Assembly: GCF_900141765.1 (NCBI RefSeq)
Contig: NZ_FSRK01000003.1
Coordinates: 186,001 to 250,000 of the forward strand
Direction: 5' to 3'
Length of the DNA stretch: 64,000 nucleotides
From: Epilithonimonas zeae
GTDB taxonomy: Bacteria > Bacteroidota > Bacteroidia > Flavobacteriales > Weeksellaceae
Made by a program: the position numbers and the translations under genes. Numbering within the stretch: position 1 is the stretch's first letter; each line of letters begins with the position of its first letter. Below, in pieces: positions 1 through 64,000 of this stretch. A model generated the notes under the pieces. The model saw nothing but the letters and a program-made list of their open reading frames with translations, was not told the DNA's origin and ran no database searches.

Positions 1-261
1 GTGCTTTGTGTTGCCGAGATTTGGGCACTCCCATTTATGTCAACTGTGACAGCACTTCGTTCAGAAAATGGAAACAAAGGCGCGTATATGGGTGTTAATG
101 GGATTGCATTTTCCTTTTCATTCATTATTACACCATTTCTGGGAACTTATGTTGTGAGCCGATTTGGATTCGATAGTTTGTGGTATGGTTCTTTTGTCGT
201 TCTGGCAATATCGGCTGTTCTTCTTTATATCATTGTCAAAAAGATGTTACCGGCAAAATAA
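1..261 (+). CDS. MFS transporter, C-terminal part (5' end outside window)
   Basis: The reading frame is open from the first base, so the GTG at position 1 is probably internal and the gene begins upstream. The 86 visible residues contain hydrophobic segments separated by a basic loop, and end in a membrane segment followed by KKMLPAK. This matches the last two or three helices of a 12-helix major facilitator (drug/sugar efflux-like) transporter. The substrate cannot be told from this fragment. The next gene, a sodium/solute symporter, starts 48 bp downstream and may be co-transcribed or have its own promoter. Confidence 0.7.
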   Translation: MLCVAEIWALPFMSTVTALRSENGNKGAYMGVNGIAFSFSFIITPFLGTYVVSRFGFDSLWYGSFVVLAISAVLLYIIVKKMLPAK

Positions 262-282
262 CTTTTGTCTCGATAAAAAAAC

Positions 283-310
283 TATTTTTGTTCAACTCAA
301 ATTTGAACAA
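283..310 (+). promoter_or_regulatory. Possible -7 box with an inverted repeat touching the symporter start codon
   Basis: TATTTTTG at 283-290 fits the Bacteroidota -7 consensus TAnnTTTG. It is followed by TTGTTCAA (288-295), seven bases, and TTGAACAA (303-310), a perfect 8-bp inverted repeat whose last base is the A of the symporter ATG. It could be an operator or an mRNA hairpin hiding the start. No good -33 TTG was found at the expected distance. Confidence 0.35.
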
Positions 311-1887
311 TGAATCCGGGAACTATTCTACTTTTATTCGTTTTTGCCTATTTTATCGGGCTTTTGGTCATCTCTTATTTTACAAGCCGTAACTCGGACA
401 ACCAGTCTTTTTTCATCGGAAACAAGAAAAGTAAATGGTGGCTGGTGGCGTTTGGAATGATTGGAACATCGCTTTCGGGTGTAACTTTTATCTCGGTTCC
501 GGGAACGGTTGGGAAATTATTAGGTGGCGAAAATCCGTTTGGCGGTTTCGAATATTATATGATGGTGATTGGGTTTTTCATCGGTTACTTCATTGTTGCG
601 GGGATTTTGCTCCCACTCTATTACCGGATGAATCTGACCTCGATTTATACTTATTTGGGGAAACGTTTCAATGTGGAGGCGCATAAAATCGGGTCTGTAT
701 TTTTCATTATTTCGAGAGCGATTGGTGCGACGGCACGATTGTATCTGGTGGTGAATATTCTTCAGATTTTCCTATTGGAAGCACTTGGTGTTCCGTTTTG
801 GGTAACGGCTTTTGTGTTGTTGCTGATGATTTTGCTTTATACGTTTGAAGGTGGTGTGAAGACGATTGTGATTACGGATACGTTGCAAACGTCGTTTATG
901 ATTATCAGTCTCATTGCCTGCATTGTTTATATTTTATCAAATCTTAATCTGTCTTTTGGAGAAGCATTTTCTATTCTTGAGCAGAAGCAATACACCCATT
1001 TTATCAATACGGATGTGAATTCTAAAACATTTTTCCTGAAAACGATTCTGGGCGGAATGTTCATTACGATTGCAATGACAGGGCTTGACCAAGAAATGAT
1101 GCAGAAAAATATCTCTGTGGACAACCTTAAAAACTCAAAAAAGAATATGCTAACCTTTGCAGGAACTTTGCTTTTTGTGAATCTGGCGTTCTTATTTTTA
1201 GGCGGTTTGCTTTATCTTTTTGCGATGCAACACGGCGCAGATTATGGACAAATCTCGACTATGGTTGACGGAAAAGAAATGATTTCAAATACTTTTGGAT
1301 TCAAGGATTCTGCGGGTCAAATCAAAAATATAATGGGCGACGACCTTTTCCCTGCTCTATCTCTTCAAGGTCATTTTCCGATGGCGCTTTCTGTGATTTT
1401 CATCATCGGTTTGATTTCCGCTCTGTTTCCTTCTGCTGATGGTGCTTTAACAGCGGTTACAAGTTCTTATTGTGTGGATCTTTTAAACCTGAATGAAGAC
1501 CAGCAAAAAACTGAGAAACAAAAGAAACATCTGAGAATGAAAGTTCATTTGACTTTCACAGTGATTTTCTTTGTATTGATAATGGTTTTCAAAGCAATCA
1601 ATGATAAATCGATTGTTTATCTGATAATGGAAATTGCGGGTTACACCTACGGTCCATTGTTGGGATTATTTGCTTTCGGAATTTTGACAAAATATCAAAT
1701 CACGAAGAAATATTCCATCTTAGCTGTGACGATTTTGGCGCCTGTTGTTACTTATCTGATTAATTATTTGGTAACGAATAATACAGATTATAGAATTGGT
1801 GTGGAGCTGATTATCCTGAATGGGTTTTTGACGTTTGTTGGGTTGTGGTTGGTTAGGTCGAAAAGTAAAACTTTAATAGTAGAATAA
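310..1887 (+). CDS. Sodium:solute symporter (SSS family)
   Basis: This 525-residue polytopic inner-membrane protein has about 13 hydrophobic segments and the N-terminal pattern of the SSS family: a first helix, then an SFFIGNKKS-type loop and the WWLVAFGMIGTSLSGVTFISVPG segment that corresponds to the unwound TM1 region binding Na+ and substrate. Family members import sugars, amino acids, sialic acid or nucleosides with Na+. The substrate is not identifiable here. It starts at the ATG after the inverted repeat at 288-310. Its stop codon overlaps the next ATG by one base (TAATG), so it is translationally coupled to the DUF6438 gene. Confidence 0.85.
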   Translation: MNPGTILLLFVFAYFIGLLVISYFTSRNSDNQSFFIGNKKSKWWLVAFGMIGTSLSGVTFISVPGTVGKLLGGENPFGGFEYYMMVIGFFIGYFIVAGILLPLYYRMNLTSIYTYLGKRFNVEAHKIGSVFFIISRAIGATARLYLVVNILQIFLLEALGVPFWVTAFVLLLMILLYTFEGGVKTIVITDTLQTSFMIISLIACIVYILSNLNLSFGEAFSILEQKQYTHFINTDVNSKTFFLKTILGGMFITIAMTGLDQEMMQKNISVDNLKNSKKNMLTFAGTLLFVNLAFLFLGGLLYLFAMQHGADYGQISTMVDGKEMISNTFGFKDSAGQIKNIMGDDLFPALSLQGHFPMALSVIFIIGLISALFPSADGALTAVTSSYCVDLLNLNEDQQKTEKQKKHLRMKVHLTFTVIFFVLIMVFKAINDKSIVYLIMEIAGYTYGPLLGLFAFGILTKYQITKKYSILAVTILAPVVTYLINYLVTNNTDYRIGVELIILNGFLTFVGLWLVRSKSKTLIVE

Positions 1888-2819
1888 TGAAAAAATTAGT
1901 TTTAATCATATTAATTACAATAATGAGTAAAAATATTTTTGCTCAAAAATTAATTTCTAAAATTGATTCGATAAATACTGAAAAAGAAGTAGAAAACCTG
2001 ATTCATACCTTAGGTAAAGATTATACATATTTCAAAATAAAAAAGATTGCTGACTTCAAAGAAGAGCGCGGAGAAAATAAGTTTTGTAAAAAAATAGCTG
2101 ACTCTTTAAAAATCGATAAATCATTTTATAAGGCCGATTTTGATAATAATGGTTATACTGACTTACTTGTGATAGGTGATTATTATGATTTCAAAATTTT
2201 TGTCTTGATGAATAACGGAAATGATCCTTTAAAAATAAATAGATTGACCCGACGAAGTTTTCAAAACTGCACTTTTCCAAAGATTACAAATGATTCGATA
2301 ATCAATTACTATTATTTCTCTGAACCACATATCTTCAGTGAAGAAAAATCTAAGCTAACCAAAAAAGATTTGATATTTAAGTTCGGAGATTTTGTTGAAT
2401 ACAATTCAAATCCAGCTTCTTATAATATTGAAAAGGTAGAGTTTCAAACAACGATGTGCTATGGAACATGTCCACAATTTTACATTTCAATTGATAAAAA
2501 TAAGAATAGCGTTTTTAAAGCGGAGAATTACAATATTGATAAAAGTAAAGGTAAAGTAGAAGTTAGAGGAAACTTTAAAGCCGTTATTAATGAAAATGAT
2601 TACAATGAATTAATTAGCTTAATGAATTATGTTGATTTTCCAAATTTAGAGAATAATTATTCTGTTAACTGGACGGATGACCAAACATCTACTTTAAAAA
2701 TCACTTACAATAATGGAAAGGTAAAGGAAATAAGTGATTATGGGATGATTGGAACTTATGGTTTAGACAGAATTTACAGTTTATTGTTTAATTTACGATT
2801 TAACCAAAACTGGAAATAA
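1887..2819 (+). CDS. Exported DUF6438-domain protein
   Basis: 310 residues. A signal peptide spans residues 1-20 (hydrophobic stretch ending FAQ). A DFDNNGYTDLLV segment (84-95) resembles the calcium-binding loops of FG-GAP/dockerin-like repeats, as seen in exported proteins. From about residue 183 the sequence matches the DUF6438 pattern, with the diagnostic MCYGTCP motif (Cys191 and Cys195), which could form a disulfide or bind metal. No function is known for the domain. It overlaps the symporter stop by one base and is followed one base later by the DUF6157 gene. The assignment to DUF6438 is from memory of the CxGTCP motif. Confidence 0.65.
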   Translation: MKKLVLIILITIMSKNIFAQKLISKIDSINTEKEVENLIHTLGKDYTYFKIKKIADFKEERGENKFCKKIADSLKIDKSFYKADFDNNGYTDLLVIGDYYDFKIFVLMNNGNDPLKINRLTRRSFQNCTFPKITNDSIINYYYFSEPHIFSEEKSKLTKKDLIFKFGDFVEYNSNPASYNIEKVEFQTTMCYGTCPQFYISIDKNKNSVFKAENYNIDKSKGKVEVRGNFKAVINENDYNELISLMNYVDFPNLENNYSVNWTDDQTSTLKITYNNGKVKEISDYGMIGTYGLDRIYSLLFNLRFNQNWK

Positions 2820-2820
2820 A

Positions 2821-3234
2821 ATGAAAACCCACACCACCAATTATACCAACACATTAATAGAAATCGCAGAAGATTCTCCGGTTTCCAAAGCGGTGATTCC
2901 GGTGGTGAAAAATGAGAAGAAAACAATTGCCAATTATCAATTCGAAAAGCTGTCGAAAAAACCTTTGAAATATACTTCGGACGAATTGCTGTTTGAAATT
3001 TTTGTGGAACGAAACCACATTTCGTCTTCTGAGTTTGAAGAAGAGAAACAGAAATTCTTTTCAAAAGGTCAACCTTGTTTGCGAACTTCGCCTTTGGCCA
3101 AGAAAAATGGATTCGGGATTTTTCATAATGAGGATTCTAAAATCCAATTGATTCCGGCAGAATCTGATGATTATAAAAAAATATTGGCCGATGATTCTAT
3201 CAAGAAAGTGAAAGCGATGAAGTCTAAAAAATAA
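2821..3234 (+). CDS. DUF6157 family protein
   Basis: 137 residues, no signal peptide and no membrane segment, so probably cytoplasmic. The start MKTHTTNYTNTLIEIAEDSPV and the later LRTSPLAKKNGFGIFHNEDSKIQL region are typical of DUF6157, a small conserved family of unknown function found widely in Bacteroidota and Firmicutes. It lies one base after the DUF6438 gene in the same direction. It converges on the AraC gene, whose stop is only 7 bp away, and no terminator hairpin is obvious between them. The C-terminus is lysine-rich (KKVKAMKSKK). Confidence 0.65.
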   Translation: MKTHTTNYTNTLIEIAEDSPVSKAVIPVVKNEKKTIANYQFEKLSKKPLKYTSDELLFEIFVERNHISSSEFEEEKQKFFSKGQPCLRTSPLAKKNGFGIFHNEDSKIQLIPAESDDYKKILADDSIKKVKAMKSKK

Positions 3235-3241
3235 TTTGGCT

Positions 3242-4087
3242 TTAAGCTAAACTCCGACTCTTATTTTTGTACGAACCGAGCGTTTTACTTTTCTTATTTT
3301 TGAAATAATGTGAAAGGTGGCTTTCATCTGTAAAACCAAATTCATAAGCAATCTGCTTGATTGTGTTCTGTCCGGACTCCATTCGTCTCTCTATCAAAGC
3401 CATCCGATAATCATTGACGTAATCGCGGTACGAAACTTCGAAGTTCCGTTTGAAATAAGCACTGAAATAAGTCGGCGAAATATTGAAATGATAAGCAATA
3501 TTTTTGATTCGAATCGTCTCCGGCTGGTAGATATTCTGATGAATGTACGAAATCACATCTTCCTTATTCTGAAGTCCAAAATCCAGCCTAATATCCATTT
3601 TGGAAGTTGCTTCTTTTATCAATCCAAAAATTGAAAGGATTTGATAAAAAACAATTGGCGAAGTGGAAACATCTTTTCTGCAATTATAAGAAAGGATATT
3701 TTCAATCGTCTTTTTCAGAATCGTTTTGCAAGGTTCTGTGAAGATGAGTTTTTTCTCTTTCAGGATTTGTTTTCTCATCACATTTTCCGGAGAATTCATC
3801 GCAAAAGAATCGGGCGAAAGGTGTTTGTTGCCTTTGAAATAATCATCGGTGAACTTAATGAAAATCAATCTCGAATATTTGTTGTACTCAAAATAATGCT
3901 GGTCATCTGGCGAAATCAAGAAAAGGTCGCCACATTTGTAAGGCAGAATAATATTGTTGATGTGATGATTGCCATTTCCCTTTAACACATAAATCATCTC
4001 ATAATAAGTATGGCTGTGCGACGGATGACCAAACTCCTCGCCTTCCAAATCACTAATCACCAAAGACTCAAACTGCAGTTTTTTCAC
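3242..4087 (-). CDS. AraC-family transcriptional regulator with cupin sensor domain
   Basis: 281 residues. The N-terminal part has a cupin-type sensor pattern (HPSHSHTYYEMIYVLKGNG, near residues 17-35), and the C-terminal ~100 residues hold the double helix-turn-helix of AraC/XylS proteins (RIKNIAYHFNISPTYFSAYFK and IKQIAYEFGFTDESHLSHYFK). It is divergent from the aldo/keto reductase run starting at 4256, so it is the likely activator of that operon. The inducer is unknown. The 168-bp divergent region contains TTCCAA (4194-4199), ten bases and TTGGAA (4210-4215), a possible binding dyad. Confidence 0.85.
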   Translation of the reverse strand: MKKLQFESLVISDLEGEEFGHPSHSHTYYEMIYVLKGNGNHHINNIILPYKCGDLFLISPDDQHYFEYNKYSRLIFIKFTDDYFKGNKHLSPDSFAMNSPENVMRKQILKEKKLIFTEPCKTILKKTIENILSYNCRKDVSTSPIVFYQILSIFGLIKEATSKMDIRLDFGLQNKEDVISYIHQNIYQPETIRIKNIAYHFNISPTYFSAYFKRNFEVSYRDYVNDYRMALIERRMESGQNTIKQIAYEFGFTDESHLSHYFKNKKSKTLGSYKNKSRSLA

Positions 4088-4193
4088 AATATTAAATTAA
4101 TTTTAAATTTCTTACGATAGCATAAAAATACAATTATTTGAATTAATACTACAAGCTAAAATTTTTAATTTTTCCCAACATTTGTAAAGAGGT

Positions 4194-4215
4194 TTCCAAG
4201 GCATAAAAATTGGAA
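4194..4215. promoter_or_regulatory. Dyad upstream of the aldo/keto reductase operon
   Basis: TTCCAA-N10-TTGGAA, centred about 50 bp before the first reductase gene, in the region between the divergent AraC gene and its presumed target operon. It is a candidate regulator site. Most AraC proteins prefer direct repeats, so this is weak. Confidence 0.25.
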
Positions 4216-4255
4216 CTCAAATTCTAAATTTAAATTTAATCGAAATCATCAAAAA

Positions 4256-5239
4256 ATGGAATATAGAAAATTAGGATACAGCGATTTAGACGTTTCAGCA
4301 ATCACTTTCGGAGCCTGGGCAGCCGGCGGATGGATGTGGGGAAGCACAGACAGAAACGAAGCTATCGAAGCCATCAAAGCATCTTATGATGTTGGCGTAA
4401 CTTCTATTGATACCGCACCAATCTACGGGCAAGGAACGAGCGAAGAAATTGTAGGCGAAGCGATTAAAGATATTTCTCGAGACAAGGTTCAAATCCTTAC
4501 AAAGTTTGGAATGCGCTGGGATTTGGACAAGGGAACTTTGGCAATGAACAGCAAAAATAATGACGGAAAAGATATCGACATTTACAAATACGCCGGAAAA
4601 GAAAGCATCATTTACGAATGTGAGCAAAGTTTGAAACGACTTGGAACAGATTACATCGACCTTTATCAAATCCATTGGCCTGATGTTACAACGCCGATTG
4701 GTGAAACTTTCGAAGCGGTTTCTAAATTAATTGAGCAAGGAAAAGTTCGTTTTGCAGGTGTTTGTAATTACAATGCACAGCAAATGGCTGAAGCGGAAAA
4801 AACTTTGAAACTGGTTTCCAATCAGATTCCGTTCAGTATGGTGAATCGTGGGATTGAGGACGAAACCGTTCCTTATTGCATCGAAAATAATAAATCCATT
4901 TTGGCTTACAGTCCTTTGGAAAGAGGATTGCTGACGGGGAAAATCACTTCAGATTACAAATTTCAAGATGGCGACCACAGAGCCGGTCATCCTCATTTCC
5001 AGCCAGATTTCATTAAGAAAACCAACGAACTTTTAGATAAAATAAAACCAATTGCTGACGAGTATAATGCAACTCTTGGACAATTGGTTCTGCGATGGAC
5101 GATTGAAAGACCCGGAATTACGATTGCTCTGGCTGGTGCGAGAAATGCAGAACAAGCAGTTCAAAATGCAAAAGCGATAGACATCAAACTTTCGAAAGAA
5201 GAAATTGATAGTATTAATGAATTGGTCAATGCTTTTTAA
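4256..5239 (+). CDS. Aldo/keto reductase (first of three)
   Basis: 327 residues, cytoplasmic. It has the complete AKR tetrad: Asp52 in the SIDTAPIYG motif, Tyr57, Lys83 and His140 (QIHWPD). The SLKRLGTDYIDLYQIH signature and the C-terminal GARNAEQAVQNAKA NADPH-binding segment are present. These enzymes reduce aldehydes or ketones, or oxidise sugars, with NADP(H). It heads a tightly spaced run ending at 10612 and lies 168 bp from the divergent AraC gene. The second reductase begins 18 bp after its stop. The substrate is unknown; sugar or xenobiotic carbonyls are both plausible. Confidence 0.88.
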   Translation: MEYRKLGYSDLDVSAITFGAWAAGGWMWGSTDRNEAIEAIKASYDVGVTSIDTAPIYGQGTSEEIVGEAIKDISRDKVQILTKFGMRWDLDKGTLAMNSKNNDGKDIDIYKYAGKESIIYECEQSLKRLGTDYIDLYQIHWPDVTTPIGETFEAVSKLIEQGKVRFAGVCNYNAQQMAEAEKTLKLVSNQIPFSMVNRGIEDETVPYCIENNKSILAYSPLERGLLTGKITSDYKFQDGDHRAGHPHFQPDFIKKTNELLDKIKPIADEYNATLGQLVLRWTIERPGITIALAGARNAEQAVQNAKAIDIKLSKEEIDSINELVNAF

Positions 5240-5257
5240 TCATTCAATTCAAAAAAA

Positions 5258-6310
5258 ATGGAATATAGATTTTTAGGAAAATCAGGACTTAAAGTGCCTG
5301 TTCTCAGTTTTGGAACGGCAACTTTTGGTGGAGAAGGTGATTTCTTCAAAGCTTGGGGAAACACGCAGGTTGACGAAGCTAAAAAACTCATCAATATTTG
5401 TTTGGATGCAGGCGTTAATCTATTTGATACAGCCGATATGTATTCTGATGGAAAATCGGAAGAAGTTTTAGGAAAAGCTATTGAAGGTATTTCCCGTGAA
5501 CAATTGATTTTATCAACGAAATCAACTTTCACTTTTGGTGAAGGACCGAATAATCAAGGCTCTTCCCGACTCCATATTTTGAAACAAATCGAAGGAAGTC
5601 TAAAACGTCTCGGAACAGATTACATCGACATTTATCATATGCACGGCTTCGATGGAAACACACCGATTGAGGAGACTTTGAAAGTTTTGGACGAATTAGT
5701 AACAAGCGGAAAAGTAAGATATATTGCAGCTTCCAATTTCTCCGGCTGGCATCTGATGAAGTCAATCGGGATTTCAGAAAAATATGGCTGGAGCAAATAT
5801 ATTGCGCATCAGGTTTATTACTCCTTAGCAAATCGTGATTATGAATGGGAATTGATGCCTTTGGGATTGGACCAAAATGTGGGTTCGATTATTTGGTCGC
5901 CATTGGCATCCGGAAGATTGAGCGGAAAACACGGAAGAAATAAAGAAATTCCGAAGGATGGGCGGATTGCTCAAGGCGGAAGCCCTGTTCCGGAAGCCGT
6001 TGTTCAGGAAGAGATTTTTTACAATACGATTGATGCATTGGAAGATGTTGCTGGCGAAGTTGGAAAAACTGTTGCTCAGGTTGCCCTTAATTGGTTATTA
6101 CAACGTCCGACCGTTTCCAGCATCATTATTGGTGCAAGAAATGAAGAACAATTGAAACAAAATCTGGAAGCTGTCGGCTGGAATCTGACTCGCGAACAAG
6201 TTGAAAAACTCGACAAAGCAAGCGAAGTTCCACCAACTTATCCGTATTGGCATCAATGGAAAAATAAAAGCCTGAACCCAACACCGGATTTTTACAGCCA
6301 TTTGAAATAA
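5258..6310 (+). CDS. Aldo/keto reductase (second of three)
   Basis: 350 residues. It has Asp57 and Tyr62 (LFDTADMYSDG), Lys88 and His129 (IYHMHGFDG), and the GARNEEQLKQNLEA cofactor segment near the C-terminus. It is longer at the C-terminus than the first reductase (PPTYPYWHQWKNKSLNP), as in the AKR group often annotated as YajO or oxidoreductase. It differs enough from the genes at 4256 and 7736 that it is a paralogue rather than a recent duplicate. It sits 16 bp before the DoxX gene, so it is surely co-transcribed. Confidence 0.87.
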   Translation: MEYRFLGKSGLKVPVLSFGTATFGGEGDFFKAWGNTQVDEAKKLINICLDAGVNLFDTADMYSDGKSEEVLGKAIEGISREQLILSTKSTFTFGEGPNNQGSSRLHILKQIEGSLKRLGTDYIDIYHMHGFDGNTPIEETLKVLDELVTSGKVRYIAASNFSGWHLMKSIGISEKYGWSKYIAHQVYYSLANRDYEWELMPLGLDQNVGSIIWSPLASGRLSGKHGRNKEIPKDGRIAQGGSPVPEAVVQEEIFYNTIDALEDVAGEVGKTVAQVALNWLLQRPTVSSIIIGARNEEQLKQNLEAVGWNLTREQVEKLDKASEVPPTYPYWHQWKNKSLNPTPDFYSHLK

Positions 6311-6326
6311 GTTTTAAAAACAAACT

Positions 6327-6713
6327 ATGAAAGACTTCAAAATGACTTATTTCTTTTTGAGATTGCCAATCGCCATTTCCTTATTAGGTCACGGATTGGT
6401 AAGACTTCCAAAGCTTGAAACGTTCAGCAATTGGATGGTAACATCAATGGACAAATCTGCAATCCCAAGTTTTATTATTGTGCCTTTCAGTTATATTTTA
6501 CCGATTGTAGAATTCTTGATTGGATTATCATTATTAATTGGATTTCAAACCAAATACACAATTTATTCAGGATTAGTTTTGATGAGCATTTTGATATTAG
6601 GAAGTGCATCAATCGAGAATTGGAGTGCGATTGAAGCGCAGTTATTGCATTCAGTTTATTTGGGTGGATTGCTTTGGTTTTATGAAAAATATAAACCCGT
6701 TTCGAATCATTAA
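6327..6713 (+). CDS. DoxX-family small membrane protein
   Basis: 128 residues with four predicted membrane helices (about 9-29, 45-68, 72-94 and 101-118) and the DoxX-like GHGLVRLPKL and PFSYILPIVEFLIGLSLLIG patterns. DoxX-type proteins are small integral membrane proteins linked to quinone or thiosulfate redox chemistry and often encoded beside oxidoreductases. The real role here is unknown. Spacing to both neighbours is under 20 bp. Confidence 0.75.
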   Translation: MKDFKMTYFFLRLPIAISLLGHGLVRLPKLETFSNWMVTSMDKSAIPSFIIVPFSYILPIVEFLIGLSLLIGFQTKYTIYSGLVLMSILILGSASIENWSAIEAQLLHSVYLGGLLWFYEKYKPVSNH

Positions 6714-6730
6714 TTTTCTAAAAATAAAGT

Positions 6731-7723
6731 ATGAAATTTTTAAAAGTAATAGCATTTTTAATTTTGTCCGTTAATTATTTATCGGCTCAGAATCGTCCGA
6801 TCTTGGATATTATGCTGACGAATTATGAATATCCTTATCCCGTTCATTTTCTTGATTTAAAAAGTCAGAATCAGGATTTGAAAATGGCTTATATGGACAT
6901 CAAACCCGAAAAATCAAATGGAAAAACAGTTGTTCTGCTTCACGGAAAAAATTTCAATGGAGCTTATTGGAAAACAACGATTCAGGCTTTGACAAAAGAA
7001 GGATTCAGAGTGGTAGTTCCTGACCAGATTGGATTTGGAAAGTCATCAAAACCGATAGAATATCAATTCAGTTTTCAGCAATTGGCTCAGAATACGAAAG
7101 CAATTTTGGATGAATTAAAATTGGATAAAATTTATCTTCTGGGACATTCGATGGGTGGAATGCTGGCGACAAGATTCACATTAATGTATCCCGAAACGGT
7201 TGAAAAATTAATTCTTGAAAATCCAATCGGACTAGAAGATTGGAAACTGGTTGCGCCTTACGCTTCTATCGACAAGAATTATCAAACTGAATTAAAAGCC
7301 AATTACGAATCAACCAAAAAATATCAAAACGGATTCTATTACAACAACAAATGGAAACCGGAATATGACGAATGGGTTTATCTTTTAACAGGTTGGATAA
7401 AATCGCCTGATTATCCAAAAGTTGCTTTAGTTAATGCTAAAACTTCGGATATGATTTTCACGCAACCCGTGGTTTATGAATTTCAAAATCTGAATGTTCC
7501 AACTTTACTGATTATCGGAACACGAGACAGAACGGCGATTGGAAAAAACAATGTGAAAGACCCAAAAATAGCTGAAACGATGGGACGATACGACTTATTG
7601 GGAAAAGCAACTCAACAAAAAATAAAAGGTTCAAAACTGGTGGAAATCGACAACGTGGGGCATCTTCCGCACATCGAGGTTTTTGACCAATTTATCAAAC
7701 CTGTGAAAGAATTTTTAAAATAA
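6731..7723 (+). CDS. Exported alpha/beta hydrolase
   Basis: 330 residues. An N-terminal signal peptide (residues 1-20, ending LSAQ) suggests periplasmic or envelope location. The alpha/beta fold has an HGKNFNG oxyanion region, the nucleophile elbow GHSMGG (Ser140), an acidic residue at Asp266 (IIGTRDR) and His311 (NVGHLPH), so the catalytic triad is complete. It is an esterase, lactonase or haloperoxidase-like enzyme of unknown substrate. It lies between DoxX and the third reductase, 12 bp before the latter. Confidence 0.85.
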   Translation: MKFLKVIAFLILSVNYLSAQNRPILDIMLTNYEYPYPVHFLDLKSQNQDLKMAYMDIKPEKSNGKTVVLLHGKNFNGAYWKTTIQALTKEGFRVVVPDQIGFGKSSKPIEYQFSFQQLAQNTKAILDELKLDKIYLLGHSMGGMLATRFTLMYPETVEKLILENPIGLEDWKLVAPYASIDKNYQTELKANYESTKKYQNGFYYNNKWKPEYDEWVYLLTGWIKSPDYPKVALVNAKTSDMIFTQPVVYEFQNLNVPTLLIIGTRDRTAIGKNNVKDPKIAETMGRYDLLGKATQQKIKGSKLVEIDNVGHLPHIEVFDQFIKPVKEFLK

Positions 7724-7735
7724 TAAATTATCAAA

Positions 7736-8680
7736 ATGAAAAAAGTAAATATTAAAAATACAGACTTAGAAATCGCTCCAATCAACTTTGGAGGCAATGT
7801 TTTTGGATGGACTTTGGATGAGAAAGAATCGTTTAATATCCTGAATAAATTTGAAGAAAATGGATTTAATTTCATCGATACAGCCGACACTTATTCCTGG
7901 TGGGTGAACGGAAAAGGCGGACAGTCCGAGGAAATCATCGGAAAATGGATGAAGGAAAAGAAGAACCGACAAGATATCGTTCTCGCCACAAAAGTTGGTT
8001 CAGAAACCAAAGAACACGGTTTTGACATCAGTAAAAAACATATTCTTAAATCTGTAGACGAATCATTGAAACGTCTTGGAACAGACCATATCGATTTATA
8101 TTACACCCATTTTGATGATAACAAAACGCCTGTGGAGGAAACATTATCAGCTTATGACGAAATTGTAAAAGCCGGAAAAGTAAGATACATCGCAGCGTCC
8201 AATGTTTCTCCGGAAAGATTAATTGAATCTTTTGAAGTTGCTGAGAAAAATAATTTCCCAAAATATGTAGCACTTCAACCGCATTATAATTTGGTGGAAA
8301 GACAAAAATTTGAGACCGAATATGCGCCATTGGTAGAAAAATTTGAATTGAGTGCATTTCCTTACTGGTCTTTGGCAGCGGGATTTTTAACAGGAAAATA
8401 CAGAACAGAAGCCGATTTTGAAACAACAGCAAGAGGCGGCGGAATCAAAAAATACTTTGATGACAAAGGAAAAGCAGTTTTGAGTGCACTTGATAAAGTT
8501 TCAGAAAAGCACCAATCTCAGCCTGCAACGGTTGCTTTAGCTTGGCTATTGGCAAACCCATTCATTACTGCGCCAATCGTAAGTGCGACCAGTGAAAGAC
8601 AATTGCAAACGATTTTCGATGCTCCGAAATTACATTTGGATTCGGAAGATTTGGAAATCCTTAATCAAGCTTCAGAATAA
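7736..8680 (+). CDS. Aldo/keto reductase (third of three)
   Basis: 314 residues with Asp48 and Tyr53 (FIDTADTYSWW), Lys86, and His125 (LYYTHFDD). The SLKRLGTDHIDLYYTH signature is intact. The C-terminus has VSATSERQLQTIFDA in place of the usual GARN-type cofactor motif, a change seen in many bacterial AKRs. The stop is four bases from the MFS start. Together with the genes at 4256 and 5258 it gives three different carbonyl reductases in one operon. Confidence 0.87.
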   Translation: MKKVNIKNTDLEIAPINFGGNVFGWTLDEKESFNILNKFEENGFNFIDTADTYSWWVNGKGGQSEEIIGKWMKEKKNRQDIVLATKVGSETKEHGFDISKKHILKSVDESLKRLGTDHIDLYYTHFDDNKTPVEETLSAYDEIVKAGKVRYIAASNVSPERLIESFEVAEKNNFPKYVALQPHYNLVERQKFETEYAPLVEKFELSAFPYWSLAAGFLTGKYRTEADFETTARGGGIKKYFDDKGKAVLSALDKVSEKHQSQPATVALAWLLANPFITAPIVSATSERQLQTIFDAPKLHLDSEDLEILNQASE

Positions 8681-8683
8681 CCA

Positions 8684-9856
8684 ATGATAGAAGAACAATC
8701 AAAACTGAGTAAAGTTCAGGTTCTCGGGATGGCTGTCGTAGCAGGGATTTGTGTTTCAAATATCTATTACGCACAGCCAATCCTGCATCAGATTGCACAA
8801 ACTTTCAATGTTTCAGAAAGTAAAATGGGAATTATGGTTGGTTTGGGACAAGTCGGTTATGGTGCGGGATTATTGACTTTAGTTCCATTGGGTGATAAAG
8901 TCAATCGTAAAAATCTGATATTGATTCTATTGGGGATTTTATTTTGTATTCTGATGGCTATCGGATTGGTTTCCAATTATTACTTCATTTTCTTATTTAG
9001 CTTACTACTGGGTTTAACTGCTGTTGCGGCACAGGTTATTTTGCCAATGGCAGCGGAATTGTCAGGTAACGAAAAAGGTAAAAATGTTGGAATTATTTTC
9101 ACAGGAATCCTTGTCGGAATCTTAATGGCAAGAGTTTTCAGTGGTTATATTTCCGAATGGAGCAATTGGAAAATGGTGTATTACATTTCGGCAGGATTTA
9201 CAATATTTTCGTTGGCATTTGTTTATTTCAAATTACCGAGTGTCAAACCGACTTTCAAAGAATCTTATTTTAAATTAATTTCATCCTCATTTTATCAATT
9301 AAAACGATTCCCTCAACTGAGAATATTAGCATTAATGGGCGGAATTGCTTTCTCCATATTTTGCTCATTTTGGACAACTTTGACATTTCTTTTAGTTGAA
9401 AAACCTTACAATTATAGTTCAGACACAATCGGACTTTTCGGAATGCTGGGAATTGCAGGAGCTCTAGTCGCACCAATGATTGGAAAAGCTTCTGACAAAG
9501 GCGGTTCTGGAAAAACACAGTTGATTGCAAGTGTTATTCTCTTAGCAGGTTCAGTTATTATTTTTCTGTTTCCAAGTTATTTAATATCCATTATTTTAGC
9601 CGTGATTTTCATTGATGTTGGCGTACAATCTATTCAAGTGACAAATGTTGCATTAATTTACAGGTTAGACCAAAAAGCCAACAGCCGAATCAATACGATT
9701 TATATGACTTCTTATTTTGCCGGTGGCGCAATTGGAACTTTTATAGGACTAAAATGTTGGGAAACTGGTGGTTGGCATTATGTTGGGATTCAACTCGTTG
9801 TATTTAGTTTAATTGTATTTTTGATGAATATATTTAAAGCTGTAAAATCAAATTAA
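8684..9856 (+). CDS. MFS transporter, probably drug or small-molecule exporter
   Basis: 390 residues with 12 predicted helices. The loop after helix 2 carries LGDKVNRKNLI, the MFS motif A (GxxxDRxGRR type), and helix 1 has NIYYAQPILHQIAQTF, typical of the AraJ/YnfM-like inner-membrane efflux group. The gene is joined to the third reductase by 3 bp and to the dienelactone hydrolase by 12 bp. Context suggests export of a product or of the toxic compound handled by this operon (inference). Confidence 0.85.
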   Translation: MIEEQSKLSKVQVLGMAVVAGICVSNIYYAQPILHQIAQTFNVSESKMGIMVGLGQVGYGAGLLTLVPLGDKVNRKNLILILLGILFCILMAIGLVSNYYFIFLFSLLLGLTAVAAQVILPMAAELSGNEKGKNVGIIFTGILVGILMARVFSGYISEWSNWKMVYYISAGFTIFSLAFVYFKLPSVKPTFKESYFKLISSSFYQLKRFPQLRILALMGGIAFSIFCSFWTTLTFLLVEKPYNYSSDTIGLFGMLGIAGALVAPMIGKASDKGGSGKTQLIASVILLAGSVIIFLFPSYLISIILAVIFIDVGVQSIQVTNVALIYRLDQKANSRINTIYMTSYFAGGAIGTFIGLKCWETGGWHYVGIQLVVFSLIVFLMNIFKAVKSN

Positions 9857-9868
9857 TAAAAAGAAAAT

Positions 9869-10612
9869 ATGAAACTTTCAATCACACTATTAACACTATT
9901 TTTAGGATTAAATCTTACAATATCTCAAAACTTGAAAACTGTTACTTACAAAGACGGAACTCAAAAACTGAATGGATTAGTTACCTCAAATTCAGGAAAA
10001 AAACTTCCCGGCGTTCTGATTCTGCCAGCTTGGAAAGGCATTGATAACGAAGCAAAAGACGCTGCTCTTCAATTGGAAAAGCAAGGTTTTATTGCTTTTG
10101 TGGCTGATATTTATGGCGAAGGAAATATTCCTGCCGATAATGCAGCTGCCGCAAAAATCGCAGGAACTTACAAACAAGATTACAAAGCTTATCAACAGAG
10201 GATTTCTGTCGCTTTGGAAGAACTGAAAAAGCAAGGCGCAAATCCTGATAAAATAGCTGTCATCGGCTATTGTTTCGGTGGAACGGGCGCTTTGGAAACG
10301 GCGAGAGCTGGATTTCCAGTTGCTGGCGTTGTCTCTATTCACGGTGGTTTGGCGAAAGGAAATGACAGACTGAATGTCCCAATCAAAACAAAAGTTCTCG
10401 TAGAAAATCCTGCAGATGACGAAAGTGTAAAACCGGAAGATATGATGAATCTGATTGCAGAATTAAAAACAGGAAAAACAGATTTTCAAATCATCACTTA
10501 CGCCAATTCCAAACATACGTTTACAAGTCCAGAATCTCCTGATTATAATGAAACAATGGCAAAACGTGCGTGGAATCACACGTTGACTTTCCTTAAAGAA
10601 ATTTTGAAATAG
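9869..10612 (+). CDS. Exported dienelactone hydrolase family protein
   Basis: 247 residues with a signal peptide (residues 1-20, ending TISQ). It has the family's cysteine nucleophile elbow GYCFGG (Cys135) and His216 (SKHTF), with an acidic residue near 183-185. Dienelactone hydrolases open lactones of aromatic catabolism, but most relatives have unknown esterase or lactonase roles. It is the last gene of the AKR run and is followed by a clear terminator at 10641-10670. Confidence 0.82.
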   Translation: MKLSITLLTLFLGLNLTISQNLKTVTYKDGTQKLNGLVTSNSGKKLPGVLILPAWKGIDNEAKDAALQLEKQGFIAFVADIYGEGNIPADNAAAAKIAGTYKQDYKAYQQRISVALEELKKQGANPDKIAVIGYCFGGTGALETARAGFPVAGVVSIHGGLAKGNDRLNVPIKTKVLVENPADDESVKPEDMMNLIAELKTGKTDFQIITYANSKHTFTSPESPDYNETMAKRAWNHTLTFLKEILK

Positions 10613-10640
10613 AAGTTAGACTTTAGTTATTAGAAGTTAG

Positions 10641-10670
10641 AAAGACAGCCATTACAGCTGTCTTTTTTTT
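10641..10670. terminator. Rho-independent terminator between convergent genes
   Basis: A perfect 9-bp stem AAAGACAGC (10641-10649) / GCTGTCTTT (10657-10665) with a 7-base loop, followed by a T run. It ends the AKR operon. On the other strand it overlaps the stop of cinA and may also serve that gene. Confidence 0.85.
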
Positions 10671-11919
10671 ATTTTTTGATGAGCAATGAAACGATATCCT
10701 GCACCACTTTCTGAGAGACAAAATTCATAAAATCAATCCTTTCCAAATGTGGAAGAAACAATTTTGAAGTTGTTTCATCGTTTCCAATTCTAATCGTATA
10801 ATAAACCGTTCCTACATCTTTCCCGTCCTCGCCTTTTCCGGGACCAGCAACGCCTGTGGTAGAAATAGCAATATCAGTTTTGAATAATTCCTGACAGCCT
10901 TTCGCCATTTCCGAAGCTACTTGTTCACTAACAACAGTGAATTCTTCAATCGTTTTAGGATTAACTTTCAGAATATCAACTTTCTTCTCGGTTGCGTAAC
11001 TCACAATTCCGCCGATGAAATATTTCGAACTTCCCGTTATTGAGGTAATTAATCGTGATAATTCTCCGCCCGTACAACTTTCCGAAACCGAAATGGTCAA
11101 CTTTCTGTCATTCAACAATTCGCCAAGGATTTTTTCGATTTTATCTTCGTGGGTTGCGATGATATTGTCTCCGATGATTGGGATTAATTTCTGAATTTCA
11201 GTTTCCAATTCTTGATTTAATTTCTCCTGAGAATCTCCAGAAGCTGTTAATCTTAATTTCACTCTCGTACCAATTGGTAAATAAGACAACGCAATATGTT
11301 CCGGTAATGCTAATTCCCAACTTTCAATGTTTTCTGACAAAATACTTTCTGGAACATCCACAACGGACACGATTCTCGTAACAATATGGTCTAATGACAA
11401 TTTCGCTTTCAAGAATGGAATGATTTGGTCTTTCACCAAAGGTTTGACCTCGTAAGGAACGCCGGGCAAACTGAAACAAAACGTTCCATTTCTCTCCAAA
11501 ACCATACAAGGCGCCGTCCCGAAATAATTCAGAAAAACCTCAGCTTCTGACAAGACAATCGCCTGTTCCTTATTGTGTTCCAAAATCCAAAGTCGGTTTC
11601 GCTTTTCGAGATAAGCGCGCAAATGTTCGTAAACTTTATCGGAAAAAATCAATTCGTCTTCGAAGAACTCAGCGTAAGCTTTTTTGGTAATATCATCTTT
11701 CGTAGGACCCAATCCGCCAGTTGTGAAAACCACATCAGCCATTTCAAAAGCTTTCGTTAGTGTAGAGACAATCGTACTTTCATCATCAGGAATTGTGAAA
11801 ATGGAAGTCACTTTCACACCGATTTCCTTAAGTTGTGTGGCAATGAAATTGGAATTGGTGTCAACGGTGTTTCCTGAAAGAATCTCGTCGCCAATGGTAA
11901 TCAGAACTGCTGTTTTCAT
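10669..11919 (-). CDS. cinA: CinA family protein: NMN deamidase / molybdopterin-binding-like
   Basis: 416 residues, the full two-domain length of CinA. The N-terminal MoaB/MogA-like domain begins TIGDEILSGNTVDTNSNFIA and has the TTGGLGPTKDDITKKA motif. The C-terminal CinA domain (from about residue 255) carries SESCTGGELSRLITSITGSSKYFIGGIVSY and TGVAGPGKGEDGKDVGTVY. The C-terminal domain deamidates nicotinamide mononucleotide in pyridine-nucleotide salvage, and the N-terminal domain of some members has ADP-ribose pyrophosphatase activity. The gene is monocistronic and converges on the AKR operon. Confidence 0.92.
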   Translation of the reverse strand: MKTAVLITIGDEILSGNTVDTNSNFIATQLKEIGVKVTSIFTIPDDESTIVSTLTKAFEMADVVFTTGGLGPTKDDITKKAYAEFFEDELIFSDKVYEHLRAYLEKRNRLWILEHNKEQAIVLSEAEVFLNYFGTAPCMVLERNGTFCFSLPGVPYEVKPLVKDQIIPFLKAKLSLDHIVTRIVSVVDVPESILSENIESWELALPEHIALSYLPIGTRVKLRLTASGDSQEKLNQELETEIQKLIPIIGDNIIATHEDKIEKILGELLNDRKLTISVSESCTGGELSRLITSITGSSKYFIGGIVSYATEKKVDILKVNPKTIEEFTVVSEQVASEMAKGCQELFKTDIAISTTGVAGPGKGEDGKDVGTVYYTIRIGNDETTSKLFLPHLERIDFMNFVSQKVVQDIVSLLIKK

Positions 11920-12069
11920 AAGAACAAATTTCGGGAATAACTGACATATTTGATTAACAATATCTCATTTTTATTAAACTTTAAAATGATATTTTTTTTG
12001 TCTATTCAAATCTTATGATATAATTCATTTCGGCTTGAATATCGGCTTAAAACTTGTAATTTTATAGTA

Positions 12070-13266
12070 ATGGAAAAGACAATTTTAGAACCTCGATTTA
12101 AAGATTCCCCACATTTTAAAGATTTCTGGACAACTGGCAACGGAAAACAGCTCATCGATTTTTCCGGCGCTGAAGTTAGCTTCAAAGATTTTGACAAATT
12201 CTCCCGTTACTTTTATCACGTTGATGAACTAGGCGACGACATTGTAAAAGAAGTTTATTTTACCAAGAAATTTCAGGAAGCTTCCCGAGAAATCGAACAA
12301 TACATCCGAAAAGGCGTTTCAGAAACCGACGATGTTCCGGCGAGTGTTCAAAGTCTTTTCCAACAAACACAAGCTGTCCCTAATTGGCTGGATTACAATC
12401 TGCTGAAAAGCGGCGCAGAACTTTGTATGCGGAGCAATGTGGACTCTCTAATTTCTTTGCGGGATTATTGTCTCATCGGCGGTTACGATTATGCTTACCT
12501 CAACAAACCGCTGATTGTTACAGAAGCTTTGAAGAAAGGCGCAGTGAAACGACTTTCAGAAACCTTAGATTTTTGGGTAAATGTGACAAGATACAATGCT
12601 CTGGAAATTCACGCAAAAGGTTATGAGTTTGCCATAAAAACACGGCTGATACATTCCTACGCCAGACTTTCCATCAAGAAACATTACAAAAACTGGGACA
12701 CAGAAAATTGGGGAGAACCGATTAATTCGTGGGATATGATGGCGACTTACATTGGTTTCAGTTTGGTTTTTCTTCACAGTCTCAAAAAATTGGGGAATAC
12801 TTTTTCTGATGAGGAAGAAAGAGGCCTTTTTCATCTTTGGAAATACGTGGGCTATCTTTTGGGAATTCCGGAAGACCTTCTGCCAGACGACAAAAAACAG
12901 GCAACCGAATATTTTTATCTCTGGACAGCCATCCAGCCACCTTCTGATAAAGATTCGATTTTATTGGCGCATTCTCTGTTGAACGAATCTCTGGAAAATC
13001 CAATTCTAAAATATGGTTTTCAGAAAAAAATGTTGCGGTTTCTTCACATCAGTTGCACGTGGTTTCTACTCGATGATGCGGTTTGCAAAAGGTTGGAAAT
13101 CCCAAAAGTTTTCGGAAAAAGCGTCTTTCCAAATACCAAAAGATTCATCAACAAAATCTACAATAATGTCGTGAGCCGCAAAAACCGAATCGCAAAAGGA
13201 AATAAAGACCAAATGCAGGTTTTAAAAGATTATTTAAGAGTCACACAACAGTCGAATTTTCATTAA
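12070..13266 (+). CDS. MpaB-like oxygenase family protein (DUF2236)
   Basis: 398 residues, mostly helical, no signal peptide. It matches the DUF2236/MpaB family, whose members include heme-dependent oxygenases such as the latex-clearing protein and mycophenolate pathway MpaB. The diagnostic RLIHSYAR motif (Arg192, His195, Arg199) contains the proposed heme ligand, and the later SWDMMATYIGFS and LWKYVGYLLGIP segments are also family-typical. The substrate is unknown. It stands alone, 68 bp before the symporter, which has its own promoter. Confidence 0.8.
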   Translation: MEKTILEPRFKDSPHFKDFWTTGNGKQLIDFSGAEVSFKDFDKFSRYFYHVDELGDDIVKEVYFTKKFQEASREIEQYIRKGVSETDDVPASVQSLFQQTQAVPNWLDYNLLKSGAELCMRSNVDSLISLRDYCLIGGYDYAYLNKPLIVTEALKKGAVKRLSETLDFWVNVTRYNALEIHAKGYEFAIKTRLIHSYARLSIKKHYKNWDTENWGEPINSWDMMATYIGFSLVFLHSLKKLGNTFSDEEERGLFHLWKYVGYLLGIPEDLLPDDKKQATEYFYLWTAIQPPSDKDSILLAHSLLNESLENPILKYGFQKKMLRFLHISCTWFLLDDAVCKRLEIPKVFGKSVFPNTKRFINKIYNNVVSRKNRIAKGNKDQMQVLKDYLRVTQQSNFH

Positions 13267-13287
13267 TTCTCCAGTCAGAAAACTCAA

Positions 13288-13320
13288 TTGGATTTCCAAA
13301 CAATTTTATAATTATCTTTG
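13288..13320 (+). promoter_or_regulatory. Bacteroidota-type promoter of the DAACS symporter
   Basis: TTG at 13288-13290 and TATCTTTG at 13313-13320 (exact TAnnTTTG) are separated by 22 bp, and the ATG follows 14 bp after the -7 box. Confidence 0.6.
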
Positions 13321-13334
13321 ATTAAAATTGGGGA

Positions 13335-14549
13335 ATGAAATCATCTTTCTGGAACAACTACAGCAACATTATTCTGCTTCTCATCGGGATTTTCATTGGA
13401 AGTCTCGTCGGGATTTTCGCACCTGATTTTGTAACTTATCTGAAACCAATTGGCGACATTTTTTTGAATTTGTTATTCGTAACGGTTATTCCATTAGTAT
13501 TTTTTGCGATTGTTTCTGCTATATCAGGAATTGAACAGCAAAATCAATTGGGCAAAATTATCGGAACAATGGCTTTGACTTTCTTGAGTTTCATTTTGAT
13601 TTCAGCGACGTTTTGCATCATAATGGTTTATTTTTTCCCAACCGAAACACCGAAAAACATCAGCGAAACCATATCAGAAAATATTCAAAATAATTCTAGT
13701 ATCAATGATCAAATAGTAGGATTTTTCACTGTCAGCGAGTTCTACCATTTGTTCTCGAGACAAAATATGCTCGCATTGTTAGTCTTCTCATTTTTAGTTG
13801 GCATTTCTATTAGAAAATCAGGAGAAAAAGGGAAGCCTTTTCAAAATTTCATCCTTTCTGGAAACGAAGTGATGAAACAGCTTTTGTTATTAATAATGAA
13901 AGTTGCTCCAATTGGATTAGGCACTTACTTCGCTTACCAAGTCGGGACTATTGGACCTCAGCTTTTCGGATTTTACGCTAAACCTTTAGGATTATATTAC
14001 ATCGCTGGAACTATTTATTTCATCGTATTTTTCAGTCTTTACGCCTTCGTTTGGAAAGGTGGAAAAGGCGTGAAAGCTTTTTGGAAAGAAAGTCTTTTGC
14101 CGACCGCAACTGCCATCAGTACGTGTAGCAGTTTGGCAACAATGCCAGTAGCCATCGAGTCTGCAAAAAAAATGGGCATTCCTGCATCTATTGCCAACGT
14201 TGTAATTCCTATTGGAACTACGATCCACAAAAACGGTTCCTCCATTTCATCAATTATCAAAATTTATGTGGCATTTCAGTTACTCGGCTGGAATTTCTTC
14301 GAACCAATGAATCTTATAATGGCTTTGGGAATCACAGTTTTCGTAAGTGCGGTCGCTGGCGGAATCCCAAATGGCGGTTATATCGGAGAAATGTTGATGA
14401 TTTCGGTTTACAAAATTCCGCCTGATGTTGTTCCTGCAGTCATCATTATTGGGACTTTGGTTGACCCGCTGGCAACGGTTTTGAACTCCGTCGGGAATAT
14501 TTTGGCATCAATGATTGTTTCGAAGTTTGTGAAAACCGAAGTTGTTTAA
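13335..14549 (+). CDS. Dicarboxylate/amino acid:cation symporter (DAACS family)
   Basis: 404 residues, the usual length for GltP/DctA-like carriers. Helix 1 is preceded by a short basic start. The family's hairpin regions are present: the serine-rich AISTCSSLATMPVAIESAKKMG (HP1), the PIGTTIHKNGSSI motif (TM7), and GGIPNGGYIGEML with DPLATVLNSVGN (HP2/TM8), where the aspartate binds the substrate amino group or a cation. It imports glutamate, aspartate or C4-dicarboxylates with Na+ or H+. A TAnnTTTG promoter precedes it. Confidence 0.9.
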   Translation: MKSSFWNNYSNIILLLIGIFIGSLVGIFAPDFVTYLKPIGDIFLNLLFVTVIPLVFFAIVSAISGIEQQNQLGKIIGTMALTFLSFILISATFCIIMVYFFPTETPKNISETISENIQNNSSINDQIVGFFTVSEFYHLFSRQNMLALLVFSFLVGISIRKSGEKGKPFQNFILSGNEVMKQLLLLIMKVAPIGLGTYFAYQVGTIGPQLFGFYAKPLGLYYIAGTIYFIVFFSLYAFVWKGGKGVKAFWKESLLPTATAISTCSSLATMPVAIESAKKMGIPASIANVVIPIGTTIHKNGSSISSIIKIYVAFQLLGWNFFEPMNLIMALGITVFVSAVAGGIPNGGYIGEMLMISVYKIPPDVVPAVIIIGTLVDPLATVLNSVGNILASMIVSKFVKTEVV

Positions 14550-14556
14550 TTTTTTT

Positions 14557-14667
14557 AGGAGCTTAATCCCGCTGTCCACTGTATCTTTTTTGTTTTTACA
14601 AAGTTTGTCAATCCGATTGAAATTAAAATCAGAAAACAAAAAAGGATGCCGTTGCCATCGCGGCTAG
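14557..14667. repeat. Intergenic structured repeat (ATCTTTTTT / AAAAAAGGAT type)
   Basis: This GC-richer stretch lies between convergent genes. Arms 14583-14597 (ATCTTTTTTGTTTTT) and 14632-14647 (GAAAACAAAAAAGGAT) can pair, flanked by AGGAGCTTAATCCCGC and GCCGTTGCCATCGCGGCTAG. The layout resembles a conserved intergenic element I recall from many flavobacterial genomes. The downstream 14668-14765 shows only short GC-rich hairpins (CTTCGCACCG, CACTTCGCGGCTCGCC). Confidence 0.5.
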
Positions 14668-14765
14668 TTGGCAATTCGCTGGGATACTTCAAATGTAGGT
14701 GCTTCGCACCGTGGAATTAGATTTTATACCAACATTTCGCCACTTCGCGGCTCGCCAATGCAGCT

Positions 14766-15155
14766 TTACTCACTTCTCTTGAAAGGTTCCAGATTTTCCA
14801 GCTCTTCCGGTGTGAACAATCTATAATGAACTTTGAAGGTTTTTCCCAAAGGCGTTTCCAGAGAAAATCCACCAGGTCCCCAACCATCTAAAACATCCAA
14901 AGTAAAATGAGAATACTTCCAATATTCGAATAGGTCGCGGTCTATCCAGAATTCGTGATCATTGATGGTTCCAATCATTGCGTCATTCATTCTTGGGAAA
15001 TAACCTCCTTTTTCGAAACATTGTGGTTGTGTGCCTTCGCAACAACCGCCAGCTTGGTAGAACATCAGTTCGCCGTGTTTTTTTTCCAGTTCCCAAATGA
15101 CTTCCAAAGCTTTTTCGGTTACGGAAAGTCTTGCGATTTTATCTTTGGCTTCCAT
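14766..15155 (-). CDS. DUF779 protein of the aldehyde dehydrogenase locus
   Basis: 129 residues, cytoplasmic. The sequence matches DUF779 (FYQAGGCCEGTQPQCF with paired cysteines, then FWIDRDLFEYWKYSHFTLDVLDGWGPGGFSLE). Genes of this family sit next to acetaldehyde or alcohol dehydrogenases in many bacteria and are presumed to assist aldehyde metabolism. The biochemical role is unknown, and the Cys-Cys cluster hints at metal binding. It is the last gene of the minus-strand group with AdhP and aldehyde dehydrogenase, separated from AdhP by 246 bp that contain a terminator and a palindrome. Confidence 0.82.
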   Translation of the reverse strand: MEAKDKIARLSVTEKALEVIWELEKKHGELMFYQAGGCCEGTQPQCFEKGGYFPRMNDAMIGTINDHEFWIDRDLFEYWKYSHFTLDVLDGWGPGGFSLETPLGKTFKVHYRLFTPEELENLEPFKRSE

Positions 15156-15185
15156 ATACTATAATTTTTTAATTGATGATTTAAA

Positions 15186-15323
15186 CACAAAGGCACAAAG
15201 ATTAATTTATTTAAACTTGTTTCAAGGAACTTAAAAAAATCAAAGATTTTTTAATATTGACGAAATTAAAAATTTTGTGCCTTAAAAACTCAATCATTAC
15301 AATGAAAGCTTTGTGCCTTTGTG
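15186..15323. repeat. Palindromic element with CACAAAGGCACAAAG ends
   Basis: Perfect 15-bp inverted arms: CACAAAGGCACAAAG at 15186-15200 and CTTTGTGCCTTTGTG at 15309-15323, with an AT-rich centre. There is no open frame inside. It is related to the larger element at 58633-58771. It resembles a MITE or REP-like palindrome; no target-site duplication was recognised. Confidence 0.6.
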
Positions 15324-15354
15324 GTAATTGCCATTTATAATGAAGTTAATAAAA

Positions 15355-15382
15355 CCCGACAAACAAAATCTGCCGGGCTCAA
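15355..15382 (-). terminator. Terminator after adhP
   Basis: On the minus strand, stem CCCGGCA / TGTCGGG (plus positions 15371-15377 and 15355-15361, one G-T pair) with a 9-base loop, followed by TTTTATT. It lies 20-50 bp after the AdhP stop. Confidence 0.6.
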
Positions 15383-15401
15383 AAACACAAATAACAATAA
15401 A

Positions 15402-16436
15402 TTAATTTTGTCCGGCGATGTCCAGAACGATACGTCCGTCGATTTGTCCTTTCTTCATTTTGTCAAATACATCGTTGATATCTTCCAGTTTCGCAGAAGT
15501 CACTGTGGCTTTTACCAAACCTTCGTTCGCAAAATCAAGCGCTTCTTGTAAATCTTTTCTAGTTCCAACAATAGAGCCTCTCACGGTAATTCTCTTAAGG
15601 ACCGTTTCGAAAATAGGTAATGGAAAAGAACCTGGCGGAAGTCCGTTCAATGCAATGGTACCTTTTCTTCTAAGAACATCTATCCCCTGCTTGAAAGCAA
15701 TTGGAGAAACAGCGGTAATCAATGCACCGTGCATTCCTCCAACTTCTTTGTGAAGATATTCTCCCGGGTCGGTTTCTTTTGCATTCACAACCAAATCTGC
15801 ACCTAATTTTTTAGCCAATTTCAATTTATCATCTGAGACATCTATCGCTGCAACGTGCATCCCCATTGCTTTTGCATACTGAACGGCAACGTGACCCAAT
15901 CCACCGATTCCGGAAATAGCCACCCATTCGCCTGGTCTTGTTTCGGTTTCTTTAAGTCCTTTGTAAACCGTTACACCAGCGCAAAGAATCGGAGCGATTT
16001 CTAGGAAGTTGACATTTGATTTCAGATGTCCTACATATCTGGAATCCGCGATCACATATTCTGCAAATCCACCATCTACGCTGTAACCTCCGTTTTTCTG
16101 AGCTTCACACAATGTTTCCCATCCCGTTATACAATAATCGCAGCATCCACAAGCCGAATACAACCAAGGAACTCCAACTGCATCGCCTTCCTTCACCATC
16201 GCTTCCGGTCCGCAAGCCACAACTATTCCGACACCTTCGTGTCCCGGAATCAGAGGCATTTTGGGTTTCGCCGGCCAGTCGCCGTCCACAGCGTGCAAGT
16301 CAGTGTGGCAAACGCCACAGGCAATTACTTTTACTAATACTTCATAACGTCCGGGAGTTTTTACCGGAACTTCCATAATTTTCAATGGCTCGCCATAACC
16401 TTGTACAACTGCCGCTTTCATTGTTTTTGGAATCAT
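15402..16436 (-). CDS. adhP: Zinc-dependent alcohol dehydrogenase (AdhP type)
   Basis: 344 residues. Catalytic-zinc residues are seen in [15 protein letters not shown] and PGHEGVG, and the structural-zinc lobe in [17 protein letters not shown]. The Rossmann GxGGLG motif ([19 protein letters not shown]) lies near residues 174-192. AdhP enzymes interconvert ethanol or other primary alcohols and aldehydes with NAD+. It is in line with the aldehyde dehydrogenase upstream (222-bp gap filled by a GC-rich repeat), suggesting alcohol to aldehyde to acid oxidation. Confidence 0.92.
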
Positions 16437-16504
16437 AATTTACTTTTTATATGGTTAATATTATTGTTTTTATTGTTATTTGATGTTCCAATGTCTGTCT
16501 AATG

Positions 16505-16637
16505 CGTCATCTGCGTGAGGGATTGTAAGGGTTGCGAGGAACGAGCAAGTGCGAAATGAAATGTAGCACCGGAACGAAGTGCAGCCCTGAAAAGCCCGAC
16601 CGTAGCCTCGGACTTAGCCAAGGCGAAGGGCACGCCA
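16505..16637. repeat. GC-rich intergenic repeat between aldehyde dehydrogenase and adhP
   Basis: The region between the two genes is far richer in G+C than its surroundings and has no open frame. It carries blocks such as GTGAGGGATTGTAAGGG, CCTGAAAAGCCCGACC and GGCGAAGGGCACGCC, which I recall as conserved blocks of a dispersed intergenic element in Bacteroidota. It separates the two dehydrogenase genes, so they may not share a full transcript. Confidence 0.45.
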
Positions 16638-16658
16638 TTAAAAACACAATACTTTATC

Positions 16659-18185
16659 TTAGAAGAATCCTAATTTGTTTTTGTTGTAGGATATCAGCAT
16701 ATTTTTGGTTTGACGGTAGTGGTCGAGCATCATTTTATGATTTTCTCTACCAACTCCAGACTGCTTGTAACCTCCGAAAGGTGCTCCAGCAGGGTAAGCG
16801 TGGTATTGATTCACCCAAACTCTACCAGCCTGCACGTGGCGAGGAATCTGATACAACTGATGCGCGTCTCTCGTCCAAACTCCAGCTCCTAGACCATAAA
16901 TCGTATCATTCGCAATTTCCAGAGCTTCCGCTTCGTCTTTGAAAGTCGTGAACGCCACCACAGGTCCGAAAATCTCTTCCTGGAAGATTCTCATTCTGTT
17001 GTTTCCTTTGAAAATGGTTGGCTTGATGTAGTAACCGTCTTCCAATCCTTCGATGTGGTTAGCTTCTCCTCCTGTCAAAACTTCTGCGCCTTCTTCTTTA
17101 CCCAGTTTCAAATAACCTTCGATTTTGTCTTTTTGGATTTTGGAAGCTTGCGCTCCCATCATCACAGTTTTGTCTAATGGATTTCCAACTTTTATAGCTT
17201 CGGTTCTTTCAATCACTTTTGCGATGAAAGCATCCGCAATGTCTTCCTGAACCAATAATCTTGAAGGACAAGTACAGATTTCTCCTTGATTCAATGCGAA
17301 AAGAACTGCGCCTTCGATTGCTTTATCCAGGAATTCGTCGTCTGCATCCATTACTGAATTGAAGAAAATATTAGGCGACTTCCCTCCTAATTCCAATGTC
17401 ACAGGAATAATATTTTCTGTCGCATATTGCATCACCAAACGACCTGTTGCTGTAGAACCTGTGAAAGCTGCTTTGTTCACTTTTGGATTAGTTACCAAAG
17501 CTCTTCCTAACTCTGCGCCGAAACCGTTTACAATGTTTACAACGCCGGGCGGCAGCAAATCTCCAATCAGTTCCATCAAAATCATAATTGAAATTGGTGT
17601 ACTTTCCGCCGGTTTCAGAACGACGCAGTTACCTGCTGCCAAAGCTGGAGCAAGTTTCCAAACGGCCATCAAGATTGGGAAATTCCAAGGGATGATTTGT
17701 GCAATGACGCCAAGTGGTTCGTGGACGATTAATGAAACCGTGTCTTTATCCAACTCGTTATGTGAACCTTCTTCTGCTCTAATTACCGAAGCAAAATATC
17801 TGAAATGGTCTATCGCCAAAGGAATATCCGCAGCTAAAGTTTCTCTTACCGCTTTTCCGTTGTCAATTGTTTCTACAGTTGCGATATATTCCAGATTTTC
17901 CTCAATCCTGTCTGCAATTTTGTTCAGGATAATACTGCGTTCTGTTGGAGAAGTATCTTTCCAAGTTTTGAAGGCTTCTGATGCCGCATTCACAGCATTT
18001 TCCAAATCTTCTTTGTTAGAATGTGCAGCCTGTGTGAATACTTTTCCATTAATAGGAGAAACCACATCGAAATATTGTCCGCCAGCGGATGGTACAAATT
18101 TTCCACCGATGTAATTATCATATTTAGCTTTGAATTCTGGCCAAGCTAAAGTGGTCGAATTTTGTTGTTCTAGTGTTGTGCTCAT
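16659..18185 (-). CDS. NAD-dependent aldehyde dehydrogenase (AldB/acetaldehyde type)
   Basis: 508 residues, the normal size for the family. Visible motifs are the PWNFPILMAVWKLAPALAAGNCVVLKPAE cofactor region, FTGSTATGR, the general-base segment ELGGKSPN, and the catalytic cysteine in NQGEICTCPSR, where the CxCPSR form is typical of AldB/ExaC acetaldehyde dehydrogenases. It oxidises aldehydes to acids in the cytoplasm. A divergent AraC gene starts 212 bp away, and AdhP and DUF779 lie downstream, as in many ethanol or acetoin utilisation clusters. Confidence 0.93.
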   Translation of the reverse strand: MSTTLEQQNSTTLAWPEFKAKYDNYIGGKFVPSAGGQYFDVVSPINGKVFTQAAHSNKEDLENAVNAASEAFKTWKDTSPTERSIILNKIADRIEENLEYIATVETIDNGKAVRETLAADIPLAIDHFRYFASVIRAEEGSHNELDKDTVSLIVHEPLGVIAQIIPWNFPILMAVWKLAPALAAGNCVVLKPAESTPISIMILMELIGDLLPPGVVNIVNGFGAELGRALVTNPKVNKAAFTGSTATGRLVMQYATENIIPVTLELGGKSPNIFFNSVMDADDEFLDKAIEGAVLFALNQGEICTCPSRLLVQEDIADAFIAKVIERTEAIKVGNPLDKTVMMGAQASKIQKDKIEGYLKLGKEEGAEVLTGGEANHIEGLEDGYYIKPTIFKGNNRMRIFQEEIFGPVVAFTTFKDEAEALEIANDTIYGLGAGVWTRDAHQLYQIPRHVQAGRVWVNQYHAYPAGAPFGGYKQSGVGRENHKMMLDHYRQTKNMLISYNKNKLGFF

Positions 18186-18336
18186 AATAATATTTGTTTT
18201 GTTATTAATAATCAGTTAACATTTGATTAAAGCTAAGTTAATTCCATATTTAGTTAATAGAATAGCACAATTCTCCAAAAAAATAGTAAAATCCTATTTT
18301 TAAGATTCTTTATCATTTCATTAAGAAAAAATTATG

Positions 18337-18367
18337 TTGGGCTGTGTTCTTAAAATTATTATATTTG
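18337..18367 (+). promoter_or_regulatory. Promoter of the AraC-type regulator
   Basis: TTG at 18337-18339 and TATATTTG at 18360-18367 (exact TAnnTTTG) are spaced 20 bp apart, 30 bp before the ATG. It sits in the 212-bp region shared with the divergent aldehyde dehydrogenase gene. Confidence 0.55.
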
Positions 18368-18397
18368 AGAAACAAGATGTTATAAAAATCTTGAATA

Positions 18398-19315
18398 ATG
18401 AATCTAAATCATTTTCAGCTTAACAAACCTAATCTGACACAGGAAAATAAACTGAACACATTGGTGGAAAATCAGACCAAGTTCAGTTTAAATAATTGTG
18501 AATTCAGTATCTATGAAACGCATAAGAGTGCTTATGATGTGAAATTGCATTTTGAGCATTTGGCGTTTACTGGAATGTTAAGAGGAAAGAAGTGGATGAA
18601 GCTTCAGGATAAGAGTAATTACTTCGAATATCTGCCTGGAGAAAGTGTTTTGGTCGCTCCTGGAGAAACAATGGTTATTGATTTTCCTGATGCTGATAAA
18701 GATGCTTCGCAGTGTATTTCATTGACTTTGAATCCCGAATTTGTCCAGGAATCGCTTGACCTTTTGAACTTCAATGCGAAAAAAGTGGACGATTCTTCGC
18801 AATGGAATATTTCTTTGGAAGAATTTTATCTACTCAATAGTAAAGCTCTAGCTTCCGCAACTAATAATATTATGAGAATTGCAATGGACGATAATTCTTA
18901 TAAAGATGTAATTGCAGATTTTGCTTTGAAAGAACTTTTGATAAGACTGATGCAAACTCAGGCGAGAAATCTGGTAGAGAAAAACACTTTGAAAAATAAA
19001 TCAAGAATTGGTTTTGTTGCAGATTACATCAAGAAAAATCTCCATCAGAAATTATCCATTGATGCGATTGCGAAAATGGCTTATGTCAGTAAATCGAATT
19101 TTTTCAAGATGTTCAAGGAAGAATTGGGGATTTCTCCTAATGAGTTTATTATTCAGGAGAGAATCAAGAGAGCGAAAGAAATGCTGATTCATAACAGTTC
19201 GGTAAGTGAGACCGCTTTCAGTACAGGATTTTCGGATACTAATTATTTCATCCGGGTTTTCAAACAAATGGAAGGTGTAACGCCAAAAATCTTTCAGACC
19301 AAAAAATTATTTTGA
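18398..19315 (+). CDS. AraC-family regulator, likely activator of the aldehyde dehydrogenase genes
   Basis: 305 residues. The N-terminal ~190 residues are a sensor region resembling the AraC_N-type domain seen in regulators beside aldehyde dehydrogenases (FEYLPGESVLVAPGETMVIDFPDAD). The C-terminal ~100 residues hold the two helix-turn-helix units (SIDAIAKMAYVSKSNFFKMFK; VSETAFSTGFSDTNYFIRVFK). Its divergent placement suggests control of aldehyde dehydrogenase, AdhP and DUF779. The inducer is presumed to be an aldehyde or alcohol (inference). A strong terminator follows. Confidence 0.87.
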   Translation: MNLNHFQLNKPNLTQENKLNTLVENQTKFSLNNCEFSIYETHKSAYDVKLHFEHLAFTGMLRGKKWMKLQDKSNYFEYLPGESVLVAPGETMVIDFPDADKDASQCISLTLNPEFVQESLDLLNFNAKKVDDSSQWNISLEEFYLLNSKALASATNNIMRIAMDDNSYKDVIADFALKELLIRLMQTQARNLVEKNTLKNKSRIGFVADYIKKNLHQKLSIDAIAKMAYVSKSNFFKMFKEELGISPNEFIIQERIKRAKEMLIHNSSVSETAFSTGFSDTNYFIRVFKQMEGVTPKIFQTKKLF

Positions 19316-19349
19316 ATTAAGTTAGTAGTTAGTTATAGATTTTCAAAAG

Positions 19350-19387
19350 AAGACGAGCAAATACATCATTTGCTCGTCTTCGCTTTT
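19350..19387. terminator. Strong hairpin terminator
   Basis: A perfect 13-bp stem (19350-19362 with 19368-19380, core GACGAGCAAAT/ATTTGCTCGTC), a 5-base loop, then CGCTTTTT. It lies between the convergent AraC and HMG-CoA synthase genes and can serve the AraC gene. Confidence 0.8.
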
Positions 19388-19407
19388 TCATAATTATTGT
19401 AAGAATC

Positions 19408-20739
19408 TTATTTTTGATAAGAATAATATCTCGCGCCCTTCAGAACAGGACTTTCTTTCTCAATTTTTATCAATCCGAATCCTTTATAATCTGGATTTAC
19501 AGAAGAATCCAATTGTTTGCGGTGCAACTTCTCGTAAGTTTCGAAATCAATTGCTAATCTGTTTTTCAAGCTTTCGAAAACGTTCCATTTTTCTACAATA
19601 GATTTCCATTCTGGAGAAATTTTTCCTACAAATACTTTTGATTTGGAACCACTTCCGTAAGCCAGGAAACCAATTTCTTTTTCCGTTAAATCTTCATTTT
19701 CGTTAAACGAAGTTTGTAGTGCAGACAACAGTGCCATAAAAATAGAAGCCGTGTACATATTTCCAATTTCGGAAGAAGCGCGTTGAGATTTCTCAATTTT
19801 TTCATTGATGAAATTGATATAATCTTCAGATTTTGCGATGGCTTTTTGTTTCTCGGCATCAGAAAAATCAAGATGATTTTCTAAACTATAAATTTCGGTG
19901 AAAACTCTTTTCCCGTGAAATGCATAAGGCAAATGGAAAATCAAATACCTCCAATCTTCGTAAGGTCTAACAGTAAAAGTCTGTTCTTTATAGTGCTGAT
20001 AAGCTTCGCGAATCCTGTCCTGATAACATTGATTAGAATATTGACCGTCGAAAACAGGTTCGTCTGTAAACACTTCAATTTTGTCCGGATAATTTTCTGG
20101 AGCAGAAGTCAATTCAGATTTGGAATGATGACGTCTTGGTTTGAAGAAATCAAAAACACTCTCTGTTGCAACGCCCCAATTATTATCAATTTCAATCAAT
20201 TTCGGATTCGCAGAAACCAATAATGAAACTGCGCCGCCACCTTGCGTATATTCTCCGGAAGAAGCCAACTCATATTTTGCATAATCACTGGCAATCACAA
20301 CGGCCTTTTTAGTAGGATTTGCTCTTACAAAATCTAATGAATTATGAAGCGCATCAACTGCACCAACGCAGGCAAAAGTCATATCAACAACGTCACAATT
20401 TTTGAAACTTTTTCCCCCAAATTCTTCGGTTAAAAATCCTTCTACCATTTGAACGGCGTAAGTTGCGGTTGGCTTTGCAGCATCCAATGCGCTTTCTGTT
20501 CCGAGATAAACTCTCGATATTTCTTTCGGATTGATGTTATAATCTTGAATTAATTTAAGCAAAGCTTCCGCTGCGAAAGTTGCTGCATCCTCGTGAAGAT
20601 CGGGTAAAGCCATTTTGTGTAAGCCCAAACCTTTTTCCAATTTTGCTGGTTCTATTCCTCTTTTCTCTGCAAGGTCTTTGATTTCTAAATATAAAGAAGG
20701 CACATAAAAACTGGCCGCATCAACTCCGAATTTCGTCAT
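19408..20739 (-). CDS. mvaS: Hydroxymethylglutaryl-CoA synthase
   Basis: 443 residues of thiolase-fold HMG-CoA synthase type. The catalytic cysteine is Cys124 in MTFACVGAVDAL, the acid is Glu82 in GTESALDAAKP, and the histidine is probably His269 in LIFHLPYAFHGK. It condenses acetyl-CoA with acetoacetyl-CoA to HMG-CoA, the first committed step of the mevalonate isoprenoid pathway, which flavobacteria use instead of MEP. The gene is monocistronic and divergent from the methyltransferase. Confidence 0.88.
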   Translation of the reverse strand: MTKFGVDAASFYVPSLYLEIKDLAEKRGIEPAKLEKGLGLHKMALPDLHEDAATFAAEALLKLIQDYNINPKEISRVYLGTESALDAAKPTATYAVQMVEGFLTEEFGGKSFKNCDVVDMTFACVGAVDALHNSLDFVRANPTKKAVVIASDYAKYELASSGEYTQGGGAVSLLVSANPKLIEIDNNWGVATESVFDFFKPRRHHSKSELTSAPENYPDKIEVFTDEPVFDGQYSNQCYQDRIREAYQHYKEQTFTVRPYEDWRYLIFHLPYAFHGKRVFTEIYSLENHLDFSDAEKQKAIAKSEDYINFINEKIEKSQRASSEIGNMYTASIFMALLSALQTSFNENEDLTEKEIGFLAYGSGSKSKVFVGKISPEWKSIVEKWNVFESLKNRLAIDFETYEKLHRKQLDSSVNPDYKGFGLIKIEKESPVLKGARYYSYQK

Positions 20740-20833
20740 TTTAAAAATTTTAAGACACGAATTTAGAAAATCTTATGGAAAGCGCCTAAATATAGAGGAG
20801 GTTTATTATCTTGCAGCTCATTTTTTATTACGG

Positions 20834-21568
20834 ATGTACAAAACTTTAAAAAAAGTCGTCAAAAATATTATGCCTCAAAAATTTCTTTTTGAAAATGAGG
20901 TTCTTTTGCGTTCGCTGATTTATCCCCTTTACAAAGGTGAAAATTACGAGTGTAATATTTGCAACAAGCACTTGAAAGATTTTGTATTGGTAGAAAATGG
21001 CAATTTGGTTTGTCCTGTTTGTGGCAGCTTGCCAAGAACGAGACGGCTTTGGAAACTTCTGAATGAAAAGTATTTAAAACCTGAAATTAAGATTCTAGAT
21101 TTTTCACCTTCCAGAGCGATTTACAGGAATCTCAAAAAAAATAAAAACATTACTTATTTTTCTACCGATTTTGAGAATGAATTTCTAGCCGATTATCGTT
21201 TTGACATCACCAATATTGCTGCAGAACCTGAAAGTTTTGATTTGATTATCTGCTATCATATTTTAGAACACATCGATTCTGACCAACAAGCAATGAATGA
21301 ATTGTTCCGAGTTTTAAAAGCTGATGGAACCTGCCTCATCCAAACACCTTTTAAAGATGGAGACACTTATGAGGATTTTTCTATCAAAACCAAGGAAGAT
21401 CGTTTAAAACATTTTGGACAAGATGATCACGTGCGTATCTATTCTATCAACGGCTTGAAAGAACGTTTGGAGAAAAGTGGATTTTTGGTTGATGTTCAAA
21501 CTTTCTCAAAAAATGATTTTTTTGGCTTAAGTGAAAACGAACATATTTTGATTTGTTCTAAGAAATAA
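20834..21568 (+). CDS. SAM-dependent methyltransferase with N-terminal zinc ribbon
   Basis: 244 residues. Residues 40-63 form a four-cysteine zinc-ribbon-like motif (CNIC ... CPVC). The Rossmann methyltransferase core follows with a glycine-poor motif I (ILDFSPSRAIYRNL) and a strand-4 region FDLIICYHILEHIDSDQQAMNELFRVLKADG, as in methyltransferase type 11. Such proteins are often found near glycan or lipid modification genes, but the substrate is unknown and the neighbours are unrelated. It converges on amt. Confidence 0.8.
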   Translation: MYKTLKKVVKNIMPQKFLFENEVLLRSLIYPLYKGENYECNICNKHLKDFVLVENGNLVCPVCGSLPRTRRLWKLLNEKYLKPEIKILDFSPSRAIYRNLKKNKNITYFSTDFENEFLADYRFDITNIAAEPESFDLIICYHILEHIDSDQQAMNELFRVLKADGTCLIQTPFKDGDTYEDFSIKTKEDRLKHFGQDDHVRIYSINGLKERLEKSGFLVDVQTFSKNDFFGLSENEHILICSKK

Positions 21569-21601
21569 AAAAAGAGCCTCACTGTTAAAAACAAATGAGG
21601 C
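21567..21601 (-). terminator. Terminator of the ammonium transporter gene
   Basis: Stem GCCTCA (21576-21581) / TGAGGC (21596-21601), with further TGTT/AACA pairing inside. On the minus strand a CTTTTTTT tract follows. It lies 26 bp after the amt stop. Confidence 0.6.
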
Positions 21602-21627
21602 ATCTTAAACAAAATCAAAAAACCTTA

Positions 21628-22971
21628 TTATATGCAAGTCTCATCGTGTTGTGACAAATCCAAACCTATATTTTCGGAATCTTCTGCAACTCTGAGCGGA
21701 ATTATTAAATCTGTCAATTTATATAAAATCAGAGATCCTAAAAATGTAAATGCAGAAACTAAAACCAACGCCATCATATGATGAGCAAACACTTCAAATC
21801 CGCCGTGAAGAAGACTTGCATTTTCACCCTGAGCCAACATTGCTGTCAGAATCATTCCCATAATTCCACCAACGCCGTGACAAGCGAAAACATCCAAAGT
21901 ATCATCTACTTTTTTTAGTCTTTTCCAGTTGCACATCAGATTCGAAACAATAGCTGAAATAAATCCGATAAAAATAGCGTGCGGAATTGTCACAAATCCT
22001 GCAGCCGGCGTAATCGCAACCAACCCAACAACCGCCCCAATACAAGCGCCTAAAGCGGAAACTTTGCGACCATTAACCCTATCAAAGAAAATCCAAGTCA
22101 GCATTGCAGTTGCCGAAGCTACCGTTGTCGTTCCAAAAGCCATCGCAGCGGTTGCATTAGCCGACAAAGCTGAACCTGCATTGAAACCAAACCAGCCAAA
22201 CCAAAGCATTCCTGTTCCGAGAATCACAAACGGAATATTAGAAGGTTCGTGATGCGGATTTTTACGGTTTCCAATCATCATTGCGCCAGCCAAAGCTGCG
22301 AATCCGGCGCTCATATGAACTACCGTTCCTCCAGCAAAATCCTTAACTCCAAAATATTTGTTCAATAAACCTTCCGGATGCCAAACCATATGACAAAGCG
22401 GTGTATAGATAATTAGGCTAAACAAAACCATAAACAGCAAGTAAGAAATAAACCTAACTCTCTCTGCGAATGAACCGGTTATCAAAGCTGGCGTAATCAC
22501 CGCAAATTTCATTTGAAACATTGCGAACAAAATAAATGGAATTGTTGAAGCCATCTGGCTGTGAGGAAAAACACCAACGTTATTAAAAAACAAATAGGAT
22601 GTCGGATTTCCAATCAAACCATAATGTTCTCCATTAATCGTAATCCCGATTGAATCACCAAACGACAAGCTAAATCCTACAACAACCCAAAGAATACTTA
22701 TAACTCCGAGTGCAATAAAACTTTGTAACATTGTAGAAATGACGTTCTTTTTCCCAACCATTCCGCCGTAAAAGAAAGAAAGCCCAGGTGTCATTAATAA
22801 AACCAATCCGGAAGAAGCAAGAATCCAAGCCACATCAGAACCTACAATATTATCTTCTCCAAGAAAAGTTCCAGGTTTTGGTAAAGAAGTCTGTTCCGGC
22901 CAGAACAAAGCAGTAATTGAAATAAGACTTATTACCACAAATGATATTATCCAGCGTTTTTCAATTTTCAT
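21628..22971 (-). CDS. amt: Ammonium transporter (Amt/Mep family)
   Basis: 447 residues with an N-terminal signal-like helix and about 11 further helices. Family motifs include the FFYGGMVGKKNVISTM region, GGTVVHMSAGFAALAGAM (conserved aspartate/histidine area) and the twin-histidine region (FACHGVGGIMGMI). It conducts ammonium across the inner membrane for nitrogen assimilation. No GlnK gene is adjacent, which is unusual compared with proteobacterial loci. The promoter is inside a 26-bp perfect dyad (22982-23007), suggesting direct repressor control. Confidence 0.93.
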   Translation of the reverse strand: MKIEKRWIISFVVISLISITALFWPEQTSLPKPGTFLGEDNIVGSDVAWILASSGLVLLMTPGLSFFYGGMVGKKNVISTMLQSFIALGVISILWVVVGFSLSFGDSIGITINGEHYGLIGNPTSYLFFNNVGVFPHSQMASTIPFILFAMFQMKFAVITPALITGSFAERVRFISYLLFMVLFSLIIYTPLCHMVWHPEGLLNKYFGVKDFAGGTVVHMSAGFAALAGAMMIGNRKNPHHEPSNIPFVILGTGMLWFGWFGFNAGSALSANATAAMAFGTTTVASATAMLTWIFFDRVNGRKVSALGACIGAVVGLVAITPAAGFVTIPHAIFIGFISAIVSNLMCNWKRLKKVDDTLDVFACHGVGGIMGMILTAMLAQGENASLLHGGFEVFAHHMMALVLVSAFTFLGSLILYKLTDLIIPLRVAEDSENIGLDLSQHDETCI

Positions 22972-22981
22972 ATTTTAAATT

Positions 22982-23007
22982 TTAACCCTGCAAATATATA
23001 GGGTTAA
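22982..23007 (-). promoter_or_regulatory. amt promoter inside a palindromic operator
   Basis: TTAACCCT (22982-22989)-N10-AGGGTTAA (23000-23007) is a perfect 8-bp dyad. The ten-base spacer contains most of the minus-strand -7 box TATATTTG (22998-22991), which lies 19 bp before the amt start codon. Confidence 0.55.
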
Positions 23008-23144
23008 TTTCAAATAATTATAAAAATTCACAATATCATCCCTTAATTTTTTATTATTAAAAATAAAATTACATCAAATAACAAATCGATAAAGCTCAAA
23101 ATAATAAGGCATCAGTTTTGATATATTAACGAAAATAATAAATT

Positions 23145-23333
23145 ATGAGACCAGATATTCCAAAACCAGACAGCGAAACCAATAAAGGTCCAATGATGGC
23201 AATTATAATCATTATCGTGCTTTTCCTCTTAGGTTATTTCGCATATATGATGTTTATTCCTAAACAAATTGAACAGATGAATCAAACTGATAAAATACAG
23301 CCAGTAGAAACAAAAGTAAAAGACTCCATATAG
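23145..23333 (+). CDS. Small single-pass membrane protein, unknown function
   Basis: 62 residues: a short polar N-terminus (MRPDIPKPDSETNKG), one membrane helix at about 17-37, and a polar C-terminus (KQIEQMNQTDKIQPVETKVKDSI). Family not recognised. The stop codon TAG lies within the terminator hairpin at 23318-23342, so the reading frame is tightly packed with its transcription end, which supports it being a real short transcript. It is divergent from amt and convergent with lipA. Confidence 0.55.
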   Translation: MRPDIPKPDSETNKGPMMAIIIIIVLFLLGYFAYMMFIPKQIEQMNQTDKIQPVETKVKDSI

Positions 23334-23349
23334 GAGTCTTTTTTTATTT
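23318..23349 (+). terminator. Terminator overlapping the small gene's stop codon
   Basis: A 10-bp perfect stem AAAAGACTCC (23318-23327) / GGAGTCTTTT (23333-23342) with a 5-base loop that contains the first bases of the stop codon, then TTTTATTTTT. It lies between the convergent small gene and lipA. Confidence 0.8.
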
Positions 23350-23367
23350 TTATATCAAAGTAAATTC

Positions 23368-24222
23368 TTAGTGAATATGTTTCTCTGCGTGATAAGAACT
23401 TCTTACCAAAGGCGAGCTTTCCACGTGACGGAAACCTAAGTTTCTTGCAAAATCTCCATATTCATCAAACTCCTCCGGAGAAACAAAACGCTGAACAGGA
23501 AGATGCTTTTTAGTCGGCTGAAGATATTGACCTAAAGTAATCACATCTACATTAGCATTTCTGATATCTTCAATTGTTTGGAAAACCTCATCTTTAGTCT
23601 CTCCCAAACCAAGCATTACACCAGTTTTTGTACGGTTTTGTCCTGCTTCTTTCAGGTATCTCAAAACTTCCAAACTACGTTCGTATTTTGCTTGTATTCT
23701 CACTTCTCTCGTTAGACGTTTTACCGTTTCCATATTGTGAGAAATCACTTCTGGCGCCACTTCTACCAATCTGTCGATGTGCTTTGTCAAGCCTTGAAAA
23801 TCGGGAATCAGAGTCTCCATAGTTGTTCCCGGAGAGATTCTACGAACAGCATTCACTGTTTCAGCCCAAAGAATGGAGCCCATATCTTTCAAATCATCTC
23901 TATCCACTGAAGTCAATACAGCGTGTTTGATTTTCATTAATTTGATAGAACGTGCTACTTTTTCCGGTTCATCCCAATTGACGTCCATTGGTTTTCCGGT
24001 TTTCACACCGCAGAAACCACAACTTCTGGTACAGATATTTCCCAGAATCATAAATGTTGCCGTTCCTTCTCCCCAACATTCGCCCATATTGGGGCAGCTT
24101 CCACTTTGGCAAATCGTGTTGAGTTTATATTTATCAACCAAATTTCTTAGTTCTCGGTAATTCTTACCAGTTGGCAATTTTACACGAATCCATTTGGGTT
24201 TTTGAGTTAATGTTTCTTCCAT
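23368..24222 (-). CDS. lipA: Lipoyl synthase
   Basis: 284 residues. It has both iron-sulfur motifs: the auxiliary-cluster CxxxxCxxxxxC (Cys38, Cys43, Cys49, in [14 protein letters not shown]) and the radical-SAM CxxxCxxC (Cys64, Cys68, Cys71, in CTRSCGFC). The C-terminal [10 protein letters not shown] segment carries the serine ligand of the auxiliary cluster. It inserts sulfur into octanoyl-lysine to make the lipoyl cofactor of pyruvate and oxoglutarate dehydrogenases. It lies 15 bp downstream of the sigma factor gene in the same direction, an odd pairing that suggests co-transcription. Confidence 0.95.
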
Positions 24223-24237
24223 TCTGATTTTCTAATA

Positions 24238-24795
24238 TTAAAAATCCGTTTCGTCTTCTTTTAATAATTCGGCCAAGATTTTCTTAGCTCTCATTATTCT
24301 CACTTTTGTGTTGGCTACGGATAGATTGAGTTCTTCCGCTATTTCTTTGATGCTTTTTTCTTCAAAAAATCTTAGGCGAATAATGTCCTGATTTTTAGCA
24401 TCCATTGTTTCTATGATTTTGATGATTTTTTGCTGGTCTTCTTCAGAAATCAGCAATTCTTCCGGCGACCTTGCAAATTCGTTCTTTACATTTTCCAAGC
24501 CATCACTTGCATCTTCATTCTCTCTGTTTTTCTTTCTCCAAAAATCGATGATTGTATTTTGAGCAATTGTCAGAATCCACGTTTTGAATTGAAAATTAGG
24601 ATCAAATAAATCTAGCTTGTTAAGAACTTTTGAAAACACCGAAACCGTAATTTCATCCGCATCATTCTCATCCTTCACTCTGTTCATTACAAAAGAAAAA
24701 ACATCAACCCAAAATAGATTAATAAGCTGTGTCTGAGCTTTTTGATTCTTATCTCTAGCCTTTATGATGAGAGCGAGTAACTGGTCTTCTTTCAT
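24238..24795 (-). CDS. ECF-type RNA polymerase sigma factor
   Basis: 185 residues with sigma region 2 (about 20-95, including DADEITVSVFSKVLNKLDLFD and FKTWILTIAQNTIIDFWRKK) and region 4 (about 130-180, IRLRFFEEKSIKEIAEELNLSVANTKVRIMRAKKIL). There is no region 3 and no adjacent anti-sigma gene, so the control signal is unknown. A minus-strand -7 box TATCTTTG at 24814-24807 lies 11 bp upstream of the start. lipA follows after 15 bp, so lipoate synthesis may share its transcript. Confidence 0.88.
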   Translation of the reverse strand: MKEDQLLALIIKARDKNQKAQTQLINLFWVDVFSFVMNRVKDENDADEITVSVFSKVLNKLDLFDPNFQFKTWILTIAQNTIIDFWRKKNRENEDASDGLENVKNEFARSPEELLISEEDQQKIIKIIETMDAKNQDIIRLRFFEEKSIKEIAEELNLSVANTKVRIMRAKKILAELLKEDETDF

Positions 24796-24806
24796 TTTTC
24801 AATGAA

Positions 24807-24814
24807 CAAAGATA
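24807..24814 (-). promoter_or_regulatory. -7 box of the sigma factor-lipA unit
   Basis: CAAAGATA on the plus strand is TATCTTTG on the coding strand, an exact TAnnTTTG, 11 bp before the start codon. No clear -33 TTG was found. Confidence 0.45.
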
Positions 24815-25009
24815 GCTATATATTATTAAAAAATATTAATATGAAGAGATTGAGAATTTCTATTATTTTGAATGGAATTCTTTTGAGATTTAGAGCGAAT
24901 TTAAATAACAAATATCAAGATTGAAATCCTTATAAATTGAGTATTTTTACTGGCTTGATTTTGGATTAGGAAAATCAGAATAAACATTTAAAAATCAGAT
25001 AAATAAATA

Positions 25010-25774
25010 ATGAAATTTTATAAATACCAAGGAACAGGAAATGATTTCGTGATGATAGACAACCGTTTAGGGGAATGGGATGATCTTTCTATCGAAAACA
25101 TACAAAAACTTTGCGACCGCAGATTCGGGATTGGCGCAGACGGATTAATTAAAATTAATTCCGCAGAAGGTGTTGATTTTGAAGTGGATTATTATAATTC
25201 TGATGGGTCTAAAAGTTTTTGCGGAAATGGCGCCCGCTGTTCGGTTGCATTTGCTCATTTTTTAGATATTATTGAAGATAAGACAACTTTTATCGCCATC
25301 GATGGAATCCACGAGGCAGAAATCAAAAACGGCATTATCAAATTAAAAATGGGTGATGTAAAAACCATAGATACTGACGGAAATGACTTCGTTTTGAATA
25401 CCGGATCGCCACATTATGTTAAGTATGTGGAAATGTTAAATAATTATAATGTTTACAAAAACGGTAACGAAATCCGAAATTCTGAAACTTATAAGCAGGA
25501 AGGAATCAATGTCAACTTCGTAGAAAAATTGTCCGACAAGGAACTTTTTGTGAGAACTTATGAGCGGGGCGTTGAAGATGAAACTTACAGTTGCGGAACT
25601 GGCGTTACAGCTGCAGCTTTAACTTTTATGAAAAATAATAATCAAACGTTTGTTGGAATTAAAGTGATGGGCGGCAATTTGAAAGTTTATGCCGAAAAAG
25701 ATGGAGACGGGTTCAAAAATATTTGGTTAGAAGGTCCAGCAGTTCAGGTTTTTAAAGGAGATACTAATTTATAA
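25010..25774 (+). CDS. dapF: Diaminopimelate epimerase
   Basis: 254 residues. The two catalytic cysteines are Cys71 (NSDGSKSFCGNGARC) and Cys195 (TYSCGTGV), both in their canonical motifs. It converts LL- to meso-diaminopimelate for peptidoglycan and lysine. The gene is followed after 20 bp by mltG, so two peptidoglycan genes are paired, then by an outer-membrane receptor. The 214-bp gap before it shows no further gene apart from an unlikely 27-codon frame. Confidence 0.95.
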   Translation: MKFYKYQGTGNDFVMIDNRLGEWDDLSIENIQKLCDRRFGIGADGLIKINSAEGVDFEVDYYNSDGSKSFCGNGARCSVAFAHFLDIIEDKTTFIAIDGIHEAEIKNGIIKLKMGDVKTIDTDGNDFVLNTGSPHYVKYVEMLNNYNVYKNGNEIRNSETYKQEGINVNFVEKLSDKELFVRTYERGVEDETYSCGTGVTAAALTFMKNNNQTFVGIKVMGGNLKVYAEKDGDGFKNIWLEGPAVQVFKGDTNL

Positions 25775-25794
25775 AAACCTGAGAATTTAAAACT

Positions 25795-26820
25795 ATGAAA
25801 AAAATAATTCTTGTCATATCTATTGTATTTGTAGCAATCCTGGGTTTCTTTGGATTGAAATTTTATAATAAATATCTTGGAAATAATGTGGAAAAAGAAG
25901 GATTTGTCTTGATTCCGCATCATTCTTCTTATAAACAAATTCTGGATTCTATTTCTCCTTTCGTTAAAAATCAGGACAACTTTGCGAGTATTGCAGATGA
26001 TAAAAATCTCAAAGAAAATTACAAGCCTGGTCGATATGAATTGAAACCAGGAATGAACAACCGTGAAATTGCCAATATGATTATCGCCGGAAATCAAACG
26101 CCTAATTCTTTCAGGATTAAAGATTTCGATGATGTTTACCAGATGATTGGAAGAGTTACCAAAAAGACAGAAATTGATTCTTTGAAATTTGCTAATCAAC
26201 TGAACGAAATCGCTATCAGCAAAGGTTACAAAAACGCAGAGGATCTTAAGAAATATTTCTTCAACAACACTTATGATTTTTTCTGGACAGTAACACCAAA
26301 AGAATTCTTCAACAAATTCGAATCAGATTATAAAGATTTTTGGACAGCTGACAGAATCGAAAAAGAAAAACAATCCGGATTAACAAGAGATCAAATCTAT
26401 GCATTAGCTTCTATCGTTTACAAAGAATCTGGTGGAAAACCTGATGAACAAAGAACAATTGCCGGCCTTTACATCAATCGATATAAAAAAGGAATGAAGT
26501 TGCAGAGCGACCCGACGGTTATTTATGCAGTTAACAAGGCGAGTAATTTCACTCAACAAATTAAGAGAGTTTATTACAAACACCTAAAAGAACCTTCTCC
26601 TTACAACACTTATGCGAACAAGGGAATTCCGCCAGGCCCCATTTGTATTGTAGACAAAAACTCATTGAATGCAGTTTTAGATGCAGAAAAAAACAACTAC
26701 ATTTTTATGTGCGCCGATCCTGCGAGATTCGGTTATCATAAATTCACAGATAATGATGCGGAACACGCCAAGAATGCAAAAGCCTATCAAGACTGGTTGA
26801 ACAGCAAACAAATAAAATAA
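25795..26820 (+). CDS. mltG: Endolytic murein transglycosylase MltG
   Basis: 341 residues: an N-terminal membrane anchor (residues 3-21), a LysM-like region, and the YceG/MltG domain with its catalytic glutamate Glu211 (ASIVYKESGGKPDEQRTIAGLYINR) and the later SDPTVIYAV and YNTYANKGIPPGPI motifs. It cleaves nascent glycan strands in the periplasm and is thought to terminate their synthesis. It is 20 bp after dapF and 26 bp before the outer-membrane receptor gene. Confidence 0.93.
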   Translation: MKKIILVISIVFVAILGFFGLKFYNKYLGNNVEKEGFVLIPHHSSYKQILDSISPFVKNQDNFASIADDKNLKENYKPGRYELKPGMNNREIANMIIAGNQTPNSFRIKDFDDVYQMIGRVTKKTEIDSLKFANQLNEIAISKGYKNAEDLKKYFFNNTYDFFWTVTPKEFFNKFESDYKDFWTADRIEKEKQSGLTRDQIYALASIVYKESGGKPDEQRTIAGLYINRYKKGMKLQSDPTVIYAVNKASNFTQQIKRVYYKHLKEPSPYNTYANKGIPPGPICIVDKNSLNAVLDAEKNNYIFMCADPARFGYHKFTDNDAEHAKNAKAYQDWLNSKQIK

Positions 26821-26846
26821 AGAGAAAAAGCGAAAAATAAACAATA

Positions 26847-29432
26847 ATGGAACGAACGGAAATTGTAAGTGTATTTCAGAAAAAATTCTTTGGGTTAGCC
26901 TTAACCATTGGAGCTGCGAGTTTTATAATGGCTCAGCAAAAAGTGACTATTTCTGGAAATGTAAAAGATACAAATGGCGGTGTTGGATATGCATCCATAA
27001 CTTTTAAAAATCAACAAAATTCACAATTAAGTGATGCAGCTTTGGCAGATGCTGACGGAAACTATAAATTAGATCTAGCTCCTGGAAGTTACGACGTAAG
27101 CATAGAAGCGGTTGATTATAAAAAATTCACACAAACAATCAGAGTAGAGAAAGCTGGCGCCATTGCACCCTTCGTTGTTGTTTCTGATGGAAAAGCCAAT
27201 CTTAATAATACAACCGACATCCAAGGCGTTGTAATTACTGCACAATCAACAAAACCTTACAAGGTTGAATTGGATAAAAAAACTTATGATCCTTCGCAGG
27301 ATTTAGTGAGCAAAGGTGGAAGTTTACAAGATGTTTTGTCCAATGTTCCATCTGTTTCTGTTGATACGGACGGAACGGTTTCTATGCGTGGAAGTTCAAA
27401 TGTGAGATTTTTGATTAACGGAAAACCTTCTGCACTTCTGGGTATTGATGATGGAGCGAATGCGTTACAAAGTATCCCTGCCGATCAAATTGAAAAGATT
27501 GAGGTTATAACCAATCCATCTTCAAAATTCGAAGCAAGTGGAACTGCAGGTATTCTTAATATTATCCTAAAGAAAAATAAAAAGACAGGTTTTAATGGCA
27601 GTGTGATTGGAACTTTAGGATATTTGCCACAAACCAATCTTAACACAAGCCTTAGTTGGAGAAAAGGGAATTTTTCTTGGTTCTTAAACGGTGGTGGTGG
27701 CTACAGAGAATCTAAAAACACCAATAGAAATGACAATTATTATAATAATGTCACGACTGTCGGTGATGAAACAGAGTCTCACCAAAATTCTGAAATAGAG
27801 AATAAAAACAGCAACTATAATGCTACAGCCGGAATTGTTTATGAAATATCTGACAAGACATCTGTCAATGCATCCGGAACTGTAAGAACATTTGAGAGTG
27901 ATAACACTGGTAATATTGATTACAATTACGAACTTTTTAATTCACCAAGCACTTATACATTAAGAAATACCATCGGTACCAGTAACAATCTTGCGTTTCA
28001 GGGAGATTTTGGTTTAGATCATAAATTTGATGATAAAGGACAGAATCTATCTTTATCATTGAGTTTACAGAGAAATCGTTCGAATAATGATTCCAACATC
28101 AAGGAATATGATGATTACAGCACCGTAACATCTCTCCAAAATCTTATTAGTCAAAGAACGCTCAACAAAAACATTGTTGCGAAAGCTGATTATGAATTAC
28201 CAATCGGAGAAATTTCCAAGTTGGAGGCCGGATATCGTTTAGATTCCAATAATAATACCTACGATAATAATGTTCTGGAAAGTACAACAGCTTTCCCTAC
28301 ATTGAGAAATCTTGGACTTTATACTTATGATGCTAATTATAAGGAGTTGTTTAATGCCTTTTATTTACAATTCAAAAGTAAAATTGGAAATGTTGGTTAT
28401 CAATTGGGGTTAAGGGATGAAGTTTCTAGTGTTACGATAGATTATCAAAATTTGTTAACTCCAGGCTCGGTTGGCTATACAGATCCAATAGTAAACAGAA
28501 AGAAAAGTTACAACAACCTTTTTCCAAGTGTATTTTTGAGCTATGAGTTTGCTAAAGACAATCAATTATTAGTTAATTATACCCGAAGAATTGACCGACC
28601 AAGAGGATTTTTCTTGATTCCAAATCCTAGCTATAATGACAATCAGAATATCTTTGATGGTAATATAGATCTTAATCCTTCTTATGTTGATTCCTACGAA
28701 GTAGGTTACAGCATTTCTAAAAAGAAATTCACCATTAATCCAACACTTTATTACAGACATCAAGAAGATGATGTAAAAATGCTGGTTTACAACACAAAAG
28801 AAAGATATGAATCTGAGCCTGATGTTTTCAAGGACCGAATCGTATTCCATACCAAGCCTATCAATCTGGGAACCGATGACAAATTTGGATTGGATTTAAA
28901 TTTTAATTGGGATGCTACAAGCTGGCTCAAGTTTATGGGTAATGTGGATGTATTTGGCTATAATACAAAAGGAAGTACACCTTATAATACATTAGACAAG
29001 GATGGAAATCCTATTGTTGCAATAGCCAATTTTAATGGAAAAGGTGTTTCAACTAGATCAAGACTTACGTCAACATTTAAAATTGATAAGACTCTCAATC
29101 TGCAACTGCAAGGATTCTATAGAGGCGGAACAAAAACAGATTATCAAATCAGAAAAGATATGTATGCAATCAATTTTGGAGCATCAAAAACAATATGGAA
29201 TGGTAATGGAACGTTGGCTTTCAATATTCAGGATGTTTTTAATACGAGAGCAATGCAATCTACTACCTACACTGCAAACAGCACAAGAGACTCTTATATG
29301 CAATGGCAACCTAGACAGTTTACAATGTCTTTAACCTACAGATTCAAACAAGGAGAAAAAGTAGAACAACCAAAACGTAAAAAAGATATTAACTCGAACA
29401 CTTCTGGTGATGACCAGCAAGGTCCGATGTAA
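26847..29432 (+). CDS. TonB-dependent receptor-like outer-membrane beta-barrel protein
   Basis: 861 residues. A signal segment spans about residues 12-30 (KKFFGLALTIGAASFIMAQ). A CarboxypepD_reg-like Ig domain follows (31-120; VTISGNVKDTNGGVGYASITF), then a plug-type domain (about 150-240; SLQDVLSNVPSVSVDTDG..MRGSSNVRFLINGKP) and a long beta-barrel ending in aromatic-rich strands (QFTMSLTYRFKQGEK). It belongs to the outer membrane beta-barrel family, close to TonB-dependent receptors but without a SusD partner, so probably not a polysaccharide system. The C-terminus is extended and charged. The ligand is unknown. A terminator follows. Confidence 0.85.
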   Translation: MERTEIVSVFQKKFFGLALTIGAASFIMAQQKVTISGNVKDTNGGVGYASITFKNQQNSQLSDAALADADGNYKLDLAPGSYDVSIEAVDYKKFTQTIRVEKAGAIAPFVVVSDGKANLNNTTDIQGVVITAQSTKPYKVELDKKTYDPSQDLVSKGGSLQDVLSNVPSVSVDTDGTVSMRGSSNVRFLINGKPSALLGIDDGANALQSIPADQIEKIEVITNPSSKFEASGTAGILNIILKKNKKTGFNGSVIGTLGYLPQTNLNTSLSWRKGNFSWFLNGGGGYRESKNTNRNDNYYNNVTTVGDETESHQNSEIENKNSNYNATAGIVYEISDKTSVNASGTVRTFESDNTGNIDYNYELFNSPSTYTLRNTIGTSNNLAFQGDFGLDHKFDDKGQNLSLSLSLQRNRSNNDSNIKEYDDYSTVTSLQNLISQRTLNKNIVAKADYELPIGEISKLEAGYRLDSNNNTYDNNVLESTTAFPTLRNLGLYTYDANYKELFNAFYLQFKSKIGNVGYQLGLRDEVSSVTIDYQNLLTPGSVGYTDPIVNRKKSYNNLFPSVFLSYEFAKDNQLLVNYTRRIDRPRGFFLIPNPSYNDNQNIFDGNIDLNPSYVDSYEVGYSISKKKFTINPTLYYRHQEDDVKMLVYNTKERYESEPDVFKDRIVFHTKPINLGTDDKFGLDLNFNWDATSWLKFMGNVDVFGYNTKGSTPYNTLDKDGNPIVAIANFNGKGVSTRSRLTSTFKIDKTLNLQLQGFYRGGTKTDYQIRKDMYAINFGASKTIWNGNGTLAFNIQDVFNTRAMQSTTYTANSTRDSYMQWQPRQFTMSLTYRFKQGEKVEQPKRKKDINSNTSGDDQQGPM

Positions 29433-29455
29433 AAATCCTCCTACTAAAACAATTG

Positions 29456-29486
29456 AAGACTCTGCAAGCATGCAGGGTCTTTTTTA
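29456..29486 (+). terminator. Terminator after the outer-membrane receptor
   Basis: Stem AAGACTCTGC (29456-29465) / GCAGGGTCTT (29472-29481, one wobble pair) with a 6-base loop, followed by TTTTT. Confidence 0.8.
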
Positions 29487-29581
29487 ATTAAGGTATTTAT
29501 CGAGGCATTAGACCATTAATAAGACCATTCTTGTAAGTCGTATTATACATAAGTTATAAACATCATAGAATTAGTAACATA

Positions 29582-29620
29582 CAAAAAAAAATCCGTCTCG
29601 CTATAAAAACGAGACGGATT
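29582..29620 (-). terminator. Terminator of the MacAB-type operon (minus strand)
   Basis: An 11-bp perfect stem AATCCGTCTCG (29590-29600) / CGAGACGGATT (29610-29620) with a 9-base loop. On the minus strand a run of T (complement of 29582-29590) follows, 28 bp past the adaptor gene's stop. The remaining bases between 29433 and 29647 hold nothing else recognised. Confidence 0.85.
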
Positions 29621-29647
29621 CTTTTAACAATTATAATTAAAGGTCTA

Positions 29648-30844
29648 TTATTTTTTTTGTTCCTTCAGTTCTTCTTTATCCTTATCAGAAGGATTCCAAA
29701 CTTTTACCTCAGCATTTTTGTCTATTCCTGAAAGAATTTGAACATTGATTCCGTCACTTGAACCTAACTTAACATATACTTTTTTGAAGCCACCATTCGG
29801 TTGTTTTACTTCTACAAAGGATTTGTTGTTACCCTTTTCATACTGGATCAGTGACTCATCCAAAAGTAATGCATTTTTCTTAGAACTCAATAAGATTTCT
29901 CCGTTTGCACTGAAACCTGCTCTGATGTATTCTCCAGTTTTATTGAACACATCTCCTTCCACAGCGAATTTGATTGTTCCGCTTTCCTCAGTTCCTTTTG
30001 GAGCAATCAAAGTTAATTTCCCAGGGAAAGATTTGTTTTGCAAAGCACCGATTACGACGCTCATATCCATTCCTTGTTTCAATTTTCCAGCTTGCGCTTC
30101 ATCGATATTACCTTTAAAAATTAATGAATTAAGGTCTGCGATAGAACAGATTGTTGTTCCAGCATTGAAAGAGTTAGCTTCGATAACCTGACTTCCTACT
30201 TTTACAGGGATTGTAAGCACCGTTCCCGCCGCTTTTGCACGGACTTGAGTGGTTGCCATACTTTGCAATTCTGGTGTAGCACCGGTTCTTACAATCTGTA
30301 ATTGCTTTTGAGCTGCATTCAGCTGTTGTACGGCTAATTTCTGTTGTTGAACCGTCGTTTCCAATTGTTGCTGAGCAGTGATGTATTCCTGCTTAGAAAT
30401 CACACCTTGTTTGTACAATTTCGCCTGCATTTCGTATTGTTTCTGCTGATTGTCAACATTGACTTTTGCATTCGTCAATTGAATTTGCGAATTATTGACC
30501 TGCATCGTAGCGTTGTTCACTTCCGTGATATTAGGAACAATTCTTATTGTTGCTATCAATTGTCCGGCTTGCACTTTATCACCTTCGTCTACATTGATGC
30601 TTTGGATAATTCCTGCAATGTTTGGTTTGATTTCGATTTCTTCGCGAGGTTCTATTTTTCCGGTTGCCATTACCTTATCATCCAGATTTTTGATGCTAGG
30701 CTTTCTGGTCAGGAAAACTTCGTTCTCAGCCGAATTGGACTTGATAAGATAACCGATTCCGCCAACTAAAGCTACCACGAAAAGTAATCCCAAAAATATG
30801 GAAATCGCTTTCTTGAATGTAAATTTCTTTTTTTCCTTTTCCAT
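29648..30844 (-). CDS. Periplasmic adaptor subunit of ABC efflux pump (MacA-like)
   Basis: 398 residues. One N-terminal membrane helix (about 14-33) anchors it in the inner membrane. A lipoyl/biotinyl half-motif follows (IEPREEIEIKPNIAGIIQSINVDEGDKVQAGQLIATI), then a long coiled-coil hairpin (about 105-190, NNATMQVNNSQIQLTNAKVNVDNQQKQYEMQ...), the second lipoyl half and beta-barrel domains. This is the membrane-fusion architecture that links an inner-membrane MacB-like permease to TolC. It is the last gene of the minus-strand operon with two permeases and an ATPase. Exported substrates are unknown. Confidence 0.88.
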   Translation of the reverse strand: MEKEKKKFTFKKAISIFLGLLFVVALVGGIGYLIKSNSAENEVFLTRKPSIKNLDDKVMATGKIEPREEIEIKPNIAGIIQSINVDEGDKVQAGQLIATIRIVPNITEVNNATMQVNNSQIQLTNAKVNVDNQQKQYEMQAKLYKQGVISKQEYITAQQQLETTVQQQKLAVQQLNAAQKQLQIVRTGATPELQSMATTQVRAKAAGTVLTIPVKVGSQVIEANSFNAGTTICSIADLNSLIFKGNIDEAQAGKLKQGMDMSVVIGALQNKSFPGKLTLIAPKGTEESGTIKFAVEGDVFNKTGEYIRAGFSANGEILLSSKKNALLLDESLIQYEKGNNKSFVEVKQPNGGFKKVYVKLGSSDGINVQILSGIDKNAEVKVWNPSDKDKEELKEQKK

Positions 30845-30887
30845 TATGTAGAAATATAGTTTAATTATAAATGATTAATTGTTAGTT

Positions 30888-32156
30888 TTATTCTGTTCTT
30901 AAGGCTTCAATTGGTTTGATTTTAACCGCTCTTTGTGCAGGAATCAATCCGATTACCAATCCTAGGAAAATCATAATTCCCATTGCCGAAAATACGTTTC
31001 CGTAATCCACAGTCGGATTGCTGAATGGGAAAGCATCGTTGTTCATCGTTGCAACATTCAGAATAATGAGAAGGAAAATCCCAGATAAAAATCCTAATAA
31101 TCCTGATGATAAAGTAATCACAACACTTTCCAGCAAAATCTGATTTCGAACTTCTGCAGGTTTTGCGCCCAAAGCTCTTCTGATTCCTATTTCCTTGGTT
31201 CTTTCTTTTACTGTAATTAATAAGATATTCGAGATGGCAATGACACCTGCTAAAATTGTCAACGTTCCTACAACAATTGTCAACAACTGCATTCCTGTTA
31301 AAAATCCTGTTACTTTTTTAAATTCTTTTGCAAGGTTAAAGCTTCCGAATGCATTAGTATCTTCCGGTGAAACGTGATTAATTTTTTTCAATTCGTCTTT
31401 CACTTTAGTTTCTACAATTGCAGCTTCGGCATTTGGTTTTCCAACAATAGCGAAAAATCCAACTTTATCACCTTCGTTATACATCCCGGAATAAGTGGAA
31501 AACGGAATATAAGCAGATTGATCATTCTCCATTCCACCACCTCTTGGAACCCTGAAAACACCAATGACATTGAAAAATATACCTTTCAGATTGACTGATT
31601 TCCCAATGGGATTTTCATTTTTCTTCGCATCGAAAAGATTTTTGTAAATCTCCTCTCCTATGACAATCACATTCTTTTTAGCCTGAATATCTGCGTCATT
31701 AATATATCGTCCGAACAATAATTTTTTCTTGGAAATCTGATTACCAACAGGAAAATCGCCGGTTATCATATAGGTATTTTTCTTTCCATTTCTGGAAATC
31801 TGCTCACCTGGCGTCCCAAAATTACCTCGTACACTTTGCGGCGAAATATAATCGATTTCCGGAATTTTCTTCGTGATGTATTCTATGTCTTTCAGATGAA
31901 GATCCATTTTTCTACCTTTCGCAAAACCTTCGTAAGGGATATTTGTATTTTGTGGCCAAAGGAATATCGAGTTGGTCGCAAGCCCGGAAAACAATTTGTT
32001 AAAACCATTCTCCATTCCTTTTGCAGCACCTAACAAGCTAACATACAAAAACATACCCCAACCCACGCCTATCATCGTGAGAAACGTTCTGAGCTTATTA
32101 TTCCGAAGGGAATAATAAATCTCCTGCCAGGTATCTCTTTTGAAAAGTATATTCAC
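30888..32156 (-). CDS. ABC transporter permease (MacB/FtsX type), second of pair
   Basis: 422 residues: a first membrane helix after a basic start (LRTFLTMIGVGWGMFLYVSLLGAAKGMENG), a large periplasmic MacB_PCD domain (about 45-285), then three C-terminal FtsX helices with the conserved cytoplasmic loop VKERTKEIGIRRALGAKPAEV and end AVKIKPIEALRTE. Such type VII ABC permeases use mechanotransmission to drive periplasmic export through TolC. It lies 77 bp after the first permease gene and is clearly paralogous to it. Confidence 0.88.
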   Translation of the reverse strand: MNILFKRDTWQEIYYSLRNNKLRTFLTMIGVGWGMFLYVSLLGAAKGMENGFNKLFSGLATNSIFLWPQNTNIPYEGFAKGRKMDLHLKDIEYITKKIPEIDYISPQSVRGNFGTPGEQISRNGKKNTYMITGDFPVGNQISKKKLLFGRYINDADIQAKKNVIVIGEEIYKNLFDAKKNENPIGKSVNLKGIFFNVIGVFRVPRGGGMENDQSAYIPFSTYSGMYNEGDKVGFFAIVGKPNAEAAIVETKVKDELKKINHVSPEDTNAFGSFNLAKEFKKVTGFLTGMQLLTIVVGTLTILAGVIAISNILLITVKERTKEIGIRRALGAKPAEVRNQILLESVVITLSSGLLGFLSGIFLLIILNVATMNNDAFPFSNPTVDYGNVFSAMGIMIFLGLVIGLIPAQRAVKIKPIEALRTE

Positions 32157-32233
32157 GTTTTTGTTTATAAATGATTAATGATGATTGATAAATGATTTCA
32201 ATATTATATTTTCAAATTCTCCTACCCTTAAAC

Positions 32234-33463
32234 TTAATCTGTTCTCAGAGCTTCAATTGGTTTGATTTTTGAGGCTTTGTAAGCCGGAACAAATCCTGCA
32301 ATTGCACCAGAAAGTACCAAACAGAAAAATGCTGCAGCAATTAATCCCCAACCTACGGATGGTTCTGTGATAAAGAAATCTTCCAGATTATTACCAATTA
32401 ATTTCAAAGCCAGAACACCTAATCCTACTCCAACGAATCCGGAAATCACAGTAATCACAATACTTTCCTGTAAAATCAAAGCGACAATTCCGGCTGGTTT
32501 CGCACCAATTGCTTTTCGTACTCCGATTTCCTTAGTTCTTTCTTTGATGATGTAAACCATGATGTTACTAATACCAATGATTCCCGCCAGCAAAGTTCCA
32601 AGCCCAATAAATCCTACAACAGCAGTAATCACGAACAAGAAAGCAAAAGAATCCTGTGTATTTTTAGCATTATTACTAACTCTGATTCCTTGTTGGTCTT
32701 CTGGAGAGATACTTTGTCTTGCTCTAATGTTTTTCTCGAGTTGGTCTCCATATTTTACACCTTCATCCGGTGTCATATCCGGGTTATAAGCCAGCATCAC
32801 AGTACTGATGGTGTCCGAACTTTTTTTCATCTGTTGTAGTGTGGAAAGCGGAATAGAAATATGGCGTTCATCCCAATCACCACCTGGGTCAGAGAAAACA
32901 CCAACGACTTTGAACATCGTTCCATTGATTTCCAAATCTTTCCCAATTGGATTACCATCACGAATCAAATCCCGCCAAGCCATTCTTCCAATGGATGCTA
33001 CATTTTGTTTCAGTTCGTTATCTCGCTCATTGATGTAACGACCGTCTATCATCGTTCTATTTTCGAGAAATTTTTCATCTCCCAAAACACCGTTGATTTG
33101 ATAACTTCCACTTTCCTTACCATATTTCACAGTAAGATTTGTCGTATATCTTGGTGAAGCGTACTCTAATTTTCCTTTACTTTCTTTTACAATCGCATCA
33201 AAATCATCATTATTAAATGTAATGGTCCTATCCGACTGTAAACCTGCATAAGGAATAGTCGTTTTTCCACCCCAAACCATTATCAGATTGGTTGCATCTC
33301 TTGTAAATGCCTTCGCAAATGAGTTATTAAGTCCGTTCCCAATCCCAAATAAAACAATGAAAATGAAAAGACCCAATGCCACCGTAAAACCAGAAAGCAC
33401 CGTCCGCAATACATTACTGCGAATGGAACTAAATATCTCTTGCCAGCGGTCTAAATCAAACAT
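32234..33463 (-). CDS. ABC transporter permease (MacB/FtsX type), first of pair
   Basis: 409 residues with the same layout as its downstream neighbour: an N-terminal helix (LRTVLSGFTVALGLFIFIVLFGIGNGL), a periplasmic MacB_PCD domain, and three C-terminal helices with IKERTKEIGVRKAIGAKPAGIV and the terminal IKPIEALRTD. The two permeases probably form a heterodimer served by the ATPase encoded upstream, because neither has a fused nucleotide-binding domain, unlike E. coli MacB. Confidence 0.88.
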   Translation of the reverse strand: MFDLDRWQEIFSSIRSNVLRTVLSGFTVALGLFIFIVLFGIGNGLNNSFAKAFTRDATNLIMVWGGKTTIPYAGLQSDRTITFNNDDFDAIVKESKGKLEYASPRYTTNLTVKYGKESGSYQINGVLGDEKFLENRTMIDGRYINERDNELKQNVASIGRMAWRDLIRDGNPIGKDLEINGTMFKVVGVFSDPGGDWDERHISIPLSTLQQMKKSSDTISTVMLAYNPDMTPDEGVKYGDQLEKNIRARQSISPEDQQGIRVSNNAKNTQDSFAFLFVITAVVGFIGLGTLLAGIIGISNIMVYIIKERTKEIGVRKAIGAKPAGIVALILQESIVITVISGFVGVGLGVLALKLIGNNLEDFFITEPSVGWGLIAAAFFCLVLSGAIAGFVPAYKASKIKPIEALRTD

Positions 33464-33540
33464 TTTATTTAATTATTAATGATGAATTGTTAATTGTTAT
33501 TTTTTGTCAGGCTGAAGTTTTCGAAGCCTTTTAAATTTAT

Positions 33541-34242
33541 TTATAAAACAATTTGTTGGATATACTCATCGCTTTCTATTCTGCCATCTTTCAGGACAAC
33601 ATTTCTTTTGGTTTGTGCTGCAACATCGTTCTCGTGAGTTACTACAACAATTGTTTTCCCTTCATTGTTAATTTCCTGAAGTAGCTTCATAATATCGTGG
33701 GTTGTTTTGGAATCCAAAGCTCCGGTTGGTTCATCAGCGAGAATTAATTTTGGTTCAGAGATTAATGCTCTGGCGATAGCAACTCTTTGTTTTTGTCCTC
33801 CGGAAAGTTCACTGGGAAGGTGTTCTGCCCATTCTTTCAATCCTACTTTTTCCAGATATTCCAAAGCTTTTTGGGTTCTTTCTTTTCTGGAAACATTTTG
33901 ATAATATAATGGAAGCGCTACGTTTTCCAACGCCGTTTTATAATTAATCAAATTAAATGACTGAAAAATAAATCCAATGAAACGGCTTCTGTATTCAGCA
34001 GCTTTTACTTCTGTAAGATGTTTAATCGGAAATCCATCAAGTTCATAAATCCCATTATCTGCTTCATCCAAAATCCCAATGATATTAAGCAAAGTCGATT
34101 TTCCGGAACCCGAGCTTCCCATAATAGAAACAAACTCACCTTGGTTGATATTAAGATTAATACCTTTCAGCACGTGAAGTTTGCTCTTGCCTGTATCGTA
34201 AGATTTGTTGACATCTTCTATTTTCAAAATGGGATGAGACAT
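33541..34242 (-). CDS. ABC transporter ATP-binding protein (MacB/LolD type)
   Basis: 233 residues. Walker A is GSSGSGKST at 42-50, the signature is [15 protein letters not shown], Walker B is LILADEP, followed by TGALDSKT and the H-loop [10 protein letters not shown]. The length and the [23 protein letters not shown]-loop region are those of LolD/MacB ATPases. It is the first gene of the minus-strand efflux operon, starting 162 bp from the divergent tolC-like gene. Both promoters carry the same motif in mirror image. Confidence 0.92.
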
Positions 34243-34259
34243 TGTCTGGATTTTCCATT

Positions 34260-34288
34260 ATAAGTAAACCGGAGAATACAAATGTTAC
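34260..34288 (-). promoter_or_regulatory. Mirrored promoter motif, efflux operon side
   Basis: On the minus strand GTAACATTT, TCCGG and CTTAT occur within 29 nt, ending 17 bp before the ATPase ATG. The motif is shared with 34356-34384. GTAAC as a -35-like element and CTTAT as a -10-like element, with constant spacing, resemble an alternative (ECF-type) sigma promoter. This is inference from symmetry. Confidence 0.45.
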
Positions 34289-34355
34289 AGAACACGAAAA
34301 AATATTTTGTGATTTTTTTATTTAATCAGATTTTGAAAAAATTTTAATTACTGGC

Positions 34356-34384
34356 GTAACATTTTTATAATTCCGGAGTCTTAT
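34356..34384 (+). promoter_or_regulatory. Mirrored promoter motif, TolC side
   Basis: GTAACATTT (34356-34364), TCCGG (34372-34376) and CTTAT (34380-34384) occur in the same order and with the same overall spacing (24 bases from G to CTTAT) as the minus-strand copy at 34288-34260. It ends 19 bp before the TolC ATG. Confidence 0.45.
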
Positions 34385-34403
34385 TGGGTATAATTTTTCT
34401 TTT

Positions 34404-35765
34404 ATGCTTAAAAAAGTTTTTTGTATTTCGCTTTTGTCAATAGGAGTTTTGGGATTTTCTCAGAAGAAATGGACGATTCAGGAATGTGTGGATTATGCAA
34501 TTAAAAACAATTTGCAAATCCAAGCGCAGGCTTACAACAAAGATGTGCAGACAAAAAATCTGGAAATGGCTAAAAAGGAATATTTGCCTTCTGTTTCCGG
34601 AACAATTAATAACAACGCCAATTTTGGACAATCCTTAGTCGGAACCAGCAGTATTAGAAATGACAGTTATTATAACGGTGCCAATTTAGGGGCTAATATT
34701 TTGGTTTATAATAACGGAAGATTGGAAAAAACCATCAAGAAAACCAGCTTCGATGTGGATGCGAGTCTACAGGATATCGAAACCATCAAAAATAATATTT
34801 CCCTTCAAATTGCTCAGCAATATCTGAATGTGATGCTGAATAGAGAAATAAAAAAAATCTCTGAAAGTGCAATGGAAAATGCACAAAGATTATATGACCG
34901 GGCGAAAATCACGACAGATGTTGGAACTACGGCTCAGACCGTTTTAGCAGAAGCAACGGCATCTGTGGCGAGAGAAAAACAGAATGTAAAAACAGCTCAA
35001 ATCAATGTTGATAAAGCGCTTTTTGCAATGGCTCAGCTTCTTCAATTACAAGATTACAAAACATTTGATGTGGTAGACATTCCAGTTCCCGATGAATTGA
35101 CACCACAAACTGAATCTGTAGAAGAAGTCCTGAATATTGCTTACACTTCTCAACCAATCGTGAAAGCTGCGGAAATCAGAATAAAAGCAGCTGAAGCACA
35201 AACTGAAGTTGTTAAAACTAATTTTTATCCAACAATATCCGCTACTGCTGGGATTGGAAGTTTTTATAACAATCTTTTGAATAAAAATACAATTGGTTAC
35301 AGTGTAGATGCAGCTGGAAATCCTGTGGCAATAACCGAAAGAAATTTCACACAACAATACAAAGATAATTTTGGACAACAGTTGAGCTTATCAGCTAACA
35401 TCCCGATTTTCAATAAAGGAATTACAAAACTGCAAGTGGAGCAAACAAAAATCAATGAAGTCATTGCTAAAAATAATTTGGAGCAACAGAAATTCCAGTT
35501 GAAGCAGGATATTCAGCAGGCGCAGTTCAATGCAGATTCTAATTATGAAATCTATGTCGCTGCCATCGAAGCTGAAAAAAGCACGAGATTAGCTTTGGAT
35601 TTTGCTGAGAAAAGTTACGAAGCTGGACGCTCTACAATCTATGATGTAACAATTGCCAGAAATAATTATGCAAATGCGCAAGGTTCTGTAGCACAGGCGA
35701 AATACAATTATCTGTTCAGTATCAAAGTTTTAGATTTCTACGCGGGACGTGGGATTAATTTGTAA
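34404..35765 (+). CDS. TolC-family outer-membrane efflux protein
   Basis: 453 residues with a signal peptide (about 1-19, ending LGFSQ) and two OEP repeats, each rich in long amphipathic helices. The start KKWTIQECVDYAIKNNLQIQAQ is the classic TolC N-terminal motif in Bacteroidota. It forms the outer-membrane channel for the divergent MacAB-like genes, with which it shares a mirrored promoter motif. A terminator follows at 35801. Confidence 0.9.
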   Translation: MLKKVFCISLLSIGVLGFSQKKWTIQECVDYAIKNNLQIQAQAYNKDVQTKNLEMAKKEYLPSVSGTINNNANFGQSLVGTSSIRNDSYYNGANLGANILVYNNGRLEKTIKKTSFDVDASLQDIETIKNNISLQIAQQYLNVMLNREIKKISESAMENAQRLYDRAKITTDVGTTAQTVLAEATASVAREKQNVKTAQINVDKALFAMAQLLQLQDYKTFDVVDIPVPDELTPQTESVEEVLNIAYTSQPIVKAAEIRIKAAEAQTEVVKTNFYPTISATAGIGSFYNNLLNKNTIGYSVDAAGNPVAITERNFTQQYKDNFGQQLSLSANIPIFNKGITKLQVEQTKINEVIAKNNLEQQKFQLKQDIQQAQFNADSNYEIYVAAIEAEKSTRLALDFAEKSYEAGRSTIYDVTIARNNYANAQGSVAQAKYNYLFSIKVLDFYAGRGINL

Positions 35766-35800
35766 CTATTATATCAAACATTCATAAATTATAATATTCT

Positions 35801-35835
35801 AAAGTCGTAAAGTTAGTCTTTGCGACTTTTTTTAT
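35801..35835 (+). terminator. Terminator after the TolC gene
   Basis: Stem AAAGTCGTAAAG (35801-35812) / CTTTGCGACTTT (35818-35829, one G-T pair) with a 5-base loop, then TTTTTT. Confidence 0.8.
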
Positions 35836-35869
35836 ATTAAACGACGATAAGAAATTCTTTAACTTTTCT

Positions 35870-35877
35870 TATCTTTG
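35870..35877 (+). promoter_or_regulatory. -7 box four bases from the Nudix start codon
   Basis: TATCTTTG, an exact TAnnTTTG, ends four bases before the ATG at 35882. If it is used, the transcript would begin at or next to the start codon (leaderless). Confidence 0.4.
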
Positions 35878-35881
35878 AGAT

Positions 35882-36511
35882 ATGCAGATTTTTGGAAAAG
35901 ATTTACTCAGAGATATCAAAGCAGCGGAATTGTTAGGCGAAAATGCTCACAAAATTTATTCTCCGCCCTATCGTCCTGTTTTCAGTTACGAAGATATTCT
36001 GACTAAAAATCCAAAGTTTGCAGCCGTTAATATTCTACTTTATCTTAAGAATAATGAATGGCATTTCCCTCTGATTGTAAGAAGCGTGAATGAAAACGAC
36101 AGACACAGTGGACAAATCTCATTGCCTGGTGGAAAAAGAGAAAAAGAAGACCCTGATTTTGCTTACACAGCTAAACGTGAAACTTCTGAGGAATTAGGAA
36201 TTGATGACCATTACGTGAGGATAATCCGCGAAATGTCTCCGATTTATATTCCGCCAAGTAATTTTTATGTTCACTCTTTTGTGTCTTATACGAAGAAAAA
36301 TCCTGAATTCTTTTTACAGGAAACCGAAGCTGTAGAATTGATTGAATTCCCGATTTCATCTTTATTGAGTCTTCCTAACCAACCCAAAATAATGGCTTTG
36401 CCTTCCACGAAAGGTTATGAAGTTCCCGTAATCGATTTCAATGGGTACATCATTTGGGGTGCTACATCAATGATTTTGAGTGAATTCAGCAACTTGTTAA
36501 AAAATGTTTAA
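35882..36511 (+). CDS. CoA pyrophosphatase (Nudix hydrolase)
   Basis: 209 residues. It has the CoA-ase signature RHSGQISLPGGK, and the Nudix box running from Gly83 to Ile107 with RETSEELGI (99-107), whose glutamates bind the metal. It likely cleaves coenzyme A or its thioesters to phosphopantetheine and 3',5'-ADP, in the cytoplasm. The gene is followed 97 bp later by an acyltransferase. No signal peptide. Confidence 0.87.
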   Translation: MQIFGKDLLRDIKAAELLGENAHKIYSPPYRPVFSYEDILTKNPKFAAVNILLYLKNNEWHFPLIVRSVNENDRHSGQISLPGGKREKEDPDFAYTAKRETSEELGIDDHYVRIIREMSPIYIPPSNFYVHSFVSYTKKNPEFFLQETEAVELIEFPISSLLSLPNQPKIMALPSTKGYEVPVIDFNGYIIWGATSMILSEFSNLLKNV

Positions 36512-36607
36512 TTTTGCAAATATTCCCGCAGTTTGGGAATGAAAATTGGTTAATCAATTTATTAAATTAATAAAGATTTTTAGTTTTAAAATCTAATTAA
36601 AAAAACA

Positions 36608-37405
36608 ATGGCAAAAAAAAATATTTTTACCGATTCTTTTGGAAATATTTATATTCTGAAAAGGATAATTATTTTCATTTTGGGAATTGTTTCCTACAGG
36701 AGATTCAATGGTTTTAATAAATTGAAAATTACCGGAACTGAAAATCTTTCTGATTTGCCAGACAGCAACGTTCTTTTCGTTTCCAACCATCAGACTTATT
36801 TTGCGGATGTTGCGGCGATGTATCACGCTTTTTGTGCTGTGAATAATGGTTATCACAATACGATAAAGAATCCTGTTTATCTTCTCAACCCAAAAGTAGA
36901 TTTCTATTATGTAGCTGCAGAAGAAACAATGAATAAAGGAATTCTGGCTAGAATTTTTAAAATTGCCGGTGCTGTTACAGTAAAAAGAACGTGGAGAGCA
37001 GAAGGTCAAAACGTAAACAGAATGGTTGACCTTACCGAAGTTGAAAACATTATGAAAGCTTTGGATAACGGTTGGGTGATTACTTTTCCTCAAGGTACAA
37101 CTTCTGCTTATGCACAAGGTAGAAAAGGAACGGCGAAGTTGATTAAAAACCAAAGGCCAACGGTAATTCCAATTAAAATTGATGGATTCCGAAGAGCATT
37201 TGACAAGAAAGGACTGAAAATCAAAGTAACTGGTGTAAAACCTACAATGGAGTTTAAACCAGCTTTGGATATCGATTATGATAATGAGTCAGCAACACAA
37301 ATTTTGGACAAAATAATGCACGCTATCGAGCAAACGCCTGAACACAACCTTCTCCACGAATACGATGTCAAACAGAAAGAGATAAAATCTCAATCTCAAC
37401 AATAA
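36608..37405 (+). CDS. Lysophospholipid acyltransferase family protein (PlsC-like)
   Basis: 265 residues, with one N-terminal membrane-associated helix (about 17-33). The acceptor motif I reads SNHQTYFAD (His61...Asp67), with five residues between His and Asp instead of the usual four. Motif III reads FPQGTTS (160-166) in place of FPEGTRS. Both variants, as I recall, occur in the flavobacterial branch of the PlsC family, so the enzyme is probably active. It would acylate lysophosphatidate or another lysolipid at the inner membrane. A terminator follows at once. Confidence 0.8.
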   Translation: MAKKNIFTDSFGNIYILKRIIIFILGIVSYRRFNGFNKLKITGTENLSDLPDSNVLFVSNHQTYFADVAAMYHAFCAVNNGYHNTIKNPVYLLNPKVDFYYVAAEETMNKGILARIFKIAGAVTVKRTWRAEGQNVNRMVDLTEVENIMKALDNGWVITFPQGTTSAYAQGRKGTAKLIKNQRPTVIPIKIDGFRRAFDKKGLKIKVTGVKPTMEFKPALDIDYDNESATQILDKIMHAIEQTPEHNLLHEYDVKQKEIKSQSQQ

Positions 37406-37406
37406 A

Positions 37407-37440
37407 AAACGGCTACTGAAAAAGTAGCCGTTTCTATTTT
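37407..37440. terminator. Terminator between acyltransferase and fabV
   Basis: An 11-bp stem AAACGGCTACT (37407-37417) / AGTAGCCGTTT (37423-37433) with a 5-base loop, followed by CTATTTTATT. Confidence 0.8.
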
Positions 37441-37491
37441 ATTATTTTAACTAAAGTCTAAATTCTAACATCTAAACTCTAATTTCTATTC

Positions 37492-38694
37492 TTAAGCTTC
37501 AATACTTGGAACTTGCACATTCTCATTCGCATCTTTCTCATAATCGATTTCGTCAAACTGGAAACCAAAAAGATTGAAGAATTCTTTTCTGTAACCTTCG
37601 ATATCACTGATTTCGGAAAGGTTTTCAGTTGAAGTTTGTTCCCAAAGCTTCGCCACTTCCGCCTGAACATCTTCCGCCATTTCCCAGTCATCAATTCTGA
37701 TTCTTCCTGCAGAATCTAATTCAACATTCCCATTTTCAGTGTATAATCTTTCAGCAAATAATCTTTGGATTTGTTCAATCGTTCCTTCGTGCGTTCCTTT
37801 TGCTTTCATCACTTTATAAAGTAAAGAAATATATAATGGAACTACAGGAATAGCTGAACTGGACTGTGTTACCAAAGCCTTGTTTACAGAAACATAGGAT
37901 TTTCCGTTGAGGTCTTTTAATAAATCATTCAAAACTGTTACAGTCGCTTCCAAGTCATTTTTCGCTTGTCCGATTGTTCCGTTTCTGTAGATTGGGAAAG
38001 TCAGTTCAGGGCCAATGTAAGAATAAGCAACGGTTTGAACGCCTTCTGCCAATACGCCTGCCGCCTTCAAATCTTCTATCCAGAATTTCCAGTCTTCGCC
38101 GCCCATTACAGCAACAGTGTTGGAAATATCTTCGTCGTTTTCAACCGGATTAATGGTGATATCAGAAACTACGCCTGTATGAAAATCAACCGTTTTATTA
38201 GTAAATGGTTGACCAATTGGCTTAAGAACTGATGCATAAGCAACACCCGTTTTTGGATGTGTTCTTCTTGGAGAAGCCAAACTGTAAACCACCAAATCAA
38301 CCTGACCAAGGTCTTTTTTAATCAACTCAATTGTTTCTTTTTTTACTTCATCAGAAAACGCATCGCCGTTGATACTTTTGGCGTAAAGTCCAGCTTCGTG
38401 CGCTTCTTTTTCGAAAGCCGCAGTATTGTACCAACCTGCTGTGCCCATTTTTCCTTCAGATGCTGGTTTCTCGAAAAAAACACCAACTGTAGCAGCATCA
38501 GAACCGAAAGCAGCCGTGATTCTGGAAGAAAGTCCGAAACCTGTAGAAGCACCGATTACCAAAACTTTTTTTGGTCCGTTTTTGATTTTGCCTTTAGACT
38601 TTACATATTCTATTTGATTTTTAATGCTTTGATGCGCTCCATCCGGATGTGCTGTCAAACAAATAAATCCTCTTGTTCTAGGTTGAATAATCAT
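37492..38694 (-). CDS. fabV: Enoyl-ACP/trans-2-enoyl-CoA reductase FabV
   Basis: 400 residues from the ATG at 38694; a longer frame exists, but the family begins MIIxPRxRGFICxTAHP, which sets this start. The NADH-binding GASTGFGLSSRI is at residues 49-60. The catalytic Tyr236-X8-Lys245 pair (IYRNGTIGQAK) is the FabV/TER hallmark. The enzyme performs the last reduction of fatty-acid elongation and is naturally tolerant of triclosan. It is monocistronic and convergent with the acyltransferase gene. Confidence 0.93.
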   Translation of the reverse strand: MIIQPRTRGFICLTAHPDGAHQSIKNQIEYVKSKGKIKNGPKKVLVIGASTGFGLSSRITAAFGSDAATVGVFFEKPASEGKMGTAGWYNTAAFEKEAHEAGLYAKSINGDAFSDEVKKETIELIKKDLGQVDLVVYSLASPRRTHPKTGVAYASVLKPIGQPFTNKTVDFHTGVVSDITINPVENDEDISNTVAVMGGEDWKFWIEDLKAAGVLAEGVQTVAYSYIGPELTFPIYRNGTIGQAKNDLEATVTVLNDLLKDLNGKSYVSVNKALVTQSSSAIPVVPLYISLLYKVMKAKGTHEGTIEQIQRLFAERLYTENGNVELDSAGRIRIDDWEMAEDVQAEVAKLWEQTSTENLSEISDIEGYRKEFFNLFGFQFDEIDYEKDANENVQVPSIEA

Positions 38695-38827
38695 TGTTGA
38701 AATTATTTTTAGCATTGCAAATTAAAGAAATTTGAATCATATATTAAGAATTATCTGGAAAAAAGCGTATTACTGTTTTCTGTTTTTCGAGTATTAATAA
38801 TGCTTTTGGAGAGTCGTTGTTTTTATT

Positions 38828-38847
38828 TTGCGCAATCGATTGCGCAA
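38828..38847. promoter_or_regulatory. Perfect 20-bp LacI-type palindrome upstream of the pectinase
   Basis: TTGCGCAA-TCGA-TTGCGCAA is a perfect even palindrome centred on CG, the usual geometry of LacI/GalR-family operators. It lies 241 bp before the GH28 start and 133 bp from the divergent fabV start. No LacI-family gene is in the window. Confidence 0.5.
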
Positions 38848-38937
38848 GTCGTTATTTTGTTTAATTTTACCTGCATTCGAAATTGTATTAAGTATATTAT
38901 TTAAAATATTAAGTACAATCTGAGAACGTAGAATCAC

Positions 38938-39049
38938 TCGCAGCCCGACTTGAGCGGAAATCCTTTTTACGCAACGAAGTGAAGTGAAAAGATTAGGAGC
39001 GGAAGGCGGATAAAGCTGCCCAAACCTAACAAAGTGGTTCGACAAAGTC
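38938..39049. repeat. GC-rich intergenic repeat, copy A
   Basis: It contains CCCGACTTGAGCGGA, an AATCCTTTTT...AAAAGATT hairpin, AGGCGGATAAAGCTGCCCAAACC and GTGGTTCGAC. Blocks of the same order occur in copy B at 43088-43186. No open frame. With the palindrome at 38828 and AT-rich sequence, this accounts for the 394-bp gap between fabV and the GH28 gene. Confidence 0.6.
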
Positions 39050-39088
39050 AAATTAAAATTAGAATAGAATAAATTACTTAGATAAACA

Positions 39089-40576
39089 ATGAAAAAACTT
39101 TTAATAGGTCTCGCATTTTCTGTTACAGCAATGATTTCTGCGCAGAAAAATGACATTAATTATTACATCGAGAAAGCCCCTTTTAAATTTGGGGAAATGG
39201 TTTTGCCAACTATTCCACAAAAGGATTATAATTTCAAGGATTTTGGAGGTGTTGGCGACGGAAAAACGCTGAATACGAAAGCATTCGAAAAAGCGATTTC
39301 TACAATTGCTCAAAACGGTGGAGGAAGACTGATTGTTCCAGCCGGAACTTGGTTGACAGGTCCAATTGAACTGAAAAGCAAAATCGATTTTCACGTGGAA
39401 GAAGGTGCGATTGTGCAGTTCAGCAGCGATATCAAACAATTCCCCATAAGAGAATCTTCACCAGGAAAATTTGAGGTGACAGCTCCGATTTGGGGAAATA
39501 ATTTGAAAGATGTTTCTTTCACTGGAAAAGGAATTTTTGATGGCGCAGGTGAGGCTTGGAGACCAGTCAAGAAATTCAAAACCACTGATGCGCAATGGAA
39601 AGAATTGCTGGCAAAACCAGGAAGTACACTTAGCGAGGACGGAAAAATCTGGTGGCCAAGTGTAGCTGCGAAAAATGGCGAAGAATTAGCCAAAGTGATT
39701 ACAAAAACGCCAGGCGCAACAATAGATATGTACGAGCAAATTCATCATTTTTTAAGACCAATGATGTTCACGCTTTCTAAAGTGACGAATCTTTTAATTG
39801 ACGGACCGACTTTCAGAAATTCTCCGAAATTTGTTATCAACCCGAAACAAATTACAAATCTTGTCATCAGAAATACAACGGTTTACAATCCAAAATGGGC
39901 TCAAAATGGAGACGGAATCGATATCAGTGCTTCGAAAAATGTGATTATTTACAACACAAAAGTGAATGCTGGCGATGACGGAATCTGTATGAAATCCAGC
40001 GGAACTCCGAAAAACGGAGAAGCCAACTTACAAAACGTCATCATCGCAGAATGCACTGTGAATGAAGGTCACGGCGGTTTCGTAATCGGAAGTAATACAG
40101 ACGGAGGAATGAAAAACATCTACGTTACCAACTGTACTTTTGATGGGACGGACATTGGAATCCGGGTGAAAAGTAACTCTGGAAGAGGTGGTGATGTGAG
40201 CCAAATTTTCATCGATAATATTGAAATGAAAAACATTATCAAAGAGGCAGTTTTATTTGATACGTTCTATGCAGATGCACCTGTTGGAAGTACAAAAGAA
40301 AGCGAAGCGGCGCAACATTCGGGAGACAAAGTCCCTTATTTTCACGATTTCTATGTGAGTAATGTGAATTGTGCTTCGTCCGAAACGGCTTTCAGTTTCA
40401 GTGGACTTCCTGAAAAATTGATTGAAAACCTTTTCTTTAAAAACGTGAATATCACAAGTAAAAAAGGAATCGTTGGCAAGAACGCACAGAATATCGTTTT
40501 TGAAAATGTGAAAATCAATAATTCTACAGATTATAAAATCGACAGCGGTTTGAAAAAAGCGATTGTTGTGAAATAA
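39089..40576 (+). CDS. GH28 polygalacturonase-like glycoside hydrolase
   Basis: 495 residues: a signal peptide (1-18, ending ISAQ), then the beta-helix start YNFKDFGGVGDGKTLNTKAFEKAI (47-70) of pectinases. The GH28 catalytic motifs are NGDGIDIS (Asp275/Asp278), GDDGICMKSS (Asp296/Asp297), the histidine in GHGGFVIGS (His328) and the RVKSN loop. It should hydrolyse galacturonan or rhamnogalacturonan outside the inner membrane. There is no SusCD pair nearby, so it is an isolated gene rather than a full pectin locus. Confidence 0.9.
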   Translation: MKKLLIGLAFSVTAMISAQKNDINYYIEKAPFKFGEMVLPTIPQKDYNFKDFGGVGDGKTLNTKAFEKAISTIAQNGGGRLIVPAGTWLTGPIELKSKIDFHVEEGAIVQFSSDIKQFPIRESSPGKFEVTAPIWGNNLKDVSFTGKGIFDGAGEAWRPVKKFKTTDAQWKELLAKPGSTLSEDGKIWWPSVAAKNGEELAKVITKTPGATIDMYEQIHHFLRPMMFTLSKVTNLLIDGPTFRNSPKFVINPKQITNLVIRNTTVYNPKWAQNGDGIDISASKNVIIYNTKVNAGDDGICMKSSGTPKNGEANLQNVIIAECTVNEGHGGFVIGSNTDGGMKNIYVTNCTFDGTDIGIRVKSNSGRGGDVSQIFIDNIEMKNIIKEAVLFDTFYADAPVGSTKESEAAQHSGDKVPYFHDFYVSNVNCASSETAFSFSGLPEKLIENLFFKNVNITSKKGIVGKNAQNIVFENVKINNSTDYKIDSGLKKAIVVK

Positions 40577-40650
40577 TTATTTCTCGCTGATTTGACGAAT
40601 TTTGCAGATTTATCAGCTTAATTTGTAAATCTGCGAGAGTAAAACGATTC

Positions 40651-40690
40651 AACCCTTTCAGAGTTTGAAACTCTGAAAGGGTTTTACTTT
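40651..40690. terminator. Long perfect hairpin between GH28 and topB
   Basis: Sixteen-base perfect arms (40651-40666 and 40668-40683, AACCCTTTCAGAG.../...CTCTGAAAGGGTT) with a one-base centre, followed by TTTACTTT. It can terminate the GH28 transcript. I recall this palindrome as common in Chryseobacterium intergenic regions, so it may also be a dispersed repeat. Confidence 0.65.
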
Positions 40691-40695
40691 AATAG

Positions 40696-42792
40696 TTATT
40701 TTATACTGATTGAAAAATCTTCGTTCATAATCAAAACGCCTTCTTCTTGTTCTCCTGTAAAGCCTTTTAGTTTAGACGTTTTGCTTTTCAGAATCAAATC
40801 CTGAAGTTGTTTTTCTGATAATTTTTTTCCAAATATCTCGAATGGAACTTTGAAACCACAACCTTTATAATCGGAACAGCCAACGGCGGTTTTGCCTTTC
40901 ATCAGGTTATTAGATTTACATTTTGGACATTGGGTTTCTGTCCAGACGATTTCAGTTTTTACTCTTGGTATCTTTTCTTTAGGAGCCGGTTTTTCTTCTT
41001 CGAAATTAATAACTTTTCCTTTTCCTCTAATCACTTTCTGAGTCAAATCAGTAACCATTTCTATCAATTCTTCTTTGAACTGATTTGCCTCATATTCTCC
41101 TTTTTCTATTTTTCTCAGTTTTGACTCCCATTCTCCTGTGAGTTCAGGACTTTTAAGAACTTCGTCTTCGATGATGTCAATCAAATCAATACCAATCGAC
41201 GTTGCAACAAGGTTTTTCTTTTTACGTTCGATATATTTTCTTCGGAACAAAGTTTCGATGATATTGGCTCGGGTTGATGGTCTTCCGATTCCGTTATTTT
41301 TCAACATTTCTCGTAGTTCCTCATCTTCCACTTGTTTTCCTGCAGTTTCCATTGCTCTTAGCAAAGTAGCTTCTGTGTATGGTTTTGGAGGTGAAGTTTT
41401 TCCTTGATGAATCAAAGGTTCGTGCTCTCCTTTTTCTCCAGCAACAAATTCTGGAATGGTTTGTTCCTCATCTTTATCTTTTTCGTCCTTCTCCTCTTTT
41501 TTATCTTTAGCATAAACCGCTCGCCAACCAGATTCAAGGATTTGTTTTCCTGAAGCTTTGAAAGGAATTGTTCCAACTTGTCCTTCTACCAAAGTATTCG
41601 AGATTTTACATTCAGGATAAAAAACTGCGATGAATCGTCTTGCTACCAAATCATAAATCAGCTTCTCCTCTCTTGTCAAATTAGATGAAGGCGGAATTTC
41701 TGTTGGAATAATCGCGTGGTGGTCAGTTACCTTTGTATCATCAAAAACGGCTTTAGTTTTCGGAATTGGTTGAGAAAGCAAGGGCGAAATTAACTCTGAA
41801 TAAATTGTCATACTTCTCAGAATTCCACCAATTTTTGGATAAAGGTTTTCTGATAAATAGGTCGTATCAACTCTCGGATAAGTTGTGTGCTTTTTCTCGT
41901 AAAGACTTTGAATATAATTAAGTGTATGTTCAGCAGAATAACCATATTTTTTATTAGCCTCCACCTGAAGTCCCGTCAAATCAAACAATCTCGGATTCTT
42001 TTCTTTTCCTTCTTTGATTTCGAAAGAGACAATCTCAAATTGATTTTTCTTGAGATATTCTAAGCCTTTTTCTGCTTTATCTAAAGTTTTCAATCGGTCA
42101 ATTGACGCACTGAAAAGCACATCACGATATTTGGTTTTGAGTTCCCAATATTCTTCCTGAGAAAATGCATCGATTTCTTTTTGACGCTGAACAAGCATTG
42201 CCAAAGTTGGTGTCTGAACACGTCCAATCGATAAAACACCTTTGTTTCCACCGAATTTTTTCGTGAATAATCTTGTTGCGTTGATTCCTAAAAGCCAATC
42301 TCCAATTGCTCTTGCATTTCCTGCTTGATATAGATTTTTATAATCTTCGGCAGGTTTCAAGTTTTCAAAACCTTCTTTTATTGAATCTTCTGTCAAGGAC
42401 GAAATCCATAAACGTTTCATCGGTTTGTCACATTTTGCTTTCTGCAAAACCCAGCGTTGAATGAGTTCTCCTTCTTGCCCGGCATCCCCACAATTGATGA
42501 CCTCATCACATTCCTGAACCAGTTTTTCTATCGTATTAAATTGTTTTTCAACCCCATTGTTATCAATCAATTTGATTCCGAAGTTTTTAGGAATAATTGG
42601 TAAGAAAATCAAATCCCAGGATTTGAAATGTGGTGCATAATCCTGCGGTTCTTTCAAAGTGCAAAGATGACCGAAAGTCCAAGTGACGCAATAGCCATTT
42701 CCCTCCATATATCCGCTTTTGGGCGTTGTAGCACCCAAAACTTTGGCAATATCACGGGCAACGCTGGGTTTTTCGGCTATACAAAGTTTCAT
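40696..42792 (-). CDS. topB: DNA topoisomerase III
   Basis: 698 residues from the ATG at 42792, chosen because the Toprim domain begins MKLCIAEKPSVARDIA (Glu7); a frame 12 codons longer exists upstream. The GDAGQEGE Toprim motif is at 102-109, the catalytic Tyr305 in TTYPRVDT, and the SIGRVQTPTLAMLV motif near 188-201. A C-terminal zinc-ribbon-like CPKCKSNN...CSDYKGC follows. It is a type IA topoisomerase that decatenates DNA. Its length and domain order are normal for the chromosomal TopB of Bacteroidota; plasmid or ICE copies also exist, but no mobile genes are nearby. Confidence 0.92.
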   Translation of the reverse strand: MKLCIAEKPSVARDIAKVLGATTPKSGYMEGNGYCVTWTFGHLCTLKEPQDYAPHFKSWDLIFLPIIPKNFGIKLIDNNGVEKQFNTIEKLVQECDEVINCGDAGQEGELIQRWVLQKAKCDKPMKRLWISSLTEDSIKEGFENLKPAEDYKNLYQAGNARAIGDWLLGINATRLFTKKFGGNKGVLSIGRVQTPTLAMLVQRQKEIDAFSQEEYWELKTKYRDVLFSASIDRLKTLDKAEKGLEYLKKNQFEIVSFEIKEGKEKNPRLFDLTGLQVEANKKYGYSAEHTLNYIQSLYEKKHTTYPRVDTTYLSENLYPKIGGILRSMTIYSELISPLLSQPIPKTKAVFDDTKVTDHHAIIPTEIPPSSNLTREEKLIYDLVARRFIAVFYPECKISNTLVEGQVGTIPFKASGKQILESGWRAVYAKDKKEEKDEKDKDEEQTIPEFVAGEKGEHEPLIHQGKTSPPKPYTEATLLRAMETAGKQVEDEELREMLKNNGIGRPSTRANIIETLFRRKYIERKKKNLVATSIGIDLIDIIEDEVLKSPELTGEWESKLRKIEKGEYEANQFKEELIEMVTDLTQKVIRGKGKVINFEEEKPAPKEKIPRVKTEIVWTETQCPKCKSNNLMKGKTAVGCSDYKGCGFKVPFEIFGKKLSEKQLQDLILKSKTSKLKGFTGEQEEGVLIMNEDFSISIK

Positions 42793-42856
42793 CTGACTTG
42801 GCTTGAAATAAGGCTTGCAAAAATGCAATTTTTAATTTTAAAAAACGAGGGATTTT

Positions 42857-43035
42857 GAACACAAAGATCACAAAGTTTTTTATTATCTGACTGAAAAGAG
42901 TTTATGTACACAAAGGCACTTCGCTTATATTAAGATTGGAATTAATTTTTATTTTAAATGCAAAGAACGCAGGCTTTTTTCACCTTTATTGAAAATATTT
43001 TTTGTTTTCCGGAGGAATCTCGGCAGTTGAGATTC
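42857..43035. repeat. Degenerate CAAAG repeats and a small palindrome
   Basis: In the 461-bp gap between topB and the TolC gene, three same-direction degenerate copies of the CACAAAGGCAC-type sequence occur (ACACAAAGATCACAAAG from 42858; ACACAAAGGCAC from 42907; TGCAAAGAACGCAGG from 42959). GAATCTC-N8-GAGATTC follows at 43014-43035, then AGAATGACA. No open frame was seen. Confidence 0.4.
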
Positions 43036-43087
43036 TTTCAGAATGACAAATATTCTGTTCTATGACTAATGTTGATTTACGTTGAAT

Positions 43088-43186
43088 CTGCGCCCCGACT
43101 TGGGCGGACTCTTCGAGGGCCTCATAGTAACAAGCGGGAATGGAAGGCGGATAAAGGCGCCCAAACCTAAGTGGTTCGACTTAGTT
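43088..43186. repeat. GC-rich intergenic repeat, copy B
   Basis: It shares CCCGACTTGGGCGGA, AGCGGGAATGGAAGGCGGATAAAG, GCCCAAACCTAA and GTGGTTCGAC, in order, with copy A at 38938-39049, but has a different central hairpin. TTGGGCG and CGCCCAA are complementary, so the element can fold on itself. Confidence 0.6.
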
Positions 43187-43190
43187 AAAT

Positions 43191-43227
43191 AAAAAATCCT
43201 TCCAAAGTGTGAGTCTTCGAAAGGATT
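43191..43227 (-). terminator. Probable terminator of the sigma-54 efflux operon
   Basis: Arms AATCCTT (43195-43201) and AAGGATT (43221-43227), with additional CTTT-type pairing inside. On the minus strand it is followed by a T run (complement of 43191-43196). It lies 27 bp past the TolC stop. Confidence 0.5.
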
Positions 43228-43253
43228 CATAAGAAAATAATATAAGAATTTTT

Positions 43254-44543
43254 TTATAAGCCAGCTTCAAAAACTTTGAGCAGTTCTGTCTGCTGGACAA
43301 CATCATTTTTGCTGTTAATCAAATTATAATTCGCTTGAAGCCAGTTGTTTCTGACCACAAAAAAAGTGTAGGCATCCATTAATCCTTCTTTGTATTTTTC
43401 CTCGGATTTTTGGAATGATAATTTTTGGTTTTCGAAATTGGCTTCTAGAAGATTGTACTTTTCCTGAGCATTAAGAAATTGTGCTTTGATGGAATTGATG
43501 CTTTTTGTCAAATCATTAATGACAATATCTTTATCATAATTGGAATTGATGACATTCAGTTTGGCTATTTCGACATTGTTTTTAACCTGCAGTTTGTTGA
43601 AAATCGGAATATTGAGTCCAAAACTTAATTGCTGATTTTTGTTCGTTTTGATTTGGTCTGAAAAATTGGCCGGAGCCGGCTGTCCCAAGACTTTGTTATA
43701 AAAACTTGACCAAGTGTAAGAACCGTTCAGGGTTGGTAAATAGCCGGATTTTGCGACTTCAACACTTTTCTGCTGGACTTTAATTTCTGCCAAGGTTGTT
43801 TGATATGCCGGATTTTTTTCCAAAAGATTTTGAATGAAATTAGCATCATTGAAATTTGAACTTGCCAGATTTTCTTCGGTCATTGTAAAATCCAGTGTAT
43901 CTTTTGTAATGGCCAAAGCATTTAATAAATTAATTTTAGAAAGGTCTCTCTGATTCTTCGCAGAAACCCATTGTTCCTGCATTGTTCCAAGGTTTGCTTT
44001 AATATCGTAAATGTCACTTTTCGGACGATTCCCAATTTCAACTTCTTTCTCGGTACGTTTGATCTGGTCTTCAATCCCAGAAAGCTGCGTTTCCAAGACG
44101 TCGAGCCAACTTTTACTGTTCTGGTAAGTGAAAAACATCTGGATGACATTCATTTTAACCTCGTTCTGAGCTTGTTTCATTTTGAAAGTCGCGCTTTCCT
44201 TATTGATTTTGGACAAAGAAATATTGAGGTAATTCCGCCAGTTCATCAGTTCCCAATTGGCTTGTGCATAGAGATTATCGGTTTGGGTATTGATTGCTTC
44301 ACGCTGATTATTCTGCTGATTGATTCCGTTTCCGAAATTATAGTTGTGATTGACTCCAGCATCCACAGATGGCAGCAGCATTCCTTTTGCGGCAGAAATC
44401 TGTCTTTCATTTTTCTGAATATTAACCACAGATTGCCTTACCAATGGATGATTGGCGGAGACATAATCCAGAGATTGTTTAAGTGTCCAACTCTGCTGAG
44501 CGGGAAGAAGATTGGTTAGTAATATGAAGAGTAATTTTTTCAT
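43254..44543 (-). CDS. TolC-family outer-membrane protein of the sigma-54 operon
   Basis: 429 residues. The short signal peptide ends at about residue 15 (LLPAQQ), followed by SWTLKQSLDYVSANHPLVRQS, the TolC N-terminal motif. Two repeats of long helices follow (for example KMKQAQNEVKMNVIQMFFTYQNSKSWLDVLETQL). It should form the outer-membrane tunnel for the adaptor and permeases encoded upstream. It is the last gene of the nine-gene minus-strand operon and is clearly different from the TolC protein at 34404. Confidence 0.87.
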   Translation of the reverse strand: MKKLLFILLTNLLPAQQSWTLKQSLDYVSANHPLVRQSVVNIQKNERQISAAKGMLLPSVDAGVNHNYNFGNGINQQNNQREAINTQTDNLYAQANWELMNWRNYLNISLSKINKESATFKMKQAQNEVKMNVIQMFFTYQNSKSWLDVLETQLSGIEDQIKRTEKEVEIGNRPKSDIYDIKANLGTMQEQWVSAKNQRDLSKINLLNALAITKDTLDFTMTEENLASSNFNDANFIQNLLEKNPAYQTTLAEIKVQQKSVEVAKSGYLPTLNGSYTWSSFYNKVLGQPAPANFSDQIKTNKNQQLSFGLNIPIFNKLQVKNNVEIAKLNVINSNYDKDIVINDLTKSINSIKAQFLNAQEKYNLLEANFENQKLSFQKSEEKYKEGLMDAYTFFVVRNNWLQANYNLINSKNDVVQQTELLKVFEAGL

Positions 44544-44564
44544 AATAGTTTGTCGTTGACAATT

Positions 44565-45386
44565 TTAATTTTTAGGATAAGGAATCGCTTTGTCCAATTC
44601 TATCGGATTATAATAATTTTTGATACTTTCCTGAATGAACTTTCTTTTCTGGTCAAGCTGTTCTTGACTTTTGATTTTTTCTCCTCCAATAATCACTGTT
44701 CCGCCAGTTTTCAGATTATTTCTCATCTCAGCAACCGGATCACTGTAATAATCGAGCTTTACTTTTTGGAATTGTTTCAAATTGACTTTCACAGGCTGAT
44801 TCCCATAATGGGTTTCCAGAAAATTAGTGGTCACGAAAGTCTCCGGAAGATTGATGCTTTTTGACAATGTGTAATTGTAATCACCTTTATCATCGTGCAA
44901 TTCGAAAATCAATCCTGGTAAACCTCGGAATTTGTAAGGTCCTTCGTGAAAAGGAATTGCGGAACAAAACCAAGCTGTCCATTTTCTCCCACCAAAATCT
45001 GTAGTCGCCTTTTGTAAAGAATATTCAGCGTTTTTTTTGGTTTCTTTTTCGATTTTCCATTTCATTTCGTCTTTAGAATCAATAATAAAATAATCAAACA
45101 TATTGTCGTGAAACGCTCTGTTCTCGTTAGAATTAGTTCTTCTCAGAATCAATTGGTCAGATTGCGTATTGGTCTGCCAATTTTCCCCGGTTTTTTTGCT
45201 GATAGAATCATTTTTCAGAAAATCGTAATCGTAGAATTTGGTATAATCTTTATCAATGTCCAGAACCATATTCATTTTCATTGGTTTATCCAAGAGTTTC
45301 ATTTCCATTTCGTAAATGAATCTGTTGGTTTGCGCAGAAAAAAGATTGATAATTAATGTAAATATTAAGATGATTAGTTTTTCCAT
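44565..45386 (-). CDS. GLPGLI family exported protein
   Basis: 273 residues with a signal peptide (about 1-18, ending LFSAQ). It carries the name-giving motif in FHEGPYKFRGLPGLIFELHDDKGDY. The family is confined mainly to Bacteroidota and has no known function. Members are small periplasmic or surface proteins often found near transporters. It is placed between the second large permease (one base upstream) and TolC (21 bp downstream), so it is part of the transport operon. Confidence 0.82.
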   Translation of the reverse strand: MEKLIILIFTLIINLFSAQTNRFIYEMEMKLLDKPMKMNMVLDIDKDYTKFYDYDFLKNDSISKKTGENWQTNTQSDQLILRRTNSNENRAFHDNMFDYFIIDSKDEMKWKIEKETKKNAEYSLQKATTDFGGRKWTAWFCSAIPFHEGPYKFRGLPGLIFELHDDKGDYNYTLSKSINLPETFVTTNFLETHYGNQPVKVNLKQFQKVKLDYYSDPVAEMRNNLKTGGTVIIGGEKIKSQEQLDQKRKFIQESIKNYYNPIELDKAIPYPKN

Positions 45387-45387
45387 T

Positions 45388-47805
45388 TTATTCGTATTTC
45401 AGATATTTGACAAGATTGATTTTTGTAGCGCGGTAAGCTTTGAAACTCACAACCACGAATGTTAAAATCAATAATAAAAACAAGCTCAGAACGTAAGGCC
45501 AAACTGGCATATCGATTCTATAAGCAAAATCTTTGAGCCATTCATTCATTGCATAATATCCGAAAGGCATACTGATTAAAACCGCAATTACACAAATCAG
45601 TAAAAATCTTTTGGTCAAATCCCAGACAATCGTTTTTTCGTCTGCGCCTAAGGTTTTTTTGATGGCAACGTCTTTGAGTTTTTGTTCTATTAATAATGAT
45701 GACAAAGCGAATAATCCCAATAATGCAATGACCAAAACCACGATATTTAAAGTTGTAAATAAAGTCTGCTGTTTCTGAAACTTCTCAAATGTTTTGGCGA
45801 ATTGTTTATCCACGAATTCATAATCGTAAGGATAGCCTGGCTCTGCTTTGGTGGTCCAGAATTCCTTAATGTTTTCCAAAGTGCCTTTGATATCATTTCC
45901 TGAAATTTTGATTTGCAGGTTGCTCATATTATTTTTCACCCAATTTCTGTCGTAGTTGAAGTAAACAATCGGTTCCACAGGCTGATTCACTCCACTATAG
46001 TTGACATCTTTTACCACTCCCAGAATTTGATACTTTTTCTTACCATCCCATCCAGTGAAAAATTCTTTTCCCAAAGCTGTTTTCGGATTGTAGCCCAGTT
46101 TCCCTGCAAAAGTTTCATTCACCACCGCACCGTTGATGGTGTCAGAAGCTTTTTTCCAGTTCAGGTCACGTCCGGAGAGAAATTTGATTTTGTAGAATTT
46201 TAAAAAATTCTCGTCGATTCCACCTAACATCGTTTGTACCGTTTTGGTGGTGTCAGTGGCTAATTTGACGACTGAGCCATTGGCCGTACCGCTTCCCAAG
46301 GAATTGACAGAGCCCGTAACATCCGTCACACCCGGGATTCTTGCCATCTCAGCTTTTAGTCTTTGGTATTTTTTGAAATTAAATCCATTTTCCCAATTCG
46401 TCTTTTTGAAATAAATCTGAATCGCCTGATCACCCTGGAAACCCAAATCCTTGTTCATCATATAGCTGACCTGCGTATGGATAATCAATGAACATATGAT
46501 GAAGAATGAAGAGATAATCAATTGTAAAGTCAAGATAGAATTTCGTAACCAAACGCCTTGCCTGCTTCTTGCGAAATTGCCTTTCAAAGTATTGATGGGT
46601 TTGAAATTCGACAGATAAAGTGCCGGTATCAACCCCGAAATCAATGAAAATAAAATCAATAATAATCCTGTATAGAGGAATAATCTTGGGTCGTTTAACT
46701 TAATTTCTTTGTCCAGAAACTGGTTGTAAGACGGTAAAAATAATTCGACCATTGCGAAAGCAACCATATAAGCCACCAGGCAAATCAGAAAAGTCTCCAT
46801 CAAAAACTGCAAAACCAAACTAGATTTGGTACTTCCCACCACTTTTCTCACGCCAACTTCTTTCGCTCGCTGTGATGCCTGAGCCGTTTTCAGATTAATC
46901 AAATTGATGCCCGACAATGCTAAAATCAAAACAGATAATCCCAGCAAAATCATAATCGATTTTTTGTCCCCTTTGTTGATGCCACTGCTTCTGGAATCCA
47001 GTTTCATCTTGCTCAATGGCGTCAGATAGACCATCGCCGGATTTTTCTTATCTAAAGCATAGCCCCATTTTTTGGAAGAAATCTCGTCCTGTTCCTGCAT
47101 CTGTTTAGACAGTTTTTGCTCCAGTGTCTTGATGTCTGTCCCAGGTTTCAGCCTCAAAAATCCATTATAGTTATAGTTCGTCCATTGGTCTTTGGACTCC
47201 TCCATATAAGGATTTCTATGAATGAAATCTGGTTTGAAAACCGTATTGTTTTCCGGAAGTTTATAAATAGCGCTGACCACATATATTTTATCATCAGAAT
47301 CAGTTTTTACTGATTTTCCTATGGCATCCTGGTAATCGTCACCGAATAATGTTTTAGCAGTTTTTTCTGATAAAGCTATTTTTCCGTTATCTGACAAAGC
47401 ATTTTGATAATTCCCTGCGACTTTTTCGAAGGGAAAAAACTTGAAAAATGAATCTATCGAAACGGAACCTGAAACATAGGCGGAATTACCGCCAACAGTC
47501 AGTTTCTGCTTGCCCCATTCATTGTAAACCAAACCATCTTCAATCTCGGAGAATTTTTCTTTCGAAACAAATATTTCCGGATAACTGGAACTCGACATAA
47601 TCCCAAAAGAAGCGTTGCCATTTTCCACGAAGTAAATATTTTCCTTGTTCGGAACCCATTGTTCATAGGACTTTTCGTCCTGCCAATGGATATATATCAA
47701 CAGAAAAACACACAGCCCAACACTCAATCCCAAGATATTGATAACCGTGGAAAGCCAGTTTTTTCTATAGTTGATGAATGCTATTTTGAGCCAGTTCTTT
47801 AACAT
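45388..47805 (-). CDS. Large ABC transporter permease (two FtsX/MacB units), second copy
   Basis: 805 residues, made of two MacB/FtsX-like halves. It begins MLKNWLKIAFINYRKNWLSTVINI with the first helix, then a periplasmic domain, three helices around residues 285-400 with the SQRAKEVGVRKVVGSTKSSLVLQFLMET loop, a second helix at about 430-450, a second periplasmic domain, and three helices near the C-terminus (VAIKKTLGADEKTIVWDLTK..). It ends NLVKYLKYE. It is paralogous along its length to the upstream gene. Substrates are unknown. Confidence 0.87.
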   Translation of the reverse strand: MLKNWLKIAFINYRKNWLSTVINILGLSVGLCVFLLIYIHWQDEKSYEQWVPNKENIYFVENGNASFGIMSSSSYPEIFVSKEKFSEIEDGLVYNEWGKQKLTVGGNSAYVSGSVSIDSFFKFFPFEKVAGNYQNALSDNGKIALSEKTAKTLFGDDYQDAIGKSVKTDSDDKIYVVSAIYKLPENNTVFKPDFIHRNPYMEESKDQWTNYNYNGFLRLKPGTDIKTLEQKLSKQMQEQDEISSKKWGYALDKKNPAMVYLTPLSKMKLDSRSSGINKGDKKSIMILLGLSVLILALSGINLINLKTAQASQRAKEVGVRKVVGSTKSSLVLQFLMETFLICLVAYMVAFAMVELFLPSYNQFLDKEIKLNDPRLFLYTGLLLILFSLISGLIPALYLSNFKPINTLKGNFARSRQGVWLRNSILTLQLIISSFFIICSLIIHTQVSYMMNKDLGFQGDQAIQIYFKKTNWENGFNFKKYQRLKAEMARIPGVTDVTGSVNSLGSGTANGSVVKLATDTTKTVQTMLGGIDENFLKFYKIKFLSGRDLNWKKASDTINGAVVNETFAGKLGYNPKTALGKEFFTGWDGKKKYQILGVVKDVNYSGVNQPVEPIVYFNYDRNWVKNNMSNLQIKISGNDIKGTLENIKEFWTTKAEPGYPYDYEFVDKQFAKTFEKFQKQQTLFTTLNIVVLVIALLGLFALSSLLIEQKLKDVAIKKTLGADEKTIVWDLTKRFLLICVIAVLISMPFGYYAMNEWLKDFAYRIDMPVWPYVLSLFLLLILTFVVVSFKAYRATKINLVKYLKYE

Positions 47806-47844
47806 AATTGATGATTAATAAATTTTAAAAATGGATTCTCGAAG

Positions 47845-47928
47845 CAAGACCTATAACTGTCTACTTTGCTTCTGTAACAGTCTAATTCACTCTTCTGACA
47901 TTCTACTCTAGACCTCTGACAGTCTTTT
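47845..47928. repeat. Four tandem 21-nt imperfect repeats between permease genes
   Basis: On the operon (minus) strand, four consecutive 21-base units fill 84 of the 127 bases between the two permease genes. They start AAAAGACTGTCAG, AGTAGAATGTCAG, ATTAGACTGTTAC and AGTAGACAGTTAT, giving the common core TAGACTGTyA. The units keep exactly 21 bases although they have diverged. They are too short and lack spacers, so they are not CRISPR. Confidence 0.65.
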
Positions 47929-47932
47929 AGTC

Positions 47933-50347
47933 TTATTCGTATTTCAGATATTTCACAAGATTCACTTTCGTAGCCTGGTAAGCTTTGATACTCACCACTG
48001 CAAAGGTCAAAATCAATAATGAAATCAAACTTAGGATGAATGGGAAAACCGGCATATCAATTCGGTAATCGAAATCCTTCAGCCACTCATTCATCAGATA
48101 ATAACTGATAGGCATACTAATGAGAACCGCCGTCAAAGTAATCCAAAGGAATTGTTTCGTCAATCCAAAAACCAATGTTCCGTCAGACGCTCCAAGCGTT
48201 TTTCTGATCGCCACATCTTTCAGCTTCTGCTCAATCATTAATGATGACAAAGCGAATAATCCTAACAAGGCTACCATCAAAACCATTGCATTCAGGATGG
48301 TGAAAAGTGTCTGTTGTTTCTGATATTTTACAAAACTCTCAGCAAATTTTTTATCAATAAAATAAGAATCGAAAGGATAGCCCGGCTCTACATTCTTCTG
48401 CCAGTAAGCTTTTATTCTTTTCACCGTTCCATCGATATCGTCAGGCTTGATTTTCAACTGGATATTATAGACATTGTATCGTTTCCAGTCTGTTTCTCTG
48501 TAATGGAAAAAGATGATGGGATCAACTGCTCTTCTTGGGTTGAGAATATTGAAATCCTTTACAATTCCTACAATGTGATAAGGTTTATTGTCAAAACCGG
48601 GACGAACTTCATTCTTCAAGGCCTGGTCATCTGTCCAACCGAATTTGTTTACAAATGCCTCATTAACCATAACATTGGCGATGGTATCAGAAGCAAGATT
48701 GGGGTTCAGCCAGCGTCCTTTTTTCAGTTTCACATCCATAAACTGGAGGTAATTATAATCCATAGAGCCGTGCTGAGCGAAGATGCTTTTGTCCATATAA
48801 TCCATATTGGAATTGCTGAATCTCCCGCTTCCAGGAACCGCTTCTCCATAAGAAACATCCGCTACACCTTCGATTTTTCTCATTTCGTTTTTGATGCGCT
48901 CATATTTTAGCCAAGGTTTTGCATCATTCTCACTAAAGTTGATTAAGAAAACCTGCTTTCCACTGAAGCCGAGGTCTTTGTTCATCATATATTTTACTTG
49001 ATTGTTCACAATCAATCCTCCGATGATGAAGAAAGAAGAAATAATGAGTTGCAAAGTCAAAATTCCGTTTCTCAGCCAAATCCCGTGTTTACTTCTCGCA
49101 AAGTTTCCTTTCAAAGTTTCAATGGCTTTGAAGTTGGCCAGATAAGTTGCGGGAATCAAACCTGAAATGAATGTCACCGCCATAACCATCGCAAATGAAT
49201 AAAAGTAAATATGCCAGTCATTCATCACAATTTGTTTGTCATAAAACTTATTGAAACTTGGTAAGAGAAGCTCAGTCAAGGCAAGAGACAATAGATAAGA
49301 TGCTAAACAAATCAAAAAAGTTTCTAATAAAAACTGAAGAACCAGGTTGGATTTTGTACTTCCAATCGCTTTTCTGACCCCAATTTCCTTAGCTCTTTGC
49401 GAAGCTTGAGCAGTTTTCAGGTTAATGAAATTAATGGCTGATAGAATCACAATCAAAACAGAAAGCGTGAACAGAATCATCATCGTTTTAAAATCTCCAA
49501 CACCGAACCAAGAGGCTTTGGCGTGCAGTTTTATCGCATCAATTGGTGTAAACAAACTTCCTGTCGGTCCGTACAATTCCAAATATTTTTCAGGAGTTAC
49601 ACCTGCGCCTTGCGCACTGATTTTTGCTCTGTATAGGAAAATTTTGTCGTAGAATTTCTGTTGTAAAGCTTCGACATCTGTTCCGGGTTTTAGCAAAAAG
49701 AAACATCCGTAATTGAAGTTTCCCCATTGGTCTTTATCACCTTTCATCTGTTCGAAAGGTGTAATGATAAAATCCGGTTTTATCTGGCTATTCGCTTCCG
49801 GCAGCTCATAAACTGCGGTTACAACAAAACTTTTATTATTGATTTTTACAGTCTCTCCTGCCACATTGGTTTTCCCGAAGAGATTTTTGGCCGCTTTTGT
49901 AGAGAGTGCCATTACTTTATCGCCTTTCAAAGCATCTTTATAACTTCCAGAAACCAATTTGAACGGGAAGAAATTGAAAAAACTTTCAGAAGCCGACATT
50001 CCTTCGCCCTGATAAACGGTTTTTGTTTTCGTAGTCATTTTATAACCCATTCCTGAACCGTTAAACAAAACATAATCCTTAACCTCGGGAATCACCTTCA
50101 CAGCAAGTTCTGCCATCGGATAAGAAATATTGTTCCCGTAAGTATTTTCAGCTTTATTGTGCGTTTGGAATGCGTAGATGTTTTCTTTCTTTGGATTCCA
50201 TCTTTCGAAGGATTCTTCATCGTTCCAATGCATCAGAATGAGCATAAACCCTGTCAATCCAATCGTTAATCCAAATAAATTAATGATGGTAGACAACCAG
50301 TTTTTTTTATAATTGATGAAGGCAATTTTGAGCCAGTTTTGTAACAT
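47933..50347 (-). CDS. Large ABC transporter permease (two FtsX/MacB units), first copy
   Basis: 804 residues with the same double FtsX/MacB plan as the downstream gene. It has an N-terminal MLQNWLKIAFINYKKNWLSTIINLFGL, the loop SQRAKEIGVRKAIGSTKSNLVLQFLLET in the first half and VAIRKTLGASDGTLVFGLTKQF in the second, and ends NLVKYLKYE. It likely forms a heterodimer with its 805-residue paralogue, driven by the separate ATPase. An 83-bp gap with a hairpin precedes it. Such double-length permeases are typical of Bacteroidota; the function is inferred as efflux or lipoprotein/peptide transport. Confidence 0.87.
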   Translation of the reverse strand: MLQNWLKIAFINYKKNWLSTIINLFGLTIGLTGFMLILMHWNDEESFERWNPKKENIYAFQTHNKAENTYGNNISYPMAELAVKVIPEVKDYVLFNGSGMGYKMTTKTKTVYQGEGMSASESFFNFFPFKLVSGSYKDALKGDKVMALSTKAAKNLFGKTNVAGETVKINNKSFVVTAVYELPEANSQIKPDFIITPFEQMKGDKDQWGNFNYGCFFLLKPGTDVEALQQKFYDKIFLYRAKISAQGAGVTPEKYLELYGPTGSLFTPIDAIKLHAKASWFGVGDFKTMMILFTLSVLIVILSAINFINLKTAQASQRAKEIGVRKAIGSTKSNLVLQFLLETFLICLASYLLSLALTELLLPSFNKFYDKQIVMNDWHIYFYSFAMVMAVTFISGLIPATYLANFKAIETLKGNFARSKHGIWLRNGILTLQLIISSFFIIGGLIVNNQVKYMMNKDLGFSGKQVFLINFSENDAKPWLKYERIKNEMRKIEGVADVSYGEAVPGSGRFSNSNMDYMDKSIFAQHGSMDYNYLQFMDVKLKKGRWLNPNLASDTIANVMVNEAFVNKFGWTDDQALKNEVRPGFDNKPYHIVGIVKDFNILNPRRAVDPIIFFHYRETDWKRYNVYNIQLKIKPDDIDGTVKRIKAYWQKNVEPGYPFDSYFIDKKFAESFVKYQKQQTLFTILNAMVLMVALLGLFALSSLMIEQKLKDVAIRKTLGASDGTLVFGLTKQFLWITLTAVLISMPISYYLMNEWLKDFDYRIDMPVFPFILSLISLLILTFAVVSIKAYQATKVNLVKYLKYE

Positions 50348-50368
50348 AATTTTATTTTTGTTGTGTAG

Positions 50369-50407
50369 GATGGATGCTGGATGCAGTTAGTTTTTTCCAC
50401 ATCCATC
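50369..50407 (-). other. Intercistronic hairpin between ABC ATPase and permease genes
   Basis: GATGGATG (50369-50376) pairs with CATCCATC (50400-50407) around a 23-base loop. It has no T tract, so it is not a clear terminator. It could stabilise or process the operon mRNA. Confidence 0.3.
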
Positions 50408-50430
50408 ATCAGACATCCGTTATTTAACAA

Positions 50431-51153
50431 TTATTCGAAGTTTTTAGAATCCGCTTTTTCGAAAACATCCTTTCTCTGGGAAGAGTGTTCTTCACTGAAA
50501 ATCTCACCGTCTTTCATATTCACAATTCTGGAAGCGTAACCGGCGTCATAGGAAGAGTGCGTTACCATTGCAATCGTAGAACCTTCTCTGTGAAGTTCTG
50601 CAAGGAGATTCATCACTTCATTCCCGTTGGAACTGTCTAGATTTCCGGTTGGCTCATCGGCGAGGATTAGTTTTGGTCTTGTCACCAACGCTCTTGCAAC
50701 CGCTGCTCTTTGCTGCTGACCACCGGAAAGCTGCTGTGGATAATGTTTCGCTCTGTGTGCGATGTTGATTTTTTCCATAATCTCTTCCACTCTTCTTTTT
50801 CTTTCTGAGGAAGAAACACCGTTATAGATCAAAGGCAATTCGATGTTTTCGTAAACCGTTAGTTCATCAATCAAATTAAAATTCTGAAAAATGAAACCGA
50901 TATTTTTCTTTCTGATGTCCGATTTTTTCTTCTCGGAAGTCCCAATGGTTTCTACGGATTCAAATTGATAAGAACCGGAAGAAGCACTATCCAAAAGTCC
51001 CAAAATATTAAGAAAAGTGGATTTTCCACAACCAGAAGGTCCCATTATCGCAACGAATTCGCCTTCTTTGATTTGCAGGCTTACATTATTAAGCGCATTG
51101 GTTTGAACATCTTCTGTTTTATAGACTTTTGAAAGGTTTTGAATGTTTATCAT
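50431..51153 (-). CDS. ABC transporter ATP-binding protein of the sigma-54 operon
   Basis: 240 residues. Walker A is GPSGCGKST at 38-46, the signature LSGGQQQRAAVARAL, Walker B LILADEP, followed by TGNLDSSNG and the H-loop AMVTHSS. It is a MacB/LolD-class ATPase, which powers FtsX-type permeases. It is followed by the two 800-residue permeases and preceded, 14 bp upstream, by the aspartic-protease gene. A C-terminal charged extension (EHSSQRKDVFEKADSKNFE) goes beyond the usual core. Confidence 0.92.
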   Translation of the reverse strand: MINIQNLSKVYKTEDVQTNALNNVSLQIKEGEFVAIMGPSGCGKSTFLNILGLLDSASSGSYQFESVETIGTSEKKKSDIRKKNIGFIFQNFNLIDELTVYENIELPLIYNGVSSSERKRRVEEIMEKINIAHRAKHYPQQLSGGQQQRAAVARALVTRPKLILADEPTGNLDSSNGNEVMNLLAELHREGSTIAMVTHSSYDAGYASRIVNMKDGEIFSEEHSSQRKDVFEKADSKNFE

Positions 51154-51167
51154 TGTAGTATATTTTT

Positions 51168-52034
51168 TTAAATTATAATTCCGAATTTTTTATTTTTAAA
51201 GTCAATGACTATTGTTTTATCGAGGAAAAAAACATTTCCCATTACTCCGTCGAGCCCCTGTTGTTCAAAGGAAAAGTAATCTTCGTCTGTAAACCAAAAC
51301 TCTTTGGTACTGAATGCCGATTTTCCGATGATCACATTTTTATTGGTTTCTATTGCTTTTACAACCAGAGGATTGTTAAAATTTCTGATATTAAAGTTTT
51401 CAATAATTTTGGATGAATCAATTAAGTTTTGAAAATTCTTTTTATAAGAAACCATCGGAAAAATACTTGCGCCCGTATCATACTGAAAATGATAGACTTT
51501 ACCATCAATCTCTAAAGGAAGAATCGGTTTTTTATTGATAATTTTGATGTCAACAAAATCAATTTTTTTAGTGGTTTTTAATTGTTCACTTACAGTTATT
51601 TTTTGGTTAGGAAAATCAATAATCAGATATTTATTTTGAAACAAATCTGCTCCTACAACACCGCAAGCTTCCTCCTGTTCGAAGTTCAAAAGCCCGTTAA
51701 GTTTATAATTCTCAATTTTTAATTTTCCAACACTGAAATTCTGATGATCAACAGTGAAAACTTTGTGTCCAGCTGCTTCCATTGCTTCATCTACTTTCTT
51801 ATTCTTAATAAGCTCTGTTTTTTCAAAACATTTTTCATAGATTAAAGTCATATTAGCACCTAAATCAAATTGAAACCGATACGTTTTGTTTTCGATAGTG
51901 AAAGGCACGCTCATTGCGATTTTATCAACTAATTTCCCATTAATAGAATCTTTTTCCCATTTAAAATCAATACTTTGCCCTTTAACAAAAAGACCTATAA
52001 TGACTGTGATTAAAAACAATAATCGATTTTGCAT
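51168..52034 (-). CDS. Exported two-lobed retropepsin-like aspartic protease
   Basis: 288 residues. A signal peptide spans about 1-19 (ending FVKGQ). Two aspartic-protease-like motifs are visible: FDLGANMTLIY (Asp57) and YDTGASIFPMVS (Asp186). Each is followed by a hydrophobic-Gly segment (GVVGADLF; GVMGNVFF), so the protein looks like two fused retropepsin-like lobes. The first motif reads DLGA instead of the usual D(T/S)G, which may alter or abolish activity. It lies between the metalloprotease and the ATPase in the efflux operon, with gaps of 21 and 14 bp. Its target is unknown. Confidence 0.72.
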   Translation of the reverse strand: MQNRLLFLITVIIGLFVKGQSIDFKWEKDSINGKLVDKIAMSVPFTIENKTYRFQFDLGANMTLIYEKCFEKTELIKNKKVDEAMEAAGHKVFTVDHQNFSVGKLKIENYKLNGLLNFEQEEACGVVGADLFQNKYLIIDFPNQKITVSEQLKTTKKIDFVDIKIINKKPILPLEIDGKVYHFQYDTGASIFPMVSYKKNFQNLIDSSKIIENFNIRNFNNPLVVKAIETNKNVIIGKSAFSTKEFWFTDEDYFSFEQQGLDGVMGNVFFLDKTIVIDFKNKKFGIII

Positions 52035-52055
52035 TTTAGTTTATTGATTGTTTAA

Positions 52056-53513
52056 TTATTGTTTCCAGTTTTTCACCGTGTGATTCACACTTGTATTTTT
52101 ATCCAGTGACAAAGAAACGTCTTTCCCTTCTTCGATTCCGTCGATTTTTCCTTCTGTTTCCCAGCTTCCTTTGGTTAATTTGAATTTCAAATCAGGATAA
52201 GTTTTGAATGTAATTTGTCTGGTTGTTTCACCTGTTTTATTAAGTTTAATGACGTTAGGATTCCAATTCCCGATGCTTGACTGATTACCTGTAATATAAA
52301 CATCACCACTGTTTTCGGGAACATTTACCGTTAAATTCACTTCGTATTTTACATTAGATAAACCCAATTTTGTTCTCACTTTTTCGACACTGGTTTTGTC
52401 TAAAACAGTTAACAACTCAGGCACAAAATCCTTGAAAGTTTTATATTTTGCTCTGTTGTTTTCATATTCTTTCATTTTCTTTTCAAAGTCCGGAATCAAA
52501 ACAAAATAATTTTCCTTGATATGTTGCTGCCTTAATTTCTCTGCCAATTCAGGATTTCCATTCGCCAAAGCAATTCTGATTTCGCCTGATCTAACGATAT
52601 GTTCGCCGACACAAGACGGCCAATAAGAATAACCTTGTCCATCCATTTTATCGATAAAAGCCTCGGACATCAGATTATTGCTCTTGTTAATACTGTCTTC
52701 ATATTGCCCCAAATATTGATTGACAAACGAATGACCAAACTCGTGTGTTATTAAAAAGTTGGTCGTTTCCGGATGATTGAATCCAAATTCTGTGTAATCT
52801 TTGATATTATTTTTCTTTTTTAATGGAACATAAGCACTGCTGATCATATTCGCAATTTGTCCTTTATCCGACTTAAACATTGGTCCGTTGCCGTGCCAGA
52901 AAACCTCGCTGTAAGGCAAAACATCAAATGGATTCACGTAAAATCTGTAAGCCAGAAATTTCTGTCCATAATATTTTTCCATCTCCGCCATATAGCCAGT
53001 AGGAATGTTTTTTTTGACTTCGTTTTTCGCACCTTCTATAAAATAACTTTGGGATTTGAAGAATGCACCTAGCTTTCTCTCGACGTAAAATTCTCTCAAT
53101 TGTTCTGCGAATTTTTTCACAGCTTCTTTCTTTGCATTATCATTTTCCTCAATCTGGTAAGCATAACCTTTTGCCGGAAAAATATTGTGCTTCAGTAAAA
53201 CCTGATAAGTCAAATCTTGCTGCTGGCCGGCAACCTGCAGATAATCCTGCATCGCTTTGATGATTTTCGAATTATCATATTTTTCCATTTCCCTGTTCGC
53301 CAAATCTGCTAACGGAAGATAACTGATATCCGTTTTTCCGTCGATATAGAAAAGCCTTCCCTGATGTTTCGCTACCAGATATTCGACGATCGAATAAGTC
53401 GCGATATTGGGACTGAATTCCACATCCACTTTTGATTGAGATTTCAGATTTGCCGCCAATAAAAACATCATCAAAGTCAAAATGCTTTTATTAATCATCT
53501 TTAAGGTCTTCAT
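52056..53513 (-). CDS. Exported zinc metalloprotease (DUF4932 type) with C-terminal CBM20-like domain
   Basis: 485 residues with a signal peptide (about 1-26, ending LKSQ). The central region carries a gluzincin-type HEFGHS (His257, Glu258, His261) in TTNFLITHEFGHSFVNQYLG, with a downstream acidic stretch (MSEAFIDKM) that could supply the third zinc ligand. This resembles DUF4932 proteins. The last ~95 residues (VNLTVNVPENSGDVYITGNQ, IGNWNP) look like a starch-binding CBM20-type beta-domain. It is encoded between the head-GIN protein and the aspartic protease inside the transport operon, so it may process or regulate a transported or envelope protein (inference). Confidence 0.72.
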   Translation of the reverse strand: MKTLKMINKSILTLMMFLLAANLKSQSKVDVEFSPNIATYSIVEYLVAKHQGRLFYIDGKTDISYLPLADLANREMEKYDNSKIIKAMQDYLQVAGQQQDLTYQVLLKHNIFPAKGYAYQIEENDNAKKEAVKKFAEQLREFYVERKLGAFFKSQSYFIEGAKNEVKKNIPTGYMAEMEKYYGQKFLAYRFYVNPFDVLPYSEVFWHGNGPMFKSDKGQIANMISSAYVPLKKKNNIKDYTEFGFNHPETTNFLITHEFGHSFVNQYLGQYEDSINKSNNLMSEAFIDKMDGQGYSYWPSCVGEHIVRSGEIRIALANGNPELAEKLRQQHIKENYFVLIPDFEKKMKEYENNRAKYKTFKDFVPELLTVLDKTSVEKVRTKLGLSNVKYEVNLTVNVPENSGDVYITGNQSSIGNWNPNVIKLNKTGETTRQITFKTYPDLKFKLTKGSWETEGKIDGIEEGKDVSLSLDKNTSVNHTVKNWKQ

Positions 53514-53548
53514 TTAATCTGAGTTTTCTAGGTTTATCGTTTATTATT

Positions 53549-54325
53549 TTAAATTGAATCGATTGTTCCTCCGGAACTTCTGCTCGCAGAAAATTTAATT
53601 CCTGACAATGTTTTATATCTGATTTTAGCTAAAGAACTTGCAGAAGCGGTTAATTCTTTTGAAACACTCAAAGTTATCGACGATGTTGCACTTGCAGTTG
53701 CTTTTGCAGTTTGAATATTCATATTTTTGGCATCCACAGAACTTGCACTATCCACATTGATTTTTGCATTATCAGCGGAACCGCTGATTTTTACCGAACT
53801 TGCAGAATTAGCATCAACGTTCAGATTTTTTGTATTGATTTTTCCCGAAAATCCACCTGCACTACCAGTATTGATATTAACAACCGAAGCTTTTGAATCG
53901 GCGTAGATTTTACCACTTCCATTGCTTTCAAAAGTTTGTTCAGCAGTTTCAAAAACACTTTTTACTTTTATAGAAGAGGCATTTCCGGCTTCTGCTTTTA
54001 CAAGGTCTTTTGCGTAAACAACCACTTTTGTATCGGCATTCTGAAGCGAAACATTAGGTTTGTATTGGATATAAAGCGTTTTATTTTTCACTTCGATTTT
54101 AAGCTCTGACAAATGCGTGCTTGTCGCAACCGCTTTTTCTTCGTCTGACTTTACAATTTCCACTTCAATCGCCTGGGAAGTTTTCACAGCATTGAATGAA
54201 CCCAAATTAAAAGTCTTTGTTTCTGATTTCTGAATCCCATTCGAAAAATCATTTCCTTTCAATGTTGCCGAGGACACAAAAAGTCCGACAATCATTGTTA
54301 TTAAGAGTAATAATAGTTTTTGCAT
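53549..54325 (-). CDS. Head-GIN domain protein (DUF2807)
   Basis: 258 residues with a signal peptide (about 1-20, FVSSA). The rest is a repetitive beta-rich sequence high in Ser, Ala and Asn (SSVKISGSADNAKINVDSASSVDAKNMNIQTA), as expected for the beta-helix of the head-GIN/DUF2807 adhesin-like domain. Such proteins are exported; their ligands are unknown. It is the second gene of the operon, 19 bp after the adaptor, so it is probably co-expressed with the transport complex rather than a free adhesin. Confidence 0.75.
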   Translation of the reverse strand: MQKLLLLLITMIVGLFVSSATLKGNDFSNGIQKSETKTFNLGSFNAVKTSQAIEVEIVKSDEEKAVATSTHLSELKIEVKNKTLYIQYKPNVSLQNADTKVVVYAKDLVKAEAGNASSIKVKSVFETAEQTFESNGSGKIYADSKASVVNINTGSAGGFSGKINTKNLNVDANSASSVKISGSADNAKINVDSASSVDAKNMNIQTAKATASATSSITLSVSKELTASASSLAKIRYKTLSGIKFSASRSSGGTIDSI

Positions 54326-54344
54326 TATATTTAATTTTTTGAGT

Positions 54345-55586
54345 TTATTTTTGAATGTCTAAGATTTCATATTTTTTCAATTCAGAATAATCTGAAGTAA
54401 TCACAGATTCACCTTGCTTCAATCCGGAAACCACTTCATAATAAAGAGGATTTTCTCTTCCCAGACTGATGTTTCGCTTTTCAGCTTTGTTATTTTTCAC
54501 TACGAAAATCCATTTTCCGTTCGTGTCTTTGTAGAAATTCCCTTTCGGAATCATCATACTTTGCGTATCGGCAGACAATTTCAGTTTCACGCCGAAAGTC
54601 ATTCCGATTTTCAGGGTTGAAATTTTTGCATCAATGAAATTCAATTCCACAGAAAACTGTCCGTCTTTCACTTCCGGAAGAATTTTGCTGATGATGACTT
54701 CGTATTCTTTTCCATTATTGTCAAGACTTCCTTTGATTCCGACAGTCAATTTATTGATATAATATTCGTCAACTTTCGCAATAAGTTTGTAACCACCCAT
54801 CAAATCGACTTTCCCAATGCTTTCGCCCGTTGTCAGATTTTGTCCTAATGAAATATTGAATGATGACAATCTTCCAGAGACAGGCGACATTATCAGGAAA
54901 TTATTTTTGTTGGAACGAAGGATATTCAAGCTTTTCTCCATTTGATTAATGGAATTATTGATGGCTGAAAACTGAGAATTTCTGGAAACCTTTTCATTTT
55001 TAGCGCCATTTTCAACAATTTGCTTTCTCTGTTTTTGATAATTCAAATTCTGAAGACTGATGTCATAATCGGTTTTCTTTCCGATTTCCGCATCGTACAA
55101 TCTTTTCTGAAGATTGAAAGATTGTAACGCCGTATTATAATCATTCTGAGACTGCAACAATTCCTTATCCTGACTGAATTCCTGATTTTTTAATTCTAAA
55201 AGTGAACTTCTCATCTGGCTGATCTGCTGCATAATTCCCGTTTCCTGATTCAGATAATTAAATTCTGTATTGGGATTGTAAACTCTTGCAATAGGTTGTC
55301 CTTTTGTCAGCATTTGTCCGTCCTCCGCAAAAATTTCTTTTACCGCGCCACCTTCCAAAACATTCACAAGAGAAGAATTAAGAGATTGCGTCTGTGCAGT
55401 TACCATCAACATATCTTCGAATTTTCCATTCGTCACTTCATCAATCGTGATATCTTCCGATTTTACATTATATGTTTTTTTCTGATTGAGAAAATACCAT
55501 CCAAAAACCGAAACTGCCACTGCAGACGCGATGATGATCAAAACAAATTTTAGTTTAGATTTCTTTTTTACTATTTTCGTATCCAT
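54345..55586 (-). CDS. Periplasmic adaptor (HlyD/RND type), first gene of the sigma-54 operon
   Basis: 413 residues. One N-terminal helix (about 13-32) is followed by lipoyl halves (NVLEGGAVKEIFAEDGQMLTKGQPIARVYNP and the partner SPVSGRLSSFNISLGQNLTTG) and coiled-coil stretches from about 110 to 220 (LELKNQEFSQDKELLQSQNDYNTALQ...). It has the adaptor architecture that joins an inner-membrane transporter to TolC. It begins about 30 bp downstream of a sigma-54-like promoter and is divergent from the response-regulator gene. Confidence 0.88.
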   Translation of the reverse strand: MDTKIVKKKSKLKFVLIIIASAVAVSVFGWYFLNQKKTYNVKSEDITIDEVTNGKFEDMLMVTAQTQSLNSSLVNVLEGGAVKEIFAEDGQMLTKGQPIARVYNPNTEFNYLNQETGIMQQISQMRSSLLELKNQEFSQDKELLQSQNDYNTALQSFNLQKRLYDAEIGKKTDYDISLQNLNYQKQRKQIVENGAKNEKVSRNSQFSAINNSINQMEKSLNILRSNKNNFLIMSPVSGRLSSFNISLGQNLTTGESIGKVDLMGGYKLIAKVDEYYINKLTVGIKGSLDNNGKEYEVIISKILPEVKDGQFSVELNFIDAKISTLKIGMTFGVKLKLSADTQSMMIPKGNFYKDTNGKWIFVVKNNKAEKRNISLGRENPLYYEVVSGLKQGESVITSDYSELKKYEILDIQK

Positions 55587-55617
55587 ATTTAGATAACTGT
55601 TTTACTTACAGATAATT

Positions 55618-55634
55618 ACACAAGGCAAGTGCCA
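55618..55634 (-). promoter_or_regulatory. Putative sigma-54 (-24/-12) promoter of the efflux operon
   Basis: On the minus strand TGGCAC (55634-55629), five bases, then TTGTGT. Compared with the consensus TGGCAC-N5-TTGCA, the -24 element is perfect and the -12 element differs in one core base (GT for GC). The start codon at 55586 lies about 30 bp downstream, compatible with a 20-nt leader. Confidence 0.55.
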
Positions 55635-55697
55635 CAATTTTATAATCTTGTAACTCTTTGTAAATGTGATTAAATATAATTTTATTAATTTTAAAAC

Positions 55698-55734
55698 TGT
55701 TCATTATCGGACACTTTTTGTACGAAAACGGACA
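55698..55734. promoter_or_regulatory. Two 16-bp dyads, likely enhancer sites of the sigma-54 regulator
   Basis: Site 1 is TGTTCA-TTAT-CGGACA (55698-55713) and site 2 is TGTACG-AAAA-CGGACA (55719-55734). The CGGACA half-sites match exactly, and the dyads repeat every 21 bp, two helical turns. They lie 64-100 bp upstream of the -24 element, where enhancer-binding proteins bind. Confidence 0.6.
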
Positions 55735-55838
55735 GATAAATATAAATGATGAATTATAATTGATAAATGATTTTATTTTAGGTTGAAACAAATAAAATTA
55801 ATGCTTAAAAAAATTAGCAACAATATTAATATCAATAG

Positions 55839-55889
55839 AAATGGGCTAAAGCCCATTTAAAAAGTGGACAAAACAAAAAGGCTTTAGCC
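55839..55889. repeat. GGCTAAAGCC palindromes before the regulator gene
   Basis: AAATGGGCT-AA-AGCCCATTT (55839-55858) and the related GGCTTTAGCC in opposite orientation (55880-55889) lie directly before the response-regulator ATG. The core resembles a repeat I recall from flavobacterial intergenic DNA. It could also form a hairpin in the leader of the regulator mRNA. Confidence 0.4.
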
Positions 55890-55904
55890 AAAATTTAAAT
55901 TTTA

Positions 55905-57248
55905 ATGCGAAAAAAAGAAGCTCATATTTTAATTGTGGATGATGACGAGGATATCCTGTTCTCGGCAAGAGTCTGGCTCAAGAAGTTTTTTACGGAAGTC
56001 AGCTGTCTTAGTCAGCCTAAAAATATTCTTAAATTTTTATCGGAACAACAAGTTGACACGGTTCTTCTCGATATGAATTTTCGAAAAGGCTTTGAAAATG
56101 GACAAGACGGTTTGTATTGGATGAATGAAATCAAAACACTGGAACCTCAACTTCCGATTATTCTGATGACCGCTTACGGCGAAGTTGAATTAGCTGTTGA
56201 AGCGTTGAAAAATGGCGCTTCCGATTTTATCCTTAAACCTTGGAATAATGAAAAGTTATATGCTTCCGTGAATCTCGCGGTCGATATTTCCCGAAAAAAT
56301 AAAAAGCTGAATCAATGGGAAAATGTCAGCATCAAAACCAATCAATATCAGTTGGAAACCAAATCTCCAGCGATGCAGGAAGTGATGGACCAAATTGAAA
56401 GAGTTGCTCCGACTGACGCCAATGTTTTGCTTTTGGGTGAAAATGGAACCGGAAAATATGTTTTGGCGGAACATATTCACGAGTTATCAGAACGGAAAAA
56501 CCAGCCTTTTGTTCATATTGATTTGGGAAGCCTTTCGGAAAATCTTTTTGAATCTGAATTATTCGGCTATAAAAAAGGAGCGTTTACCGATGCACATCAG
56601 GACTATGCCGGAAAAATTGAGAATGCCGAAAATGGAACGGTTTTCCTCGACGAAATCGGGAACCTTCCACTTCTTCTTCAAACTAAATTATTGAGTTTAA
56701 TTCAAAATAGAAAACTATCCAGAATTGGAGAAAGTAAAGAAAGATTGTTGGACGTAAGGTTTATTTTTGCAACCAACGAGAATCTTAAAAAAGCTGTTGC
56801 TGAAAATCGTTTCCGAAAAGATCTATATTATAGAATCAACACGGTTGAATTAAATATTCCAAGTTTGAGAGAACGGATTGAAGATATTTCAAATTTAGCT
56901 GATTATTTTTTAGAAAAATATAAACAGAAATATCACAAACCTGATTTGTTTTTAAATGAAGTTTTAATTTCAGAATTAACACATTATTCCTGGCCAGGAA
57001 ACATTCGCGAACTCGACCATTGTATTGAAAGAAGCATCATTCTTTCCAACGAAAAAAATCTTAAATTGCTGATGCCTCAAGATGAAGAATCCGAAAACAT
57101 CATCGTAAACCTCAACATCGAAGAAATGGAAGAAATTCTGATTAAAAAAGCCTTGAAAAAACACCGCGGAAATATTTCTTTGGCTGCGGAAGATTTGGGA
57201 TTGTCTAGAGCGGCATTATATCGAAGAATGGAGAAATTCGAACTGTAG
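55905..57248 (+). CDS. Sigma-54-dependent response regulator (NtrC type)
   Basis: 447 residues. The receiver domain (1-120) has acidic pocket Asp12-14, phospho-acceptor Asp56, Thr89 and Lys111. The AAA+ domain has Walker A GENGTGK (178-184, followed by Tyr where Glu is usual), the sigma-54 contact loop GAFTDA (225-230) for GAFTGA, Walker B VFLDEIG (246-252) and arginine finger region FRKDLYYR. The Fis-type helix-turn-helix is at 418-441. It should activate the divergent efflux operon through the dyads at 55698-55734. The partner kinase gene follows 38 bp later. Confidence 0.92.
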   Translation: MRKKEAHILIVDDDEDILFSARVWLKKFFTEVSCLSQPKNILKFLSEQQVDTVLLDMNFRKGFENGQDGLYWMNEIKTLEPQLPIILMTAYGEVELAVEALKNGASDFILKPWNNEKLYASVNLAVDISRKNKKLNQWENVSIKTNQYQLETKSPAMQEVMDQIERVAPTDANVLLLGENGTGKYVLAEHIHELSERKNQPFVHIDLGSLSENLFESELFGYKKGAFTDAHQDYAGKIENAENGTVFLDEIGNLPLLLQTKLLSLIQNRKLSRIGESKERLLDVRFIFATNENLKKAVAENRFRKDLYYRINTVELNIPSLRERIEDISNLADYFLEKYKQKYHKPDLFLNEVLISELTHYSWPGNIRELDHCIERSIILSNEKNLKLLMPQDEESENIIVNLNIEEMEEILIKKALKKHRGNISLAAEDLGLSRAALYRRMEKFEL

Positions 57249-57286
57249 TTTGGTTGTTGGTTGATGGATTTTTATATATTTAATTA

Positions 57287-58603
57287 ATGAATTCGAGTCG
57301 TTATGTTTGGTTGATTTTTATTCTGCTGGCGATTGTCAACGGAATTTTTGCATTTGATTTTTATTCTCAAAACAAATGGATCAACTGTATCTTATTTTCA
57401 TTGGTGAGTTTGGTCTGTATCGTTCTTGCACAGACCTCAGCTTTGTCGTACATTCAGCAAACAGAAAAATTGCTTTTGGCGATTCAGAAAAAAGATTTCT
57501 CATTGTTTCCAAAAACGGAAGAAAATAGTTTGTTAGACAATGCTGTAAAACTATATTATCAAAGCAAAGAGGAACATCTTTCGCTTTCTTCTTACAAACT
57601 ATTGTATGAAGAAATCCTCAATCAATTAGAAATCGGATTGATGATTTTGTCAAAGAAAAATGAAGATTGGGAAGTGTTTTATGTGAATCCTGTTTTTCTT
57701 GAAATTTTAGAAATTCCGAAGTATAATTCCTGGAATCTTTATGAAAATAAAACGACAGAATTTTATAAAATCATTGAACAAACGAATTATGAAAATTCTC
57801 AGGAATTCTTTGATATTTCGATTAATGAAAATACAAAACAATCGTTTTCATTAAGGACAAAAAAAGTTCAGAATGTAAAAAATCAGTTTTGCATCATCAG
57901 CTTAGAATCGGTCCAGAAAATTATCGAACAAAAAGAAAAACTGGCTTGGAACAATCTGATGAAAGTGATTTCACACGAACTTTTGAATACATTAACACCT
58001 GTCAATAGCTTAATTCAGAACCTGGAATATATCGCAAATCAAGATGTTATCGAAAAAGAAGATCAACAGGATATGAAGGAAAGTCTGATGATCATCAATT
58101 CAAAATCAAAACAATTACTGAATTTTGTAGATGATTATAGACAAGTCGCAGAACTTCCGAAGCCTGTTTTCAAAACAATTTCTTTAACCAATATTGTAGA
58201 ATCCGCACTTAATTTCCTGAAACCTGAATTTGAGAAAAAACATATTACAATTATCAATTCATTGGAAAACCATATGATTTCAGCTGATGAAAAAATGATT
58301 GAAAGATGTTTGATCAATCTTTATCTCAACGCAATTTACGCCGTTTCTGATAATGTTGGAAGAACAATAAAAACCGAGATCAAAACTCAAAACAAACGAA
58401 TTATTTTAAGTGTAGAAGACAATGGAATTGGAATCTCAAAGGAAATTCAGGACAAGATTTTTCTTCCATTTTTTACAACGAGAAGCAACGGTTCCGGAAT
58501 TGGATTGACACTCAGCAAAAGTATTATCGAAGCCCATAAAGGTTATCTGAATTATAAACCTTTGGAGCAGGGAAGTAGGTTTGAGATTTGGTTTGTGGAA
58601 TAA
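57287..58603 (+). CDS. Sensor histidine kinase
   Basis: 438 residues. Two N-terminal membrane helices (about 7-26 and 32-52) flank only a few residues, so it has no large periplasmic sensor. A PAS-like segment (about 105-210, EILNQLEIGLMILSKK...FYVNPVFLEILE) follows. The H-box is VISHELLNTLTPVNS (His230), with N-box NLYLNAIYAV, G1 DNGIGI and G2 GSGIGLTLSK. The short inter-helix loop suggests membrane or cytoplasmic sensing, as in BceS-like intramembrane kinases. It phosphorylates the regulator encoded just upstream. Confidence 0.9.
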   Translation: MNSSRYVWLIFILLAIVNGIFAFDFYSQNKWINCILFSLVSLVCIVLAQTSALSYIQQTEKLLLAIQKKDFSLFPKTEENSLLDNAVKLYYQSKEEHLSLSSYKLLYEEILNQLEIGLMILSKKNEDWEVFYVNPVFLEILEIPKYNSWNLYENKTTEFYKIIEQTNYENSQEFFDISINENTKQSFSLRTKKVQNVKNQFCIISLESVQKIIEQKEKLAWNNLMKVISHELLNTLTPVNSLIQNLEYIANQDVIEKEDQQDMKESLMIINSKSKQLLNFVDDYRQVAELPKPVFKTISLTNIVESALNFLKPEFEKKHITIINSLENHMISADEKMIERCLINLYLNAIYAVSDNVGRTIKTEIKTQNKRIILSVEDNGIGISKEIQDKIFLPFFTTRSNGSGIGLTLSKSIIEAHKGYLNYKPLEQGSRFEIWFVE

Positions 58604-58632
58604 AAGAAAAAAGACTTTAGATTCGAAAAAAA

Positions 58633-58771
58633 TTATCGCAAAGGCACAAAAATTTATTAAATACTAAGTTTAAAAGACGCAAAGATTTTATCTTCAATAA
58701 AATTCATATTGGAAACTTTGCGACTTTTAACATATTTATTAAATTCAAAGTATTTTGCGCCTTTGCGATAA
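58633..58771. repeat. Nested palindromic element upstream of the ATP-cone nuclease gene
   Basis: Outer arms TTATCGCAAAGGCACAAAA (58633-58651) and TTTTGCGCCTTTGCGATAA (58753-58771) differ at one base in 19. Inner arms AAAAGACGCAAAG (58672-58684) and CTTTGCGACTTTT (58716-58728) differ at one in 13. The whole 139 bp can fold as one long interrupted hairpin. It is related to 15186-15323. Confidence 0.65.
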
Positions 58772-58788
58772 AATTCAAAATATAAATT

Positions 58789-59628
58789 ATGAAAATCAAG
58801 AATAACGCTGGGGAAACGGTAGAGTTTGAAATCTCGAAATTGGAAAGCTCACTCCGGAATTCGGGAGCAGGCGAACAATCTGTGAAAAGAGTTCTGGAAA
58901 CAGTCTTACCAAAATGTTTTGAAGGCATCACAACCGGCGAACTGTACAGAATGGCATTTGAAGAATTAAAGAAAATCTCGAATTCTGTCGCGGCAAGATA
59001 CAGTTTGAAAAAAGCTTTGTTGGAATTGGGTCCTGCGGGATTTTATTTTGAGCAATGGATTTCTCGAGTATTTCAAAATATTGGCTACAAGACCGAAACA
59101 GGGCAATTGATAAAAGGACATTCTGTGACGCACGAAGCGGACGTTATTGCCAAGAAAGATAACAAAACTTATTGGGTAGAATGTAAATTCCGAAATGCGG
59201 AAGACACGAAAATCTCTGTCACGACGCCGATGTACGTTTTGTCAAGAATCAAGGACATTTCTAATATCCAGTACAATCTTTTCGGAACCAAAACTGAATT
59301 TACAGACGGTTGGCTGATCACGAATACTTATTTCACTAAGGATTCTGTGGCTTTCTCAGAATATTATGGTTTGAGATTGCTGTCTTGGGATTATCCAAAA
59401 GATAAAAACATCAAAAGTTTGGTTGACCAAAATGCATTGTACCCTATTACTTGTCTTACGACTTTGGACGGAAAACAAAAACAGAAATTGCTGGAGAACA
59501 AATGTGTTTTGGTAAAGGAATTATTCAACAATCAGAATTTGTTGAATGTTTTAGAACTCAATCAAGAAAAAAAATCAGAAGTTCTGAAAGAAACTAAAGA
59601 ATTGATGAACACAAAAATATCAGAATAA
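58789..59628 (+). CDS. ATP-cone domain fused to PD-(D/E)XK restriction-endonuclease-like domain
   Basis: 279 residues. Residues 1-85 match the ATP-cone fold seen in NrdR and ribonucleotide reductases (KIKNNAGETVEFEISKLESSLRNSG, ITTGELYRMAFEELKK, AARYSLKKALLELGP). Residues 86-180 contain an Mrr-like nuclease core (FEQWISRVFQNIGYKT, HEADVI with Asp118, and YWVECKF with Glu131-x-Lys133). The C-terminal ~100 residues are unassigned. The combination suggests a nuclease controlled by ATP or dATP binding. It is alone, without a methyltransferase or helicase, so it is not a classical restriction system. Confidence 0.75.
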   Translation: MKIKNNAGETVEFEISKLESSLRNSGAGEQSVKRVLETVLPKCFEGITTGELYRMAFEELKKISNSVAARYSLKKALLELGPAGFYFEQWISRVFQNIGYKTETGQLIKGHSVTHEADVIAKKDNKTYWVECKFRNAEDTKISVTTPMYVLSRIKDISNIQYNLFGTKTEFTDGWLITNTYFTKDSVAFSEYYGLRLLSWDYPKDKNIKSLVDQNALYPITCLTTLDGKQKQKLLENKCVLVKELFNNQNLLNVLELNQEKKSEVLKETKELMNTKISE

Positions 59629-59631
59629 AAA

Positions 59632-59660
59632 AACCGCAGAAATTCTGCGGTTAAATTCTA
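59632..59660. terminator. Terminator after the ATP-cone nuclease gene
   Basis: Stem AACCGCAG (59632-59639) / CTGCGGTT (59645-59652) with a 5-base loop. The downstream T run is weak (AAATTC). On the other strand a T run follows, so it may serve the DUF4136 gene too. Confidence 0.5.
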
Positions 59661-59694
59661 TAATCTATCAGTCTATAATCTTCTAGTCTGAAAA

Positions 59695-60228
59695 CTATTT
59701 CCCTTTTTGCGGTGGATAATTGGCCATTATCTCAGCCACAACCTGCGGAATTTGTTTTTGTTTTGACCTTGGAGAATCTACAGAAATTCCGCTTCCCGCA
59801 CCCTGCCAAACCAATTTTTGAGTTTTAGCATCAATAATGTCAATCACAATCGTTCCGCTGTTATAGTTGTTGGTCCAGGTATTTCCCATACCGAAACCGC
59901 CGCCCCAGCCCCAAGGTCTTCCCCAACCCCAGCCTCCGCCGTAGGAAGTGGTAATGTCCTGAACTTTTTTGTGAGATGCTTTTACATTGATAATCAAATC
60001 TGGATTTTGTCCGGAAGTTAAAGCTTTAGCTTGCAATTGTTTTGATAACTCGTTCAAAACTCTGTCTTTGTCAAGGTCATTCAGTTTCAAATCATCTGTT
60101 CTAAGCAAGTAAGTTTTGTAATTCGCAAAATTTGCAGTGGCAGAATAATCAGATTTTACTTGGAAAGGACTACAAGAAGTCACTCCCAAAGAAACCGCAG
60201 CTAGTAATATGAAGAAATATTTTTTCAT
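59695..60228 (-). CDS. DUF4136 lipoprotein
   Basis: 177 residues from the ATG at 60228, chosen because it gives a perfect lipoprotein signal (MKKYFFILLAAVSLGVTSC, lipobox Cys19). A longer frame upstream overlaps the DUF5522 gene and would bury the signal. The DUF4136 pattern is present (YKTYLLRTDDLKLNDLDKDRVLNELSKQLQAKAL; GTIVIDIIDAKTQKLVWQGAGSGI), with a Gly/Trp-rich insert GWGWGRPWGWGGG. Members are envelope lipoproteins of unknown function. It starts 7 bp after the DUF5522 stop. Confidence 0.82.
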   Translation of the reverse strand: MKKYFFILLAAVSLGVTSCSPFQVKSDYSATANFANYKTYLLRTDDLKLNDLDKDRVLNELSKQLQAKALTSGQNPDLIINVKASHKKVQDITTSYGGGWGWGRPWGWGGGFGMGNTWTNNYNSGTIVIDIIDAKTQKLVWQGAGSGISVDSPRSKQKQIPQVVAEIMANYPPQKGK

Positions 60229-60235
60229 AATTATA

Positions 60236-60412
<177 letters not shown>

Positions 60413-60435
60413 TTAAAAAACTGTACCAAAATTTT

Positions 60436-60443
60436 TATCTTTG
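60436..60443 (+). promoter_or_regulatory. -7 box four bases before the small membrane protein start
   Basis: TATCTTTG, exact TAnnTTTG, ends four bases before the ATG at 60448, the same geometry as at 35870 and 62910. Confidence 0.4.
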
Positions 60444-60447
60444 ATTG

Positions 60448-60777
60448 ATGATAATTATTGTTTGTCAAAGATTACTCAAAAATACTAAAATTTCGGGGAT
60501 TACATTGTTCCCGTTTATATTGCTGAGAAAAAAAGAATACAGGCAAAACAAAGTCTTAATCAATCATGAAAAAATTCATATCCGACAACAAACGGAATTG
60601 TTAATTATTCCGTTTTACATTTGGTATCTTTCAGAATATTATCTCAAATATCTGAAGTACAAAAATCCTCATCTTGCCTACCGTAATATCAGTTTCGAAA
60701 GAGAAGCCTATGATAACGATCAAAACCTTGATTATCTGCAGAAAAGAAAATTTTGGAGTTTTATTAATTATCTCTAA
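60448..60777 (+). CDS. Small protein with HExxH motif, M56-like fragment
   Basis: 109 residues from the ATG at 60448. It contains VLINHEKIHIRQQTELLIIPFYIWYLSEYYLKY, that is an HEKIH zinc-protease-like motif followed by one hydrophobic helix. The pattern resembles the short M56/BlaR1-like proteins of flavobacteria, but the usual helices are missing, so it may be a reduced family or a remnant. It has its own -7 box and is divergent from the DUF5522 gene. Confidence 0.5.
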   Translation: MIIIVCQRLLKNTKISGITLFPFILLRKKEYRQNKVLINHEKIHIRQQTELLIIPFYIWYLSEYYLKYLKYKNPHLAYRNISFEREAYDNDQNLDYLQKRKFWSFINYL

Positions 60778-60876
60778 AACTATAATCTAAGCTTCTGTCT
60801 TGATGCGAATTAATGTAAATCCCCTACTCCAATATTACATTTTCATCAAAAAAATTTCTCAATCTGTAAAATAATC

Positions 60877-60884
60877 TAAATTTG
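60877..60884 (+). promoter_or_regulatory. -7 box upstream of kup
   Basis: TAAATTTG at 60877-60884 is an exact TAnnTTTG, 29 bases before the kup ATG. No clear -33 TTG is seen. Confidence 0.35.
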
Positions 60885-60913
60885 CAGAATTATTTTTACA
60901 ATAAGACTTTATT

Positions 60914-62893
60914 ATGTCGCAAGATAGCAGCGGTCATTTTGACCTCAAAAAACTGTCCGCAGTGGGCGTTTTGGTTTCATTAGGAATTGTTTTCGGAGAC
61001 ATCGGAACCTCGCCGTTGTACGTGATGAAAGCCATTATCAATGCAGGAAAAGCCGGCGGAATCATTTCTGAGGAATATATAGAAGGTGCATTGTCTTGTA
61101 TCATCTGGACTCTGACTTTACAAACGACCATAAAATACGTTATCATTGCTCTAAAAGCTGATAATAAAGGCGAAGGAGGGATTCTTTCTCTTTACTCTCT
61201 CGTCAAACGGTTCAAGAAAAAATGGCTTTATGCTGTTGCGATAATTGGTGCAGCAACTTTGGTTGCAGATAGTATCATCACGCCTTCTATGACTGTAATT
61301 TCGGCAATCGAAGGTTTGGAATTGGTGATGCACAAACCGCCTGTGGTTCCAATTACTTTGGTTATTTTAATCATCATTTTCTTTGTTCAGCAATTTGGAA
61401 CCAGTTTTATTGGAAAGTTTTTCGGACCAATTATGGTACTTTGGTTTCTGGTTCTTGGTGGTTTTGGTTTTGTTCAATTGATAGAACATCCAACTGTTTT
61501 AAACGCATTCAATCCTTATTATGCTGTAAAATTAATTTATAATTCTCCAAGTGCGATTGTAATTCTCGGTGCAGTTTTCCTTTGTACAACGGGAGCAGAA
61601 GCATTATACTCTGACCTTGGACATTGTGGAATTAAAAACATCCGAGTGAGTTGGATTTTTGTAAAAGCAATGTTGATTCTTAATTACTTAGGTCAAGGTG
61701 CTTGGCTTCTTAACAATTATAATGAAGTGTTCCAAGGGAAAAATCCTTTCTTCGGAATTATGCCGGAATTGTTCATTATTCCTGCGGTAGTATTAGCGAC
61801 AATGGCTGCAATCATTGCAAGTCAGGCTGTTATTACCGGTGCTTTCACAATGTTTTCAGAAGCAATGTCGCTCAACTTTTGGCCGAATCAGGAAATCGAG
61901 TATCCTTCGGGAATCAAAGGTCAAATGTATATTCCAAAAATCAATTGGGGATTGTTAATACTTTGCTTCATCGTCGTGATGTACTTCAAAGAATCGAGTA
62001 AAATGGAGGCGGCATACGGACTTTCGATTACTGTCACGATGCTGATGACAACGATACTTTTGATTTTCTGGTTCCTAAAAACCCGAACGAAAAAGATTTT
62101 TATTGCATTTTTTGCATTAATTTATTTAGTCATCGAAGGTGGATTTTTCAGCGCCAACATTATCAAATTCTTTGATGGTGGTTGGATGTCTGTTCTTCTG
62201 GCTGGTTTCATCGGCATCTGTATGTACGCTTGGTACAACGGAAGAATCATTAAAACAACTTTTATCAAATTTGTGAAACTGGACAAATATGTTTCCACCA
62301 TCAAGGATATGAAACTGGATGAAACAATTCCGAAATACGCTACAAACCTTGCATTCATCAGCCGAGCAAAAAGAGAAGATGAAGTGGAATCAAAAATCAT
62401 TTATTCCATAATTAGAGCACAACCTAAAAGAGCGGATCATTATTTTATTTTGAATATTGTGAATCAGGAAGACCCATACAGTTTCAAATACAATGTGGAA
62501 GAGGTTTTGCCGGGCACAATTTATAAAATCAGTTTCTTATTGGGTTTCAAAAGAGACAGAAGAATCAACGATTATTTCCAGCAGATTTTAGCAGAAATGA
62601 TGGAAGAAGGAACGATTCCTTCACGAAGTTCACATCCCTCTTTGAGAGCACATAACATTCCGCCTGATTTGAAGTTTGTGATTATCGATAATGTTTATAT
62701 CAATGATTTCCTTCTTACAATTAGAGATAAAATCATTCTTAATATTTATAATTTTGTGAAGAAACTTGGCAGTAACGACTTCACAGCTTATGGCGTTGCA
62801 AGTCATAATGTTGTGGTAGAATCGGCGCCGCTTCTTGACCAGAAAATCAAAATCGAGAGAATAGAAAAAGTCGAACACAAGCATTTCGAATAA
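60914..62893 (+). CDS. kup: Potassium uptake protein Kup
   Basis: 659 residues. About 12 membrane helices fill residues 15-450, followed by a ~200-residue cytosolic tail. Family motifs include GIVFGDIGTSPLYVMKAI, KADNKGEGGILSLYSLVKR and ATLVADSIITPSMTVISAIEGLELV near the N-terminus, and GAEALYSDLGHCG. It is a K+/H+ symporter of the KUP/HAK/KT family in the inner membrane. The fur gene follows after 28 bp with its own possible promoter. Confidence 0.95.
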   Translation: MSQDSSGHFDLKKLSAVGVLVSLGIVFGDIGTSPLYVMKAIINAGKAGGIISEEYIEGALSCIIWTLTLQTTIKYVIIALKADNKGEGGILSLYSLVKRFKKKWLYAVAIIGAATLVADSIITPSMTVISAIEGLELVMHKPPVVPITLVILIIIFFVQQFGTSFIGKFFGPIMVLWFLVLGGFGFVQLIEHPTVLNAFNPYYAVKLIYNSPSAIVILGAVFLCTTGAEALYSDLGHCGIKNIRVSWIFVKAMLILNYLGQGAWLLNNYNEVFQGKNPFFGIMPELFIIPAVVLATMAAIIASQAVITGAFTMFSEAMSLNFWPNQEIEYPSGIKGQMYIPKINWGLLILCFIVVMYFKESSKMEAAYGLSITVTMLMTTILLIFWFLKTRTKKIFIAFFALIYLVIEGGFFSANIIKFFDGGWMSVLLAGFIGICMYAWYNGRIIKTTFIKFVKLDKYVSTIKDMKLDETIPKYATNLAFISRAKREDEVESKIIYSIIRAQPKRADHYFILNIVNQEDPYSFKYNVEEVLPGTIYKISFLLGFKRDRRINDYFQQILAEMMEEGTIPSRSSHPSLRAHNIPPDLKFVIIDNVYINDFLLTIRDKIILNIYNFVKKLGSNDFTAYGVASHNVVVESAPLLDQKIKIERIEKVEHKHFE

Positions 62894-62909
62894 TCCCGAA
62901 AAAATTCTT

Positions 62910-62917
62910 TATTTTTG
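62910..62917 (+). promoter_or_regulatory. -7 box four bases before the fur start
   Basis: TATTTTTG, an exact TAnnTTTG, ends four bases before the ATG at 62922. It lies within the short gap between kup and fur and would give a leaderless fur transcript. Confidence 0.4.
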
Positions 62918-62921
62918 TACT

Positions 62922-63401
62922 ATGGATACGAAACAAAAAGAGTTGAATATCGCAACTATAAAAGACGTCCTTAGACAATATCTTATGGATAAAGGCTTCC
63001 GCAATACGCCTGAGAGATATACTATTCTTGAGGAGATTTACAATATGGAGCACCACTTCAACGTGGATGACCTTTATCTGCTGATGATGCAGAAAAAATA
63101 CCACGTAAGCAAGGCAACGATTTATAATACTATCGAGATTTTCTTGGATGCAGGCTTGATTAGAAAACACCAATTCGGAGAAAAAACATTGAGCACATCT
63201 TCTTATGAGAAGTCTTATTTTGATAAGCAGCACGACCATTTGGTCATTTATAAAGAAGATTCTGATAAAGAAATTGCAGAGATTATAGAGTTCTGCGACC
63301 CAAGAATCCAAGGCATCAAAGACTCAATAGAAAAAGCATTTGGCGTAAGTATTGATACGCACTCTTTGTACTTCTACGGACACAAGAAGTCTGAAAATTA
63401 A
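62922..63401 (+). CDS. Fur family transcriptional regulator
   Basis: 159 residues: a winged-helix DNA-binding domain (about 10-85, FRNTPERYTILEEIYNMEHHFNVDDLYLLMMQKKYHVSKATIYNTIEIFLDAGLIRKH) and a dimerisation/metal domain with KQHDHLVIYK and EFCDPRIQ. The two CxxC pairs that bind structural zinc in many Fur proteins are absent (only Cys127 is seen), as I recall for the Bacteroidota branch. It probably senses Fe2+ or Mn2+. It overlaps the next gene by one base (TAATG). Confidence 0.87.
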   Translation: MDTKQKELNIATIKDVLRQYLMDKGFRNTPERYTILEEIYNMEHHFNVDDLYLLMMQKKYHVSKATIYNTIEIFLDAGLIRKHQFGEKTLSTSSYEKSYFDKQHDHLVIYKEDSDKEIAEIIEFCDPRIQGIKDSIEKAFGVSIDTHSLYFYGHKKSEN

Positions 63402-64000
63402 TGAAGAAATCCTTTTTTGTCGTTCTATTTTTTATCATTATCAAGATATTTGGACAGATTGCACCTGCTCAAAATACAGGCTTGGTAAAAGATGATTTTT
63501 TTAAAAAACCTACTTCTCAGACAGAGCCTTCCAAGAAAGTCATCAACAAACATTCGGATACTTTCGGAGTGAGCAAGGATAAATATGATGGTAACAAAGT
63601 CTTCTCCGGAAGCGTAGTATTTGAACATCAAGGTTCTGTACTTTCTGCAGATGAAGTTATTTGGTATGAAAAAGAAAATTTTCTGAAAGCCATCGGAAAC
63701 GTGGTTCTTACAACTGCCGATGGAAACCGAATTACCGCTGCAGAAATGGAATACGACGGTAATACCCAACGTGGAATTGCCCGCAAAAATGTAGTTCTCA
63801 CAGACCCTAAACAAACCATCAAAACAGAAACGCTTTATTACGATAAAATCCCAAACACGGCCTATTTCAATACGGGCGGAACAATTTATAGTAATGATGG
63901 AAGTGTGATGTATACCAAATCGGCGACCTATTATCTCAATTCAAAAATGATAGATTTCATTGGTCGTTCTAATATCGAAACTGATAAATACACTATCGTA
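63401..64000 (+). CDS. OstA/LptA-like periplasmic protein, N-terminal part (runs off window)
   Basis: The first 200 codons of an open frame that continues past the window. A signal peptide spans about 1-24 (FFVVLFFIIIKIFGQIAPAQ). Then come repeated beta-strand motifs of the OstA/LptA family: YDGNKVFSGSVVFEHQGSVLSADEVIWYEKENFLKAIGNVVLTTADGNRITAAEMEYD and TETLYYDKIPNTAYFNTGG. Such proteins bridge lipopolysaccharide across the periplasm or belong to the larger OstA-like group of Bacteroidota. Its TAATG overlap with fur implies translational coupling. Confidence 0.82.
   Translation, partial: MKKSFFVVLFFIIIKIFGQIAPAQNTGLVKDDFFKKPTSQTEPSKKVINKHSDTFGVSKDKYDGNKVFSGSVVFEHQGSVLSADEVIWYEKENFLKAIGNVVLTTADGNRITAAEMEYDGNTQRGIARKNVVLTDPKQTIKTETLYYDKIPNTAYFNTGGTIYSNDGSVMYTKSATYYLNSKMIDFIGRSNIETDKYTIV

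Follow-up and report, generated by a model that had tools for sequence, protein, structure and literature searches.

The window, a stretch of 64,000 nucleotides of Epilithonimonas zeae DNA, carries an adaptor/protease/ABC-exporter operon and, back to back with it, the genes of a two-component system, and the question raised by this arrangement is what switches the operon on. The features on which an answer can be built are as follows.

54345..55586, minus strand: HlyD/MacA-type periplasmic adaptor, operon gene 1 (profile matches)
53549..54325, minus strand: DUF2807 (head GIN) protein (profile match)
52056..53513, minus strand: DUF4932 protein with an HEFGH (HExxH) motif, predicted secreted metalloprotease (profile match and motif)
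51168..52034, minus strand: aspartyl-protease-like protein (profile match)
50431..51153, minus strand: ABC ATPase, MacB/LolD/DarD-like (profile matches)
47933..50347, minus strand: duplicated MacB/FtsX (ADOP-like) permease 1 (profile matches)
45388..47805, minus strand: duplicated MacB/FtsX (ADOP-like) permease 2 (profile matches)
55905..57248, plus strand: response regulator with REC, sigma-54 AAA+ and Fis HTH domains, predicted dyad binder (Pfam)
57287..58603, plus strand: sensor histidine kinase with two membrane helices (residues ~7-25 and 35-53) and no extracytoplasmic domain (profiles, hydropathy)
55619..55634, minus strand: sigma-54 -24/-12 element TGGCACTTGCCTTGTG (sequence match; conserved in orthologous loci)
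55635..55697, no strand: AT-rich spacer of 63 nt between promoter and proximal dyad (63 in the genus, 61-65 or 52-55 elsewhere)
55698-55713, no strand: promoter-proximal enhancer dyad TGTTCATTATCGGACA (sequence match, motif scans, alignment, profile)
55719-55734, no strand: promoter-distal enhancer dyad TGTACGAAAACGGACA (sequence match, motif scans, alignment, profile)

The region between the two gene sets is very probably the control region of the operon, and would act as a sigma-54 switch driven by the divergent two-component system. On the minus strand, TGGCAC (55634-55629) is followed after five nucleotides by TTGTG (55623-55619), 32 nt from the adaptor ATG (55586), so that the element which the first-pass annotation had placed about 30 bp before this codon proved exact to the base. 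TGGCACTTGCCTTGT has GG at -25/-24 and G(C/T) at -13/-12 with the 10-bp spacing of a sigma-54 (RpoN) promoter, from which transcription of the operon is predicted to start at about 55608 with a 5' leader of about 22 nt. RpoN is encoded in the genome (PF04552, E 1.2e-51), and sigma-54 promoters with short leaders have been documented by experiment in Flavobacterium (PMC9723704). The -24/-12 pattern is, however, common, being found at 111 places genome-wide against 66 for the reversed control; alone it proves little and was dropped as proof, and the evidence is carried by the dyads and their distance from it.

The dyads are 16 bp each and lie 21 bp apart, 63 nt separate the nearer dyad from the -24 box, and their coordinates agree with the earlier description of two dyads two helical turns apart upstream of the promoter. 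They are imperfect palindromes (4/6 and 5/6 matching arms). Allowing one mismatch at most, the dyad motif has 5 matches in the window against 0.81 expected, a number reached in 0 of 100 shuffles, and the genome scan that had been suggested as a check found exact TGTNCRN4CGGACA in the 4.08-Mb genome only at the two window sites, with none for the reversed control. The left half of the motif originally proposed, TGTnCr-N4-CGGACA, held, but its right half was too narrow: CGAACA, TGAACA and CGTACA also occur in relatives, and an invariant CGGACA was ruled out because the right half varies among orthologues. The corrected conserved motif is TGTNCR-N4-YGNACA, in pairs spaced 21 or 22 bp; both window dyads also fit the frame TGT-N10-ACA. 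Between the dyads and the regulator gene there is, in addition, a palindromic repeat, GGGCTAAAGCCC ... GGCTTTAGCC, at 55842-55895, which some congeners share (L005, L008, L010).

The gene directly divergent from the operon encodes, as had been claimed, an NtrC-type regulator: Pfam gives the order REC-AAA+(sigma-54)-Fis, with PF00158 and PF02954, the sigma-54 AAA+ domain and the Fis HTH, above cut-off. Its HTH region, LG[LMI][ST]R..LYR[RK].EK, is conserved across phyla and absent from the paralogs in its own genome, from which the regulators also cluster apart in a tree. One other sigma-54 activator in the genome (L033, C1:476824) has REC and AAA+ domains, and its frame seems to stop before any Fis HTH. 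By simple hydropathy, 27 of 28 kinase homologues begin with two membrane helices joined by a loop of 2 to about 13 residues and lack an extracytoplasmic domain; the kinase of L217, for which no helices were found by this method, probably has a wrong start. Just past the kinase gene, at 58789-59628, lies a gene with an Mrr-type restriction endonuclease domain.

The regulator is present in 30 of 98 relatives, and a dyad pair was detected at E<1e-5 in all 30 of them and in none of the 68 others. The profile used, R1, was trained on sites beside the regulator in relatives, so this association is partly circular, while the phylum scan, largely free of circularity as is the scan of the wider collection described below, is more independent. 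In the phylum, where 105 of 395 Bacteroidota genomes have the regulator, all 40 genomes with a pair at E<=1e-4 carry it (Fisher 1e-26); no pair was detected at E<=0.01 in 30 of the 105 with the strict filters of that scan. When the control regions are aligned, the invariant columns fall almost entirely within the dyads (TGT.C/G.AC) and the GG.A of the -24 box, and orthologous loci keep the dyad pair and the -24/-12 element while the spacer and the remaining intergenic DNA drift. Eight loci, congeneric or related (L006, L012, L015, L016, L017, L018, L020, L025), have about 0.9-1.4 kb of other genes between the regulator gene and the dyads, and the dyads remain with hlyD wherever that end is visible. 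This gap is an insertion hot spot; it is occupied by a gene for a YhcG PDDEXK nuclease in L006 (look-alikes in L017, L024, L025 and L109) and by a DUF4143 ATPase gene in L016 (look-alikes in L012, L015 and L020).

The distance between the elements is conserved as well: members of the genus have 63 nt between dyad and -24 box, and the adaptor loci of other Flavobacteriales 63-65 nt. The choice of the best -24/-12 match took in 230 nt to each side and made no use of distance; of 69 non-redundant pairs, 58 had this match 52-55 or 61-65 nt away from the dyad, compared with 2.7 expected. A naive binomial on spacing gives very small values, but because the sites are related the effect size alone is usable. 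The other 11 pairs have no good -24/-12 at the expected place, and the -12 boxes of Flavobacterium are weak (TTTAC, ATCAC). The two spacing peaks differ by about one helical turn, and two turns separate the dyads, so that all elements would lie on the same face of the DNA; dyads paired at 21-22 bp and set at these two distances from the -24 box have the defined helical face of an NtrC-type enhancer, and the two fixed spacings lend themselves as a natural test case for helical phasing in sigma-54 activation. Perfect IHF-consensus sites are found in the spacers of some Flavobacteriales and a few others only (9 against 0.55 expected, several from close relatives and some at a different position or strand). 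The IHF-like site that some Flavobacteriales have ~29 (or 19) nt above the -24 box is degenerate in the window. Universal IHF-assisted bending was ruled out on the grounds that the sites are confined to few groups and the window copy is degenerate, and IHF-assisted bending is suggested for some loci; two HU/IHF-family genes are present in the genome.

The same arrangement is also found in other phyla. When 84,980 genomes were scanned for the exact pattern, with DNA letters only and no gene information, at least 80 loci were obtained, and most of the matches listed have this regulator, kinase, adaptor, ATPase or permease as well. Among these listed matches, the pair stands beside such genes in Acidobacteria (L171, L177), Aminicenantes (L163), Zixibacteria (L164), Ignavibacteria (L228), Alphaproteobacteria (L160, L180, L215, L217) and Gammaproteobacteria (L175, L178, L233), where single taxon labels could be wrong since several records are metagenome bins. 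A -24/-12 element lies at 51-55 or 61-65 nt in 59 of 85 pairs among the matches listed, and a few of the loci, e.g. L172 and L219, look like chance matches.

The genes behind the pairs give an idea of what the switch controls. Dyad pairs precede adaptor genes, ATPases and individual permeases, with several pairs per permease array, and are also found upstream of TolC, of S46 and S8 peptidases and of PadR-permease units. In the congener G020, the DUF4932 gene is absent from the exporter operon and is found at another place, where it has a dyad pair of its own and a -24/-12 element at 63 nt. In loci L090-L105 (e.g. L090 1361-19725, L099, L100), duplicated FtsX/MacB permease genes follow one another in large numbers, accompanied by one or two ATPases, and several pairs lie inside these arrays. 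In Spirosoma and Larkinella (L159, L183, L231), a predicted secreted protein of 124 amino acids (DUF3244-like in L183) lies behind a pair and is possibly an uncharacterised member of the regulon. At the level of sequence comparison, the elements, their conservation and fixed spacing, and their association with the regulator family and with exporter and peptidase promoters are demonstrated, and the mechanism put forward in the first-pass annotation, an NtrC-type regulator acting from the dyads on a sigma-54 promoter, is supported, all of its predictions about the sequence having held apart from the too narrow right half of the motif.

Three other explanations of the dyads deserve consideration. 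They might chiefly serve the regulator gene as an autoregulatory operator, with the exporter promoter as a side effect, as could be imagined from Flavobacterium-type loci, where the pair ends 3-15 bp before the regulator ATG and binding there would block regulator expression. Moreover, in L176, L230, L092 and L082 a -24/-12-like box with the same 52-64 nt spacing faces the regulator too, and the presence of boxes on both sides of one pair means that the pair may serve both directions, also driving the regulator. The window pair, however, is 170 bp from the regulator ATG and no sigma-54-like box faces that gene; the dyads have stayed with hlyD, where visible, in the eight loci with intervening genes, and pairs stand before permeases, TolC, peptidases and the relocated DUF4932 gene with no adjoining regulator gene. 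Autoregulation as the main function is therefore unlikely.

It is more improbable still that the dyads are bound by another regulator encoded by coincidence in the same genomes. Such a candidate is conceivable because TGT-N10-ACA is also the frame of NifA sites and thus not unique to the divergent regulator, but the pair adjoins precisely this regulator in Bacteroidota, Acidobacteria, Alpha- and Gammaproteobacteria and is tied to a sigma-54 promoter, the recognition helix of the divergent regulator is conserved where those of its paralogs differ, and relatives without the regulator are also without the pair. As for chance palindromes in AT-rich intergenic DNA beside a chance -24/-12 match, the imperfection of the dyads and the abundance of single -24/-12 matches might seem to invite this explanation, which nevertheless has almost no probability left: the motif is unique in the genome, invariant across genera despite spacer drift and fixed in its spacing, and the pair was recovered by an unbiased scan of the collection, so that conservation already refutes chance.

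Under the preferred reading, activation of the exporter operon by the divergent two-component system, the kinase (57287) would phosphorylate the regulator (55905), two dimers of which would occupy the tandem dyads on the same helix face, 21-22 bp apart. The bound dimers would then assemble the AAA+ ring and touch the sigma-54 polymerase waiting at -24/-12, with the spacer of 52-65 bp bending for that contact, and transcription would begin near 55608. Judging by its targets, namely MacB-type exporters, TolC and secreted peptidases, the switch most likely responds to envelope damage or toxic peptides, probably as an envelope or peptide stress; the targets also suggest a role in removing harmful peptides or repairing envelope damage. 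Sensing may go through the transporter.

Sigma-54 enhancers are well known, and an in silico survey of sigma-54 regulons has predicted that sigma-54 promoters are enriched before COG0577 permeases (ABC-type antimicrobial peptide transport) in Bacteroidia; in the passages of that survey that were consulted, no activator, enhancer motif, spacing rule or kinase is named for these promoters (PMC12316311). On a regulator of these exporters, the open-access literature yielded this survey only, and no description of the regulator, the paired motif or the spacing rule was found there; a paper published elsewhere could have been missed. ADOP-type MacB/FtsX permeases "of unknown function" have been counted at 28 and 33 copies in two Dyadobacter genomes (PMC11573002). 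For these abundant and unexplained proteins, the occurrence of the same switch before them, together with the regulator, in several phyla provides a testable on-switch, and a paired TGTNCR-N4-YGNACA with a -24/-12 box 53 or 63 nt off names the likely regulator of the exporters. With such a single DNA code the regulon can be read off the sequence in many phyla, and secreted peptidases are predicted to be regulated together with the exporters.

The system resembles the NtrC-type enhancer/sigma-54 architecture in its REC-AAA+-Fis regulator, its dyads at ~-90 to -130 and its -24/-12 box. Classical sigma-54 enhancers tolerate more variation in distance, whereas here the dyads form pairs spaced 21-22 bp and the promoter distance keeps almost strictly to one of two values that differ by one turn. 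The upstream activator sequence of NifA is TGT-N10-ACA. This motif string occurs in PMC2820453. The present sites differ in that C5 and G12 are also invariant and that they are paired, and the regulator, unlike NifA (GAF-AAA+-HTH), carries a receiver domain and has exporters instead of nif genes as targets. Identity with NifA was rejected on these last two grounds and on a score of 296.2 against a cut-off of 528.85. The best NCBIfam match of the regulator, over its full length, is the PrsR / PEP-CTERM response regulator (TIGR02915), a family rejected as well, with 373.6 bits against a cut-off of 502.6 and no PEP-CTERM or exopolysaccharide genes in the operon; the scores for the AtoC, NtrC and ZraR families are likewise below the curated cut-offs.

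The exporter itself is similar to MacAB-TolC and to the darobactin exporter DarBCD in its adaptor, MacB/LolD-type ATPase and MacB/FtsX permeases, the best matches being the DarC and DarD models. It is not DarBCD, all scores lying below the equivalog cut-offs (171.6/450, 283/375 and 119.1/700), and in contrast to both systems its permeases are duplicated, of the ADOP type, and often stand in arrays together with a single ATPase. The BceRS-BceAB systems are peptide-detoxification modules of Firmicutes, in which the kinase is encoded beside an FtsX-type ABC transporter that is its target, and intramembrane-sensing kinases of this kind have two membrane helices, a short loop and no extracytoplasmic domain. 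The present kinase likewise has two helices with almost no external loop and adjoins an FtsX-type ABC transporter, but its partner is a sigma-54 activator, not an OmpR-type regulator, and the exporter spans the envelope with an adaptor. It is tempting, though doubtful, to regard the system as a multi-phylum Gram-negative counterpart of Bce, in which a sigma-54 two-component kinase lacking an external sensor domain might sense the state of, or the flux through, its own MacB/ADOP exporter and turn on exporters, TolC and secreted peptidases via a phase-locked enhancer pair copied before each unit, including individual permeases in large arrays.
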